Origin: Lasiosphaeria ovina
Taxonomy: Eukaryota; Ascomycota; Sordariomycetes; Sordariales; Lasiosphaeriaceae
Reading direction: 5' to 3'
DNA: 64,000 bases
NCBI GenBank assembly: GCA_033439765.1
Contig: JAULSN010000001.1
Span: 2,790,001 to 2,854,000, forward strand
Shown here: piece after piece, positions 1-64,000 of the stretch
Numbering within the stretch: position 1 is the stretch's first letter
Layout: each line of letters begins with the position of its first letter
Notes under the pieces: model-generated
What the model saw: only the letters and a program-made list of their open reading frames with translations
Databases searched by the model: none
Told to the model about the DNA's origin: nothing
Program-made: the position numbers and the translations under genes

Positions 1-1736
1 GACGAGACTAAGACAAGACAGCCGGTTTGGCATGTGTGTGTGTGTATGTGTGTGTGTGTGTGGAGAGATAGAGAGAGGAGAGTACACTCATCCTCAGAGA
101 CAGACGCCGGAAGGAACAGCCATGCCGTCGGGAAAGACTGCCGAGGTTGAGGAGGAAGACCTGGGAAGGGACTAATCCGTGTACATTGTTTCTTTTTGCC
201 GCCCTGTTATAAACCACTTCTTACAGGCCCCTACCTGAAGGCCAGGTTAAAATATGTCTTGTGATTTCATGGCTGACTACCTTCTAACGCACCCTCCTTC
301 TTCCCCGGATTCTTACGACTGCACCCTTACCGATACCATCGTGGGAGTACTCTGTCTACATCTTCTTTCGTTCTTTCAAAGATCTCGAGCTCTGAGGTGA
401 TAATTTCGTTTCTTGTTCACGATATCTTGCCGGGATACCGGGTACCTATCTTCACGGTATATTTTGTTCCAAAAAAGCTCCTGATGAGGTTGCCCACGTA
501 ATAATGTACGTCTCTATCCACGAGGTGTTTCCATACACAGTTCCTACTATGTACCTTATTTGATTTCCATGGGGATGATTGCCGCTGCACGTCATTGCAC
601 ATACCTAGGTAGCACGGAGCGGCTTCTGTGGGGTGGTTTGGCCTACGTACAGTGTCCTCCTTACGACAAATACTCCTAATATTGTGTGCTGTATTGTATT
701 TCGCTTATCTACTAGAACTAGGAGTGACGGGATTTCCATGAGTTAGATTTCACACAGTGGTTGGATTAGAAACGGCTTACACCCATCATCATCACGCACG
801 CACTAAAACGAACATGGTTACCTGCATTTGCCGCGGTACAACCTAAGAGCCAAACAGTTGAACGCCTAGTATATTTATATATGAGACTTGGGTGGCCAGT
901 ATGTAGGTATCTCGTTGGTTTAATTCACGGTAGGGTGAGATAAATATCTATCATTATATAAGGAGAACATGCGTTGGCACGAGGGAGCATGGACCGAGAC
1001 TTTCCAAGAAAAAACATGCTAGTACACATACACAGTTCTTTGGGATTTGATTAGGTCCTCCTGTGCCTTGTTGCTATCATTAGACATTACCGTAGCTGCA
1101 CGGTTTATTTATGGCAGCCTGTTCTGCCTTTTGTCCCTTTTAGTAGCTAATTACAAGCTGCCAGCGAACCGCCGCCGTTACTATGAAAGGGTGCCGACAT
1201 GGATGGATAACCCGGTAGTGAACCCAAAAGCCCGGCCATCATCCACCTCATCGTCAACTACTACTGGGTATACTATGCTAAACCGCATCTGTAGCTTTGC
1301 CGCTTCCCTTGCCGTTCAGGGCACAAACGCAAGGTACTCGGAACTTAAATATGACTTTAGTTTTCAATGAGACGCGATGTGTTCGGCCACAATCGCACTA
1401 CCGAGCACGAACTCTGTTAGGTCGATGGGTCGCCATCTTCCGTGAGTGAGAGAAACCCCCTGAACAACCACGATCTCGGAAGGAAAACGGGACAGCCACT
1501 ACTTTCAACGACGCTTAACCACCCTCCATTACACCGATCCACCAAAACGCCCTGCCAAGTGTGCGTTCAGTGAACCAAACACCTTGATGCCAATGTGACC
1601 GCCTTAAATGCATAATGCCATGTTGTTCGTGCAAGTCATCAACAATAATTTTGTCCCTGAGCCAGCTGATCCGCAGTAGAAAGACAAAAGTGGAACCCGA
1701 CTAGTCGCAGAGGATTGAATGAAGCCGAGACCCGGG
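1..1736. other. Gene-free flank downstream of SCH9
   Basis: I see no supportable gene here. Open frames are short, lack family signatures and have no convincing splice structure. A (GT)n microsatellite lies at about 32-60. The part next to position 1736 should hold the SCH9 3' UTR. Confidence 0.5.
32..60. repeat. (GT)n microsatellite
   Basis: Alternating GT run with one interruption, at the left edge of the window. No coding context. Confidence 0.8.
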
Positions 1737-4491
1737 TTACATGTCGTCGAAGTTGGATGCGCCGAACATTTGCTCGTCGTTCGTATTCGTCTTCACAATC
1801 CCGCTCATCCGATTCGCGTTTCGGGGATCGAGATCGTGAAGATCGTCCCAGTCGTCGTCTTTCTTGGAGTTGCTGACATCATCCATGTCCTCATCCTCGT
1901 ACCTCATCTCAAACCGATCCTTCATGTGGTCTTCGAGCGCGCTCTCGTCAACAAACGTGAACCCTTGGAAGTTGGCCTGTACCGATGGGGAAAGGGGAGT
2001 AGATGTCGCAAATCCCTTGGCTAGGGCAGCCGCCCTCTCATTGAGCGACCCGTTGGTGTTGAGCGCGTTGGTGAATTCGGGGTCGAAGTACGACACATCG
2101 GTATCGTTCTTTAGCTGCGGCTTGAAAGGCGGCGTGATGAGCTTCTTGGAAAGAGCAATCCAGTCTATGTCCTGGAAGAAGGCGTGTCGCTTGAGCTCTT
2201 CAGCGTCATCCGTGGCACCAAGTCGGTGCTTCGGATTCCTATTAAGCAATCCCTTCACAAAATTTCGTCCTTCCAGGGAGAGGGTGTCGCGAGGAAACCT
2301 GACTTTGCCAAAGGCAATGTTCTTGTACATCTGCTGTGTGTCCTCGGCGTAGAAAGGGCTCCATCCGCAACACATCTCGAATACGAGGACGCCTAGGGAC
2401 CAGAAATCGACCATCTTGGTGTATCCAGCCTCATCCAAAAGCACCTCCGGGGCCAAGTACTCGGTTGTGCCGCAAAATGTGTTGGTTGTGTCATTCTTTG
2501 TCAGGTTAGCCTTTGATAACCCGAAGTCGCAGAGTGCAATGTGGCCATTCGCATCCAGCAGAATGTTTTCCGGCTTCAAGTCGCGGTAAACGATATCGTT
2601 CTGGTGCAGGTGTTGGATAGCAAGGATCAGCTCGGCGATGTAGAACTTGGCTCGCTTCTCCTCGAATTTGCCCTCCTTTTGCAGATGCCAGAAGAGTTCA
2701 CCGCCCGACATGTAGTCGGTGACCAAGTAGAGGTCTGAAGGCGTCTGGAAAGAAAACTTTAAGCCAACGATGAATGGCGAATCCGCCATGGCCGTGCGGA
2801 CCAAGATGTTTCGTTCGCCAACGGTGTGCGCGACCTCCTTCTTCTGTACGATGACCTTCTTGGAAAGAACCTTCATGGCGTAGATCCGCTTCGTGTCCTT
2901 CTTCCGAACCTGGTACACCTGGCCGAAGGTGCCTTTCCCGATGAGCCGCAAGATCTGAAAGTCTGCAGGTCCGAAGTGCTTCTGCTCGGTGCGATGGTAG
3001 AAGGCTTCAACGTATATCTCGCCCGTGGGTGTGTTTTCGATCATCGTATCGGCATTTCCCTTTAAGGGGAACCATCCCCGAATCGGCCCATCTCGCTCAG
3101 ACTGAGCCCGGAAATCCAAATGTCCGAGGAATTCCTCCCCAGATTGTCCGTTACCGTAGACAGAGATATCCACGAGCATGTCCGAGCCAACAACGTCACT
3201 GCTCAAGTCAGCAGGGGTGCTTCAACAGAACTTAAAGGTTCACGTACAAGAGAGCTTCGGCATCCCATTTGGGGTTTGCAAAGGATCGACGACCGTTGCG
3301 GTTCCGGAAAGTGGTATAGTCGGTAAGGCTAGTATTGCTGCTCTGTCTGCTTCGCATCGGGATGGCCATAGGTGGCCTGCCAGAGTCACTCCCTTGGCGC
3401 TGGATTGGAATACCTCCCATAGCAACGGCAGCGATGGCGGCCTCGTCATCGTCCTCTCCGGGGCGGGGGCCGCCAGAAATAAGCTCGCTGCGTTGGAAGA
3501 CAACGACGACATAGGGATCTTTGCACTTCCTCAACCCCCTCGCCTCGGCAATCTTGATGGTGAGCTTTCCCTTGGCGGCAGGCGCTTGTGCGCCCTCGGG
3601 AGCCGGCGTGTGGGTCACGGTGCGGTCAATCCTGTCTCCGTTTTCTTGTTGAGTGGGGGTGTCCTTTTGGGGTTCGGCGGGCGATGGTTGAGCGGTGGAT
3701 AGCGCACGGGTGGGGGTAGATGTACCGCTCTTGTTGGCCGAAACATCAGTTAGCTTCTTGAGGTGTACGACAGATGCGGACTCGTAAGAAACATGGCCGC
3801 CCCCAGAGCTAAAGGGTGAGCGGCTTGGAGAGTTCGGCACGGTAGAGGCACGCCCGGCAGGATTTGACAGGTGACGGGCGGACACGCTTGCTCCGTCAAC
3901 GGTGGTCGTCAAGGCCGCCAGAAGAGACTTTCTGCGTCCTTTGCCTCTTCCAAAGTCCGAGATGGTGAAATGACGGAGACTGACCGGTCGGGAAGCTGGG
4001 GGGGACCCAACCCTCGACTTCTGACCGCACGAATCGGCCGCGCGCAACGAAGACCGCTGCGAAGTCGGAGGGGTGGGATATGGATGCAGTAGGCCGGTCT
4101 CCTGGGGCGACGTCTCCAGGGACAGTCCCACCATCTCATGAGCCAGGAGAGGAGGGCCTTCATCTGACGAGGCAGAGGAGGACACCGGTTCAAGAGGGCT
4201 GAGTGGAAGCTGAGATGGGGAAGAAGCGTGCGAAGACTCCTCGACCTGGGGCGCGGCAGGCTCCGGCGGAGTCGCATTCTGCCCGCCGCCGCTCTTGAAG
4301 GAACTTGACAGCAACCGCTGAAAAGAGCTTGAACGAACCTGGTTGAAATAGCTCATTATACCCGGCAACCGCTTGTCGTGGAGATCTGGCTGCGGGGTCG
4401 CGACGCCCGACCGAGGTGTCTCGGATCCAAGCTGGTCGACTCCGTCGTCCTCTGCGGCGGCAGACCTGCTGCGCTTGTTAATACCCGCCAT
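1737..4491 (-). CDS. SCH9: AGC-family protein kinase SCH9 (C2 domain plus kinase)
   Basis: Two exons, complement(1737-3198, 3248-4491), 901 aa. The 49-nt intron 3199-3247 has a GTACGT donor, a CTGAC branch point and a CAG acceptor; removing it restores the C2-domain reading (..EALF-DVVGSDM..). Residues 1-300 are Ser/Pro-rich and disordered. A C2 domain begins near residue 309 and continues across the junction. The kinase domain starts near 495: glycine loop 502-507 (GKGTFG), lysine K524, catalytic D621 in the RDLKPEN motif, DFG 639-641, activation-loop Thr about 655 before the FCGTTEY motif. The hydrophobic motif (FxxFTF, Thr 829) lies in the tail. In yeast and filamentous fungi SCH9 acts in TORC1/nutrient signalling, stress resistance and growth; activation-loop and hydrophobic-motif phosphorylation are expected from the family. 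All catalytic residues are present, so the gene looks functional. Confidence 0.95.
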
Positions 4492-6046
4492 AGCAACAAC
4501 AGTGGCGAAATCGTAAGCGTGCTTTTTAATGAAGCGCGAAGGCCCAGATCGCGTGTGAAATGGGTATGAGAAAGAGGCACAGCAAAGAGAAAGATGAAGG
4601 CGGTCGTGGGAAATTCGCTAGCTCATGATGACTACTCAGGTTGGGCTGCGTGAGGGGGAAGGGAGGCCAAGTTCCAGAGCTGATGAGTTGTCTCGGGCAG
4701 AGGGGTTGGATGTGGATAGGTACTCCGTCAATGACGAAGACTGGACGGAAAATTTCCTTGAAATTCTTGGTCTACCAAACCCAGACAGACGGTAGTCAGA
4801 AATCAAGGGAAAGAACCAAAACCAAAAATGCAGTGAGTTTTCAGTCAGGAACGCATGGCAAAGGCAAAATACAAGTGCAAGGAAGCAAGCATATTCGACG
4901 TGCGTGCCGAGGGGGAAAACCCTTCAAGCCGAGAATTTTTCGACCCTCCAAGCGCAGAGGTCAGCATGCACCCTTGATGCTTGCCATGTGGTTGTGGAGG
5001 GTCCGGGAGTGGGAGGTGGGGGGAGGGGGGGGGGGGGGGGAAGGGAGGCCGATTCCGACCATTTCCAGCATGCAGCGGCCCAATTCCAAGTTCCCAAGAT
5101 CGGGTCGGACAGAGGGGAGGGGTGAGCGGATCGATCAGGGTTACTTCGTCCAAGTCCGCTCAGTCAGCGAGTCAGGCTCATCAACTTGATAAGCCCTCGC
5201 ATGGCCCAGCAGCGTCCGCAACCGCGCCAAAATCAAATCTTGGTGCGGCGGTGGGTTTTGCATGTGCAAATCAAATATTGATGCGGCATATACGCACACT
5301 GATGCGCCTATGGTGTGCCAGCATCCCAGCGCTGCGCTGCTTGTTAGGGAGCTTCCGGTGAGCGGAGCCGACCCCCAGCACTAAGTGCCTCCCGCTCCAT
5401 CAGAGACACTGGGACGACTTGCGATGACGGCGCTGCCGACTCAACCAGCCTATGGCATCCGAGGCAAGGCAAGGCAAGGCAGAGAGAGGGTTCCAGAGGA
5501 TGGATAGGTGGAAGTACGGATATTTCACAACATATGCCGTTAGTTGGCCCGCCCCCGCCCCCGCCCCCCAGGTTGAGATAGCCGAGTGCACTATTGGGGG
5601 AAATGCACAGGCCGAGGTCCAACTTTGACACAGCCGTGTTTGACGAGGCCTAGTGATGCTAGCACTACTAGGAAGGCTAACATTTGCTTTGTTTTGAAAG
5701 TGTGCATGGCCTGGGAATGAAACTTGGAGGTTTTTTTTTTTCTTTGGAGGGGGGGGGCGCGCCTCAGTAGGCGGGATGCGAACAGGCAGTGGGTTGCGGC
5801 TAAATTGATGCCGGCCTTCTGGAAGCCCGCAAGAAGCCGCCGCCACTTTGGGAGGGTAAAGTGATGGCAGCCGCCGTCCAGAAAGAGGCATGCCGAAGCA
5901 CAGCAGCCCGGATGCAAGGCCAGTGACCAAGCGAGAAGACGCTCTGACGAACGAGGCAGAAAGAACATAGGTCAGGGTGCTTTGGGCGTGACGGGAGGTG
6001 GTGCCGGGAAGAGGAGTGCGGTGCGCAATGCCGCAACGTAACATAC
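4492..6046. other. SCH9 upstream region, probable long 5' leader
   Basis: About 1.5 kb upstream of the SCH9 start with long G and C homopolymer runs (near 5020-5040 and 5747-5757) and CT/GA-rich tracts. The open frames are low complexity and I do not support any as a gene. It may be the promoter and transcribed leader of SCH9. Confidence 0.4.
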
Positions 6047-6150
6047 CTTGACATCATGGCCTGGGTTGCTCTCCTCAGCAGGTCGAAACCTCCCGCGCCG
6101 CCGGCAGAGGGTGCAGCAGCGGCAGCAGTGTCTCCTGCGGGGCCCGACAT
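6047..6150 (-). other. Possible short coding exon or uORF exon upstream of SCH9
   Basis: On the minus strand an ATG at 6150 opens a frame with an Ala/Gly-rich stretch followed by GGFDLLRRATQAMMS, and ends at a good donor (GTATGT, G at 6046). The last part reads like an amphipathic protein helix rather than random translation. I could not find the partner exon between 4500 and 6040. It could be the first exon of a small gene, or an upstream reading frame in a spliced SCH9 leader. Weakly supported. Confidence 0.25.
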
Positions 6151-9100
6151 TTTGCCTCGCTCAGCGACGCGCTGCGATAACAGGTGGCCCGAATCGGAGA
6201 CAGGCGTCGATGTGATGGGCCACGGTGGGCTCTTCGTCGCCGGCGAAGTCGACTCTCGGATGTCGAGCACGGTGGCGGGCTGCAAGCGGTAAGGTGACTG
6301 GTGGAAAGAAAGAAGAAAGAAAGAGGAAGACCGTTTAGTTGCGTGGAAGAGTCAAAGGTTCGCGAGTGGATTCGCGGGTTGGGTTGGATTGGGGGACATT
6401 TACTAGTATGAGAGGGGGGCCTTCCAAAGAGTTAAAAATGCCCGTGGTAAGGTTGTGGAGGGCGAGGGGGCGCTTACCGCGATTTCCAGGTTCTGCCCAA
6501 AGGCGCCCCGCGCTCTTGGGAAGCCTGCCCGGGCAGTACAGTACAGTACAGTACGTAGTGCGCGGTGTACGAACAGTGTCAAAGCGACCACTAGGACTGC
6601 AGATGATGTGCAGGTAATGAGGGTGGTTCGGGCGCTCGCCCAGGTGAGTACCGAGACCTTCCGAACCTTTACTGCAGTAAGGCGTGGCGGGGGGGCAAGT
6701 CAGGTCGGTCGGTCGTCTCATGGATGGATTTCAGCCACTTGATTCGGAGCCCGTGATAACCGCCGGACGCTTCAGTCTCTCACGAAACGTGTTTTGGGCT
6801 GCGAGTCGCTCGCTGGCTGGCACAGGCATCCAATGCGGGGACTGGAGTCTGTCGCCTGTCGACTGGCGACTGAAGAGCCCTGTTGCTGCACGTCGACAAG
6901 CCCGCGGGATACGAGACAGCTCTAGGTAGGTCTAGGGCTCTAGGGCTGATATGACACGACGAAGACGACGACGACGAGTTACGGCCAAGATGGAGCTCCG
7001 TGGTGCCCGGCTAGGTCTATGCGCAAGCTCGTTGGCCTCTGGGAGTGGCGTGTTGGCGATGCGGGCACGACAAGGACAGGCAGGGCAGGGCAGGGCAGGG
7101 CAGCAAAACCGCGGATTCGTCCATACAAGGCCCCGTCTTTTGCGCGTGCCAAAGTGTGGCGAGGACCCTCTCCTGCATGGGATTGACAGCTCCAGACCTA
7201 GAGCCTAGAGAAGGCGATAATTCGGTAAAGCGGGCGACCTAAGGTAGGTAACACTTCGACTCTCTCTCCACAAGTTCCCGTCGGTCAGCTTGGCCAGCCC
7301 CGAAACTGGAAGCGATAATACGTAACAGAAGCGGGCAGCCTGCGAGCTTCTCAGAGATTGGTTGCAAGGACGAAACAGACAACCAGTCACAGAAACAGAA
7401 ACAGAATCCACGATGATGGGTTTTCGGGTCCTAACCGAGAGTGATATTACCTTCCCATCTCAAGACAAGCTTTCCACGCCAGCCATCCATCAACTTGAGT
7501 CAAGGTCCGGCTATTTTTAATCCTTCTGTGAGGGGCCGCGACCAGGCCAAACGCGTCAGGTCAGGGCAACCCCCGTTGGCCATAAATGAATGGCCAGCCA
7601 TATTGGCCAGCCAGCTCTGGACCTGAGACCCAAGCTCGCTCCAACACGTTTGGTCTTTGGTGCAAGAGGTTCAAATCGATATCCGGCACTGCATCGGCAC
7701 TCCGTTCCCGTCTGTGCAAAGCAAGGTACCTAGGTATACAAGGTAAAATAGTGCGTACTACTCAGTATGTACATGCATGTACTGAATGCTCTGAATACTC
7801 TGTGCATACATAATTGTCTCAGCTTGTCAGATGCCAAGCCTCCCGCGTTAGCACGGCACGGTGATGTGACCACCTTACTGCGTAGGCACATACACTACTG
7901 GATCGACATAGACATAGGCCTGGGAAATTCCATTCTGGGCTCGACCGAACTGCCCATGCCACACCTAGAAGCATCGATTTGGGCAGCCAGGGTGACTTGG
8001 TGTGGTGTGGCGAGCCCCGAAAGCGGACAGTCAAAGTACGGCCGATGCCGATGCCGATGCCGATGCAACTACCTACCTACCTGAGGGAGTTCACGGGGGA
8101 TGGGATGGTATCCGGAGACGGGGAAATTATTATTATTGGCCTCATGCATACCACCTACCTGCCTACCTACCTACCTTCCCAAGGTACATACCTGCGGATG
8201 CTTTCAAGCTCTTTGCCGACCTGGAACGCATGCCTTGCCGTGGACTCGGACCTCTCCGGCAACATGGTCCGTATTATAAGAGACCGAGCTGTGTGGTGTA
8301 GTGACCCGAGCTCGCTCGCAGCGCAGTGTCAATGTCTACCCGAGTTACGTACTTTCTTATAAAGCGGAGACGCAGCGGTCCAGATTTGTCTCGGGTCGTT
8401 GGCGTTGGCGGCCTAGACCTAGACTTGTTGGTCGTCATCCATTATTCTTTTTTATGTGAGTCTGATGACTAGAGCTGGAACTGGATATAAGCCTAGACTG
8501 GGCCAGATCTTTGGTCTGGGACTTTCTGGCCAGCCAGCCAGCCCTCAACAACCCGCCCTCTACCCTTTTAAAGAGAGACGCGGCCCCTCCTTTTACAACG
8601 CCGCCCTCAGGTCGACGACTCGATGCAAGAGACAGAGAACTGTGAGCAAGCACAAGGCGTGCATTGCATGCCGGTCATACCCAGCCATAGGTAATCCAAG
8701 ACGGGCGTGCATATGTGCGAGCCGGATTTCCGACTCACAGTCCCGCTCCCGCAGAATGCGCTGTGCGCTTGGTTGCTTCGTGGGCTTTGACGCCGCCGGC
8801 AACGGCAATGTCCTGTCTTTCTTGGGTAGTAGCTGTGGTTGGAACCTCAGCTTGTATGTCTGCATGCAAGGGATGGATGGATAGACGGCCCTGTTCGGCT
8901 TCTCCTTCCGCACAAGCCCAACAAGCTAGTTTTTGGCAAAGACAAAAAGTCCTGGGTAAGTCGGGTAATAGCTAAGAACGGAGGAGTTGTTTTGAGGCTA
9001 ACAGCCTGGGAGTTTCCAAAGCCTATTGCACGCTATTCCCCCCTCCCACCCCCCCCCCCCAGCTTGCCTTGCCTACCCTGTTTTGAAGAGCAAGACTTTC

Positions 9101-11008
9101 CTCGGTGGGATCTGCCCCTATCTATACATATACATATATCAGCCGGGCCCAGGCCGGGGCAGCTTCTCGGTGCGGAGTGGAAAAGGTTACCCTACGCGAC
9201 CCGATCGGCCGGATCTGAAGCATGTCGTTCCCATTTTGCCTCAAAGCCCCCTACCTAGCTAGATCCGCTGAAGTTCAGCCTCTCGGCAACTACAACTACC
9301 TACCGAGGGTATCTGTAGGTGTGCCGTCCCATGTTCTGTGCTGCGCGCGACGCCAAGTCCGGACGTCTGGGTTGAGTCTCGTTTGTCCGGTTTCGAAACC
9401 ATCCATATCCAGGCAGTGAGAGGTGACTCGGTACTGTTCTTGGCAATCCGTCCGCGTCCGCGTCCGCGTCCGCGATGCGGAATACCTTACCTTATTAGCC
9501 CTGTTGCTGTATCCGTATCCGTACTGTTGCAAGGACAAGGACTCCAGTATCCCCTTGGCCTTGGGCTCGGCACCGGTCAAACTCGTCTGCGAATTTGTCA
9601 AATATAACCAATCAAGACGTTTTTCCTTTGCATCGCTAACAGTCTTCCCCGGTGATCATTTGCCAAAACTACCTTGGCTTACACGGTAATTTCTCCGGTG
9701 CCGAGGCCAAGGACTCCAGTATGTAGGGTGGCAGGGGGCGGTATTCAGGGGAGCCTTTTTGACGGCAGTCGTGGTTTGGCCAAGCGGTCGAGGCGATGCC
9801 GAGACGGTCGAGGCCCCCAACATCGACTACGTCCCGAAGGAGACTCCTTTTTTTGACTTTTGGCCTGCTCATTACAGGGCGTGTCGCAACATGCTGACGG
9901 GCGAGCTACTACGGGTTTCCAACAACGCGCCTCGATCGCGGCCAAGGGGCGTAAAGAGCCCAGTGAGATGACGGCCCCAGGTATGTATGCACAACACACA
10001 TACGGAAAAGATATCTCCATATCCGCACCCCCTCCCCCACAAGTAAGCCTGCCCAAATCGGCCCTTTGAGGCAAACCCGGCTTCTCCCGCAATATCAACG
10101 GCCCGCCACGAGCTTACTACCTGCTACCATAAACAGCCAACCAGCTCTGTCTTCGGAGCATCTACCTATCATTAATAGTGCGTATTCGCCGCTCGTGCTG
10201 CTATATTCTAGCTGGTCGAATGCATGGTTCCCAAACCGGCCAGGAGATACTCGGTATACAGCCGTGTCTTCGTACTTGCGGTCTGGCCTCGAGATAGTAG
10301 ACTAGTAGGTAGATGCAGTCTGGTTGCACAGGATCTCCGTCTCTCAGCGTACGGTGTCATCAGCGCTGCACGCACGTCATCCATCCCTTTCCAGGCCCCC
10401 GTTCGATAGACATAGACAGAATTTGCCTCCTCTCGTGTTGGTGTTGGACAGCCGCCCACGCAAATCGGCTTCAGGTCTGTCGCTCTATCTACGAGCGAGC
10501 TAGCTGAGCGGCAGCCTTTCCGAAGTCCGCCTCCCCTTTTCGACACATTTGCGGTTGCGCAAGGCACATTCCAGGACAAGCCTTGGTATATTGTGTGTGT
10601 GTGTGTGTTGTACTTGAAAGTACAGTTACACAGGCCGGGATGTTCACACCGGTTCCCAAAAAGGTAAAAAAGGAACTGGACGCTCAAAAAGCATAGACTC
10701 CAGTCAACTGTTAACCTTTGCGTAATGTGTGTATTCGTACGTACTCCGTACAACCACACGTTTCATTTTGACCCGAAGTTCTGGTAGTATCCCAACATTT
10801 GAAAGAAATACAAACAAACATCTGTAAAGCTTTCCACTCAACGCCCCCAAAATGATGCGCCCAGTGGGTGAGGAAATACCCGTGACCTTCCAATCTACCA
10901 GCTCGATCAGTATCTTAGTTTTATGTCAATATCCCCCGGCATGGGTGGTAATTTTAGGAGGGTGATGAAATACATTCGCCATAACTCCTAATCCCGCCCC
11001 TCGCTCTC
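6151..11008. other. 4.9-kb gene-poor stretch with many simple repeats
   Basis: No frame in this stretch shows a recognisable family, a signal peptide or a consistent exon series. It holds several short tandem arrays: CAGTA units near 6535-6555, GGGCA units at 7078-7103, GATGCC units near 8043-8066, CTAC/CCTA arrays near 8068-8084 and 8150-8176, a poly-C tract near 9046-9060, CGTCCG units at about 9446-9474, and (GT)n near 10594-10610. A non-coding RNA or a poorly conserved gene cannot be excluded. Confidence 0.45.
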
Positions 11009-11454
11009 TCACGCGGCGGCGTTGGCACGAATGTCGGCGATAAGCTCCTGGAGCCGGCGCTCCGTCTCCGCAGTGACGCCCAAGGGATACTGCCGGGGCA
11101 AGACCCGGCGCGGCAGCAGCGGGTCTGGGTACTCGGCTGTAGTATATACGTAACGATGGACATGCCGTTAGAATCACAAACTACAAAACCCCTTACTATA
11201 AAAAAAATTTCGTGTTTCATTCTTCTCGTACCGATATTGAACTTTTGGTCCGAGAGGCGCATCTTGGCCATCTCGTACTCGTCCCTGAACTTCTTGGTGT
11301 TCCACGCCGCGGGACCGGCGCCGGCTTTGGCCGCTGCTGCTGCTACATCCGCCAGCTTGCCGCCGCCACTGCTGTTGTTTTGGAGGAGATCTGGGAGAGG
11401 CACCCCCTTGGTGGAGTTGACCGTGGTGTCCGACATCATCTCATCCGAGTTCAT
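11009..11454 (-). CDS. Small conserved-looking fungal protein, 116 aa
   Basis: Exons complement(11009-11136, 11232-11454). The intron 11137-11231 runs from GTACGA to CTACAG and joins ..KFNI-A-EYPDPLLPR.. in frame. The product has an Asn/Ser-rich N-terminus, an Ala-rich segment, a charged helix (KKFRDEYEMAKMRLSDQKF) and a C-terminal helix (ETERRLQELIADIRANAAA). No signal peptide or membrane segment is seen. The clean codon-phase join and the amphipathic helices argue that the gene is real. I do not recognise the family; it may be a subunit of a larger complex, but that is a guess. Confidence 0.7.
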
Positions 11455-12194
11455 TGCGCGTGTGTCCCGTCTCTCTTTCTGTGTCTTTCGTTGCGACTTC
11501 TGCGGGAAGTTGGAATGTGTCAAAATTCTCCTGAAGGAATTGTAAATGGAAGTGGAGGGTAGGGGATGAAAATGACAAGAGATCACTAGGTCGGACCGGG
11601 TGGGGGTTGGCGACGAAGAGGAAGCAATGTGACAGGGCTAATGACATGGAGTGGAAGATGGTTGATGGATTTTCGGACACTTTATTAGGCAACATACCCT
11701 GGCTTATGTTTGTCTCGCTGAGCCTGTGTTCTAGGCAGTTTGATAATGACGGGATCGAGGTTGTAATTCTTCACAAAAGCCAAGTTCAATAAACTGGACT
11801 CTGACGGTGTTGCTCAAGCTCTGTCCTCGGATGGGTACTTGTCTACCTTACTTGTCTGCTTTCCTCGTGAAGTTAGTTGTACTTTGTCGTGTGTAGAAGC
11901 TCCGATCTTGAGTCCGTTGAGCAGGCCGACACCCCTGTCTTCAGTCGACATCGGGTCCGTGCACATAGCGGGGCTTGCGGGGAGAGGGAGGGAGGGTGCG
12001 GCCGTGTTGACTTTGACTTCGTGGGTTTCGCAGCCGAATCGAAATACAAGTTTCTAAATAACACTCTGTCAACCAAACATTGGCAAATCTGCGGCGACAT
12101 TGGCCAAGCCATATTATTATCGAGAGACCTACATCATATAACCCAAACTATCGTGTAATTCACAACACTATATCACACTATATCAGCAGACGCA
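11455..12194. promoter_or_regulatory. Divergent promoter region
   Basis: 740 bp between the divergently transcribed 116-aa gene (minus) and the SUZ-domain gene (plus). The part next to 12194 is A/T-rich, with two copies of CACTATATCA at about 12165-12184 just before the start codon. No named regulatory motif could be assigned. Confidence 0.4.
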
Positions 12195-13065
12195 ATGGCA
12201 AGACACGACGACATCCCTGACGCCTGGGATGACGAGGACTTTGAGGCGAAGGCGGACCGCGTAGCGAAAGAGGACCGAGGCCCCGAGACAGAGACAGTAT
12301 CACCACCCATGACGCGCGCAGAGCGGATGGCGAAGCATGCCGAGACCCAGCGGCAGCTGTGGGAGTCGGCGTATGTGCAAATCTCCAGTCCCATTGCTTT
12401 GCTTCGTCCCGTTACATCTAGAGCCTTGGTCTGACATGACACGTTGCCCTTGCAGAGAGACCGAGGAGGAGCCCAGCTTTCTGCCGGTCAATAGTAATGT
12501 CCCTCCTCTCGCAACGCCGTTCAAGCCGGCGGTGAAGCTCCTCAGCCGAAAGCCAGCACAGACCGACGACGACGAAGACGACGAGGCGCAGACGAATCAG
12601 CCGACGCCCGAGGAAATCCGGCTGCGCCAACAGCGCGAGCTCGAAGAGAAGCAGCGACGCTACGAAGAAGCCCGTGCTAGAATATTTGGCGATTCTAACC
12701 CTTCCTCGGGACAGTCGACGCCAGGCAACACGACACCCCCGCAAGCCCACGAAGGCCGGCAGGGCTTCAGGGGGAGAGGCCGCGGCCGCGGAGGCGGAGG
12801 CGCTTATCGCAACGACCGGGGACAAGACAGCCAAGTCCGTCGCCCGCAAACGAATCAACAGCCCTCGAGGGAGCTCTTTGACCCAGCATCCTCACCAAGG
12901 CCGGGATTTGGCGCCCAAAACCGCAGCGGAGACGAGTCGCCTCAGCAGTCAGGCCGATCGGGCACGCCACGAGCTGACGACCAAATTATTCGGTCACCAC
13001 GAGGTCCAGACGGCAGCGGAAGGGGTGGGTTTGGCTTCGCTCGGCGCGGAGCCAAGGATAATTGA
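12195..13065 (+). CDS. SUZ-domain RNA-binding protein
   Basis: Exons 12195-12370 and 12456-13065, 261 aa. The intron has a GTATGT donor and a TTGCAG acceptor and joins ..WESA-ETEEEPS.. in frame. The N-terminus is acidic (DDIPDAWDDEDFEAKADRV). A central basic helix with the SUZ signature follows (KPAVKLLSRKP, then REL..KQRRYEEARARIFG). The C-terminal third is disordered and rich in RG/RGG and Ser/Pro (RGRGRGRGGGG), ending in GRGGFGFARRG. SUZ domains bind RNA and RGG tails support RNA binding, so a cytoplasmic mRNA-associated role is likely. Only 43 bp separate its stop from that of convergent NAR1, so the 3' ends of the two transcripts probably overlap. Confidence 0.85.
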
Positions 13066-13108
13066 TTATTTTTACTCTCGTGGAGAATGCAGGTCCCGGG
13101 CATGGCTC

Positions 13109-14860
13109 TTACCAACCACCCCCTATCTTGCCAGCCAACTGCACAACCCTCTCGGTGTCGGTTATTTGGCTCTTACCAACATCGCTGACAACCTCTCGAT
13201 AACTCGTGTACACCAATCTATCCAGCCCTATCCCAGTCATGTCCGACCAATGCGCCAGAGTATCTCGAATTTTTGAAGGGGAAATTCCATTCACAACCTC
13301 GTCCTTCGGATCTCGTCCAGAATCTGGCTCATCAGCCGAGAAATATGCCTCGTCAACCTCGGCCAGCCAGTCTTTCTGCTCCTGGGGGCCGGGCTTTGTC
13401 AGCAGGCCCTTGCGATCAATGATTGCTTGGTCGTCGACCTTGATCTGTCCGCCTCCGTTGGTGCAGCCGCCAGGGCAAGCCATGACTTCCACATAGGCAT
13501 AATCCATGCCCGAGGACCGCCCAGCCGGCCTTTTGGCGCCACCAAACGGCTTTCCTCCCGGCATCCTCGACGCCTTGGCTGGCTTTAGTCTCCGAACCAA
13601 GTTCTGGATGTTGCGGAAGCCATAGTACCGCGCGGCCTTGAACAAAGTCTCACCGGACGCAGCAACGACAGCGTAGTCAACTACGTCGGCGTTTCTGCCC
13701 CTGGCCGTCTCGATTCGCGATCCCGGGTGTCTCGACTGGACGTCATGGAGGATGTAGTGTAGGTTACCGCCAGATGTGCCCGCGACCCGCGACTGTTGGC
13801 GACTCCTTGTGGGGAACAGGAAGCTGTGTATGAGCGGGTCGGGAAAGAGTGGTTGCGATGCCGCCACTTTTGGCAGGGCAAAGAAGTCTATACCTCTCGA
13901 GGCGGCGAGCATGAGAATCTCCTTGCTCGTAATGACGCAGTCGACGTCCCGAATGCCCCGGCCAGGCTTTCCGTCGCCCGCCCAGACCGCGTCCGTCAAC
14001 TCCTCGCGGCTGGCCTCGAGCTTCTTGTCGAAACACGGCATGATGGCGAGATGCCATATCCTGTCGGGGGAAATCCCGAGCGAACGGCTGAGTGTGGTTT
14101 TTACGAGGGTGCCCATGAGCGCTTGCGGGGACTTGACGCGAGAGAGATGGGGCAGGACGTAGGGATGTGTTTTTTCGGCGTAGCATACCCAGCCCGGGCA
14201 CGAGGATGTAATGGTCGGCGTAGCAGGCTTGTCGGACGGCAAAAGCGGTAGCGTCTGCTGTGTAGGAGAGGTAGCTCTAAGAACTTCGTCAGATCCGAGC
14301 ACGAGACATGCCTCGCGCGCCGTGTTCGTGTTCACCATCCACGTGAACCCGTTGCCCCATCGCCCGCCTCCGGGCAGGCCGTCCGTGCCCATGAACAGCT
14401 GCTCGATCATGCGGCCGGCCTGCCGCTCCGTGACGCCGTGCCCGCACGCCGCGGCCAGGCTGGCGCGCGTCTGCGGCGACACGCTCGCCACAAACAGCCT
14501 CGCCGACGCGTCCTGCAGCCCCTCGACCGCGAGCCCACCGCCAGTCCCAACCACCCTCAGCGCCGGCGCCGCATCCAGCACGCTGAGAACTTCGTTGTGG
14601 CTCTGCAGGCTGACCAGCACCGCCTCGGCCGATGTCACGCACCCCGAGCACGCCAGGCAGTCTGTGAGCGATATCTGCGCCGGCGGTGCTGGGCCTTCCT
14701 GCCCCTGCCCGGGTTGCCCTTCGAGTATGACGTCGTGCTCGTTGCTGTCGTCGTTATCTTTGGGTGTTGTTGTCTGTGGCAGCGTCTCGACCGGCTTGAT
14801 GCACGCCACGCCCGGGCTGATGAAGTCGTTCAGCTCGTCGACTGAGAGAATCGCCGACAT
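13109..14860 (-). CDS. NAR1: Cytosolic Fe-S cluster assembly factor NAR1
   Basis: Single exon, 583 aa, started at the ATG at 14860 (MSAILSVDELNDF). The open frame continues upstream, but without an ATG and without family-like sequence. This is the iron-only-hydrogenase-like protein of the CIA pathway, which with CIA1/CIA2/MMS19 passes 4Fe-4S clusters to cytosolic and nuclear apoproteins. The N-terminal cluster ligands are visible as C20, C68, C71 and C74, and the C-terminal set as C221 (SSCPGW), C276 (MPCFDKK), C462 and C466 (ACPGGCTNGGGQ). A Gly/Ala-rich loop near 430-452 and a Gln/Gly-rich linker near 45-60 are lineage-type insertions. The chain ends in Gly-Gly-Gly-Trp, so a terminal aromatic residue is present. 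Confidence 0.95.
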   Translation of the reverse strand: MSAILSVDELNDFISPGVACIKPVETLPQTTTPKDNDDSNEHDVILEGQPGQGQEGPAPPAQISLTDCLACSGCVTSAEAVLVSLQSHNEVLSVLDAAPALRVVGTGGGLAVEGLQDASARLFVASVSPQTRASLAAACGHGVTERQAGRMIEQLFMGTDGLPGGGRWGNGFTWMVNTNTAREACLVLGSDEVLRATSPTQQTLPLLPSDKPATPTITSSCPGWVCYAEKTHPYVLPHLSRVKSPQALMGTLVKTTLSRSLGISPDRIWHLAIMPCFDKKLEASREELTDAVWAGDGKPGRGIRDVDCVITSKEILMLAASRGIDFFALPKVAASQPLFPDPLIHSFLFPTRSRQQSRVAGTSGGNLHYILHDVQSRHPGSRIETARGRNADVVDYAVVAASGETLFKAARYYGFRNIQNLVRRLKPAKASRMPGGKPFGGAKRPAGRSSGMDYAYVEVMACPGGCTNGGGQIKVDDQAIIDRKGLLTKPGPQEQKDWLAEVDEAYFSADEPDSGRDPKDEVVNGISPSKIRDTLAHWSDMTGIGLDRLVYTSYREVVSDVGKSQITDTERVVQLAGKIGGGW

Positions 14861-15766
14861 GGTTGCGGCTGTGTTTGTCGGTCGGTCGGTCGGTCGCCCA
14901 GGGGAGGAATGCCCCGGTTTTCGGGGGTTGGTTTTTTCAGGGAGACAGTTCGGTGTGTGTTTGGTAGATACCGGATATATACCTATATATGTGTATGTCT
15001 GAAATGGTGTTTCTCCGCGGGAGGCACCGGAGGCACCGATGGATCCCAATAGACTTTGAAACCCCGGCTGACTTTGCGTAATGGTGTAGGTAGGTACCGT
15101 ATTCGAGGTAGGTATTCCGGTCTCGGTTACTTTAGATCAGTTCGTTTACTTGTTCGTGTAGTCTCCGTGTGTTCGTGAATCCCTCTTAAGTTGTGGACTC
15201 GTACGTAGCACAGCAAGGTACTACATTGGCTTTTTCTGCTTTGAAATGCCTTTCAGCGCATTTGCGATGCGACATCGGCTGCCCTCCACTATTTTTGGTG
15301 GGGGAGCGAGTGGCGGCTCCTTTGACCCCTCTCTCTCGCCGCCCCCAGCTGGAGGAGGCGCCAGGGGGGTGCAACTGGCAGCTTGAGTTCCCCCCACACT
15401 GTGTCCAGTATGGTACCTCCTCCGGGGATGTGGAACTGGCCCAATTAGAGCGCATTTGTTTCGGATGACGTAGCTCACCGGTCAGCCAAGATCATAGCCA
15501 GCCCAGGTGAGAGCTCAGCTGTCAACAGTGGGTACGTGTACATACGTGGGTTTCGACGCATTTGCGGCTAGAATACGATTTCCGATCGGTGAATTATTCC
15601 GCTTGAGTACGATCACCTATCCAACATTGCAAAGCCCCTGCGGTGTCAAATTTTTTTTTTTTCGAGGATCGGTTTAGTGCCTGTATACATACGCTTGTGC
15701 TTGAATTAAATTCACTCGGGGACCAGACCGGAGACTCTTGAGAGAAGTGAGAGACTTTAGGTGGTC
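14861..15766. promoter_or_regulatory. Divergent intergenic region NAR1 / membrane protein
   Basis: 906 bp between the NAR1 start and the plus-strand membrane-protein gene. It contains a GGTCGGTCGGTCGG array near 14880-14894 in the NAR1 leader, several GGTAGGTA motifs around 15088-15114 and a T-run at about 15650-15661. I see no gene. Confidence 0.4.
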
Positions 15767-16675
15767 ATGGACGTGAGTTGTTTCCCAGCTAGAGCTCGAC
15801 ACGCAGATTTCACCACTGAGACCAGACACTAATACCCATCCTCCAGACCGTATCAGTGTACAGCTTTGGCAGCTTCGCCTGGTTGAGCGCTCAAGCGGTG
15901 CCGTTGATTGTCTGGCCGAGTTTCATCAGCACGCTACTGAGCGTGGACGCGCCGAACCGCTATCAGGATCAGTATGGCCACCCCAGCTGTAAGTAAACAG
16001 ATCGTGGTTACCCCAACCAAGTTGGATCAGGTCTACTCAGGGGTACCGTAGGGAGGCCCCAGAGTATAACACGACTCACACAGCTCCCATCAAACGTCAA
16101 GACCGCCGTGGGAAGATGTTGGCCCATACTTGTCACTAATATGAATAGCAGCGGTTGAACAGTATTTTGCCCGCTCGTTGGGGCTGTCTCAACTTGCCAT
16201 CGGCCTGTTGTTGGTTGTTCTATCCGGCGCCCTGCCGCTTACCTCGATGACAGATAGTGAGTTCCTTCCACTCACTTATAATCTCTAGTCATCTCCTACG
16301 ACCTAAACTGTCCCCTCACCCTATTCCCTCAATAAAAATGACAGACTTCACAATGTGATGTGCCTTACTCACATCTCCCCAAACATAGGCCCTGCCGACA
16401 CCGTGTCCCCCTACGCCGACGCAGTCGTTCTTGTTTCCATGCTGTACCACGCGTCAAGCGCCTTCTACAGCTACGCAAGGTGGAACGGCAGTGGCCAGAT
16501 GGCCTACCTGCTAGGCTGCTTAGGGAGCAGTGCCTTTGCGGCGTTCGGCCTCGGGACTCTCCTGTTTGCCGGCGACAAGGGCCGCCTCAGCAAGCGGACG
16601 GGCGCGGATAAGCGCACGAGCGGCTGGCCGTTCAAGAATAGCGAAGCTGACAGGAAGAGGCCGAAGCATCTGTGA
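15767..16675 (+). CDS. Four-helix membrane protein, 180 aa, with a 6-nt first exon
   Basis: Four exons: 15767-15772, 15847-15988, 16149-16256 and 16389-16675. All three introns have GT..AG ends with strong donors (GTGAGT, GTAAGT, GTGAGT), and the phases agree through to the stop. The first exon holds only ATG and one Asp codon. The product has hydrophobic segments near residues 10-34, 60-80, 95-113 and 122-145 and a basic, Lys/Arg-rich C-terminus (KNSEADRKRPKHL). This suggests a small integral membrane protein with a cytosolic tail. I do not recognise a named family. Confidence 0.8.
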
Positions 16676-16819
16676 CTGTTTTCCTCGCCAAGGGGTGTGG
16701 TGGCCGTGGTGAGTCTTGGGTGATGGCTGTCTCGCCGGCTAGTGAAGGCTTAGTTCGGCAGCAGCTCCTCTCGGAAATAAAGTAGAGGGAAGTCAACAAA
16801 AGGAAAAGAAACAAAAGGA

Positions 16820-16939
16820 ACATAAAACACCGGGGATTCGCTGGTCGTCACCGACCCAACTACTAGTCTGGCTCTTGCTTGTTTATCTAGGGGAGAGCGG
16901 ACAGGAACCCGAGTTTTCCCATGGGTCTTGTTCGTATGT
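16820..16939 (-). rRNA. Divergent full-length 5S rRNA copy (variant or pseudogene)
   Basis: The reverse complement starts ACATACGA and ends in the GGTGTTTTATGT-type terminus of fungal 5S rRNA, exactly 120 nt. It keeps the GTCCGCTC block, the AGTAGTTGGGT core and the ACCAGCGAATCCC 3' block. Pairing partners around the middle (the usual GTACTTAAGCC region) are altered, and GGGTGGGTGACC reads GGGTCGGTGACG, so it is a variant or a mutated pseudogene. 5S genes are dispersed in Pezizomycotina, so a single copy between protein genes is expected. Confidence 0.75.
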
Positions 16940-17910
16940 GCAAAGTCTGCCGGATTTGGAAGCCTCAGAGCCTAGGAAATAGGATGAAGACTATGAGTCT
17001 TGGACTTTGGTGCAAAGGGTGTCGAAGATGGAAGCTTGTCAGCCCAGGAAATGGACACAACGTCCAGGAAATGGGATGCTCGCCTTTCCGGCAGCCGTGG
17101 GGTGGGGTCGTTTAACTTTAAACGTACGCTTTTGTTATCTGCTGTTAGCCGCAATACTTGCAGTGACGGTGCCCCATCAAGCCGCTTATTATAAGGAATC
17201 CGAGTGAGAGGCCGGCAACCATCTTCCAGCTACCAAACTGGACCTAGGCAATTTTATTGCCTTTACAGAGGGCGAGGGCAAAGGGACAAGGAGAAGTTGG
17301 ATGGTACTGCAGTGAAGGTACCGTTCACTCGAGACTTCGTCGGCCGCCATCATCCGAGAAACCTCTACTCGTACACGTTCCTCCCGATGATACATCCCAA
17401 AGACCAGTCTAGTCGATTCGCTCGAGTATGGTATGCCTTATTAAGAAACCCTTGAAGGCAGCTAAAGAGATCGTCCCCGCTTGTGCTTCCCAAGGACTTC
17501 TGGTACCGAATCCTTTTCGTATCAGCTACCGCTTTCGCCGGGGGGAGGGCGGGGGCGCAGAAGCCTGGTGCCTACAGAGCCCGCTTCTTCATCTGCGATG
17601 CATATTGACTCCTTCGTTAAGGAAGTAGCGAGACGAGACTAACCCTTTGTGCGATTGGGTCTTCACTCGTGAAGTTGAACGCAGGGCAGTGTTCAGCATT
17701 CATTGCGCCATGGGTCTCGAGGCACTCGGACTGTCCATCGAAATTTAACGCAATGTTGTCGCATGGATGATTATCTCTGTAGTATGAATCCCTATTCAGA
17801 GAATTTCCATCCCGAGGCCTGGGTTGAAGAGAGACGGATGCTGCCTCTAGGGCATCATCTGCTCCAATCATGGATCTCGAAGATGATGATGCAGCATAAC
17901 AATACCGGCG
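16940..17910. other. Intergenic stretch between 5S copy and coding relic
   Basis: Short frames only, with no motif I recognise. Part of it (17640-17910) may belong to the decayed relic on the minus strand that follows. Confidence 0.35.
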
Positions 17911-18608
17911 TTATTGGCCTGACGCGATGAATTTGTGCCAGGCATGAAAGGCTGATCCGAGCTCCGAGGGACATGAGTGACTTGGTCCGCTGTAATTGGC
18001 CTGCAATTGGGGGCCTAAGTTCTCCAGATGGTCCCAGAGATTGTTCAAAAATCCTTGCGGGCATACGCGATGCTGGGGTGGTTTATACAGTTGAGCGACG
18101 ACATGAAAGACTAGGCATAGCTGTACGGTATCGACCAGTGTATCGTGATGCAAGCCGGAAAGATGATGCTGCGGAAATAACGCCGAGAACACAACCTCGA
18201 GCTTCTGGCTTGAAAGGCCGATTATCGGACGCAGAGAACTATCCGAAAGACAGCCTCGCACCGTGGTCTCATGATATGTGCGCCCGATCTGTTCAACCCA
18301 CCAAATCCCGCAGCTGGGAGACTGACCAATCTGGATTGCGATCGGCCGTCGCCCGAAGATCTCTACGTTCAGCATCGGTGATAGGATCTGTGCTTCCTCG
18401 TCCTGAAGCAATCTGAAATGTGATGCATCCAAAGCCGTCGAGATGACCCCATTCTTCGCCCATATATCTGGACAGGGTCTTCGGGCTAATGGCTTTGCCG
18501 TGGAAGGTCCGCCACTGGTGTGCTGTCTAATTGGGGTTAAGAACAGCTGCTTGTCGAATGCGCTTCACCGCGTCGTCGTCTAGGCGCCGAATCTTGTGAG
18601 GAGGCATC
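17911..18608 (-). pseudogene. Decayed coding relic, unidentified
   Basis: Read on the minus strand, the ATG at 18608 opens a plausible protein start (MPPHKIRRLDDDAVKRIRQ) that hits a TAG after 26 residues. The same frame continues with TAHQWRTFHGKAISPKTLS, then MGEEWGHLDGF and ITDAERRDLRATADRNPDW, before further stops. The positively charged N-terminus and helix-rich segments resemble a DNA-binding or transposase-like N-terminus, but I cannot name the family. The stop codons fit C-to-T decay. An alternative frame is open from 18432 to 17911, but its composition looks less natural. Confidence 0.35.
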
Positions 18609-19122
18609 TTGCGAGTATGTTTTCATCCTCGTTAACTGCAGCTTTAGCACCGGGTCTGGATTGCGAAATAGTAGTAAGCTAGAGAGAAGCCAGCTGTTAC
18701 CGGCGGATTCGTAAAGTGAAGGTAAAGGTGCTTTGCCTGGAGGAAACTTGGTTTCGGAAAGACTTGCGTGTCGGTGTTGGAGCCAGTTTTCCGTGATCCT
18801 ATTCCTAGGCCAGCTGCGTCTTCAGATATTTTCCGTAGTTTCGTATATCATACATCACACTGTTCTTTTGATTCCTTTTCTTCAGCCTTTTGCCCTCTGA
18901 CCTCCAAAATTGCGTAATTGTCTGGGCGAGGATTTTGCGACCAAAAATTTGTATGGGCCATTGAATGACGCGAAAGGAGCTGAATGACCACGTGACTAAA
19001 TTTCATGCGCTTACACAGTAGGCTAGGGCCCCAGAAAAGGGTTTTCAGACGTTTTCGAAAACCAGACCCCACCGATTTTGGGGAAAATCTCTCGAGCATC
19101 ATTTGGGCTAACCACCGCCATC

Positions 19123-20298
19123 ATGTCGCCTACAACTATCCATCTTAGGTCGGAGACGAAACCGTTGGAGCGCCGATCGCCACGTATGTCTTCTCATTCC
19201 TATTTTCTTGGGTATGAAGCTAATGAAACAGTGTCGCCGGCCTCGGCGAAGGCTCTTGTCGAAGCTGGCTTTCTCCTCCGAGTCGAACGATGCCGCGACC
19301 GTATTTACGGAGACGATGAATATGAAGCTATTGGTGCCGAAATGGTGCCTGCCGGATCCTGGGTAGATGCGCCACGCGAACACATCATCCTGGGCCTGAA
19401 AGAGCTTTCCGAAGACGGCAGTCCTTTACCCCATACGTACATCCACTTTCAGCACTGCTTCAAGAACCAGGAGGGCTGGGCCGCGTCTCTCTCGCGCTTC
19501 GTCCGAGGAGGTGGCATGCTCTACGACCTGGAATTTCTGACTGGAGAAGATGGACGTCGGGTAGCTGCCTTCGGTTACTGGGCCGGATATGCCGGCGCCG
19601 CTTTAGCCCTCATCGCTTGGGCTCACCAACTTCTGCACCCAGGAATTGCTCAAGGCCGCGTACCTCGTTTCGATTCTGCCCTTGCTCTTGCCGATCATGT
19701 CAAGTCGACCATCGAAGCCTCGATAGATACCAATGGCGGTCAGTATCCTCGCATCATCATCATTGGTGCTCTTGGGCGATGTGGCAAAGGAGCTCTGGAC
19801 TTCTGCCTTGGCGTCGGCATTCCTCGAGAGTACATCCTAGAGTGGGACATGAAAGAGACCAGCCACGGAGGGCCCTTTCCAGAAGTGGTTGCTTCTGATG
19901 TATTCATCAACTGTGTATATCTCGGCCCTACGCGCATTCCTCCCTTCGTCACCTTCGACTCTCTTACGACGCCGGAGAGACGGCTTCGGGTGATCTGCGA
20001 TGTCAGCTGCGATCCTAATAGCGAAAACAACCCGATACCAGTTTATTCCAGTTATAGCTCGTTCGATAGCCCTACAGTCCCTATCTCTCAGAAGCTTGAT
20101 GGGCCCGAACTACGGGTCGTAGCTATCGATCACCTTCCAACTCTGGTTGCTCGAGAAGCCAGCGACGAATACTCTCGCCTACTGCTGCCGAGCTTGCTCA
20201 CTTTGAACCGTCGGGAAAGCGAGGGTGTCTGGGTCAGGGCAGAGCACACTTTCGCGGAGAAGGTCAGGGAGCTACCTGGTGGTAGCTCGAGTGTTTGA
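19123..20298 (+). CDS. LYS1: Saccharopine dehydrogenase (NAD+, L-lysine-forming)
   Basis: Exons 19123-19183 and 19232-20298, 375 aa. The 48-nt intron (GTATGT..ACAG) joins ..LERRSP-L-SPASAKALVEAGF.., the typical N-terminus of the family. It catalyses the last step of the fungal alpha-aminoadipate pathway, saccharopine + NAD+ to lysine + 2-oxoglutarate. The family-typical segments YIHFQHCFKNQEGW, LYDLEFLTGEDGRRVAAFG, the nucleotide-binding stretch IIIIGALGRCGKGALDF and the C-terminal IDHLPTLVAREASDEYS are all visible. Length equals the normal family length and there is no disruption. It has no obvious PTS1 at the C-terminus. It sits alone between relics and the HET-domain gene. Confidence 0.95.
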   Translation: MSPTTIHLRSETKPLERRSPRMSSHSYFLGYEANETVSPASAKALVEAGFLLRVERCRDRIYGDDEYEAIGAEMVPAGSWVDAPREHIILGLKELSEDGSPLPHTYIHFQHCFKNQEGWAASLSRFVRGGGMLYDLEFLTGEDGRRVAAFGYWAGYAGAALALIAWAHQLLHPGIAQGRVPRFDSALALADHVKSTIEASIDTNGGQYPRIIIIGALGRCGKGALDFCLGVGIPREYILEWDMKETSHGGPFPEVVASDVFINCVYLGPTRIPPFVTFDSLTTPERRLRVICDVSCDPNSENNPIPVYSSYSSFDSPTVPISQKLDGPELRVVAIDHLPTLVAREASDEYSRLLLPSLLTLNRRESEGVWVRAEHTFAEKVRELPGGSSSV

Positions 20299-21190
20299 GC
20301 TCAGCTATTGTTCGCGGGCATAGTGCCGCGGCAATGATCAGCCATGTGGGCGGACTCAGGGAGAGGTCCGGAACATCTGTCGGGGATATCTAAAAGGCCC
20401 ATAATATGACACGCTTTCAATGGCCGAACATCGCTCCGGGATAAGGAAGCCCTCGGCATAAAATGTGAAGAACTACGATTGCAAGAACTGTTAACATTGA
20501 TAGGCCTGAATGCCAGTGAGAGCTCGTAAAGAACAAGTGCTATTGCGCTGACTAAACTACTAGCAGAGGTCCAGCCTAGAATAAAAATGCCGCTGCCCCC
20601 CGCTACCATCCCCTTTGCTAAACCCGCTTTCGTTGCTTTGCTTTCTTTCTCCATTCGAGCAGTTCAGGGCGGCTTCTTCGGCCTCGCGTTTGACCCTGCC
20701 GAGCTCGCCAAGAAGTAGGGCCATCCCGGCAGCGGGTTCGATTCGCCCTGCCGAAGATAACTACCCTGGGATCAATTCAGACTCAACTACGTTTGGCTAT
20801 TCCATTTCTGGGCCTGAAGTTGAGTACAGCGCTGGGTCCTCCTCATCCAGCATACACGCATTCTCTAGCATGTCCGTCCACTTCCCAAGGGGCGCGGCGT
20901 GGCTGTGCTTAAGTGAACGGCACTGCTCCGACATCCATATAGGTATGTATATTTTCTTTCGTCTACTCAGGGAGCGACTTCCATAGTTAAATCTACCACC
21001 AAAGTGAAATGGAGTATACCCATCACCACGTTATACACTTGAAATAAACACAGTTATTAAGGATTTGTAGATATGGGCGCTGATAGTTCCCACACAGTGG
21101 ACATGATTGTTTCACTTGTTTGGTCGGCGGACCCCTCGGACACGGGATTAGGGGAAGTCAGCAATAGAAAAGGAAACAAAAGGGAACAAA
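20299..21190. other. Intergenic stretch LYS1 / HET gene
   Basis: The convergent 3' regions of LYS1 and the HET gene lie here. A minus-strand frame 20301-20654 has one hydrophobic stretch but no other support. The stretch 21148-21190 is similar in sequence to the tail next to the 16820 5S copy. Confidence 0.35.
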
Positions 21191-21193
21191 AAT

Positions 21194-21240
21194 AACGAAC
21201 AACGCCAGGGATTTGTTTATCGTCGCCAAACTACTGATCT
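21194..21240 (-). pseudogene. Degenerate 5S rRNA fragment (3' half)
   Basis: The reverse complement reads AGTAGTTTGGCGACGAT..AATCCCTGGCGTTGTTCGT, a mutated form of the 5S 3' half. The adjacent purine-rich tail (about 21154-21193) matches the tail beside the 16820-16939 copy, so both the 5S part and the flank are shared. Confidence 0.5.
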
Positions 21241-21277
21241 TCGACATGGTGGGATACTCTGTGATAAGATGCTCGTC

Positions 21278-23725
21278 CTAGCTGACATCGTCATCCTCAG
21301 AGTCAGGAGATGATTCGGAAGATCCCGACGAGACGTCGACTCTAAGGTCCGGCAAGCTGAGCTGCCTCCTGAGGATGGCGTCTGCCATTCTTCTTCGACT
21401 CTCCACGTCCTGTTCCCCTGACACTAGCTCCGGGTGGCCAATGTCTATCTCAAGCGCCGAACCCCCCAAGCCAGGCGACTCACGCTCGTAAAAGTGCCTC
21501 GAGGTAGCGAGCCCGCGCCTGTTGGCCAAGCCTCCCAGGAGACTGCCAATCACTGTCCGGTGGTCCCCGATGGTTTGGACAAGCGCTTCATTCCCCCGCT
21601 CGGCCGTGGAGGCGGCGTACGCTTCAAGGGCTGCTGCGGACGGTCCCCGGCGGCGGCCCTCGGGTCCTGCGGCGGCGGCATTTTCGGCGGCGAAAATGAG
21701 TTCGAGGTAAACGAGCCGGAGGGTGGCAGAGAGTTTCCGGTCTGCCATGTATTCGCTGTTGACGATGTCGCTCCTCATTGGGGTCCTGAGAAGGACGTCC
21801 ACGCGACCCTGTTCGGACACGGGCACTAGGAACGTCCCGCTTCTTGCGTCGCTGATGGCCAAGTAGGCGACGATCGAAGCGTGCGTCGCAAGCCCTTTGG
21901 CCACCACGAGGGTGCCGTTCAGGCTCTCCCGCCCCACAAACAGAGTATTTCGGCCTTCGCTGTCAAGCACCGATCGCGGGCACAGTGCCCAGAGATGCAC
22001 GTAGCGTGGTTGTTGGATGCCGCCGTTCTCGTCTGGATGACGTTCAGGCACTGCCGCGAGAAGAAGCATGGTTGTCTCGAGGGCTGCATGGTCCGGGAGC
22101 GACAGTAGCTCTGCGGGAATATCAGACCAGGGGTCGGTGAACATGAGACCGTCACCCCCGCCCCCGGACGTGGCCATCGACAGTGCGACGAGGACCCCTC
22201 TCAGGTGGAATAGGGGTACCGCGGCAAGGATGACGGCCCCGAGCACCGCCTGCACGAAGACGTCTCCAGACTCGGCACGCGGCATAGTTGTTTCCCTTTG
22301 CCGCCTGTGGCAGAACTGGAGCGTCGTGAGAAAGTGCTCGACACTGTCCGCCTGGCCCGAGAAGATGGGCGCGTTCGGGAACAGCGCCCCGTTCGTGGCG
22401 TTGTTCTGCGCGTGGGCCGCGGCGTATTTGAAAAAGGCCAAGTCGACATCCTGCTGGCCCTCCTGGCCGTTCGACGTGAAGTTGTATATCTTGATGCCTC
22501 GCTGCCGCAGAGCCCGCACGGCCTTGGCCACGGCGGCCGGCAGCCCGTCGTCCTTGGAGTAGTCGTAGGCGATGTTGCACATGGACGCCCAGCAGCAGAC
22601 CAGGTCGGCTTCGAACGTCGCCTCGCGCTCGTTCATGCCGGCGAAGGAGTCAAGCATCAGGCACAGGCGCGCCTTGAACTGCTCCTCGTCGGTGCGCGGC
22701 TGCCGGGGGATGGTGCGGAGCCCGAGGAGCGCGCTCGTTCCTTGGTTGGGCATGGCCGTCTGGAAACGGACTTCGTCTGTCGATATCTCGTCGGGCGCGG
22801 CGAAGGCGTTCTCGAAAGGAAACAGCCGCTTGACGCGGTCGAGCTTCGGCTTCGCATAGCCGCGCGGCCACCCGAGATCCATCAGGGCGTACTGGCCCTT
22901 GCGGAGCTTGTAGTCTGCGATCATGATGGCGGCGTAGACGATGGTCGACTTGACTTTGCGTAGGACGGGCAACCTGTCGACATCGTTTCCAGCAGTGGTG
23001 TCTAGGTTTAGGTCTAGTGCCACCTCGACATCGTATGCCCGCGCCCACTCCTGAAATGTCCAGGCTCGCGTCCAGTACTTGTACTTGGCTAGATTGTACT
23101 GGAAGCCGTCGACGAGCTGAAAGAAGCGCCCGGCCATGGCGCCCGTCTCCTCTATCCCCTCGGGCCCGGAAGCGTCCCAGTCGCCATCAGTGGGGTTGTA
23201 GTCAAACTGCCCCTTTCTGCTCAGCAGCATTGTCGCCATCGAGAGGAGCTCTGCCAAGGTCTCATATGCCTCCTTGTCAGACTCGGGCAGGAGGACCGAG
23301 ACGCACTCGGCCCTTCCGTAGATCTCTCCCATCACAGCGACTTGGGCAGCGACGTCGGTTTGGTTGTTCTGGTCGATGGACATGTTGTCCATCCAGATTG
23401 TGCTGCCCGGCCCCGCGAGCGCCATGATTTTATTAAATGTCGGACGACTGCGAAGACGGATTCCATGGTCTGTAGAGCACTTTTGGCAGACCATGTGGAC
23501 AACGTGTGGCGGTCCCCATAGATGTGAGACTGCCTTGTACTTGATATCAGGGCTTGGAATGCCGGCGGCAACGTGGACGGCAGTTCCAGATGGCGAGATG
23601 TAAGTGAAGCGACCAGAACAGGAACGACAGGCCGATAAGTGGACAGTGTCATTGGAAGTCTGACTTTGGCGCGATGTTGACGACCCCTCTTGGCTTTCTG
23701 CCATTGCTGAGAGGCTTTCTAACAT
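21278..23725 (-). CDS. HET-domain (heterokaryon incompatibility) protein
   Basis: Single exon, 815 aa. The frame is open further upstream, but the first in-frame ATG is at 23725. The HET domain lies near residues 62-235: YKAVSHLWG, then IWMDNMSIDQNNQTDVAAQVAVMGEIYGRA, then YWTRAWTFQEWARA, in the order typical of the family. Upstream is a CxxC pair (ACRSCSG). The long C-terminal part (about 240-815) has no repeats and no nucleotide-binding motif that I can see, and ends in an acidic Ser/Asp tail. HET domains trigger cell death after non-self fusion, or act in TIR-like immune signalling. The trigger here is unknown. Confidence 0.88.
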   Translation of the reverse strand: MLESLSAMAESQEGSSTSRQSQTSNDTVHLSACRSCSGRFTYISPSGTAVHVAAGIPSPDIKYKAVSHLWGPPHVVHMVCQKCSTDHGIRLRSRPTFNKIMALAGPGSTIWMDNMSIDQNNQTDVAAQVAVMGEIYGRAECVSVLLPESDKEAYETLAELLSMATMLLSRKGQFDYNPTDGDWDASGPEGIEETGAMAGRFFQLVDGFQYNLAKYKYWTRAWTFQEWARAYDVEVALDLNLDTTAGNDVDRLPVLRKVKSTIVYAAIMIADYKLRKGQYALMDLGWPRGYAKPKLDRVKRLFPFENAFAAPDEISTDEVRFQTAMPNQGTSALLGLRTIPRQPRTDEEQFKARLCLMLDSFAGMNEREATFEADLVCCWASMCNIAYDYSKDDGLPAAVAKAVRALRQRGIKIYNFTSNGQEGQQDVDLAFFKYAAAHAQNNATNGALFPNAPIFSGQADSVEHFLTTLQFCHRRQRETTMPRAESGDVFVQAVLGAVILAAVPLFHLRGVLVALSMATSGGGGDGLMFTDPWSDIPAELLSLPDHAALETTMLLLAAVPERHPDENGGIQQPRYVHLWALCPRSVLDSEGRNTLFVGRESLNGTLVVAKGLATHASIVAYLAISDARSGTFLVPVSEQGRVDVLLRTPMRSDIVNSEYMADRKLSATLRLVYLELIFAAENAAAAGPEGRRRGPSAAALEAYAASTAERGNEALVQTIGDHRTVIGSLLGGLANRRGLATSRHFYERESPGLGGSALEIDIGHPELVSGEQDVESRRRMADAILRRQLSLPDLRVDVSSGSSESSPDSEDDDVS

Positions 23726-24619
23726 TGCTGAGAAGGTCGGGAGTAGTTCGCAAAGTGCACGAGTGGTGTCCTGCACGAGGCTGAGCGACACTGGTCGCGT
23801 CCTATGAAAGGCAGCTTATCTCCCTTAAGCAGAGAAAAGAAGGACTCTTGAACACTTGGTTGCGATTTGTTATCTGATGGGCTTCTGTAACTTAATATCT
23901 CGCCATCAAGCAGAGAGGCGGGGAAACATTTCTAATAGGAGGCTTCGCACCAGAATAGAGTAAAGAATCCAGCTCTAGTAAATGTTGGCGAGTCGCCATG
24001 CTGCAATCACGCCAAGCGCCTGCTCCAAATGGAATGGTGCACATACATGCAGCTGAACGCCAGAGGGCTCAGCCGAGGGACTGCTGCGAGCGAACAGCCT
24101 TCCCCGATGAGATGCAGTCTTTTAAGCCTGATCAGGGGGCAAATCCGGAATCAGCAATGATCCGCAAAAGAAGTGAGCAGGAAAAAAACAAAGGGCAATG
24201 AAAAGCAATAATAAAAAAGTACCAAAGAAATCAAAATATGTGCCGCCCCGAAGTATCATTCACGGACACTTTTATAGTCCTCTCCATGAAGGTCCCAGGA
24301 AGCAGAGACTTGGCCATGTCCTCATCCGTGCCCTCCCTTTTTATCCATTTACTCCGTTTCTCCGTCATCAATATCGTGGAGCCCCAACAAAAAGGCGGCT
24401 CAATACCAGTTCTGCTGGCTTCGGGGCACACGAGGTTACGAATCGCAGCGAAACGAGAGTCGTCGATGCCTAGAATCAGTCCCTCCTCAGCCGAGAGCCA
24501 CTAAATGAAAACCGGGCGAGCGACCGGCGAGCTTGGTGCAGTTGGCCCGCGACAGCAGGGCCCTGGGAAGGTCTCGTTAGCCGGAAGGGCCGAAACGGTA
24601 GCTTGGGGTTGTAGGGCAC
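23726..24619. other. Intergenic stretch HET gene / IEC1
   Basis: 894 bp with promoter sequence for the minus-strand HET gene and 3' sequence of IEC1. I see no gene. Confidence 0.4.
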
Positions 24620-25803
24620 CTAGTCTCCAGCAACCCGAGCTTCGTTTCGGTCCCCGTTCGCGGCCACTGCCACGGCCGATGGTGTAGTCGGGGCCGTGCC
24701 CTTGGGCACGACCTGGACATCGGCAACGCCCGCAAGGATGGCCTTGCGCCGGACGTGCCAGGCCTGCTCGCTCTGCACCACCTGGTCGAGGAGGACCTCC
24801 TTCTCCAGCCACTCCTGCTTGTACAGCGCCTCCCACCGCTTGCACTCGTCGCGCAGCAGCTCGCCCTCCTCCTCGGCCCATTTGAACTGCAGCCGGCAGA
24901 GCTTCGCTAGCCGCTCAATCGACATGGAGAGCTCGTTGGACGAGAAGCCTTGCTCCTCGGTGAGTGGGGTAAAGATGTCGCCGCCCGACTCGTCCCCGTT
25001 GCCACCGTCATCTACTGAGTCGTCGTGCCCGGCCGCATGTGACTGCGGCGTCTTGAGGATGATTTTGAGCTTTGAGGACTTGCCCACAGCGCCGGCCTGC
25101 ATGCTCTTAGGGACGGGGTCTGAAGGCCGCAAAGCCTCCGTCTCGTGTACCGTGCGCATATGCTTGGCGAGGGCGTCTGAGCGCGTGAAAGCGCGGTCGC
25201 ATTCTGTTCACAGGCAGTCAGTCAGTCATTAGTTCCTATCATTGTGTTTTTGAAATCGGGGCGGCGCGCGCCAAGGGGGACCGTACCAGGTAGATAGCAG
25301 TAGAAGGGCTTCTCTCTAGTGTGACTCCTCATGTGCGCCTTGAGCGCATAGCCGCTCGCGTGCGGCATGCTCTTCCTTGTGCAGCCAATCCATTCGCACG
25401 TGTACTTCTTTTGGCGGCCCTCGATGTGGTCGTTGTGGATGTGCTCGACCAGCTTGTCCATGTTTCGCATGTCGCCGGCCTTGCATCCCTCCCAGGCGCA
25501 CGTCGTGACTTGCTCTTGGAAGTCATCTTCGTCCTGGCGTGCATTGACGGGCGAGCTTGGGATGTCGCCGTCGGTGTCGTCGGACACGTCGGACATGCCC
25601 TCGAGCGGGTCGGGGTCTGCATCAGGCTCGTGGACAACGGCTGACGACGTTGTTGACCCGGCGCCGACCTTTTGGCGTTTGGCTGGGGGCTCCTCGTCCA
25701 TGAGCTCCGGGGCGTCATCCGGGGCGTCATCCGGGTATTCGTCTTCCGAGGTATCCATTGATGAAAGCGGCGAGTCGTCGGCGGGCGATTCTCCTCTGGC
25801 CAT
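24620..25803 (-). CDS. IEC1: GLI-type C2H2 zinc-finger protein, IEC1-like INO80 subunit
   Basis: Exons complement(24620-25203, 25287-25803), 366 aa. The intron (GTACGG..ACAG) lies inside the third finger and its removal gives LPECDRAFTRSDALAKHMR. The N-terminal 110 residues are acidic with a basic PPAKRQK segment, a possible nuclear localisation signal. Three C2H2 fingers follow: CAWEGC..HIHNDH, CEWIGC..HMRSH and CYLPEC..HMRTVH. The C-terminal half contains ERLAKLCRLQFKWAEEEGE and a long charged coiled coil. This architecture matches the S. pombe INO80-complex protein Iec1 (YY1/GLI-like) and its filamentous orthologues, so a chromatin-remodelling role is likely. Assignment is by finger pattern and order, not by alignment. 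Confidence 0.75.
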
Positions 25804-26470
25804 TGTGCGGGAAGGTTTAGAAGGGGAGTGACGGAGACGGGGACGTCCAGGGGTCTATGCAAGGCTCTGGTTCGGTTCGATGGCCGCCCGCCCGTGTGTG
25901 TTAGAAGTCCAGGCGCGACCTACCGGTAGACGGACGTACTGTAGGTTGGATGTATAAATTGGCGTCTCGGTACCGAGGATTTTATTGATGAAATGGAAAA
26001 TCAACCTTGTAGTTTCTCGTGGTTGGAACAATGGCAATTTGATCAGGTCCGTTGTTCAATTGTTACGTATGGAGGCACGAAGACGAAGAGCAAACCGCTG
26101 CGCAAACTCGGCCTGGCATCGGTTCAGATGACAGCCGCCGGCATACAACGTGAACTCAATCAGTGGCCTGGCGCGCCACCCGTCGGCAAAGGCATCACGC
26201 TAAGGACAAGGACCTCGAAGGATGTATCAGCTGACAAACGGCTGAGCACAGCTGCCAAGCTAGTGGCGCACCTGAGCTGAACCGGGCCACTTTTTGGTAC
26301 CCGACCCGACACTGACCTGACGGCCCTAGGCAGCGGCATCGCTCGCTGGAACTTTTCTGTTTATTACCCCTCCACCTACACAATAGCAATCAATCTACGG
26401 TCAAGCTCCAAAGCTTGCAGCTGTTGCTAAAATATACCAGCCCCTTATAAGTCAAATAGCCGACTCGAAT
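25804..26470. promoter_or_regulatory. Divergent promoter IEC1 / RNA1
   Basis: 667 bp between divergent start codons. Two direct GGGGCGTCATCC copies occur just inside the IEC1 exon. No additional gene is supported. Confidence 0.4.
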
Positions 26471-27786
26471 ATGGCTTCCCCTACCAAGATCTTTTCCCTC
26501 GAAGGGAAAGGTCTGAAGCTCGACACGGCTGAGGACCTGGAGCCTCACATCGCCGAGCTGCGCGCGATGGACGATGTCGAGGAGGTGCGGCTGCTAGGAA
26601 ATACGCTAGGCGTCGGCGCGTGTAAACTCCTCGGCGAGGTCCTTGCGACGAAGAAGGGCCTAAAGGTAAACTCATCCTGCGCTCCCATGTCTCCTTGGAC
26701 AGGACGCTAACCCGTCACCCCCAGGTCGCTAACCTAGCCGACATATTCACCGGCCGCCTCCTGAACGAAATCCCCGAGGCGCTCTCCTACCTCTTGACGT
26801 CTATCCTGAACCTCCCAAACCTGAACTCGATCAACCTCAACGACAACGCCTTTGGCCTCAACACGCAGGCCCCGCTGGTTGCCTTCCTGGAGGAACACGT
26901 CCCATTGCAGCACCTGTACCTGAATAACAACGGCCTGGGCCCCCATGCTGGCATCTTGATCGCCGATGCCCTGTCTAAGCTCCATGCCAAGAAGGAGGCG
27001 GCACGCAAGCAGGGGCAGGATGTGCCCTACCTGGAGACGGTCATCTGCGGCCGCAATCGCCTCGAGAACGGCAGCATGACAGCTTGGGCCAAGACGTTCA
27101 GCCTCCATAACCAGGTTAAGGAGGTGAAGATGGTTCAAAATGGCATTAGGCAGGAGGGCATCTCGCATTTGATTAGCGAGGGTCTGCGGCATGCCACCAG
27201 CCTCGAGACACTGGATCTCCAGGACAATACGTTTACTCTGTTGGGCGCCAAAGCCCTTGCAGCTGTTGCCCCCGGCTGGACCGAGATATTGGAGCTGGGC
27301 ATTGGCGACTCTCTTCTCGGCGCCAGGGGCGGCGTGCTTCTGTCAAAGTCGCTCGGAAAGGGAAAGAACACAAAGCTCGAGGTACTTCGTCTACAATACA
27401 ACGACATCACAGCCCCCGGCCTCAAAGGGCTGGCGGAGGCCGCGAAGGAAGCTCTTCCCGCCCTCAGGAAGATTGAGCTCAACGGAAACAAGTTCTCCGA
27501 GGAGGACGAGTCGATCATTACTCTCCAGGAGCTTTTCGAGGAGCGCAAGGAGAAGTTGGGCGGCGATGTTGTAGTCGAAGATGATTGGGGCGTTGACAGC
27601 CTGAGCGACCTTGAGGACGAGTCCGATGAAGAAGAGGAGGAGGGGGATGAAGACGAGGAGGAGGTTGAGGAGAGGGCCGGGAAGCTTATCAAGGAGGCCG
27701 AGGAGGCGCAGGAGGAGCCCGTTGTGCAGCTAAACGACAAGGATGTCGACGAGCTAGCAAGCAAGCTGGCCAAGACGGCCATTTAA
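26471..27786 (+). CDS. RNA1: Ran GTPase-activating protein (RanGAP)
   Basis: Exons 26471-26665 and 26725-27786, 418 aa. The 59-nt intron starts GTAAAC and ends CCCCAG, between codons. A leucine-rich-repeat protein: successive units such as VEEVRLLGNTLG, LNSINLNDNAFG, LQHLYLNNNGLG, VKEVKMVQNGIR, LETLDLQDNTFT, LEVLRLQYNDIT and LRKIELNGNKF. An acidic tail follows (about 360-400, Glu/Asp-rich), then a short helical end. This is the usual fungal RanGAP layout. It acts in the cytoplasm to convert Ran-GTP to Ran-GDP and so gives direction to nuclear transport. Intact. Confidence 0.95.
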
Positions 27787-28652
27787 TGCGAGAGATGGCA
27801 TTGCCGGTTTGTCGGAAATTGAGAATGAATGAGCGGCGAGAGTCTTTTTTTCCGTCGGGGGAGTGCAGACGATACCCAGCGAACACTGCGATAGCGATGG
27901 TTTTGGAGGGAATATACAAATACCTACAGACAGGCAAGGCAGGGATTGTTGGGTTAGATGCACTGGAGTATGGCCCCGTAGTGAGCTCAGAATCTTTACG
28001 GTCTGCAGTTTAGTAGCATGTCCTCTCATCCTGAGAGGTCCATAGACAGAGAAGGTCTGGCCAGGGACTCGTGAATATTGGGACCCGTGATAGTAAACGA
28101 GGGAAACACGGCACATGATAGGCAGCTTCTATGCAGGAATCTCTAACCTATAGGTTCAGTGTTGTTTCTCGGGGTCAGCTCTGCAGCTTAACCGGCCGCC
28201 TTTTGTTGCCGGAAACTGGAGGTTTTGTGAGTCGCCCCATAGTCACACCACTTTTGAGCCGGCAGCATCAAGCCACTTTGGACGCTAACCCGCGAGCCTC
28301 GTGATGGCACATATCCTGACTGACATAAAACCAACTCCGGCTCTGCTTGCAAGGGATATTTGGCTGTTTCATCAATAACAATACTTTTAAAGCTCACTCA
28401 CATTGAATCAAATAACCAAGCTCGGAATACAAGTTTCTCAGTAGACTTGCACCGAGACAACACCAAACACCAACAACCACAACCACCCACAACCACAACC
28501 ACAACGGCAACAGCAATAGCTGGCAACCTCACCGAATTAACGCTTACTCTACACCAGAAAGAAACACACATACGCGCAGGAACGCACTGTGTCAGCCGAA
28601 CCAACTCCCTTACCTTACCTACCTAGACACTATCTCCAAGCCTGCAGACATC
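27787..28652. other. Intergenic / 5' leader region
   Basis: 866 bp between RNA1 and the next plus-strand gene. A CAACCACA-type low-complexity tract lies at about 28461-28515 in the probable leader of the downstream gene, and two ACCTTACCT-like motifs lie near 28610-28625. Confidence 0.4.
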
Positions 28653-29360
28653 ATGAGCGGCGGCCTGGTGCTGTTCGAAACGACCGAGTCGGTCATCGAG
28701 GTGCTGTGGGACATTGCGCTGGCCTTCTTCATCGTGCGCATCGGCTTCATCTACTTTGCGGCCAACTTTGCCACGGGCGTCGCGCTGGCCTGGCTGGCAT
28801 CATCATCAACAACAACAACAACAACAACATACCTCACGCAACTCACATCCACACTGCCAGTGTGGCTGCTGCTGGCAACAGCGTCAGTCACAGCATGGAC
28901 GCGGCTCCTCGTCGTCCGCTACGAGATCCCCCGCGCGCTGGGGTTCCGGCTTGCTATCGGTATGGCCGGGCTGCTCTTTATGGCCGGCGCCGATGCGCTC
29001 GTGGCGCTCGTCCTCTACGGCCAAGGCACGCTTGCTGCGACGCTCGCGGACGCAAGGGCTGATGCTGCTGCTGGGCTGGCTCTTGCGCTGTTCGCGCTGA
29101 TGCCGCTGGTTCAGATGCCGTTTGAGCGCGCGGAGGGTGAGGAGTTGAGTCATGGGCATGGGCATGGGAGGAAGAGTGTTGTTGATGCCGTGTAAGTCTT
29201 GTTTTGCACTTTTATTTGTTTATTTTCTGCGTACTTGCTAGTGCGTGTTAGAGGTTAATGGGTATGCGCCTCGTCGTCGCTGACTGCTTGCTGACTTTTG
29301 ATGCGATTTAGGCCAACGGTGAACGTCAAGGAGAGGAAGGAGGCGAAGAAAACGCAGTGA
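28653..29360 (+). CDS. Four-helix membrane protein with KKxx ER-retrieval tail
   Basis: Exons 28653-29191 and 29312-29360, 195 aa. The intron runs from GTAAGT to TTTAG. Hydrophobic segments lie at about 18-49, 60-82, 96-120 and 134-152. A low-complexity Ser-Thr run (three Ser then seven Thr, from TCA/ACA microsatellite codons) sits in a loop near residues 50-59. After the last helix come a GHGHGHGRK stretch and, only in the spliced form, a C-terminal KKTQ, a canonical dilysine KKxx signal. If the intron is retained the protein stops at GTG-TAA without the signal. An ER/Golgi membrane location is therefore inferred. I do not recognise the family. The stop codon is only 43 bp from a transposon. 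Confidence 0.75.
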
Positions 29361-29401
29361 GGGACTGGGCCGGGGCGGGAGATATGAGATTGCCACTACC
29401 A

Positions 29402-29403
29402 TA
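29402..29403. repeat. TA target-site duplication, left
   Basis: The dinucleotide TA directly precedes the left terminal inverted repeat; the matching TA follows the right one at 31529-31530. Confidence 0.75.
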
Positions 29404-29453
29404 CCCCACCCCCCACCGGATCACCCACCCAGTGGATCAGCCATTTTACACCA
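29404..29453 (+). repeat. Left terminal inverted repeat (50 bp)
   Basis: Starts CCCCACCCCCCACCGG and ends GCCATTTTACACCA. It matches the reverse complement of 31479-31528 with one difference near the outer end. Confidence 0.9.
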
Positions 29454-29540
29454 AAACAACAAATCTTTGAGCAACGACTGTATAGTCAATTTTGAAGCTA
29501 TTCGCAAGCCAAATATAGCAAAATATAGCTAGTTAAATGT

Positions 29541-31243
29541 TCAATCAAGGTAGCGTTGTGGCACCCGAGTTGCACGGCCAGATCTCGTCAAAATCGCAGG
29601 CGCAATCTCCTCATCCCCGTCATCTTCATCATCTTCATCTTCAATTACCTCAATTTGAGGCTCTGCTTGAGCCTCAACTTGAGGCTCTGCGGGTAGCTCA
29701 CCGCCCATTAGTATAACCCCGAGCTGCATGAACCGTTTGTTTGGGTTTGGAATTTTCCTTCTTTTTTTGGGCTTGAGGCGCTCCAATTCAGCCTCAAGGG
29801 CTTCAATGCGGCTCTGCTTGAGTACCAACTCGGTTTGAAGCTTTTCAACTGCATTTACAGCCTTCTGGAACTTCCATCTTGTCCGGAGACTAGCTCCTTT
29901 GCTATAATCCCGAATCTGACGCCCTGTTGTTGGTGTATTAGGGACAATAGAGGGGACAGGGGCCTCAGGGGTCTTCGCCCTATCTTGCTGAATCTCTGGA
30001 TGACTGAGGGCTTTTTGCCTACTAATAGGCCAATTCCCCGTCGTTCGGAATGATGATTTGATGGTTCTTACCGTCAAGGCTTCCTCCCTAGCTACCTTAT
30101 AACAACGAATAAAGTTCAGCTTGTCAATAGGTGCTGCGTCAGTCAGACTAGCCAGCTTGGCCAATTCACGCCTATAGAGGGCTTTGATAGAGTTGAAGGG
30201 CCCGTTATCAAGTGGCTGCATGCCGTGAGAGGTGTGGGCCGGTAGGAAACAAAGATATACGTTGTTCAGGAAGTATATCGTCATGAAGTCGTCCTATATA
30301 TATATTGTGAGATAATTAGACCAAGGAGCGTACGGGACTCATCTCTTACAGTAGTATGACTGCCGTGGCCATCAAGAATAATCCGGGCTTCGCTATTGTA
30401 GCTGAGTAACGTATCGGTTTGTGGAATAAAAACATCCTCGATCCAGCTAATTACGATCTGGTTGTCTGTCCAGCCCTTTTCAGTAGTAACGAAGTGCTAA
30501 TTGACGATTTTGCGCATCTCCTACTCAAACCAGGAGGTCTGAAGGTCTTTTCCTTTGAAAATGATACCGGGATCAAGTGCCAGGCCGGCAGCACTGATGC
30601 ATTCGATCATGGTTGACCAGCCACGGCCCTGGTCGCTTTTGAGGTAGGTTTTCTTAGTCTCTGAACTCCCCAGGACCAACGAATCAAGTCCTGTATAGTC
30701 TATTAGTATAGGACATTAAATTAAACATGTTTACTTACCGAAGCCCGCCATAATGCCAGCCTTATCGACATTGAAGGTGAGCTCAGGCCTGATCCAGCCG
30801 TAGTCTTTCTCCCTGATGTCAAAATACCAGTTGACAGCCTTCGGGGTAAAGCCGTTAAAGCGAGAGGCTTCCATCCTTTTGCCTACTTTGGCCCGGATCT
30901 CGGGATTCCGGGCTTTGAACCCCGTAATCCAGTTCTTTCCTATGGGCTCGAAATCCCCTGCATCTTGATATAGCTTTGTAGCTATGTCAATCACTGTTGA
31001 ATAGGTCGGAGCATAGCCGAGGCTCTCCTACCTGATAATCCAGCTGATAAGCCGCTTTTCTTGAGGCTCTGTGAGCCTGCGTTGTGTTTGGAGGACCTCA
31101 TCTTTGGAGGGTACCCCTTTGAGTCGTCGGTTCAACGTTGTGTAAGGAACCCCATGCTTTTGAGAGGCTTTTCGAATCGAGAGTTTGTTGTCAGTGACGT
31201 CAAGGTACGCATTGACCATATAATCTTCATTTGATTCAGACAT
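29541..31243 (-). pseudogene. Pogo/Fot1-like DDE transposase, interrupted by three stops
   Basis: From the ATG at 31243: an N-terminal psq-type helix-turn-helix (LSIRKASQKHGVPYTTLNRRL), a CENP-B-type DNA-binding segment (IGKNWITGFKARNPEIR), then the DDE catalytic region: first Asp in FNVDKAGIMAG, second in DGHGSH, third in the FLPAHTSHGMQPLD motif. Two introns are visible: 30691-30738 (GTAAGT..ACAG), and one just before DDFMTIYFLNNVYL with a GTAAGA donor. The C-terminus is a coiled-coil and acidic tail. In-frame TAG codons at 31028-31030, 30521-30523 and 30497-30499 replace probable Gln codons (CAG to TAG), as expected for RIP or C-to-T decay. Confidence 0.88.
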
Positions 31244-31478
31244 CGTGGTTGTACATGAAGTTATTCGCACTCAAAGGTAGGGGGTAGAGAATGTAAGGAT
31301 GTTAATTTGGAGTCAAATTAGAGATAATTTGCGCAGATGCAGCGACAAAAGTAGAGCCTCTCGGCTTACAAATCCACTTTAAGGTTAAACTACATGCAAT
31401 TACCTAACTAGCTCAGTTGTCTGCTTCTGAATAGCTTCAATATTGACTACGTTGTCGTTGTTCAAATATATGGTGTTG

Positions 31479-31528
31479 TGGTGTAAAATGGCTGATCCAC
31501 TGGGTGGGTGATCCGGTGGGGGGTAGGG
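31479..31528 (-). repeat. Right terminal inverted repeat (50 bp)
   Basis: Reverse complement of the left repeat with one mismatch; followed directly by the TA duplication. Confidence 0.9.
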
Positions 31529-31530
31529 TA

Positions 31531-32034
31531 TAGTATCAGAAAAGCTGTATTTGTCTGACGAGGCTAGAAATGCCAGGTTCAATTCACAGGGATTGTTTCC
31601 ATGCTGAGTGAAGATGTAAGGTCTGTATGTGATTGATTGAGTTTGGGGTAAAAAGGAAAAGGGGTTTGAGTGAGGAATTGAGTTGTGGTGGGTTTGTGGG
31701 AAATCTCAAAGCATGGTCGTGTTCAGGAAACTCAATCCACTGGGGCGTAGCCGCTCTTTGAGCCACGGTACTGGTCTGAGTTTGCTGAGATAAGGCTGAC
31801 GTCATTTACCGAGGTTCGCGCTAAAATACTGCCAGGCGTCGCTTTGGTCGCGGAAACCGCCCTTTCCTCTACCTTTTTTTTTCCATATTCGAAATCATTT
31901 CTTCCCAGCAACACCACCACAGGCCGCATTGATAGCAGTTTCAGCTACCCACGCCTTTTGCTTTAAGCGTCGGTATGTATTGAGACATTTCTTTTTGCAA
32001 CCAAGGCTTACTTTACCATCAGGCGTCGTTCGTC
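31531..32034. other. Stretch between transposon and pseudogene
   Basis: About 500 bp. A minus-strand frame 31584-31805 has no recognisable content. No gene supported. Confidence 0.35.
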
Positions 32035-33664
32035 ATGGAGCTAAACCAGCCCCAGGCCATTATCCAAGTCGAGTTCGTCGGCAACTACCCAATCGCCTGG
32101 GAACCACCGGGTGAATCGTAGGCATTGCATGATTCTTCTCAACTTTCCGATTTGCCGTCGGAAATGTTCGACTCGCAGTGCACCGTCTCCGATTCTGGGT
32201 TCCCATTAATAGATGGGGAGCTCAAACGATAGTTTATCGCTTTTGTTAAAGAGCGAATACGCGGAGTAAGGGGCGACTCCGATCCCGAGGCCGATTTTCG
32301 CGACCCCGAAGTCGATATGGGTACACTGAAAAATTACCATAGCTTATTGGCCATTCTCTATGACCCAACTTCGGCCCTTTGAAGCTACCAACATCACGTA
32401 GTTCAAGTATTTCATGAAAATGAAAAAGTTCAAATTCTCTAAATAGGGGTATCAAGTACGCTACCTCCGCGATATCGATAAGTTAGGGGAGCTCTAGTGC
32501 CAAAACAACAAGCAAGATCCTAATCGCCTTAAAGAGGATCGGGATGCCCAAAAAATCGTCCCAGGCTGGTACAATAAGATATATACCCTCACTAGCGCTA
32601 CTTTCTTATTGGAAGTAGCTCATATTATCGATATCCGAGTTACAAAGAAAATGGGACTAGATAAGGATGCCTATGAAATCTGGGAGATATTGAGAGCTTT
32701 CTGGCCGCTCAAGGTTCTTAACAATCTCAAAATCAGCGGCGACGAAAAGCGGAATATTCTCCCTCTAAGGATTAACGCCTATAAATTTTAGGATAGGCAC
32801 CACTTTGCCCTCCGACCCCTTGAGCATCCTACGGACCCGACTTATCGGCTTTATCTATAAATGGTATGGCTGAAGGATATCTTAATAGAAGGTAACCTCG
32901 CCCGAAGTCCGTGGGACCACGGAAAGAACAGAACCATTACCGATTTCCGACGCGGTAGTGGGGATAACAATACCTTTCCGGCCATCGAACATGGGGATGT
33001 GTATGAGCTTGTGACGGCGGACGAGGTAATATGCCCGTTACTAAACATAGACTTCCTGAGACTCAGGTACGCCATACAAAAATTGCTCGCTAGCATGAAG
33101 GCTGCCGGGGCTCTAAAAGACATCTTCCGCCGCCCACCGCCGAGCATTAAAGGCCCAGTTCGGGATGAAGCATATATGTATATGCCTGGCGATTGGGAAA
33201 TGCTCATCGAAACTGCACAACAAGAAGGTATACTCAGCGTGGAGGCCGCGGAAGGATGGAGGCGCTATTTTTCAGAGGCAGCTTACCAAGCTTACCAAGA
33301 GCGGCATGCTGAGTATATTGAGTGGAGAGCGACAAAGAAGGGTAAGAAGGTGGAGGAGAAAGGACAAGGCAGCTAGGACCTCCCTACTCCAACTAACCCT
33401 CCCCATCTACCTATCGAGCAGATCAAGGATGGCGATGGCCATGAAGAGCAGAAAGGAGAGCAGAAGATGCGTGTTCGTGTGCAGAAAGGAGAGCAGAAGA
33501 TGAGTGTTCGTGTTATCAGCGTTGATAAAGGCAAGGGCATTGATAAAGGAGAGGAGGACAAGGTCTCCAAGCTAAGCCTCAGGGGAAGCTACCGCAAGGC
33601 CACGGACAAATTCAAGCGGTCCCGAGTTGCATCGCTATTCGGCATCGGAGAGAAGAGAGAGTAG
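32035..33664 (+). pseudogene. RIP-like pseudogene of an unidentified protein
   Basis: Starting at the ATG at 32035 (MELNQPQAIIQVEFVGNYP), protein-like sequence runs through in-frame stops at 32119, 32230 and 32380, shifts frame near 32500 (QNNKQDPNRLKEDRDAQK), and continues through stops at 32789, 32858 and 33374. After the stop at 33374 the same frame still reads protein-like to 33664 (KLSLRGSYRKATDKFKRSR). The longest clean piece, 32861-33376, has a charged C-terminal helix. Each stop is one C-to-T (or G-to-A) change from a Gln, Arg or Trp codon. Near 33450-33500 there is a short GEQKM-xVRV tandem duplication. I do not recognise the family. Confidence 0.6.
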
Positions 33665-34293
33665 GGGTAAAAGCTAGTTTCTATGTTTTGGTATCCGTTT
33701 ATTTCTGGACAGTCCGCTATTCTGACCGCCGTGAAGGCTGTCGAGGTCACAGACTGTCCAATAATCAGATGCAAGCGGTCTGCAACTTGAGCCTCCGTAC
33801 CTGCAAGGCGTTCCCTAGCCTCCCGAATTTCCAAACCCTGCCCCGCAGCGGTGAATGTCTGGGGTGTGTGGGGGCCCTGGTGTGGTCGGTGACAGGAGGC
33901 TGTAAGCACTCCATTGCGCCAATCAGGGGCTGCGCCTTTTGATTTTCAGTCGCAAAGGGAAAAGCTCTCTCTCCGTCGCCGTGCTGCAGCTTCAGCTGTT
34001 CTAACAACTGAACTGTTTGGCAATTCAACTGCAGGTTCAAGCACCTGGTCCTTTTCTCTGCTTTTCGTCTTCCAGGTTGCCAAATAGAAAGAAAGGGGCA
34101 ACAGCCTACCACCCCTCTCCGGAAGCTTGGTCCGATCATAGCTCCAGCTGCCCTCTCTTCCGTCCCGTCGTCTTCCTGCGGGCAATTTAAGCTTCTTTCT
34201 TTCACCACTTTAGCTCAGAGCTTCGCTTTTCGCACCCGCGCCCCGCCCGCCACGCACACAAAACCCGCCCAGGGCCCAAGGAAACAAACTTCA
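33665..34293. promoter_or_regulatory. Upstream region of the His/Ser-rich gene
   Basis: About 630 bp, the probable promoter and leader of the next gene, C/T-rich near 34060-34200. No gene supported. Confidence 0.4.
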
Positions 34294-35218
34294 ATGGGGC
34301 TCCTCGACGACACGGCGTCGCTGATCTCGGGGCGGTCGTCGCACTCGAAGCGGCACCACAAGTCGTCGAAGCGGTCCAAGTCTGGCTCGCGGTCTCGGTC
34401 GCGGTCGCGGACGCGCCACCACTCGCACTCGCACTCGGCCGCCGCCGCCGGCGCGGGGCTGGGCCTGTCGGGCATCGCGGCGTCCATCTTTGGCGGCGGC
34501 GACGATGGTGGCCACGGGCACGGGCACGGCCACCGCGACCGGGGCGGCTCCGACTCCGACTCTAGCGGCCACAAGCACCGCAAGCACAAGAGCAGCAGCA
34601 GCCGGGGGGCGTCGTTTTTCGGCCTGGGCGGCGGCGGCAACGCCAGCCGCAGCAGCTTCTTCAGCGGCTTCGGTGTGTTCTGTCCTTTCTCTCTGTCCAT
34701 TTTACCCCGTCACTACTAACACAGGCACAAAAACAGGCGCAGGCGGTGCGCGCTCGCCGTCATACTACAAGCGGTCGCCGCGGCCGAACTTCGTGTCGCG
34801 GGTGCTGCGGCGGCTGAAGCGGCTGCTGCGGGACCTGGTGTACTACGCGAAGCGGCACCCGCTCAAGGTGTTCATGCTGGTCATCATGCCGCTGATCACG
34901 GGCGGGGCGCTGACGGCGCTGCTGGCGCGGTTCGGGCTGCGGCTGCCGGGCGTCGTCGAGAAGATGCTCGGCGTGGCCACCAAGGCGGCTACGGGCGACT
35001 CGATCGGGCTCGTCGGCGAGGCCGTGCGCATGGCCAGCGGCGGCCTTGGCGGCGGCGGCTCCGGTGGTGGCGGGTTCAACCATGCCCATGCCAGCATCGA
35101 AAGAGGCCGAGATGGAGGCATGCAGTGGGAGCGCCGGAGCGTCGAGAGAGACGGCTACGGCAGGGGAGCGGGCGGGTGGGGAGATGGCTTCAAGGGCATC
35201 GCCAAGATGTTCACGTGA
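34294..35218 (+). CDS. Single-pass membrane protein with Ser/Arg/His-rich N-terminus
   Basis: Exons 34294-34672 and 34725-35218, 290 aa. The intron (GTGTGT..CTAACACAG) has a perfect CTAAC branch point next to the acceptor. Residues 1-130 are low complexity: SRSRSRSRTRHHSHSHS, GHGHGHGH and SSSSRG. A basic segment (PRPNFVSRVLRRLKRLLRD) precedes one strong membrane helix (HPLKVFMLVIMPLITGGALTALLA). The C-terminus is Gly-rich. The basic patch before the helix suggests that the N-terminal part faces the cytosol. A conserved hypothetical protein of filamentous fungi by style; function unknown. His-rich runs could bind metal, but that is speculation. Confidence 0.78.
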
Positions 35219-35626
35219 GATTTGTTGCGATGCGGGTCAGTACAGAGCTTGATTTGTTCGGATAATGAGATAATGTGGCATGTTTGTTTCTGGGAGGCAA
35301 TTTCTTATTTTGAACAATGTATTGCTCTTTGTTCACGACGCGGGAGTCCTGGAATATACCTGAGCCGAATACCGTATGTCCCCTTTTGTTGTTCTTATAT
35401 TCCCTTTTGCATAACTTTACCCTCAATGCCTACTATCAATCACCAACTTGGAAAACAGCCTGTACCAAGGAAATGCAGTATTAAAATTGTCGTACTAAGT
35501 CTAATAATGCGAAAAGACACAAAGGCACAGGAAACGGTTCCGTCCTCTCACGCGCAGAGGAATCTAGCCAATTCGGGCTCCAGTTGCAAGCTTGCTCACC
35601 AGCTATCAAACAGCCAAGGGAGAAAG
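35219..35626. other. Convergent 3' region
   Basis: About 400 bp between convergent stop codons. Nothing further recognised. Confidence 0.4.
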
Positions 35627-36946
35627 CTATCTCCCTTTGCGCCTTCTTGTCGAGCCAGAAACGCCACCTACAGACTTGCGCTTGACGGGTGACTGGGCGG
35701 TAGAGGAATGATGCCGGCTGGAGGAAGGAGGAGGGGTCCGATCTCGTGATGGCTGCCGTATACGTTCAGGTTCCGGCGGCGGTTCAGCGGCAACGACGCT
35801 CTCCCGAACACGTCCACGAGTGGTAACGCCCGAGTTGACGACCCTCGCACCCTGTCGTGTACGGGTATTTGCGCCGTCTGATACCGTGGCCTCTTCGCTT
35901 GACGTCTCCTCGTCGCTACTCTCATCCTTGCTCCGCCGCCTGCCAGAGGATCTGGTAGCAGGCGCAGGCGCAGGCGCCCTTAGAGCAGGATCAGCGCCAT
36001 ATGCATAGGCCGCATCACTAGGGGGCACCATCACGCTTCGACGCGCCGATGGGGCTCCAGAGTGGTACGGTGCGCGTGCACCTGCAGTCATGAACTGGAA
36101 TGGATCCACTGCCGGCCCCCCTGGAGCAGTGGCTGCTGGGGATTGATTCGGAGTCACCGAATCCCGGCGAGACTGTGGACTCTGAGACGTAGAACGGCCA
36201 GGCGCGGGATCGGAAGAGTGTCTGACTGAAGCTGCGTGGTCTCCGTGAATGTAAGAGTAGGCAAACGGTGAAGAACTCTGTTCTCTATCGATGGCCGCCC
36301 GGCTGGGTGGCCGGGACGAGCCTGTCCCAGAACGAGGACGTGGAGCGCGGGAAGATGGCGGAGGGAAGTAGCCCATTGCAGGACGGGCCGGGTGTTGTTG
36401 CCCTTCATTGTCAGCAGGTGAGTGCTGCTGAGGCGGGCTTTCTCCGATCAATGAGTGCCTCTTCTTTCGCGATGCCGGCTCGAGGTGTGAAATGGGCACG
36501 GCAAACCGCTGCTCTCTCCGCTTTCTGCGTTCCTCATCTTCCATACGCTGTTGTCGTCTTTCGTACGCTTCCAGTTCCTCTCTGCTCAACTTCACGTCTG
36601 TCTTGCCCTTAGCCCTTGCCCGCTGGATGCGGGCCGTGGCAGCGTCGGCCAGAGCATCCTCCCGTTCCTGTAAACTCAGCCGCGACTGATTGCGACTGCC
36701 ACCCGATTCCCGCGCCGAGTCGTATTCCGAAGTCTCGTCGTCGTCGTCGTCGTCGTCGTGCCCATCCTGCTGATTAGTCAAGGCCCTCCGTTGTCGAGCA
36801 CCACTACCACTACCGCCCCTATCGCCCAAGTCTATACCCGTAAATTCAAGTGGATCGCTAGCGATCCTTTTTCCCGATGCAGCGGATGCCAAACTAACGC
36901 CTTGCGTATCAGAATCATCATCATCGGTATCCACCTCCTCGACCAC
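35627..36946 (-). CDS. Low-complexity charged protein, start unresolved
   Basis: An open frame of at least 439 codons. It has an acidic start (DTDDDDSD, a seven-Asp run), a conserved-looking helical block (LSLQEREDALADAATARIQRA..REELEAYERRQQRMEDEERRKRREQRFAVPISHLEP), then long Ser/Pro/Arg-rich disorder and a basic C-terminus (VKRKSVGG..TRRRKGR). The codon at 36946 is GTG, not ATG. The same frame stays open upstream to 37096 with natural sequence (TDNWWDFGRRV), overlapping the end of the PRA1 gene, and no ATG occurs in it. The true start must come from splicing or an alternative initiation. A nuclear or RNA-linked role is possible from the composition but unproven. Confidence 0.65.
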   Translation of the reverse strand: MVEEVDTDDDDSDTQGVSLASAASGKRIASDPLEFTGIDLGDRGGSGSGARQRRALTNQQDGHDDDDDDDETSEYDSARESGGSRNQSRLSLQEREDALADAATARIQRARAKGKTDVKLSREELEAYERRQQRMEDEERRKRREQRFAVPISHLEPASRKKRHSLIGESPPQQHSPADNEGQQHPARPAMGYFPPPSSRAPRPRSGTGSSRPPSRAAIDREQSSSPFAYSYIHGDHAASVRHSSDPAPGRSTSQSPQSRRDSVTPNQSPAATAPGGPAVDPFQFMTAGARAPYHSGAPSARRSVMVPPSDAAYAYGADPALRAPAPAPATRSSGRRRSKDESSDEETSSEEATVSDGANTRTRQGARVVNSGVTTRGRVRESVVAAEPPPEPERIRQPSRDRTPPPSSSRHHSSTAQSPVKRKSVGGVSGSTRRRKGR

Positions 36947-37071
36947 ACGCCGGCCAAAATCCCACCAATTGTCCGTGTCGTCGCTCCCGTTGCGCGCTGC
37001 GTGTGTCCTTCGCTCGCGCCTCGATGGTCTTCCCCATTGGGGCGCAGATTTGGGAGCTCGCGGCCGACCAC

Positions 37072-37602
37072 CTAGACCGCCTCCCCAGAAAAAGCCTCAT
37101 CGATAGGCTTGTCCATAAAAGCAGCGTGGCCGAGAATGGTCACGCCGCTGGCGCCGATCAGCCACAACATGGTGCCGATGGGCGAAGCGTAAAGAGCGAC
37201 GGGGACGGCGATGATGCACATTCCCGTGTAGAGCTGCGAGGTAGTGAGTCGCTGCGAGCCAATCTCGAGATCCCGGCCGTCCAGCTTGCCAATCAGGAAC
37301 ATGCTGAGCGTGACAAAGACGATGTCGAAGAGCAGAGCCTTGTTGCTAAGGATCGAGTAGAGAAACAGCATGACGAAGACGACGGCATAATTGCTCGAGA
37401 AGTGGCCGAGATTGTAGTTAACACGCGACTGCGCCTCGGCGAAGTTGGCGGGCTTGGACACGCGCTTGAAGTCGAAGAACTCGGATATCGGGCGCAAATT
37501 CGTGAAGCGGCTGGCGAGTGATCCAGAACGCATGCCTGCGAAGCGGTCGCCAAGGTTCAGGCGCGACGTCAACATGTCTATCGGAATCTGGATGCGAGAC
37601 AT
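37072..37602 (-). CDS. PRA1/Yip3-family protein
   Basis: Single exon, 176 aa, from the ATG at 37602 (MSRIQIPIDML); further upstream the frame has no ATG. Prenylated-Rab-acceptor family: the N-terminal FFDFKRVSKPANFAEAQSRVNYNLGHFSSNYAVVF region, then two double-length hydrophobic hairpins (about 78-115 and 124-160), then a short acidic end (DEAFSGEAV). These proteins reside in ER/Golgi membranes and interact with prenylated Rab GTPases in vesicle transport. Length is normal and the sequence intact. It lies immediately upstream of, and slightly overlaps, the open frame of the low-complexity gene on the same strand. Confidence 0.9.
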   Translation of the reverse strand: MSRIQIPIDMLTSRLNLGDRFAGMRSGSLASRFTNLRPISEFFDFKRVSKPANFAEAQSRVNYNLGHFSSNYAVVFVMLFLYSILSNKALLFDIVFVTLSMFLIGKLDGRDLEIGSQRLTTSQLYTGMCIIAVPVALYASPIGTMLWLIGASGVTILGHAAFMDKPIDEAFSGEAV

Positions 37603-40110
37603 TTTGGCGGTTGAGGCGACGCAAGTTGGTGCGTGTGCGGGTTTGGCTGGCAAACGAGGCTCAATGGTCTGATTGAAGGTTATTTGGCGAGTAAAGAAGA
37701 GTCTGAACTCTGTAGAGCGTTGGGCTGGATGGCTTGTCGATTTTTAGGGGGTCGTGGTGAAAATCTGTCGAGGCTATCTGTCAGCTGCCAGGGTGAATAA
37801 AATAAAATTTGGCCTCAGCCCAGCGGACAGGGAGGTCGACGCGAAAACGGAATACGGAGTTTGATTGCGTGTCCGTTACGTGGAACGCCGCACTTGCGGG
37901 CCCAACACAGACTAGAGGCTGAGCAAAAAACGTACCAAAGGGGGGCAGCCAGATGTCGGCACAGCAGGCAGAAATATGAAGGCCTCGCTGGCCAGATTGG
38001 AGAGGACGAGGCTGTTGACGTCGACGTCTTGAAAGGGACACGATGGTCTTTGTTCGTCGGATCGAGCTGATGCTGTGCGTGGTTGGCGATCCTCCCAAAC
38101 GGGCACGGGTCCCTGGGACGCCTTGAGTCGTCGCTGGCTGCCAGTGCCAGAGCCCTTGCCGAGCGACGGCCTCTGGTTGGGTTAGGGGCGCTACAAGCAA
38201 GTACCGAAGTCCCCCCACTCTGTTCTCCCGCAGGGCCGAACTCACAACGCTTCCAAGCTTCCCCGATCCAAAGACACCATCAATGGATTCATCGATGGTC
38301 GTCTGGTCGGTTTAGGTGGCCGGAAAGAAAGGAAGAGAAAGAAGAAAGAGAGCAAGGCAAAAGGCGCGGGCAAGGCATAGTTTTTTTGTTACCGAGCTTA
38401 TTAGGTCATTGGTACCTAGCTCACTTGCACGCACGCTTGTTCAAAGGCGGGCAGGCAGGAAAGCTGCCCGCTGAGTTGGCGGTGGGGCACAGCTGCTGCC
38501 AGTGGCGGTGGCAGCCCGTCATCCGAGTTTGGCCATTTACACCTTTCACCGCACGCACAGGTGCATTGCATCGGACGGCGGTGGTGAAAGCGGAGAGAGT
38601 CTTCCGGCTCCGAGATGTCTTCCTGCAAGCCTGCCTACCTTACATGGGAAGCTAGGCGGGTGCCCGACTCTTGTGTCCCACGGCGAGACCAGCAAACAGG
38701 GCGGGGCGTCGTCTACTGCCTAAGGTATAGCGGCGGGCATTTGTGCCCAAGTCGGGCTGGTGCTGCTGTGCAGCTGTGGTCGGGTAGCACTCTGCCAATA
38801 CCGCGGGCTGCCCATCGTATACTTGCGGCCCGTTGCCCAATTGATCGTCTCAATTTCAACCTCCCGGCAACCTATCTGTGCCGTTCGCTCGTTCTGGCCA
38901 GACCCCAGATCTCCGCGCGGAACCTGAGGTCCCCAGAGATAATCATGGGGAGCTTCTCGGACTGCGGTGTAACATATAAAGCAGCAGGCGGGGCTTAATT
39001 GTCTATATATACACACGAATACCTAGTCCGTATGTAGGCATATATATGCATCTACGATAGATATAGCTCCCTTCATATGGCTTGGCCCTACTCGCATCCG
39101 CAGCCTACGGATTATGGTCCCTAGTACAAAAGGTATTTCTTCAGTCTTGCCGTGTCTGAAGCGGCTTCTGGTGGCTCGCGGTGCCAATTCAAATCACCGG
39201 GCAGACACATGTTACCGTTGGACCCCGTCGTGGCCGTGGCCGTCGAGCCAGGATGAGATCTCGATCGCTCTGCACGGGCAATTGAGAGGGGCTTCATGTT
39301 TGCGTGCATTGAGGGAAGGGCAGCCGAACAAACGGAAATTGCAATCAAGAAAGACGCTCACACTTAAAATGGATCCAGCGGACTGGGTTTGGCCAGGCGG
39401 CCGAGTCTTCACCGTCCGTGGGACACAAGTGTCAGGTCAGGTCAGGTCAGTTCAGGTCGAGGAAGGAGCAAGCATATTAAGTAGTGCGTGACGTCAGAAA
39501 ATTGCGCCCATATCACCCGATAATGCCGCCATCCCATCCCTGAGATTGACGCACCCTCCTCATTTGCCGTAAAACCCGGAAAACATTTCATGTCTTTTTG
39601 GAGCACAAGAACCTGGGATGAGCGATTGTGGACCGACCCATTATTCTCTCGAGTCTCGACGATGTGAAGCCCGCGCCAAGAGATACCCTCCCGGCTTGGG
39701 ATCCGATCCATCCGCCTCACCTTACCTAGGAAGGGGTTAAGAGATCAGATCGAGACAGAGACACAGACAGACAACCACTAACACTGGACCGTGGCCCGAA
39801 TGTCCTCCTGACCGCACCTGGCTTTCGAACCTTAAGTGTCAACATCGTCTGAAAGAGGAAGGGGAGATCGCCGATGCTGCAGCGTCGCTTCCAACCACCA
39901 TCACCTGACGTCCTGGCAAGAGGGGAGGAAAGGGTCTCTTCGTCTATTAAACTGAAAAGACTTGCACGACTCGCTCTTCATCGACCGGTCTAGCCACTTC
40001 CCACATCATCGGGAACTGCACTGACTGCACTTACACCAAACAGTCGACTCTTACCAACTTACGACAGGGCCAGAAAGGCCCAGATACTCAAGCAAATATT
40101 GTCAGCCAGC
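37603..40110. other. 2.5-kb intergenic region
   Basis: No gene supported. It contains a CAGGT pentamer array near 39434-39455, A/T-rich ATATATAT tracts near 39003-39065, and probable leader sequence of the secreted-protein gene at its right end. The longest plus-strand frame (38083-38655) has no recognisable motif. Confidence 0.4.
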
Positions 40111-40755
40111 ATGTATCACAATCTTCTGAGAACGCCCATCCTCGCCTTCGCCATTGCGCTCGCCACACTGATCGGGGCCGCAAGATGTTCTCCCCTAGCC
40201 CCAATTGCGCCCGACTCTGATGTCGCCGACTCCAAGCACAACGTCACCATCATCCCGTCCTTCAACGTCACCAAGTTCGCGGCCGCGGCCATGGTCCTGA
40301 GCCACCGGAACTAGTAAGCTCCCTGCGCCTTACCTTTGATCCCATCTCGCGTTGCCATTACACAGAGAGGCGGAAACTAACCCAACCGCCTTCTTGTTCT
40401 CTCCAGCTACAAGTTCTACGTCGCCTACGACCCGTCCGAGGCCCCGGTCCACTGCTGGGCGGTGGGGACGACGCTGGGCGAGGACTTGAGCAGCCTGCCG
40501 CAGACGATGTGCGGAGACGCCGGCAACGACGACGACGGCAATGACACTGGCGTGTCGTTCCAGTGGGTGCGGAAGCGCGACGGCTCGTCGGCGCTGGTGG
40601 TGGCGCGCCAGATCTCGGACAGTGTGCTGGACGAGGCCGTCTACATTGTGCCGCAAAACGACACCCCCGTCCTGGGGCAGGGTAAGTTCCGCCACCAGGT
40701 GTACGCGGGGCCGGAGAATTTCACGGTCAAGGCGCTTCGCTTCCAGTTCTACTGA
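40111..40755 (+). CDS. Small secreted glycoprotein, 183 aa
   Basis: Exons 40111-40313 and 40407-40755. The intron (GTAAGC..CTCCAG) joins ..SHRN-Y-YKFYVAYDP.. in frame. The N-terminus is a clear signal peptide: short basic start, hydrophobic core (ILAFAIALATLIGAARC) and a likely cut near residue 26. The mature part has five N-glycosylation sequons (NVT, NVT, NDT, NDT, NFT) and only two cysteines (HCW, TMC). No catalytic motif and no membrane segment or GPI signal at the C-terminus (ALRFQFY). It fits a secreted cell-wall or effector-like protein; function unknown. Confidence 0.75.
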
Positions 40756-41139
40756 TTGCCGGTTTTAGTGTGGAGGGGTTTGGTAGCATTTTTCTTGAGA
40801 GGAAAGCTTGTAGCTAAAAACGGAAGGAGATGGGAGAAGGAAAAAAAGGGGCTATGAAGGGTTGATCTACTTGGACTGCATAGATTAGGTGTATCATGGA
40901 GCATTTGGGGCCCGCGCAAAAGCACATTGGACTTGATACCCCGGCAGTGGGGCGACAATTTGTGTCGATCTAGACAGACCTATTTGTTTCCACTGAGGAA
41001 ATATGGCGGTTAATAATGGAAGATTTATTCTTTTTTGAAAGGCCGATACAAGTCTCGGCCCCTGTACATGTACGGGATGCTACCGTTGGGACTCGGGCAG
41101 ATCGAGGAGTCTCACACAACAATCGATGCCCAGTTCTAT
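40756..41139. other. Convergent 3' region
   Basis: 384 bp between the stop of the secreted-protein gene and that of GH131. Nothing recognised beyond A-rich tracts. Confidence 0.4.
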
Positions 41140-42241
41140 CTACAAGGAAATGCAGGCGCTGGCGCTGTCCTCGATAAACAGGCTCCCGTAGATGAGGCCT
41201 TCGTTGAGCCGGCTTTCTTGATAGCCGGCATTGACTACGTCGCTCGTGCCGGTGGGCTTCTTCAGGATTCCGATCTGGTACTGCCCGCCGCCCGAGTTGT
41301 CGTTGGACACGGCGCTGGTGACGCTCTTGAGCGCGTCGTCGCCCTTCGAGTAGTACACCTGGAGCGTGCTTTTGATGAGGGGTTTTGTCAGCACGTTTTG
41401 AGTCTGAGCGAGTGGAGTGGGGGTAAAAACTCACTTCTTGTTAAAGTCCAGCGTGATGGCAAAGTTCTGCCAGTCCGTCTTGAGGATCGGCGTCGACCAG
41501 ATCTGCTTGTTCTTGCGGTCAAGCACCTTCCAGGTGTCCCGCGCGAGGCCCGACTGCCCCAGGATGGCGCCCGCCTCGAAGTTGAACTGGTTCGCCGAGT
41601 AGTCGGCGGCCTCGTGCCAGACGTTCTGTGGCGTATGTGGGTGTGGTTAGATTGGCGGTTCGGGTGGGTCAGGTTCAAGAGGGTATTCCATTTTCTTGTC
41701 TCACCCCACCCCCGACAACAGACGAGAGAGGGAGAGAAAAAGGGGAGAGGGATAGACGGTTACGCACCAGATACTCGTGGCTGAGATTTAGCGCCCGCTG
41801 GGCATCCCACTTGACGCTGAAGTGGATCGTCTTGACGCCTTTCGTGGCCGGGCTGTCGTTGTTGGTGTCGCCCTGGAACTGCAGGCCGGCCCGGCGGAAG
41901 CCCTTCTGGGTCTGGAAGATGCTCGAGTCGCTGATGGTGACCTCGAAGGGCTTGTGCTGGGCGGCGTCGTCGAAGCGCGCGCTGCCGGCACTCGCGGGAA
42001 ACTTGATGATGTCGCTCCACTTGAGGCTCTGGCCCTTGACGTAGTCCGGGTTGAACAGCGACGTGCCGTAGCTGTCAAAGTCGGACAGCTCCGCTGCCGC
42101 CTTGACGCGCCCGTCGAACACCAGCGGACACTTGACCGCCCCGTTGCCGGCCACGGCGTGGCTGTGAAGCGGCCGCGGGACCGCCGTGGCGACCACGGCG
42201 GCGGCGGCGGCGGCCACGAGGCCAATGAGCGAGGAGTGCAT
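41140..42241 (-). CDS. Glycoside hydrolase family 131 beta-glucanase, secreted
   Basis: Exons complement(41140-41368, 41435-41625, 41768-42241), 297 aa. A signal peptide covers about residues 1-20 (Ala/Val-rich). The mature enzyme shows the GH131 pattern: CPLVFDGRV, SLFNPDYVKGQSLKWSDII, FRRAGLQFQGD, HFSVKWD..ALNLSHEYL-NVWHEAADYSANQFNFEAG, WKVLDRKNKQIWSTP, VTSAVSNDNSGGGQYQIGILKKPTG and the C-terminal GLIYGSLFIEDSASACISL. GH131 enzymes cleave beta-1,3/1,4/1,6-glucans and are secreted by plant-degrading ascomycetes. Intron 2 ends in an AAG acceptor, less common than CAG/TAG, but the join (DFNK-N-TLQVYY) is clearly right. No carbohydrate-binding module is attached. Confidence 0.93.
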
Positions 42242-43468
42242 CGTGTCCTTTTTGTCCGGTCGTTACGTGTTTGGTGGTTCATGTAGCACGCAACACTGAT
42301 TGCCGTCTGCTTCTTGGACCGAATTCAACCACCTTGAAGAGAACCGGATGTCAAAGATATAGTCTGGAACATATGATCATGAGGTCCAGTCCACTGGACA
42401 CGACACTCTGGCGACGAACGGGGCCCGGATGGCGAGATTCGCCGTGGCGTCGTCTTCCGCGTGCCGGCTGAATTTTGCCAGATGACGATTTGATCTGGGC
42501 TGGCGGCATCGCGACCCGTTGAGGGCTGGACGCATTGGGGGCGCTCGCCCTTGCAATGGCGCCATGGAAGCAGGCACCGTTTGGGCCGATGGGAGGGAAT
42601 GTTCCGCAACATCCATATTGCATTTGTGGGGTTTCCGCTCAGGTTCGTAGTCGGGTAACAACTCAATTGATCTCACAGACACTAATCAATCTCCCCGCGA
42701 TCCCATGCGAGTCCTGCAGGGGCAACACCCTTTTCAGGCAAGTTTGTTGGTAGGAAATATTTTGTGCGCGGCCCTGGGCTTTCCGCCCAAGATTGGTTGA
42801 CGTAGCGGTTGAGATGAGGAGTGTCTCCTGCCTTTTGAGTCTAGGGGATATGACCGGGCCCAAACCCTAACCCTACAACTCCTCCTCCGATGTAAGTCGG
42901 GGAAAGAACAAAACCCGGACCCTCCCGACGACTCGAGCATTCCCGGGCCTAATGTTGCCGACTCGACGCCTCTGACACGACAAAATGGCGCAGCCGCAGC
43001 CCATCTCAACCTCAGCCCTGCCAAGGAGGACATGTCGTTGGGTTTGCCGACGTCATGCATCGCACTGCCTAGCGGCTGCAGCCAGCGTCGGGCGCTGGTT
43101 TGAACTGCACTGTAATTAATACGAAATACGAAATACGACTGCGATGCGATCGGCATCGTGGTAGGCAACTGCGAGACTAGCCTACCAGGGCTAAACCTGG
43201 CTATCCTGTTTGTAGCCGCAGCCAGGACGTGGGCTGGATTGCGGTTCAGCCATCAAAGAGAGCCTTGCCGGGAATTGAGTCGCAATGGGAATTCCCGGTG
43301 AGGTGGTCTGGTGCTCGAATTAGGTATCGAGTATAAAAAGGGGGAGAAGAGAACAGCTTCAGAGGCTCTCGAGATTTTTGTTGTCTAACTGTCTCTCGTG
43401 TTTGTATCTGATATCAAGAACAAATAAAAGAATAGAAAATCCAATATATTCTCAAAGTGACCTCCGCC
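42242..43468. promoter_or_regulatory. Divergent intergenic region GH131 / YbjQ-family gene
   Basis: 1.2 kb between divergent starts. A CCCTAACCCT motif occurs at about 42867-42876, too short to call a telomeric repeat. A TATAAAA box lies at 43333-43339, about 130 bp before the YbjQ-family start. No gene supported. Confidence 0.4.
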
Positions 43469-43989
43469 ATGTCCCACATTCCCGACAACCGCACCCTCGC
43501 CGACGCCAAGAAGCAGAAGCACGTCGACGTGCCGCCCGACCTGGTGGACCTGCACTGCTTCACCGAGACGGGCGGCGTGCTCACGACGACCATGCTCGAC
43601 GTGCCGGGGTACCGCGTCGTGCGGGTTCTGGGCGCCGTGTACGGGCTGACGGTGCGGTCGCGGAACTGGGCCGCCGGGATCGGCATGGTTCTCAAGAGCA
43701 TCGCCGGCGGCGAGCTGCGGTGGTTCACCAACCTGGTATTGCTCCCATCCCTTCCCATGTGACAAGTCGCTGACAGAGAGGCAAGCTCTACAACGCCCGC
43801 AACGACGCCATCAGCCGCCTCGTGGCCGAGGCCCAGAGCCGCGGCGGCAACGCCATCATCGGGCTGCGCTTCGACGCCGGCGAGCACGGCGGCTTCGCCC
43901 AGGTCTGCGCGTACGGCACCGCCGCCTACATTGAAAAGCTCGAGGGCGGCTCCGAGACACACCCGCAGCTGCTGGGCAAGACTGCGTGA
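43469..43989 (+). CDS. YbjQ/UPF0145-family protein
   Basis: Exons 43469-43735 and 43777-43989, 159 aa. The 41-nt intron (GTATTG..GCTGACAG) has the branch point directly before the acceptor. The protein follows the YbjQ_1 pattern: VPGYRVVRVLGAVYGLTVRSRNW, then a helical linker, then RNDAISRLVAEAQSRGGNAIIGLRFD, a glycine-rich loop and AYGTAAYIEKL. The bacterial family is a small pentameric heavy-metal-binding-like fold of unclear function. There is no signal peptide. Fungal members are known but few, so ancient transfer from bacteria is possible; codon use looks normal. Confidence 0.85.
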
Positions 43990-45463
43990 CTTTGTTCTTC
44001 TGTCTTTCTCGCCAAGCGTTGAATCTGGGGCTTATTTAGTTCTTTCTTTCCTTACTTCTATGGCGTATCAAATACCTAGACTAAAAACGGGGCAGGGAGA
44101 AAAAGCAGGAGTCGGGGGGGTTGTTATACAAAAGTAAGGGCTTGTCTCAGCTTTGTGGGCGTGTGTGCAAGAGTCCTCAGCTGTACGTTGTATATATTGT
44201 CATGTAAATTTAATGCAAGAGCCAAACAACAGTAGCACGTACGTTCACCGGCTTATGAATATTGGCCCACCCCTGGGACGCCATCCCAAATGGCCCACGC
44301 TGAACAGTACGTTGTCAGCCGGCTTAGTTGTCAACACTTAAAAATTCCATACAGAGCGAGAAAGTCGACTCGGCTCGGCAGGCATCACAGCAAATCCCAG
44401 ATCAAAAAGCACACACACCGCAACCAGGAGACACAAAAGTGAATAGGGCTTGATTTGTATTTTATTTGGCCGGGCCGGCAGACGAAGAGATACTCGGAAG
44501 GAGCGTATACTGGGATATATCCTGACAGAGATATGTATATCAGGCTGGCTGGACGATGGCACCACCCACCGACCGCAGACAGACGACGCCGGGACACGAC
44601 GCCGCTTCCCCCACCCCTTTCCTTGTTTGACCAAATCCCGCTCGCCTCGCGCCGTCACCTCGGCTGGCTTTCTTCTTGTCCATCCATCTCCAAGCACCGA
44701 TCCAGAAAGATACCTATTCAGACGGCACAGAGAAAGACGAAAAGCCAAGCAGACAGACAAACAGACCAAGCCCACAAAACGACATCGCAGCCGCCCTTTT
44801 CCACTCTCCAAGCTCAAGAAGAACAACAATAAAACAAAATAATAAAACGCCAACGCCAAAATCCGTGCTTTCGTTCCCATGCAGAAGGAAGGAAATCCGT
44901 GTGTGGTGGGCAACAAGAAACAAGCAAGCAAGCATGCAAGCATTATTAAGACACCACCACCAGCACCACCAGCACCCAATTCCCGTTCCCGATCCCGTTC
45001 CCGTTCCCAAAAGAAATAAACCCAGGACAAGCTTTGACCGATAAAACAGAACCCGACGACGACAACAAAACAACAACAAAATAACAACAAGAAAAAAGAC
45101 GTGTGAGGAGTCACCCTCTTGCGTGTTTTTCTTGTTCAAGTTGTTGCTGTGGCAGCGTAAAAAAGAAAACAGCAAGCAAGCAAGCACGCAAGTAAGTACA
45201 GGCCCGACTCCTAGCAAAGGTCATGCATGACGGTCATGAAATTCGTCAAGTTTTTGTGAGCGGCGTGGCGTGGTGTGTAGGCGTGTGGTGTGTATAGTAT
45301 GCCGTGGTCCGTCGCACCGAAACAAGGCGCGGCTTCCACCCTTCCTTCACAGGCGGGTATTCCGCTTCTCATGTCCACCCCCCCGAAGGGAAGACGAGGG
45401 GGCCCAGCCAGCCACCCGGCTCGTCAGTCAGTCAGATCAGTTCAGCACGCTGACACCGCCGAC
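43990..45463. other. 3' regions of the YbjQ-family gene and CDC14
   Basis: About 1.5 kb between convergent genes with strong strand asymmetry: the plus strand is A/C-rich, with repeated CCCGTTCC/CCCGATCC units at about 44980-45008 and AAC/ACA tracts near 45055-45090. The long minus-strand frame 44338-45114 is a product of this composition. Probably the CDC14 3' UTR in part. Confidence 0.4.
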
Positions 45464-47739
45464 TCACAGCCCACTGATCTTCCTCGCCACAGTCGTCGCA
45501 GCGGCCGTCGGCGCAGCGCTGACGCTGCCGACACGGCCGCTAGTCTTGCGCACGCCGGCCTCTCTGACTGTACCCGAAACCGCACCGGCAGAGGCAACAC
45601 CGACGGCGCCAGGGCGCTTCGCATTCCCGCGGACCTTGGCCAGCACGCCCGACGAAGACGCCGAGGCGGCGCGATGGTGGATGCCGTCGTAGGCGGCGGC
45701 CTTGGTGTGGCGGGCGGCGCCGGCGACCGAGGAGGAGCCAATGTTCTCAATGTCGTGTGACGCGTCGTTGCTGTCGACGACCTGGTAGATCATGGTGGTG
45801 GTGGTCGTCGTCATGGTGCCGGTGACGCTGCTGCTGGTCTGGTGGTGCGACACGGAGCGCTCGCTGCGGCGGTGGCGCTGCGGCTGTTGCTGTTCGGGAG
45901 AGGCAGAGGCAGAGGCAGAGGGTTTGTTACTGCTGCGGCGCATGCTGCGCAGGTGCAGCTCCTCTTCCGACTCGGCGGGGCCGCCGCCCGAGGTGCGCAG
46001 CATGGCGAGCACTTCAGTCTGTGTCGTCTCGGTCGACGAGGGGTCGGCGCTGGCGCCAATGTCGACGGCCGCCTCTTCCTCCTCGTCCAGCGTGGCCGCC
46101 GTGTGCAGGCTGGCGCTGGCGGCGCGGCTGTAGGGGTGGTGGCGGTCGCGCTGCGTCTTGCGCGGCTGGCCGGGCGTCGGCGCCGGCAGGTAGTCTTCTT
46201 GCACGCCGATGGTGTTGTCGCGCGAGTGGTCCTGGTCGATCTCGCCGAGCGGCGTGCGGGTCGAGCCGCGGTTGGGCGGTGTCGATGTGCTGTTGTTGTT
46301 ATTCTTGCTGCCGCTGCGTTGGCCGAGGCTGGCCTTTTGCATGGCGCGGATGGGGGTGCTGGGCACCAGGTTGGCGGCGGCGGCCGCGGCGGCCACGGCC
46401 TCCTTGCGCAGGCGGCGCTCGAGGCGCTCCTCGACCCACCACTCGCGGAAGACGCCCTGGTTGAGGTGCAGCCAGTGCTGCTGCGGGCCGACCACCATGC
46501 CCGGGCGCATGAAGCGCATGAAGGCGATGATCTCGTTGGCCGTGAAGCCGTGGCGGTAGATGAGGTAGGCGCCGATCAGGCAGCCCGTGCGCCCCAGCCC
46601 GGCCTTGCAGTGCACCGCGATGCCCTTCTTCTTGACCATGATGGTCTCGTGCGCCAGCCGGATGAACTTGCGCACCGTCGACAGCGGCGGGCACGTGCCA
46701 TCATCGAAGATCATGTCGAGGTGCTGGATGCCCAGCGCCTCGAAGAAGGACGGGTTGTACAGCACCGAGTTGAGGCGCACGACGAGCCCGATGTTGCGCT
46801 CCGAGAAGTGGCGGAGCACATTCTTGAAGGACTGCGGCAGCGTGGGGTGCACGTCGACGGCGGCCAGCGTCTTGGGCAGCGCGGCCCACCCCTCCGAACC
46901 CTCGGGCGTGCGCGCCACGGGCGTGTGCTGGGGCGAGGCGAAGGCGAGGAAGCTGGGCGTGATCCAGTTGAAGTCGCCGTGCTCGACGCGCTCGAAGCGC
47001 TCATACTCGTCGAGATCAAACGTCTCGAGCACGCAGCAGCCCTCCTCCTTGGCCTTCCACACGCCGTATACGACGTCCTGCACCATGATGCCATAGTCGG
47101 CCTGGCTGTACCCGGCGTCTCTGAACGGCATCAGTGGCGGGTCGACCTGGGCCACGGGGGCCAGCGCCAGATGCGGCGGCCACGACTGGATGAGCACCAT
47201 GTAGCACGCGAGGAGGCAGGACGCATTGGCACGGCCTGTACACAGTCAGGTCAGCACATGTCAACAAAGAAAAGGGGGAGAGTCAAAACATACTGCGCGG
47301 GTCCGCCCGGCTCCAAAAGACGACGGGCCGCTCCTTATTCTCCCGCGCGCCGAGGATCTCGTGGAACTGCAGCGCGAAGCGGTACAGGTGGCCAATGTGC
47401 AGCGGGCCAAAGTCGTGGTGGAAGGCGTTGTACAGGAGCGTGTCGTCGACGGTGAAGTAGAAGGGCCTCTTGTGGGCGGCTGTGCTCTGCTGCGCCGGCG
47501 AGGGTCCGTCGACGGCCCGCTGCGACCGCTTGCTGGGTGACCGCGGCGGCGGGTCGGGGTAGGGGAAGAGCGTGTTCTCGTCGGGCGCGTCGACATATGA
47601 TGCAAGATATAACCGGTCTGCCAGCATGTTTGTCAGCACTATTCATGGATTTCATGTTCATGTCAGGGGACGACAACATACCTGGAATGTACTCGATAAT
47701 CTGGCCGAGATTGCCGGCGTGTCGAGACGAGGGAGCCAT
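45464..47739 (-). CDS. CDC14: Dual-specificity protein phosphatase CDC14
   Basis: Exons complement(45464-47235, 47294-47617, 47682-47739), 717 aa; introns GTATGT..GCAG and GTATGT..ACAG. The N-terminal domain starts EYIPDRLYLASYV. The catalytic domain has VRLNSVLYN, the general-acid loop IFDDGTCPP (Asp near 305-306) and the active-site loop HCKAGLGRTG with Cys 337 and Arg 343. From about residue 420 the chain is disordered, Ser/Thr-rich, with polyAla, polyThr and basic motifs. CDC14 reverses CDK phosphorylation, acting in mitotic exit, septation and sporulation. All catalytic residues are present. The stretch at about 47880-47970 upstream of the start has many GATGCGAT units. Confidence 0.96.
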
Positions 47740-48830
47740 GCCGTCGGTATGGCTGGCTGGCTGTCCGTCTCTGTCTCTGTGTCTATTTCTGCGTCTATCT
47801 CAACCAAACTGCTGTTGTCTGTCGATGCAGTAGTAGTAAAAGTAGCGATGCCCTCTATGATGCTGCTGGCAATGGGATGCGACTGCGACCTGTGCGATGC
47901 GCTGTGATGCGATGCGCTGCGATTGGATGGGTGTGCGGGCGCGGATGCGATTGCGATGCGATGCGATGCCAGACAAATTGGCCCGTCTTGTTTGTTGTGT
48001 TTTGCTTGTCTGTCTGTCTGTCTGTCTCTCTTGCTTTTCTCTCCTTCTCGACAGATCCCTGACCCAAAACACGGCGGCGGCGACAACAGAGGCGAGCTAG
48101 CCAAGGGACTCCGCAAGGCAGGGCAGGTAAACAACAGCGAGTATCAGATCAAAAGTCGGCCAATTCTCCCCCGCAAAGCAGAAGAAAAAGAAGAAGAAAC
48201 TAAAATAATAAAATAAAAAAGGAGGCCGGTGATCTGTTTGCAAAGGAGCTGTTGTCGAGCACACGACAGGTTTTGTAGTTTGTAATGGGAGGTAAAGGTA
48301 ATTAAACCCGCCTTAGCCAGGGCAGTTTCTAGCACACATGTTTTGGTGCTGTTGTTATTGCATGGGGGTCTGTTGCGCATGAAAATGTGCCCTGCAAAAA
48401 CAAGCCGCCAGCCAATCACGGCCCGCCGAGCTGGGTGCAGGCCGGCGTCTCCATGGCAACGGGCCATTTTCCCGGGTCTGCGAGAGCCAGTCCCTGCGCC
48501 GGGACCAGGGGCTGGGCCGCCGAACATGTGCTCCACTCCACTAAACTGCTCTGCACTAGGTCTATGTAGTGCAGTATGTATGTACCAGCTCTCGCTATCT
48601 TATCGGATCCATTGCCCCGCCAAAACTGCGCCGAAGTGGAACATCATTCATTCTTCAGCAGCACAGCAGCAGCGACGTCGTCGCCTGTGGCAATCCCGCT
48701 TAATAACCCTTGGCAAAGGAACGCATCGTCATCGAGGCTCGCTAAGCAAATAAAATACGTATTTGTTGTGATTCAGCCAGAATTAGACGGGAGCCGTTCC
48801 ATCCCATCCCATCCCATCCCTTTGGTGGCG
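47740..48830. promoter_or_regulatory. Divergent region CDC14 / PCC1
   Basis: 1.1 kb with repeated GCGATGCGAT words (47880-47970), a (TGTC)n array near 48006-48027 and an ATCCC array just before the PCC1 start (48800-48820). No gene supported. Confidence 0.4.
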
Positions 48831-49284
48831 ATGGCTATGGCGACTCCAGGAGAGGACCAAGACGGCTTCCCCTGCGCACTGTACGTGCGACCCCTCCAGT
48901 CCCCCCCCCGCATCCCTTCCATGTCTACACAACCCCCCGTGACACACAGCAGACGACAGTTCCCCTAACAAGCATTTCCCCCTCTGCAGAACCATCAACG
49001 TGCCGTTCCCGTCGGCGCGCCTCGCGTCCGTCGCGCACCGCGCGCTGGGCGTCGACAAGGAGCTCTCGGCGCTGGTGCAGCGGCAGCTCTCAACCACTAC
49101 ACCCACACCAGCAGAGAAGGACGAGACGGTGCTGCGCATCGAGTACAAGGCCACGACGAACCGCATGTTGCGCGTGGCCGTCAACTCGTTCATGGAGAGC
49201 CTGGCGCTGGTGCTCGAGGTCATGGCGGAGCTCGACGTTGACGTGCTCGAGCAGCAGCAGCAGCAGCAGCAAGATAGGACGTGA
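48831..49284 (+). CDS. PCC1: EKC/KEOPS complex subunit PCC1
   Basis: Exons 48831-48880 and 48990-49284, 114 aa. The intron (GTACGT..TGCAG) joins ..FPCAL-TINVPFPSARLAS.. in frame. The Pcc1 fold is evident: NVPFPSARLASVAHRALGVDKEL, a strand with LRIEYKATTNRMLRVAVNSFMESLALVLEVM, then ELDVDVLEQ. Pcc1 is the small dimerising subunit of KEOPS, needed for the t6A modification of tRNAs and linked to telomere maintenance and transcription. The C-terminus carries a seven-Gln run encoded by CAG repeats, outside the fold. A second in-frame ATG lies two codons downstream of the chosen one. Confidence 0.9.
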
Positions 49285-49859
49285 TAGAGACAAAAAAAGA
49301 ATAGGAAAGGAAAAAATACATCACAAGAGTTCATATACTACATACAGCTTTAGTTATAGCAGTGGCTGTCGCTTCATGTCTACATAACTGGCTGTAGCTC
49401 GCTGCGACATGACATTGGGAGCAAAAGCACGCCGTGGTCAGCTAGCATATGGAAAACGACGAAGCCAGGCTGAAGTCTGCTGGGTCAAGACAGACAAGCG
49501 GGGATGGCCAACATGTTGCGGGTCATCAACTACTCGCCGTCGAGGGGTTAGTTGTGAGACACGCAAAGGAGGCATCAAGTGTCAAGACTCTCGTAGCCGG
49601 ATAGCTAGCAACGGACGGCGCCTGTATTCATGATTGCTGGGGGGTGTCCCTCGAGGGCCCCCAGACTCTTTGGATATCTCAACCTCTGCGAGGACATCCA
49701 TCTAGCTTCTAAGTATGTATCGCAGAGAAACTGCTGCTGCGACTGCCTCCTTATATCAGACCATTCCGCTATTTTGACGCCCGTGGCAGTGGGACACCGC
49801 CAACGAACCCAGCTTGCAGGGTGCTGTGCGCATTTGAGTGTGTATGCTTGCCTGGCTCC
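49285..49859. other. Convergent 3' region PCC1 / SWD3
   Basis: 575 bp between convergent stop codons. No gene supported. Confidence 0.4.
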
Positions 49860-51801
49860 TCACAGCCGCTCCTCTTTGACATGCAGCGCAGGCGACTGCG
49901 CTTCGGCTTCAATCTGGCGCTGCAGTTCTAGGTCAGCCGCAACCGCATCCTCGTCCCCGCCGCCATTATCCTCCATCATCCCCACGACATCGTCATCACC
50001 GCCGCGGCCGCCCTTGGGCGAGTGGCTGTAGACGTTGACGGTGCCGTCTTGGCCGGCGCTCACCATGGTGCCGCCGCCGCGGCTGCTAACATCAACCCAG
50101 AAGCAGACGCCCTTGTGGGCGCCGACGATGCGCTGCACCACCTCCTTGGAGACGACGTCCCACAGCACAATGTCGCCGTCCTCGCTGGCCGACGCGACAA
50201 ACGCGTGCGTCCTCGTCCTCCGCGCCCGCGTCATCCCCGACTCCTCGGCCTGCTCTGCAACCTCGCCAAAGCACCCGCCGACGGCAAACCCCTTGTTGCG
50301 GTGGCCCTGGTACGTCTTCTTGACGGACCCCGACACGTAGTCCCACAGGCGGATGCTGCTGTCGAGGCTAAAGGCCAGCACGAACCGGCCGTTGGGCGCG
50401 AAGCACACGCTCGTCACGGCCGGGTTGTCTTCGTGCACCAGCGTGCGCAGGCACTGGCCCGTCGACGTGTCCCATATGCGGCTGCAGAGGGGGAAAGTGT
50501 TAGTGATAGGCCATAGGGAGGAAAGGGGGACTTAGAAGAAAATAAAAGAAAAGAAAAGAAAAGAAAAGAAAAAGGAGGGAGGCTAACATTAGACCGTCGG
50601 TAGAGCAGCTGACCACCAGAGTGCCGTCTCGGCAAAAGTCAATACCGCTGACGGGGTCGCTGTGCGCGGGTAGGCTACGCATCAGGCGGCCGGCACGCAC
50701 GTCCCACAGAAAGACGGCCTCGTCGTAGCTGCCGCTGGCGAGCATGTTGCCCTTTGGCGAGAAGGCGAGCGAGATGACGTAGTTGTGGTGGCCGAGCAGG
50801 GAGCCCCTGCCGGAGCGGCCGCCGCGGTGGGTGCCGGTGCCCGGCGCCGCGGCGGCCGAGGCAGCGGCGGACCAGGCGGCGCCCGTTTTGACGGCAGCGG
50901 CGTGGTGGGTCATGACGCGGGGGATGCGGCCGCTGCCGGCGCCGCCGGCGCCTGCACCGCACGCGTGGGCGGGGCTCGCCGTCACGCGGTCCCACAGGCG
51001 GATGGCCTTGTCGTCGGACCCCGTCGCCAGGGTGTCGCTGTCGGGCGCCCAGGCCAGGCACGACACGCCGGCCATGTGGCCCACGATGGTGTCGAGGTGG
51101 GCGCCCGTCGCGGCGTCCCACATCTTGACGGTGCCGTCGGCCGACGCCGAGGCGATCCACCGGCCGTCGGGCGAGATGCGCACCTGGCTGACGGCAGCCG
51201 TGTGCCCGCGCAGGGTCAGCCGCCGACGGTAGCGGGGCCGGAGCGGCTGCAGCTTGTGTGACGGTAGCGGCGGGGGCGGCTGCGAGGCCGAGGGGGAGAG
51301 ACGCCGCGCGTGTGGGTCTTGCGAGTCGAAGCTGCGGCGCGAGGATGATGAGGAGGAGTGGCGGCGCGATCTGGAGGTGGAGTGGGAGGCTGAGCGCGAG
51401 CGCGAGCGAGAAGGGGAGCGTGGCGACCGGGAGCGTGACTGTGATGGCGACTGCGAGTATGAGCGGCTCCTAGAGGGCGAGCGCGATGGGGAGCGAGACC
51501 TCGACCGCGAGCCGCGCGAACTCGAGGGGGTCCTTGTAGGGTATCGCTCATCGTCGTCGCCGTCGCCGTCGCCGTCGACAGGCGGGCTCCTGGCGGGGCG
51601 GCCCCGGCGAATTGAGATGCCCTTGGGGGTAGGCTGCTGGCCGAGGGCGGCGGGGGATGGCGAGGCCGAAGCTGAGGAGGGATTGCGGGGGGCGGGGAGG
51701 GGAGCAGGGTGCGGCCTCGAGTCGGCGGTGCCGTCGTTGACTCTGCGTCGCTTCGTCGGCGGCTCCATGAGGCGCGCGTCGCCTGCAGAGGGGCTGGCCA
51801 T
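49860..51801 (-). CDS. SWD3: WD40 protein SWD3/WDR5 (COMPASS), with SR-rich extension
   Basis: Exons complement(49860-50481, 50588-51801), 611 aa, from the ATG at 51801. The intron (GTTAGC..TGCAG) joins ..STDGL-I-RIWDTSTG.. in frame and carries an AAAAG pentamer array. Residues 1-90 are disordered with a basic PPTKRRRV signal. Residues 92-158 are a dense Ser-Arg repeat region. WD repeats start at 194: GHTAAVSQVRISPDGRW..DGTVKMWD, GHMAGVSCLAWAPDS..DKAIRLWD, then GHHNYVISLAFSPKG..DEAVFLWD, and on to VNVYSH. SWD3/WDR5 is the scaffold of the Set1 H3K4 methyltransferase complex. An Ala/Gly-rich insertion lies inside the second-third repeat linker. The order of repeats and the GxxxxVxxxxFxPxG pattern favour Swd3, but another nuclear WD protein cannot be ruled out. 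Confidence 0.78.
50540..50573. repeat. AAAAG pentamer array in the SWD3 intron
   Basis: Five to six AAAAG units on the plus strand (TTTTC on the coding strand), inside intron 50482-50587. Confidence 0.8.
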
Positions 51802-52799
51802 GATAGATGCGATGCGCTGGTGATAAATGGAATCGTAAGAGCCGCGTGCCGGAAGAGCTCGACTTAAAATGCTTCGAGATTCGAGATTCGACGGCGCGCG
51901 TGGCTGAAATGGACGGGAGCGTTGCCGCGTCGGGTTGGGATTGACGATCCACCGCCTGCGTCCCACAGCGCGTGGTCAGGGGACCGGTGCGCTACGCTAC
52001 TGCGTAAAAGAAGAGGGCCAAATTTCGGTTGCGATGCGATTGCCGATTGGCCAATGCAGATGCGATGGCTCGTGCTCACTCAGCCCCAGGTCGGTGCAGG
52101 TTAGCGGCGCAAATCCCCCACCTCAGCTCAGGACGGCAGGGGGGCAGCCGGGGATAGCAGCACCCAGCTTGGTTGATTCTTCAGTTGGCAGCCCGAATCC
52201 GCATCGCGTAGGCTAGATGCGTATACGGAGTAATTAAGGTACCCTCCTTACGGAGTATCTGAGCGTACATACCTTAACCTATTAGACCAACCCAAGGTAG
52301 GTAATTTATCTTTTCTGAGCCGACCTTGTCCGCTTTGACGTGTGGAGTCGTTTCATTCGTCGCAGACACTAAAAGACTGATTACTGCTTTTGTCCCAATC
52401 AACTCAAACCATTCAAATCTCATCCAGATTGAAGAAATCGGAAAAAGGGAACCGGGAGGACACACAAGAACAACGACTGGCGGATTGAAACAATATACGC
52501 CACCCACCCGGTGCGGACACTGCGTATCTTTGATCGACGGCTGCTTGCTTGGCCGCAGGGCGACAGTAGCTCTCTGCAGCTCTCTGCAGCTCTCTGCACG
52601 TCCATGTTTCGTGTGTCGGGAGATCGGCCCCTTTCTCGAGACTCTTCTTGACTTGATCTTCTGTCTCTTCATATAGCGCAGCTTGTCCCACACAACCGCG
52701 CGCTCGTCTCGTCGCCACACCCGCAACAGGAACGACAGAAGCAGAGACTGAGTCTGAGATAGACAGGGTCCGAGACGGGCACAAAGAGACACCGACACC
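51802..52799. promoter_or_regulatory. Divergent promoter SWD3 / ISC1
   Basis: 1 kb between divergent start codons. It contains three copies of AGCTCTCTGC at 52569-52599 in the probable ISC1 leader and two GGTAGGTA-like words near 52293. No gene supported. Confidence 0.4.
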
Positions 52800-54500
52800 A
52801 TGGACGACGTACCGTCCGAGATCTCGGTCCTCACGCTCAACTGCTGGGGCCTCAAGTACATCTCCAAGCTGCGCCGAGAGCGGCTGGCCGAGATCGGCCG
52901 CCAGATCGCCGTGGCCGAGCCCGAGCCGCACATCGTCGCACTACAGGAACTGTGGACGCAGGAGGACTACCGCTCCGTCCGCCGCCAGACGCGCCACAAG
53001 CTGCCCTATGCCAAGTTCTACTTCAGCGGCCCCTTTGGCGGCGGCCTAGCCATCCTGTCGCGCTGGCCCATCGAAGAGAGCACCATGTTCCGCTACCCCC
53101 TCAACGGCCGGCCCACCGCCTTCTTCCGCGGCGACTGGTTCGTCGGCAAGGGCGTTGCCCATGCCCGCATCCGCTACGGCCCCGCCCCCAAGCACGTCGT
53201 CGACGTCTTCAACACCCACACCCACGCCCCCTACGAGCACGGCCCCAACGATTCGTACCTGGCCCACCGCCTCGCCCAGGCCTGGGAGATGTCCAAGCTG
53301 CTTCGTGCCGCTTCCGAGCGCGGCAGTCTGGTACTTGCCCTCGGCGACTTCAACATGGTGCCGCTCTCGCTCGAGCACCGCCTGATCACCGCCCACGCCC
53401 CCGTCCGCGACACGTGGCGCATCCTGCACCCGGACTCGTCTGTCGGGCCCGCCGACCACCCGCCGGAGCGGGCCCGCCGCCGCCCCATCCCCACAGCCGA
53501 GTTCAACATCCGCGAGAACGGCGCCGCCTCGGACGGCCCCTACAACACGTGGCGCTGGCCCAAGGCGCAGCAAAAGCGTCTGGGCGTCGGGAAGCCCGAC
53601 CTCCCTGTGTCCCCCGACACCATCGACAGCCGCGGCAAGCGGCTCGACTACGTCTTTGCCGGGTGCGGCGACGTGGCCGCGCTCGGCGGCGGCTGGGTGG
53701 TGAGCCGCGTGAGCGTCGGCATGATGGTGCGCCACCCCGAGCTCGGCTGCTCGCTCAGCGACCACTTTGCCGTCGAGGCGACGCTAGTCTTTCACCCCCT
53801 GGACTCTGCCAACGCCCCGCAACCGCACCACTACAGCCACGCGGCAGACAACTCGGCAACGACGGGCCTCACAGCAACAACAACAAACACGACGGCAACG
53901 GCAACGGCCAACACCCCATCTACTCCCAACCCCCGACAGCAGCTCCTACACCAAGAAAAGCAGCAACACCCAGACGACGGGTCCACGATCCTCGACGACA
54001 AGCAAGACGACGCGTTGCACAACGGGACGTACTTGCAGTCGCCGCGGACGAGCTCGGTGCGGGGCCCGCACAGCTTCGACAGCCAGCTGCTGGCGGCGGT
54101 GCGGTCGCCGGTCGAGCCGCTACCAGCATCAGCATACGACGAGGTACTGGCGGCGACGCGGCGGTACGCGGCGCGCGAGCGGGCGCAGAAGCGGTGGCGC
54201 GGCGCGCACTTCTGGGCGGCGCTGGCGGCGGCCGTCGGCGCGTGGGTCGCCGTGTGGTTCAGCCCGCACAACTGGGTGTCGTTCCTGCTGATGCTGCTCC
54301 TCGGCAGCCTCGGTCTTGTCGCTGGTACTGTTGATGGCCTCTTGGCCCTGCTCTTCTTCAAGAGCGAGCTGCGTGCCCTCCGCGAGTTCGAGTGGGAGAT
54401 TGTCAACGCCAAGGCCGCGCTGGCTGCCGCCGGCGGGGGCCCGCCCGTGCCCGTGTCTGACGATGATGGCGAGGACGACGAAGGCAACAGGGGGTGGTGA
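52800..54500 (+). CDS. ISC1: Inositol phosphosphingolipid phospholipase C (neutral sphingomyelinase)
   Basis: Single exon, 566 aa. Exonuclease/endonuclease/phosphatase fold with LTLNCWGLK at the start, the Mg-binding Glu 50 in VALQELW, GDFNM with Asp 183 and Asn 185, and the catalytic SDHFAVEA with His 322. A disordered Thr/Gln-rich linker follows (about 345-395). Two transmembrane helices lie near 470-490 and 493-525, then a charged C-terminus. In yeast, Isc1 hydrolyses inositol phosphosphingolipids to ceramide at the ER and mitochondria, with the C-terminal helices needed for membrane binding and phospholipid activation. The layout and length are normal for the fungal enzyme and the active site is intact. 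Confidence 0.93.
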   Translation: MDDVPSEISVLTLNCWGLKYISKLRRERLAEIGRQIAVAEPEPHIVALQELWTQEDYRSVRRQTRHKLPYAKFYFSGPFGGGLAILSRWPIEESTMFRYPLNGRPTAFFRGDWFVGKGVAHARIRYGPAPKHVVDVFNTHTHAPYEHGPNDSYLAHRLAQAWEMSKLLRAASERGSLVLALGDFNMVPLSLEHRLITAHAPVRDTWRILHPDSSVGPADHPPERARRRPIPTAEFNIRENGAASDGPYNTWRWPKAQQKRLGVGKPDLPVSPDTIDSRGKRLDYVFAGCGDVAALGGGWVVSRVSVGMMVRHPELGCSLSDHFAVEATLVFHPLDSANAPQPHHYSHAADNSATTGLTATTTNTTATATANTPSTPNPRQQLLHQEKQQHPDDGSTILDDKQDDALHNGTYLQSPRTSSVRGPHSFDSQLLAAVRSPVEPLPASAYDEVLAATRRYAARERAQKRWRGAHFWAALAAAVGAWVAVWFSPHNWVSFLLMLLLGSLGLVAGTVDGLLALLFFKSELRALREFEWEIVNAKAALAAAGGGPPVPVSDDDGEDDEGNRGW

Positions 54501-54693
54501 GGTGGCACTACTTCTCGCTCTAATTCCTGCACATATACATAGGCGAACAGCACGCGAGTCTTTTCTGGGGTTGGGTTTTGGTATGGCATGTGATGTCATC
54601 CAAGTATTGTACGAATACCAACAAAACGTTTTATTTCTAGAACCTGCAAAGAGAAGGAGAAGAAGGAAAATAAGACGATTCCGTATTTGAGAT

Positions 54694-54728
<35 letters not shown>

Positions 54729-54818
54729 CCTCCCTCCCTTCTCTCCCCGCGATAGCATTACACAAACCACAACCAAAATGAAAAAAGAAAGACAAAGGAA
54801 AGCAAAAAAAGAAAAAAA
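54501..54818. other. ISC1 3' region with (CT)n microsatellite
   Basis: 318 bp containing a pure CT dinucleotide run at 54694-54725 and an A-rich tail leading into the 5S fragment. Confidence 0.6.
54694..54725. repeat. (CT)n microsatellite
   Basis: Uninterrupted CT dinucleotide run of about 16 units, next to short CCCT/CCTT repeats. Confidence 0.85.
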
Positions 54819-54872
54819 ACATACAACACCAGGGATTCGCTGGTGGTCACCCACCCAACTACTAGTCTGGCG
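54819..54872 (-). pseudogene. 5S rRNA 3' fragment
   Basis: The reverse complement carries the 5S 3' half almost unchanged (AGTAGTTGGGTGGGTGACC, then ACCAGCGAATCCCTGG, then GTTGTATGT) followed by a T-rich tract like a Pol III terminator. The 5' half is absent: beyond about 54872 the sequence no longer matches. It looks like a truncated 5S copy, closer to a functional sequence than the other two copies. Confidence 0.85.
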
Positions 54873-55434
54873 GTTTAGAAGCTTATCATACGAGGTAGAG
54901 GGGGTCAGAAACTAGGGGTTCTCGGGATCCAAAAACGGGACCGAAATATTATGTTACGATATTTGAACTGCAAAAGCTCAAGAATATTTTGGACAATTTC
55001 ACCTGTCCAAACACGGTGAGGTGGCAAGAGTAGCAGGCACAGGACTGGCAATTACGGAGCGACGATGTGATTAACCACTCAGAAGGAGCCCATCAAGTTA
55101 AAAGCGGCACGCAGAAAGAAAAACCTTCCGCGGACTAGCCAATGTATGACGGCACGGCAACCGTCAGGGCTTTATAGAAATAACACACCCAGAATTACAA
55201 GGACCGCTGACTTGTTATTCTGGCACACCTTTTGGTAGTGGGGTTGTGTTCATTGTGTCTGCCGTCATACAATGTATGTACTTAATGATTGCTGCATCCT
55301 AGCCTGCTGGGTTATGCGGTCCTTTATATCATGGATGACGATGACGGTGTTGGCCCAAAGACCGCGCTTCGCGCTCAATGGAAAAGCAGGATCAGTGGAT
55401 CATCATTTCGTTGTAGGTAAATATGTAGAAGATA
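54873..55434. other. AT-rich stretch left of the NLR-like gene
   Basis: Low-GC sequence unlike the neighbouring core genes, with no supportable gene. It may be decayed downstream sequence of the NLR-like locus or transposon debris. Confidence 0.35.
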
Positions 55435-55932
55435 CTAGAATTCATAATGAAGTATATATTTACATGTTCTCTCGGGCCCTTTTGGTAGCACGCTGTGATT
55501 ATAGAAAATATAGAAGGAAAAAAGAGAGGAGAAGAGTATGGAAGTGAATATGGAAACGAATATGCTATTGTTTACGGCTTTTGGTAATAACTTTACCACT
55601 ACTTCCTCCCCGTTCCAGCATAGCAGTAGCCGTTTATCCCCATCCATCGCTTCAGTAACGGCGCCCATCTTTAATAGTAGCTTTACCACCACTTCCTTCC
55701 CGCTATGTTGCCAGTCACCTAAAGAAACATGTCCAAGACCGACCGTTATAAGACCACCATCTAAAGCGTACTAATATATATGTTCCTCAAAACCTTTCTA
55801 TAGCAAAGCCTTATATAAGGGTTTAATATACAGGCTAAGGACCTCTAGCGATAACGTTACTTGATTTATAAGCGCCTTAATTGCTGCCTATCGGACGTCC
55901 CTATCCGTATCCTCAAGCCGTACTATGATGCC
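55435..55932 (-). pseudogene. Decayed 3' continuation of the NLR-like gene, with ankyrin-like relics
   Basis: Beyond the TAA at 55933-55935 the minus-strand frame reads a ninth HEAT-type unit (GIIVRLEDTDRDVR, with CAA and CAG turned to stops), then SLEVLSLYIKPLYKALL. Further on, near 55560-55690, come two ankyrin-like units (VVVKLLLKMGAVTEAMDG and EEVVVKLLPKAV). The sequence is AT-rich, with stops that fit C-to-T decay. It suggests that the ancestral gene was longer, or that an ankyrin-repeat gene lay next to it. Confidence 0.55.
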
Positions 55933-58730
55933 TTATAGCATCCCCTCGGTGAGGTCGGCCCGGCCTTGAAGCGCCTCTATAGCTACCTGTCGGACGAACC
56001 TATCCTTATCCTTAAGCCGTGCTACGATGCCTTGTAGCATCCCCTCGGTGAGGTCGGCCCGGCCCTGAAGCGCCTGGATAGCTGCCTGTCGGACGAACCC
56101 ATACTCATCCTTAAGTCGTGCTGCGATACCTTGTAACATCCCCTCGGTAAGGTCGGCCCGGTCTTGAAGCGCCTCGATAGCTGCCCGTCGGACGAACCCC
56201 TCCTTATCCTTAAGCCGTGCTGCGACGCCTTGTAATATCCGCTCGGTGAGGTCGGCCCGGCCTTGAAGCGCCTGGATAGCTGCCAGTCGGACGAACCCAT
56301 CCTCATCCTCAAGCCGTGCTACTATGCCTTGTAGCATCCCCTCGGTAAGGTCAGCCCGGCCTTGAAGCGCCTCGATAGCTGCCTGTCGGACGCGCCCCTC
56401 CTTATCCTCAAGTCGTGCTACGATGCCTTGTAGCATCCCCTCGGTGAGGTCGGCCCGGACTTGAAGCGCCTCGATAGCTTCCCGTCGGACGTACCAATCA
56501 TCATCCTCAAGCCGTGCTACGATACCTTGTAGTATCTCCTCGGTAAGGTCGGCCCGGCCTCGAAGCGCCTCGATAGCTGCCTGTCGGACGAACCCATACT
56601 CATCCTCAATCCGTGCTGCGATGCCTTGTAGCATCCCCTCGGTGAGGTCGGCCTGGCCTCGAAGCGCCTCGATAGCTTCCCGTCGGACGTCGCTATCCTT
56701 ATCCTCAAGCCGTGCTGCGATGCCTTTCTCAGCCTCCTCCCACCGGCCCTGGTTCCCGTATGTCGACGCTAAGTAGGCCATACTAGTCAGTGTATCAGGG
56801 TGCTCATCTCCCAATACCTTATTCATTTCCATATCGACTATAGGGTGCGAGGTGTCTCCTTCTCCACTGTATGGCTCCCAGGGAACTGCGAGCGTTGTTG
56901 TCATCATTAATGAGCTAGGCACACAGTCGAGGAGTCCCAAGTTACTGGGCAAAGCAACTCACCATCGGGGTTTGCATCCTGAAACACCAAGTCTGCCGAT
57001 CCCTCTCTCTCGGCAGCATGGCGGCTGTCTTGCGAGTTGGAGGACCATGAGCGGTCAGCGCTGTCCGGACCCGAGGCGACGTCGAAAAAGTCGGCGCCGT
57101 CCAAGAAGTCGTCTCGCCCCAACCCCAAGTATTCTCGCTCGCCCTCCTCAGGGATTGGCCAAGGGAGCGACCGGAGTGCAAACGAGTGGACATGCTCAGC
57201 GGCGTGGTCTAGGATACCATCGAGGTCGGCCTCTTCATCGGCCGGCGGCGGCGGGCACAGCGGGCAGGAGACCAGGGACATCGGGGCTGTGTAGGCGGAC
57301 ATGGACGCGAAGATGGGGATTTGGTCTTCGGGGATGACTTCCTCGTGCTGAATTCGAAGATGCGCGTCAAAGTTGCTCTCGAGGTCGAAGCGGGTCGGCT
57401 CGAGACAGGCGGCGCATAGCCAGTACTTTGCCGTTTCGTGCTCTTCTTGCATGTGCCGTGTCCATTCTTTCCGTGTAAGATATAGCTGCTGCGGTTTTGG
57501 ACAGTCGTCCAAAATGCAAGTGTAGGGGTGAATGTCTTCGCTCAGATGCTTTCTGATGCCAGGAATTCAATCGTGTCAGCAGAGTACAGAGTAGCCATAC
57601 TTTGTCGCGACGTTCCAAACTTACCTCCACCGGGAACGTTTTGTAAATGCAATAGGAAGTGTCTGAGAGCAGCATGGGCACCGGAAGAACTTGGCCCCCT
57701 CGCGGGTCCTTGGGGGTTTCGGGTACACAACCTTGGAACTTGTCGAGGACGGGGCGGTCATGGATGGCTGGCTGCCTTGTGGTATCTGAATTGGGCCCTG
57801 GATGGCTGTCGGCACGGTGCTTGTGATGTTTGAAGGCGTTGCCATTGCTGGAGGGCCAGGCTCGGATCCACCGCCCTCGTTTCTCGAGACTGTAGCAGGC
57901 ATCATCGATGCTTGGGGCTGTCCTGGCGGCGCCCGTGCTGATCTCTCCTGCCTTGGCTGTGGCCCTAGAACCGGCTCGCGCTCGGCTGCCTGCTTCGTCC
58001 AACGCCGGCGGGCATAGAGATAGCGGTGCCGCCTGAGCAAATTGGCCGATATCAGCCGCTGTGCCACCGCTGTAATTTCTGGAGAAAGCACGAAGTCAAT
58101 GCTGCCCCCAGCTTTTTGACCCACGTCCAAGGACGTAAGCTGAATGACGAATTCCAAGTGTCGCTTAAGCTCCACATGTCGCTCAGGGATGAACGAGCCG
58201 TCGGCCCTGTCGAGACGAGCCCGCATGCCAGCTCGGCGGATGGCAACTGAGATCCTAACCAACTGGGCCATGATGTCTTCGACATCCCCAAAGGCTTCTT
58301 GGAGATTTGTCTCGCCATCTTGGTCTGCGGCCATCTGGGATGCTGATGACAGTTGAGGCACTTCGTGTTAGTGTTTTTTTCTCTTTCTCTTTCTTGCATC
58401 TAGTCGTTCTCGGGGGTTGAAGTCGTAATCTACGGTATATAAAGAGCGGGGCTCACCTAAGTCTTGGCAGCGTGCAAGGAGGCCCTCGAGAAGACCGAGG
58501 AGGTTGAGGACGACCTCGCGTACTGTCTGTTTCTCGGCCAGCCTCTGATCTAAGGACGCGCGTTGCTTGGCTAGGGCGCCCGAGTCGGAGGCCCAAAGAT
58601 TGAAGTCAGCGAGCCGCTTTCGGGGCCATTCGTCACCCATCAGAGCCGGGATGTCGATGCATTCCCTGAGCCGCCGGCGACATGCTGACGTCGCTTCATA
58701 TATCGATCTGTGTTCCCAGGGCTTGTCCAT
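55933..58730 (-). CDS. NLR-like protein: AcuF-type C2H2 region, one TPR-like unit, eight HEAT-type repeats
   Basis: Exons complement(55933-56885, 56963-57552, 57625-58342, 58457-58730); all four join in frame to 844 aa. Introns: GTGAGC..ATCAG, GTAAGT..ATCAG and GTGAGT..CGCAG. Residues 1-200 are helical with the family start IYEATSACRRRL and LADFNLWASDSGA. Residues 310-470 form the AcuF-like C2H2 region: FRCPCCSQTLP, TKRSRWRKHLSED, YTCILDDCPKP, ..RHMQEEH, then CAACLEPTRF, and LVSCPLCPP with a late H..H. Residues 548-581 match a kinesin-light-chain-type TPR (LGDEHPDTLTSMAYLASTY). Residues 582-844 are eight 33-residue repeats. This N-terminal region is common in fungal NLR/STAND proteins, but no NACHT or NB-ARC Walker motif is present. 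A sensor or adaptor role is inferred. The C-terminal end may be truncated. Confidence 0.75.
55936..56724 (-). repeat. Eight tandem 99-bp units encoding HEAT-type repeats
   Basis: Consensus of each unit: G-I-x-A-R-L-x-D then a variable tetrad at positions 9-12, V-R-x-x-A-I-x-A-L, then x-x-R-A-D-L-T-E-x-x-L-Q. Variation is concentrated at positions 9-12 and 15-16. DNA identity between units is very high. A ninth, stop-containing unit follows after 55935. Confidence 0.9.
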
Positions 58731-58953
58731 GACTCTTCCCCGGATTGTATGTACATGGGAGCAAACACCGTTGATGTTAAAACGTTGATGTTAAAACTTT
58801 GATGTTAAAATCGCAACGTTAGACTCTGCGGTGCTATGTGGTCTGTGCTTTCATCACCCCCCCCCCCCCCCCCCCCACGTTCTCGCCCGCCAAGAGCCGA
58901 AACCTCCGATGACCGTCAGGCATCCGCCACAACCTTGCACTTGATCCTGGCTG
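58731..58953. promoter_or_regulatory. 223-bp divergent promoter between NLR-like gene and subtilase
   Basis: Both start codons face outward from this short stretch. It contains three direct 14-bp units of the type CGTTGATGTTAAAA (58769-58810) and a 20-nt C homopolymer (58857-58876). The compact shared promoter suggests co-expression. The 14-bp units are candidate binding sites; no factor can be named. Confidence 0.65.
58769..58810. repeat. Three tandem 14-bp units in the divergent promoter
   Basis: Units CGTTGATGTTAAAA at 58769-58782 and 58783-58796, and CTTTGATGTTAAAA at 58797-58810. Confidence 0.9.
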
Positions 58954-61791
58954 ATGACCCGCAATTCCACGGCTCTACGAAAAACAGCAAGCAACGGGGA
59001 TGACTCGAATGCACTAAACAGAGCGGTCTCTGGTATTCACACCCGGAAATTATGCCATGCTGCCGCCCTCGTTGATCCAGCGTATCCAGGCACGCTTCAT
59101 GTTCGCCCTGGCTCCGCTATGGACCGCTTTTGCCTGGTTCGGCTCGCCCAACAGACATTCCCCTGGCTTTCGGTCCAGGTCACCAGAGTCGCCAGCCAAA
59201 AGGTAGACCCCAAGCTAGGCAGGTTGGGAGGGCTTCTTTGCATCTTTGCCGAAACGATCCTGCACCTTTCCGACTCGCAGAAGCGCCGTCTGGAGCGGGA
59301 TGGCCTCATCCAACACCTCCTGGCTAGACTTGAGGCGGTACTCTCGGTCTCGGCACCTGTCGCCAAGATGCATGTGTGGAACCGCCGACCGAACCCGCCC
59401 TCTCCAGCACATCTAGCCTTTCCCCTGCTGGCAGATACCGCGGCAGCATTAGAAGACGCGAATGAGGGCGGACTGAAAGGCGGACAAGCCCTCGCATCCA
59501 TCGAGTCCGTCATACGAAATGCCTTGCTCATGGGCAAAGCCGACTACCAGGGCATTTTCTTGGCCTTTGTTGAAGTTTCAAAGATTGGGAAAGAGAAAGA
59601 CGAGTTTGACGAGGCACCGGACTCCGAATTACCTCCGGAAAATGACGACTTCGCTGGCTACGAGAAGTACGCGAAGGCATTACACAAGCTTTTAGCGCAA
59701 TATAGCTCGTGCCGCTGCAGCCGCCAGGATCTGAACGACCGGCACTGGGCTCGGCTCAGACTGAAGCCACTGTACCGGGCAAACACGGACAACCAGATAC
59801 CCTTCGACATGTCGTTTTCGGCTTCGCCGAACCCGCATCGCACACTTCAGTTCGAATGGCAAGATGTTCAAGTCCTCGTTCCCACCAGCAAGCCTTCCCG
59901 GAGAGTCCAGTGGGCGCAAGAGCCAGCACCTGCCGCACATGTGGGGGCCAATCAACCCAGCGAGGCGGACAATGAGGCCTACGAGCGTGTCGAAACGCTA
60001 TGCACCCTCATCTCGGGCCGGTATGGCTCGCTCTTATGTCTCAAAGCAGATCGGGACCGCCTCATGGTGCTTCGTGAAGCGAGCGACCTCGTGAGCAGGC
60101 ACAACGCTCAGCACGATGCCTCTGCCGGTCTCCATCTTGGACAGGTGCTGGAGCAGTTCAACATGCGGCACGGAATGCGGCCAGTACTCGCATATGTCCT
60201 GGCAAAGGCTGTCTGGTACTACTACGACTCCGAATGGATGAGCATGAGTATGACCGAAGACAGCGTGTATTTCATGGGCGAGATCCTCGAGGATGAAGTC
60301 ACTTACTTCTTCAAACCCTATCTTTCAGCGCAGCTGCCACCGGAGGGCGGCAATCAGATCATCGAATGCCGTCAGGTCGTTGGTATGATTCACAAGTATC
60401 CACGCGTCCTTGCCCTCGGCATCATGCTGGTCGAAATCGCAACTGGCCGGCAGTTCGAGGTGGAGGGGCATCCCGATCACTGGGACCCAAAGACTGTCAA
60501 CCAGCAGCTCCTGAGTCTCAAAAAACACCTCAACAGCGGCGAGTTCCACGAGGACTGCAGGTTTCCGCGCTACAAAGCCGCCGTAAGCAAGTGCCTGGAC
60601 CCGATGCTCTTCCGAAACGCCCCGTTCAACCACAGGAAACCCGCCGAAAATCTGGAACAGAGGCGTTCCATTCTCTACAGTGAAATTGTAGATCCGCTGC
60701 GTCAGTTGATTGAGGGGACCGGGTGGGATGCCGAACTTGACGAGATCGAACGGACCCCCCTGGTTCCGAAGCCCAGGGCAAAAACTGCACCGAAATCCCT
60801 CGCATCTCTCACAATCTCTGAGGTGACATCGCCAATGGCCCAAGAGAGCGACTCGTGGCTCGAGCAGGTAGCAGTCCTGAATCAGATGCTGAAAAGGGAA
60901 AGGAGGAAAGCGTCAGCAAGGGGTACTCCTTTTAAAATCGCCATTCTCGACACGGGATACGACGAGAACGCATCCGCATTTGACGTCCACGGTCGCTCGA
61001 GGAAGATAAAAGCATGGAAGGATTTTATCTCCCGTTCTCCCAATCCCGTCGATACTGACGGCCACGGGACACACCTCCTCACCCTCCTCCTACAGTTGGA
61101 GTGCCCGGCAAATATCTACGTCGCGCGCGTAACCGAGAGCAGCAAGACGCTCAAATCAGCCGAACGCAGTATCGCCGAGGCTATCCGAACCGCCGCCTCA
61201 GAATGGGATGTCGACTTCATCTCTCTGTCTTTCGGCTTTCCCAGGCATATTAAGGGAATCTGGGAGGCCATCGCAGACGCAGTTCACATGAAGCGGGGCG
61301 CTATCACCTTCTTCGCCGCGGCTAACAACGACGGGTTTAATAGTAGAGAGATGTTCCCAGCCAACCTGGGAGAATCGGTTATTTCGGTACGGGGGACCGA
61401 CAGGGCTGGCAGCTTCGACCCCAGATACAACCCTCCCACCAGCTCCGACGAACCTGTCTTTGGCACGCTTGGCGTCGACGTCCTATCAGATTGGCCACGA
61501 GTAGAAGATGGAAAGCACATGTCTGGCTGTTCGGTGGCAACGCCCATCGCCGTTGCAATCGCCGTCATGCTTCTCGAATACGCGGCGGCGAGACCCCATG
61601 AGTTTGAGCTTGGCGACCTGAGACTTATGCGTACCCGCCGGGGTGTCTTCGAAATGTTCAAGGGTATGTCAACGCGATACGTGCGATTTCCCATTCCAGA
61701 TGTGTATCTGACAAGAGAGAACTACAAGAGATCGGCATTCACGCCGGAGACAGGCGTTATTATGTGGCACCGTTTAACTTTTTTAAGTTGA
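58954..61791 (+). CDS. DUF7580-like plus subtilase (S8) protein, HET-Q2-type candidate
   Basis: Single exon, 945 aa. Residues about 60-330 are a helical N-terminal region. Residues about 345-620 resemble the fungal DUF7580 region (LCTLISGRYGSLLCLKAD, VLAYVLAKAVWYYYDSEWM, YFMGEILEDE, then LGIMLVEIATGR at 488-499, recalling a degenerate kinase C-lobe). Residues about 655-890 are a subtilase domain with Asp 666 (AILDTGYD), His 704 (DGHGTHLLTLL), the oxyanion Asn in AAANND (791-792) and nucleophile Ser 860 (SGCSVATP), so the triad is complete. No signal peptide is visible, so an intracellular protease is inferred. Subtilases of this architecture occur in fungal immune-type gene pairs. The neighbouring gasdermin-like gene suggests that it could be the activating protease. 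Confidence 0.9.
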   Translation: MTRNSTALRKTASNGDDSNALNRAVSGIHTRKLCHAAALVDPAYPGTLHVRPGSAMDRFCLVRLAQQTFPWLSVQVTRVASQKVDPKLGRLGGLLCIFAETILHLSDSQKRRLERDGLIQHLLARLEAVLSVSAPVAKMHVWNRRPNPPSPAHLAFPLLADTAAALEDANEGGLKGGQALASIESVIRNALLMGKADYQGIFLAFVEVSKIGKEKDEFDEAPDSELPPENDDFAGYEKYAKALHKLLAQYSSCRCSRQDLNDRHWARLRLKPLYRANTDNQIPFDMSFSASPNPHRTLQFEWQDVQVLVPTSKPSRRVQWAQEPAPAAHVGANQPSEADNEAYERVETLCTLISGRYGSLLCLKADRDRLMVLREASDLVSRHNAQHDASAGLHLGQVLEQFNMRHGMRPVLAYVLAKAVWYYYDSEWMSMSMTEDSVYFMGEILEDEVTYFFKPYLSAQLPPEGGNQIIECRQVVGMIHKYPRVLALGIMLVEIATGRQFEVEGHPDHWDPKTVNQQLLSLKKHLNSGEFHEDCRFPRYKAAVSKCLDPMLFRNAPFNHRKPAENLEQRRSILYSEIVDPLRQLIEGTGWDAELDEIERTPLVPKPRAKTAPKSLASLTISEVTSPMAQESDSWLEQVAVLNQMLKRERRKASARGTPFKIAILDTGYDENASAFDVHGRSRKIKAWKDFISRSPNPVDTDGHGTHLLTLLLQLECPANIYVARVTESSKTLKSAERSIAEAIRTAASEWDVDFISLSFGFPRHIKGIWEAIADAVHMKRGAITFFAAANNDGFNSREMFPANLGESVISVRGTDRAGSFDPRYNPPTSSDEPVFGTLGVDVLSDWPRVEDGKHMSGCSVATPIAVAIAVMLLEYAAARPHEFELGDLRLMRTRRGVFEMFKGMSTRYVRFPIPDVYLTRENYKRSAFTPETGVIMWHRLTFLS

Positions 61792-62051
61792 GCGAGGATA
61801 TAAGACTGGCGAAGATGAAGGCAGCACTTGGAAGACATCCGGAGAGGTGGTAGGACGATACGACAGCCCAAACATGTTGGAAATAAGTGACGAATACACA
61901 TTTATACACCCTTTCACACTACCCTAGAGTGCAGGACATACAATTGTACTGGCGAGCGAAAAACAGCCCGGCGTATCATCTTTTCAAGCAGCTTGTTTCG
62001 ACAAGCGGTTCAAAGCTATAAATTATGGAGATCAAATTCGGTGCCCTCTCT
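61792..62051. other. Convergent 3' region subtilase / gasdermin-like gene
   Basis: 260 bp between convergent stops; no gene. The two transcripts may overlap here. Confidence 0.5.
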
Positions 62052-62936
62052 CTACTGCACTGCATCGCCCACACCAAGAATCATCACCTCTCCCTCCTCA
62101 CCTTCCAGGACAACCTGCCTAGCATCCGTCTCCTCCTCGTCGTCATCTCCAGAAACAACATCCCCAACTCCCACATCCATGACCTCAACCAGGTCCGCCC
62201 CGATCTCCCCACTCTCCCCACCATCAGCATCATCGTCGCGAAGCATCCTCTCCCTATCCTTGTCTCTATACTCGTCCAACTCCAACCCCCTCCCGTGTTT
62301 CCTGATGACGACCACCCGGTACGCAATCACCACCTCGCCCTCAACCGTGTACGCCTCCCCCTCGCTCCTCTCCCGGACCCCCCCCACCTCGGCGCCTATT
62401 GACAGCCCAGGCGCGCCCACCGCCACAAGCGGCACGTCTGCGCCCACGGTGCCGGCCTTTCTCGCGCCGTTCCCGCTCGACACGGTGAAGCCCTCGGCGA
62501 TCTTGACGCCCGTGATCATGAAGAGCTTCCCACCGCCCATGGCGCGGCGGCCGAAGAGGATGCGCTCCGCCCGCGGGTTCGCGGCGGCGAGGGCGCGGAT
62601 CGCCTCGTCGGGGGGGTCCGACTCGAAGAAGCGCGTCGTCACCGTCGCGGCCGAGTAGGCCGTGGTTCCGGACAGGGAAAACTCCGAGGCGGCCTTGACG
62701 CCGGCCAGCCCGAGGATCTGGGCCGAGAGGGACGCCGAGGCGCCGCGGGTCGTGGTGCGGGAGATGGAGAGGTTGGTCTGCGTGGTTGCGGCGGTCGGGG
62801 GGTGGGACTCAGTGGGGAGAATGGCGAGGGGCCGGTGCGGGGCGAATGGGTTCGAGAGGAGGTTGCCTAGGCGGATGGACGAGTTGGGCGGGTATTCGAA
62901 GGTGGGAGGGAGGATGTAGACCTTTGGCGGGGGCAT
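62052..62936 (-). CDS. Fungal gasdermin-like (RCD-1/HET-Q1 type) protein
   Basis: Single exon, 294 aa, intronless. Pattern of the fungal gasdermin family as I know it: N-terminal VYILPPTFEYPP and RLGNLLSNPFAPHRPL, a Ser/Thr-rich segment with SASLSAQILG, FFESDPP, KLFMITGVKIAEGFTV at 137-152, a Gly-rich segment, then VVIAYRVVVI at 202-211. After residue 215 the chain changes to a very acidic, low-complexity tail (215-294; a DDDEEE run) ending GVGDAVQ. In HET-Q1 a short C-terminal piece is removed by the linked subtilase HET-Q2 to free the membrane-active form; the tail here is a candidate inhibitory piece but longer. No signal peptide. Alternative: an unrelated conserved fungal protein with a similar beta-rich layout. 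The identification is by pattern and genetic context, not by alignment. Confidence 0.72.
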   Translation of the reverse strand: MPPPKVYILPPTFEYPPNSSIRLGNLLSNPFAPHRPLAILPTESHPPTAATTQTNLSISRTTTRGASASLSAQILGLAGVKAASEFSLSGTTAYSAATVTTRFFESDPPDEAIRALAAANPRAERILFGRRAMGGGKLFMITGVKIAEGFTVSSGNGARKAGTVGADVPLVAVGAPGLSIGAEVGGVRERSEGEAYTVEGEVVIAYRVVVIRKHGRGLELDEYRDKDRERMLRDDDADGGESGEIGADLVEVMDVGVGDVVSGDDDEEETDARQVVLEGEEGEVMILGVGDAVQ

Positions 62937-63180
62937 GGTGGGGTGGGACCATGTATTATGGAGTACTGAAGGCCTTCCCGGGTGGGACCCAGGCTGAGAT
63001 AACTGTAGATTCAGTATGGACAGGCTCGTTTTAACAGCTAAGAGCTTCAGTACTCTTCAAAGGAGATGTACCCTCGCTTCAAAGGCTCCAGCCCACTTCA
63101 GGAAAGAGGGGCCAGGATGCGCTAATGCAGGACTGCCTGAGGCAAGGAGAAAGCTGATGGGACGTTGGGTGGAGAGGTCG
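62937..63180. promoter_or_regulatory. Upstream region of the gasdermin-like gene
   Basis: About 245 bp between the gasdermin-like start and transposase-like sequence. A GGTGGGACC direct repeat occurs at 62941-62950 and 62982-62990. The promoter of the minus-strand gene must lie here, so it may include transposon-derived sequence. Confidence 0.4.
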
Positions 63181-63822
63181 AGCACCTCGTTGCAGCTCAC
63201 CGTAAGTTACTATGGTAGTCGTCAAACGTATTATCTTGAGAGCCACCATATTCCATTCTTCAAGGCTGATCTATTCCGCGAATCTGGTATTAGCAAGATT
63301 CGCGGCTGGCAAATCCTGAAAGATGGATACGATCGGCGGCATCCTCAGGTGGAAACTCGGGGGCGGAAGCCCATCGTCTCGGCCGAAGGTTTACGCAAAA
63401 TGGAAGCAATCATCTGGCAGTATGGCTTCCAGGCGCGCAGCTTAACCCGGCAGGGCCTTGCCAACCAGGCCGGTATTCAAGCATCCGCTAGAGCTATTGA
63501 GCGCGCGATGGGCACGCTTCAATGTCGGAAATGTATCGCCTGCCAAAAGGGCTGGAGTTCCCCTGCTCCCGCCAAACGCCGGGTTCATGATGCGCAACTT
63601 GCCCTGCAATGTCGCCCAAACCCAGAAGACTGGCACGATATCCGATGGACAGATGAATGCCATTTTTCAGTTAGTCCCGGAAGGAAAGATCCGCATTATT
63701 CGAAAGCCAGGCGAGCGCTACTGTCCAGATTGTATCCAGCACCAAGATAACTATATCGAAGTCCTTGAGGAAGAGGAACGAGGCGTACAGCCGCTTGGGA
63801 GGGTTAGGCTTTGGCCGTTGTA
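63181..63822 (+). pseudogene. Tc1/mariner-type transposase fragment, frameshifted
   Basis: Helix-turn-helix part (ADLFRESGISKIRGWQILKDG..RGRKPIVSAEGL), an HTH_Tnp-like region (SLTRQGLANQAGIQASARAIERAM), then the start of the DDE_3 domain (PNPEDWHDIRWTDECHF, first catalytic Asp). A frameshift near 63668 moves the reading to the +1 frame (FQLVPEGKIRIIRKPGERYCPDCIQ) before it stops at 63820-63822. The rest of the DDE domain is missing. Inactive remnant. Confidence 0.75.
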
Positions 63823-64000
63823 GAGCGTTTGCGCGACTTCCTCTATTAGTCGCTAGCTTTACGTTAGGGAACGTCCGCATACTATAAACGGCTTTAGGGA
63901 GGAAGGCGCGGTGGCCGATATCGCCGGGGTTCCATGTAGACTGGGGGGAAGTAGGTAGCCGGATCCCCGGCCCCCAATGGATCTATCTACACGATCTGCC
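63823..64000. other. Window end, transposon debris
   Basis: Short flank with no gene visible; cut by the window end. Confidence 0.3.

What the first reader, a model, noticed from the sequence alone, without database searches (positions are those of the whole stretch)
55933..62936. Candidate gasdermin-type cell-death module: NLR-like gene, subtilase and gasdermin-like gene in 7 kb
Seen: three adjacent genes, a repeat-bearing NLR-like gene and a subtilase gene sharing a 223-bp divergent promoter, and a gasdermin-like gene convergent with the subtilase. Established: in Podospora anserina the gasdermin HET-Q1 is activated by the linked subtilase HET-Q2, and rcd-1-like genes in other fungi are often clustered with protease-bearing NLR-like genes. 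Inference: this locus is a sensor-protease-pore module in which the nucleotide-binding step is missing and the HEAT-repeat protein may act in trans. The three-gene arrangement with an NB-less repeat protein is, as far as I know, not a described variant.
Basis: partly seen in the sequence, partly recalled or inferred. Interest (0 to 1): 0.95.

Follow-up and report, generated by a model that had tools for sequence, protein, structure and literature searches.

The report
Fungal gasdermin module with swappable sensor
A mould carries a three-gene cell-suicide kit (a pore-forming gasdermin, a protease that probably switches it on, and a head-to-head neighbour that looks like a sensor), and the sensor's tail has been swapped between related species, in one of them for pieces of a calcium channel, much as in the paired immune receptors of plants.

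Summary
Host: Lasiosphaeria ovina (Sordariales). The 294-aa protein is a fungal gasdermin: its family profile finds the HET-Q1 pore (E 7e-8) and bacterial gasdermins, and its model's best fold matches are gasdermins. The subtilase is an 889-aa DUF7580-S8 protein with an intact D/H/S triad. The "NLR-like" gene is a 4-exon, 844-aa protein: helical domain, C2H2 zinc fingers, TPR remnant, eight HEAT repeats; no nucleotide-binding domain was found. All three genes share a contig in six species (this one included); in Rhypophila they have consecutive locus tags.

(1) The sensor-like protein's N-terminal ~530 residues are conserved (56-87%), but its tail is replaced between orthologues: annexin, HEAT, two segments of a calcium channel, or an unknown domain. 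(2) In this genome 16 of 21 C2H2-cassette loci lie beside a DUF7580 gene, all 16 head-to-head; tails there include NACHT, NB-ARC, WD40, ankyrin and TPR. Only four DUF7580 loci have the protease domain and three of those a gasdermin.

Best reading: sensor with exchangeable integrated domain, protease, pore. Function is inferred, not shown. New variant of a known kind.

The parts
62052..62936 (-). Fungal gasdermin, 294 aa; core about residues 11-207, then an acidic tail of about 60 residues without structure in the model
59119..61853 (+). DUF7580-S8 subtilase gene, 889 aa; exons 59119-61663 and 61729-61853; triad D611, H649, S805 of the corrected model
   Evidence: Pfam DUF7580 E 1.8e-25, Peptidase_S8 E 9.6e-10; model; triad
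55933..58730 (-). Sensor-like gene, 844 aa, 4 exons (58730-58457, 58342-57625, 57552-56963, 56885-55933)
   Evidence: Splice model; junction peptide in orthologues
56963..58730 (-). Exons 1-3: conserved cassette, helical domain (residues about 10-211) and C2H2 zinc-finger region (about 290-475)
   Evidence: AlphaFold2 model, mean pLDDT 79.0; invariant Cys/His columns in 35 homologues
55933..56885 (-). Exon 4: conserved junction peptide, TPR_10 remnant, eight 33-aa HEAT units (the exchangeable tail)
   Evidence: Pfam HEAT_2 E 1.1e-34, TPR_10 just below cut-off; repeat units
58731..59118 (.). 388-bp head-to-head intergenic region of sensor-like gene and subtilase
   Evidence: Gene models

Best explanation
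A three-gene regulated-cell-death module. The gasdermin is held inactive by its short acidic C-terminal tail. The neighbouring DUF7580-S8 subtilase is the cognate protease that removes the tail, after which the N-domain inserts into the plasma membrane and kills the hyphal compartment. The head-to-head gene encodes a partner that senses through an exchangeable C-terminal domain (HEAT repeats here) and controls the subtilase through its conserved helical/C2H2 cassette. Shown here: identity of gasdermin and protease, intact triad, gene structure, conserved linkage, tail replacement between orthologues. Inferred: cleavage, pore formation, cell death, contact of cassette and DUF7580, direction of signalling.
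For: Gasdermin identity. S8 domain and triad. Three genes on one contig in 6 species including this one, of 12 gasdermin rows listed; consecutive locus tags in Rhypophila. Three of the 5 own-genome gasdermin loci have the same cassette gene head-to-head with the protease. Cassette-DUF7580 pairing in 16 of 21 cassette loci, all head-to-head. Tail replaced at a fixed junction, in one species by two segments matching a calcium channel gene. Identities of cassette and subtilase between 6 species correlate, r 0.85. Published relatives: HET-Q2 cleaves HET-Q1 near F238 (passages).
Against: No expression, interaction or cleavage data. Gasdermin identities correlate weakly with cassette (0.57) and subtilase (0.23) over the same 6 species. 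Triangularia has gasdermin and cassette on different contigs; the S8 search did not list C. globosum or Cercophora samala, and the gasdermin search did not list Podospora aff. communis or C. fimeti, which have cassette and S8. The deposited L. ovina protein lacks the HEAT part. Two of 5 own-genome gasdermin loci showed no cassette gene in the regions read. Most DUF7580-cassette pairs have no S8 domain nearby, so the pair's basic job may not be gasdermin control.
Confidence: 0.6

Rival explanations
1. Two-gene module plus bystander: gasdermin and DUF7580-S8 protease form the usual Q2L pair with DUF7580 as the sensing part; the C2H2 gene is a separate, for instance transcriptional, gene that shares the promoter.
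For: Two-gene Q2L clusters are the published rule. C2H2 fingers resemble DNA-binding fingers weakly. Two own-genome gasdermin loci showed no cassette gene where read.
Against: Linkage kept in 6 species with all three genes, and cassette-DUF7580 contigs shared also in Colletotrichum, Fusarium and Emmonsiellopsis; 16 of 16 pairs head-to-head; NLR-type tails on the cassette.
Confidence: 0.2
2. The cassette protein is an inhibitor (antidote) that holds the protease inactive; loss or attack of the cassette protein, not sensing by an added domain, releases it.
For: Head-to-head sharing of a 388-bp region would keep both in balance; a fixed partner next to a dangerous protease fits guard-and-release.
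Against: Repeated replacement of the tail is not needed for simple inhibition. It does not exclude inhibition combined with a bait tail.
Confidence: 0.1
3. In L. ovina the sensor-like gene is a decaying copy: the HEAT array was cut by a stop, perhaps by repeat-induced mutation, and the gene is no longer functional.
For: Stop at 55933 is followed by repeat-like sequence with further in-frame stops; TpA/ApT 1.06 in exon 4 and 1.36 just downstream against 0.48 in exons 1-3.
Against: 844-aa frame open, eight full HEAT units, three consensus introns; the other two genes are open.
Confidence: 0.1

Closest known systems
HET-Q1/HET-Q2 of Podospora anserina and fungal gasdermin-Q2L two-gene clusters (Clave et al. 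2022, not read; known here from passages of PMC10197012, PMC12881547, PMC10989679)
   Same: Gasdermin with short tail beside a subtilisin-like S8 protease; the published share is about 60% of gasdermin genes near S8 genes, about 80% near any protease gene.
   Different: HET-Q2 is a 388-aa protease; here it is 889 aa with DUF7580. Published sensors are domains fused to the protease; here a separate head-to-head gene carries an exchangeable tail.
Plant head-to-head NLR pairs with integrated decoys (described in passages of PMC12258605)
   Same: Head-to-head genes; one member carries exchangeable extra domains, in one case copied from a host protein.
   Different: The partner is a DUF7580 protein without NB domain found; at this locus the tail-bearing member has none either; the output is protease plus gasdermin.
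Sordariales NLRs (PMC12258605, abstract and passages)
   Same: NACHT or NB-ARC NLRs with zinc-finger and kinase extra domains are listed there; two cassette genes here carry NACHT or NB-ARC.
   Different: That study found head-to-head NLR pairs rare (13 of 225 two-NLR clusters). The pairs here join a cassette gene to a DUF7580 gene, which an NLR-NLR count would miss.
RCD-1 gasdermin of Neurospora crassa
   Different: RCD-1 is activated by meeting of two allelic variants, not by cleavage (passage).

Membership tests
fungal gasdermin (fGSDM) | gasdermin N-domain by sequence profile and fold | tested here: met
   model confidence low, so the sequence profile carries most weight
fungal gasdermin (fGSDM) | short C-terminal inhibitory tail removed by protease | tested here: inconclusive
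   An acidic tail of about 60 residues exists and is conserved at its end; inhibition and cleavage not tested
fungal gasdermin (fGSDM) | membrane pore formation and cell death | not testable with these tools
   needs experiment
HET-Q2-like (Q2L) S8 protease | S8 domain with intact D/H/S triad | tested here: met
   in A4 (25 rows, one of which, P0088, has no S8 domain by Pfam) the 24 others have S 24, H 24, D 22 with 2 gaps from gene models
HET-Q2-like (Q2L) S8 protease | gene within 10 kb of a gasdermin gene | tested here: met
   198-bp gap here; 5 of 5 own-genome gasdermins
HET-Q2-like (Q2L) S8 protease | cleaves its linked gasdermin | not testable with these tools
   needs co-expression
NLR (for the 844-aa gene) | central NACHT or NB-ARC domain | tested here: not met
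   No such match in Pfam scans of all exons; paralogues at C23 and C27 have NACHT and NB-ARC
NLR (for the 844-aa gene) | C-terminal repeat domain | tested here: met
   Eight HEAT units; closest array in the genome is in a NACHT gene
NLR (for the 844-aa gene) | N-terminal signalling domain (coiled-coil or four-helix type) | tested here: inconclusive
head-to-head sensor/executor pair with integrated decoy | head-to-head genes with short shared intergenic region | tested here: met
   388 bp here; 16 of 16 pairs head-to-head
head-to-head sensor/executor pair with integrated decoy | exchangeable domain related to a host protein | tested here: met
   Tail swap in 9 orthologues compared; Rhypophila tail matches a channel gene. 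For HEAT and annexin tails no host source gene was traced
head-to-head sensor/executor pair with integrated decoy | both partners are NLRs | tested here: not met
   Pfam finds DUF7580 and S8 only in the partner
head-to-head sensor/executor pair with integrated decoy | one partner senses, the other executes | not testable with these tools
   needs genetics

The most novel reading that the evidence does not exclude
Filamentous ascomycetes have a large, so far unnamed class of head-to-head immune gene pairs: a C2H2-cassette sensor with an exchangeable tail (NLR modules, or copies of host proteins such as a calcium channel or annexin acting as integrated decoys) and a DUF7580 executor. The gasdermin locus is the version in which the executor carries a protease and fires a pore. 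Fungi would then have evolved sensor/executor pairs with integrated decoys in parallel with plants, and HET-Q2-type systems may be remnants that lost the sensor.
Probability: 0.4. Interest if true: 0.93.

Novelty: new variant of a known kind. Interest (0 to 1): 0.8.

Why it matters
What activates the protease-bearing regulators of fungal gasdermins is stated as an open question (PMC12881547, passage). A conserved neighbour gene with a swapped tail gives concrete candidates for the sensing step and for what may be sensed: a calcium channel, annexin, HEAT-repeat targets. [quoted passage not shown] Tail swaps at one orthologous locus are a natural experiment for integrated-decoy evolution outside plants.

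Tried and rejected
Rejected: reading the 945-aa ORF as the subtilase (start and C-terminus contradicted by most homologues). Treating the deposited 545-aa protein as the whole gene (junction peptide). Calling DUF7580 kinase-like: the review mentions kinase-like domains fused to such proteases and a motif looked kinase-like to me, but a 5-sequence profile found no solved structure at E <= 1, so the claim is dropped. PNP_UDP_1 or patatin as executor domain of the other DUF7580 genes here: comparing the lists, no hit lies beside a DUF7580 locus; one CHAT hit lies 2.1 kb from the C23:5.26 Mb pair, on the opposite strand. Co-phylogeny by identity correlation: good for cassette and S8 (0.85), weak for the gasdermin (0.57, 0.23).

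Weak or conflicting results: one-sequence search of the gasdermin against solved structures gave E 0.055; Pfam has no gasdermin hit; gasdermin model pLDDT 50.6; Foldseek found no significant fold for the cassette. PF26082 (acuF-like C2H2) appears in the precomputed listing for P0013, P0014 and P0017 among others, but my own scan of these three did not list it. The GPHH match of the Rhypophila tail is below Pfam's cut-off; the calcium-channel assignment rests on the L. ovina channel gene, and the name Cch1 is recalled.

Counts and what was left out: the C30:0.38 Mb pair was found by reading a fetched region and is not in the 16 of 21. The census uses two cassette queries and one DUF7580 profile (2 of its 27 loci are below cut-off); 11 of 27 DUF7580 loci and 5 of 21 cassette loci are unpaired, and some unpaired cassette hits (for example C1:3.60 Mb) look like ordinary C2H2 genes. 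The tool scores only best candidates, so counts are lower bounds. Tail comparison used 9 proteins; P0016 and P0017 (models end at or before the junction), P0028 and P0042 were not compared, P0013 is the same gene. Cassette-side tails were scanned for 9 pairs besides the window, of 17 in all. Same-contig linkage rests on equal contig lengths plus organism names; for whole chromosomes this is weak.

Literature: Clave et al. 2022 and Daskalov et al. 2020 were not held and not read. Searches for this arrangement; I judged their listings by titles and abstract starts and recognised no account of it. Five papers were seen in passages only (PMC10197012, PMC12881547, PMC12258605 also outline and abstract, PMC9815663, PMC10989679).
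Full report
WHERE. The window lies at C1:2790001-2854000 of a 51.7-Mb assembly of 32 contigs. A protein identical to the window's cassette, on a contig of the same length, is named Lasiosphaeria ovina B0T24DRAFT_602981; the species is in Sordariales, Lasiosphaeriaceae.

SUBTILASE (59119-61853, +). DUF7580 and Peptidase_S8 are both above cut-off. Homologues favour a start at 59119 (6 of 10 read) and require a 65-nt intron at 61664-61728 (C-terminus shared by 9 of 10), giving 889 aa. Among 24 aligned S8 homologues including this one the serine is in 24, the histidine in 24, the aspartate in 22 with two gaps from gene models.

LINKAGE IN OTHER SPECIES. Comparing the contig lengths of all listed rows (12 gasdermin, 51 cassette, 38 S8 rows with a contig), gasdermin and cassette share 8 of 12 gasdermin contigs and all three genes share 6: L. 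ovina, Rhypophila decipiens (11.5-kb contig; consecutive tags V8F06_014485 cassette, 014486 subtilase, 014487 gasdermin), Cladorrhinum sp. PSN259, Chaetomium tenue, Chaetomium sp. MPI-CAGE-AT-0009 and Cercophora newfieldiana. Cassette and S8/DUF7580 hits share 11 contigs, including Colletotrichum melonis, Fusarium sp. AF-6 (CEP53_002994/002995) and, in another class, Emmonsiellopsis (FQN50_008193/008194). Misses: Triangularia has different contigs for gasdermin and cassette; three gasdermin rows are unnamed contigs under 7.2 kb; S8 rows are missing for C. globosum and Cercophora samala, gasdermin rows for Podospora aff. communis and C. fimeti. Relatives at this locus are 49-84% (gasdermin), 60-75% (cassette) and 56-78% (subtilase) identical to the window, against at most 32%, 38% and 44% for own-genome paralogues, so I read it as one orthologous locus.

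TAIL REPLACEMENT. In nine orthologues the cassette is 56-87% identical up to the peptide (N/T)PDVPWE, and then the tails fall into unrelated groups. Annexin: four Chaetomium and Triangularia (above cut-off in P0015, P0020, P0022, P0026; P0021 by the precomputed listing). HEAT: L. ovina. A domain without Pfam match, 33% identical over 147 residues: Cercophora newfieldiana and Podospora aff. communis. The Rhypophila tail has a single match in the L. ovina genome, inside a gene with an ion-transport domain (PF00520 E 2.6e-45). Two segments match that gene, 47% over 148 columns and 58% over 24 residues, in swapped order. I call it the calcium channel Cch1 from recall; the GPHH match of the tail (L-type calcium channel) is below cut-off. 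The swap begins about ten residues into the last exon. Fusion by faulty gene models is possible for single cases; the junction is shared by nine models, and in L. ovina I read it from the DNA.

THE PAIR IS A GENOME-WIDE THEME. Two cassette searches give 21 loci; the DUF7580 profile gives 27. 16 of 21 cassettes lie within 6 kb of a DUF7580 hit, all 16 head-to-head. Shifting positions by up to 100 kb with random strands gives a mean of 0.33, and 0 of 20000 trials reach 16. The pairs are probably related by descent, so this shows retention, not 16 inventions. Tails scanned in 9 pairs besides the window: NB-ARC, NACHT, WD40, ankyrin, TPR, Clr5, kinase (one kinase family above and one below cut-off), and two without informative hit, one of them PHD-like by eye. 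Four DUF7580 loci have an S8 domain within 2 kb; three of these have a gasdermin within 10 kb. The Emmonsiellopsis DUF7580 partner has a sub-threshold PNP_UDP_1 match and no S8, a hint that the executor end may be exchangeable too.

OWN-GENOME REPLICATES. All five gasdermin genes found have an S8 domain within 10 kb. Three (window, C23:0.56 Mb, C3:0.65 Mb) also have the cassette gene head-to-head with the protease, with HEAT, NACHT and kinase tails. In the other two the protease side looks different: upstream frames encode a pyridoxal-dependent decarboxylase at C1:7.2 Mb, and a long frame without Pfam match at C12.

MECHANISM. Established for relatives: HET-Q2 cleaves HET-Q1 near F238, removing about 5 kDa (passages). 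Inferred: the subtilase does the same to the linked gasdermin; the cassette protein controls the subtilase through DUF7580; the tail is the sensing or bait surface. A tail swapped at a fixed junction, once for segments of a host channel, is what an integrated decoy would look like. Inhibition instead of sensing, or mere co-location, are the rivals.

NOVELTY. The reviews, seen in passages, describe two- and three-gene clusters and sensors fused to the protease, and the Sordariales NLR survey calls head-to-head NLR pairs rare. In nine searches (listed under Tried and rejected) I recognised no account of a conserved head-to-head cassette gene with exchangeable tails; the key primary paper was not available. 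I file it as a new variant of the fungal gasdermin-protease module.

Noticed in passing
L016:4689-7014 (C1:7.2 Mb): Beside another gasdermin gene, an S8 subtilase frame is preceded on the same strand by frames for a pyridoxal-dependent decarboxylase domain (PF00282): a possible enzyme-protease fusion; the joining exons were not modelled.
   Followed up: partly
window 63016-63750: Transposase-like open frame (label by eye; no Pfam match over cut-off) next to the gasdermin gene.
   Followed up: no
window 55700-56885: The HEAT array ends at a stop and repeat-like sequence with further stops follows; TpA/ApT is raised there, as repeat-induced mutation would give.
   Followed up: partly
C23:563-586 kb (L017, L024, L054): Two cassette-DUF7580 head-to-head pairs lie within about 23 kb of each other, one with gasdermin and S8, one with a Clr5 tail.
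   Followed up: no
C23:5.258-5.265 Mb: A CHAT protease hit lies 2.1 kb from the DUF7580 gene of a head-to-head pair with a TPR tail, on the opposite strand.
   Followed up: no
C3:639-650 kb (L019, L020): Between the cassette-kinase gene and the gasdermin lies a gene that looks like a HET-domain gene (by eye); a Colletotrichum melonis relative has kinase and HET domains in one protein.
   Followed up: no
L052:3-1130 (C23:2.389 Mb): Cassette gene with a WD40 array whose units are nearly identical to each other by eye.
   Followed up: no
window 58772-58876: The 388-bp head-to-head region holds three copies of TGATGTTAAAA spaced 14 bp and a run of 20 C.
   Followed up: no
window 52800-54500: Neighbouring gene with an endonuclease/exonuclease/phosphatase domain (PF03372), probably a sphingolipid phospholipase (recalled); not part of the module.
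   Followed up: no
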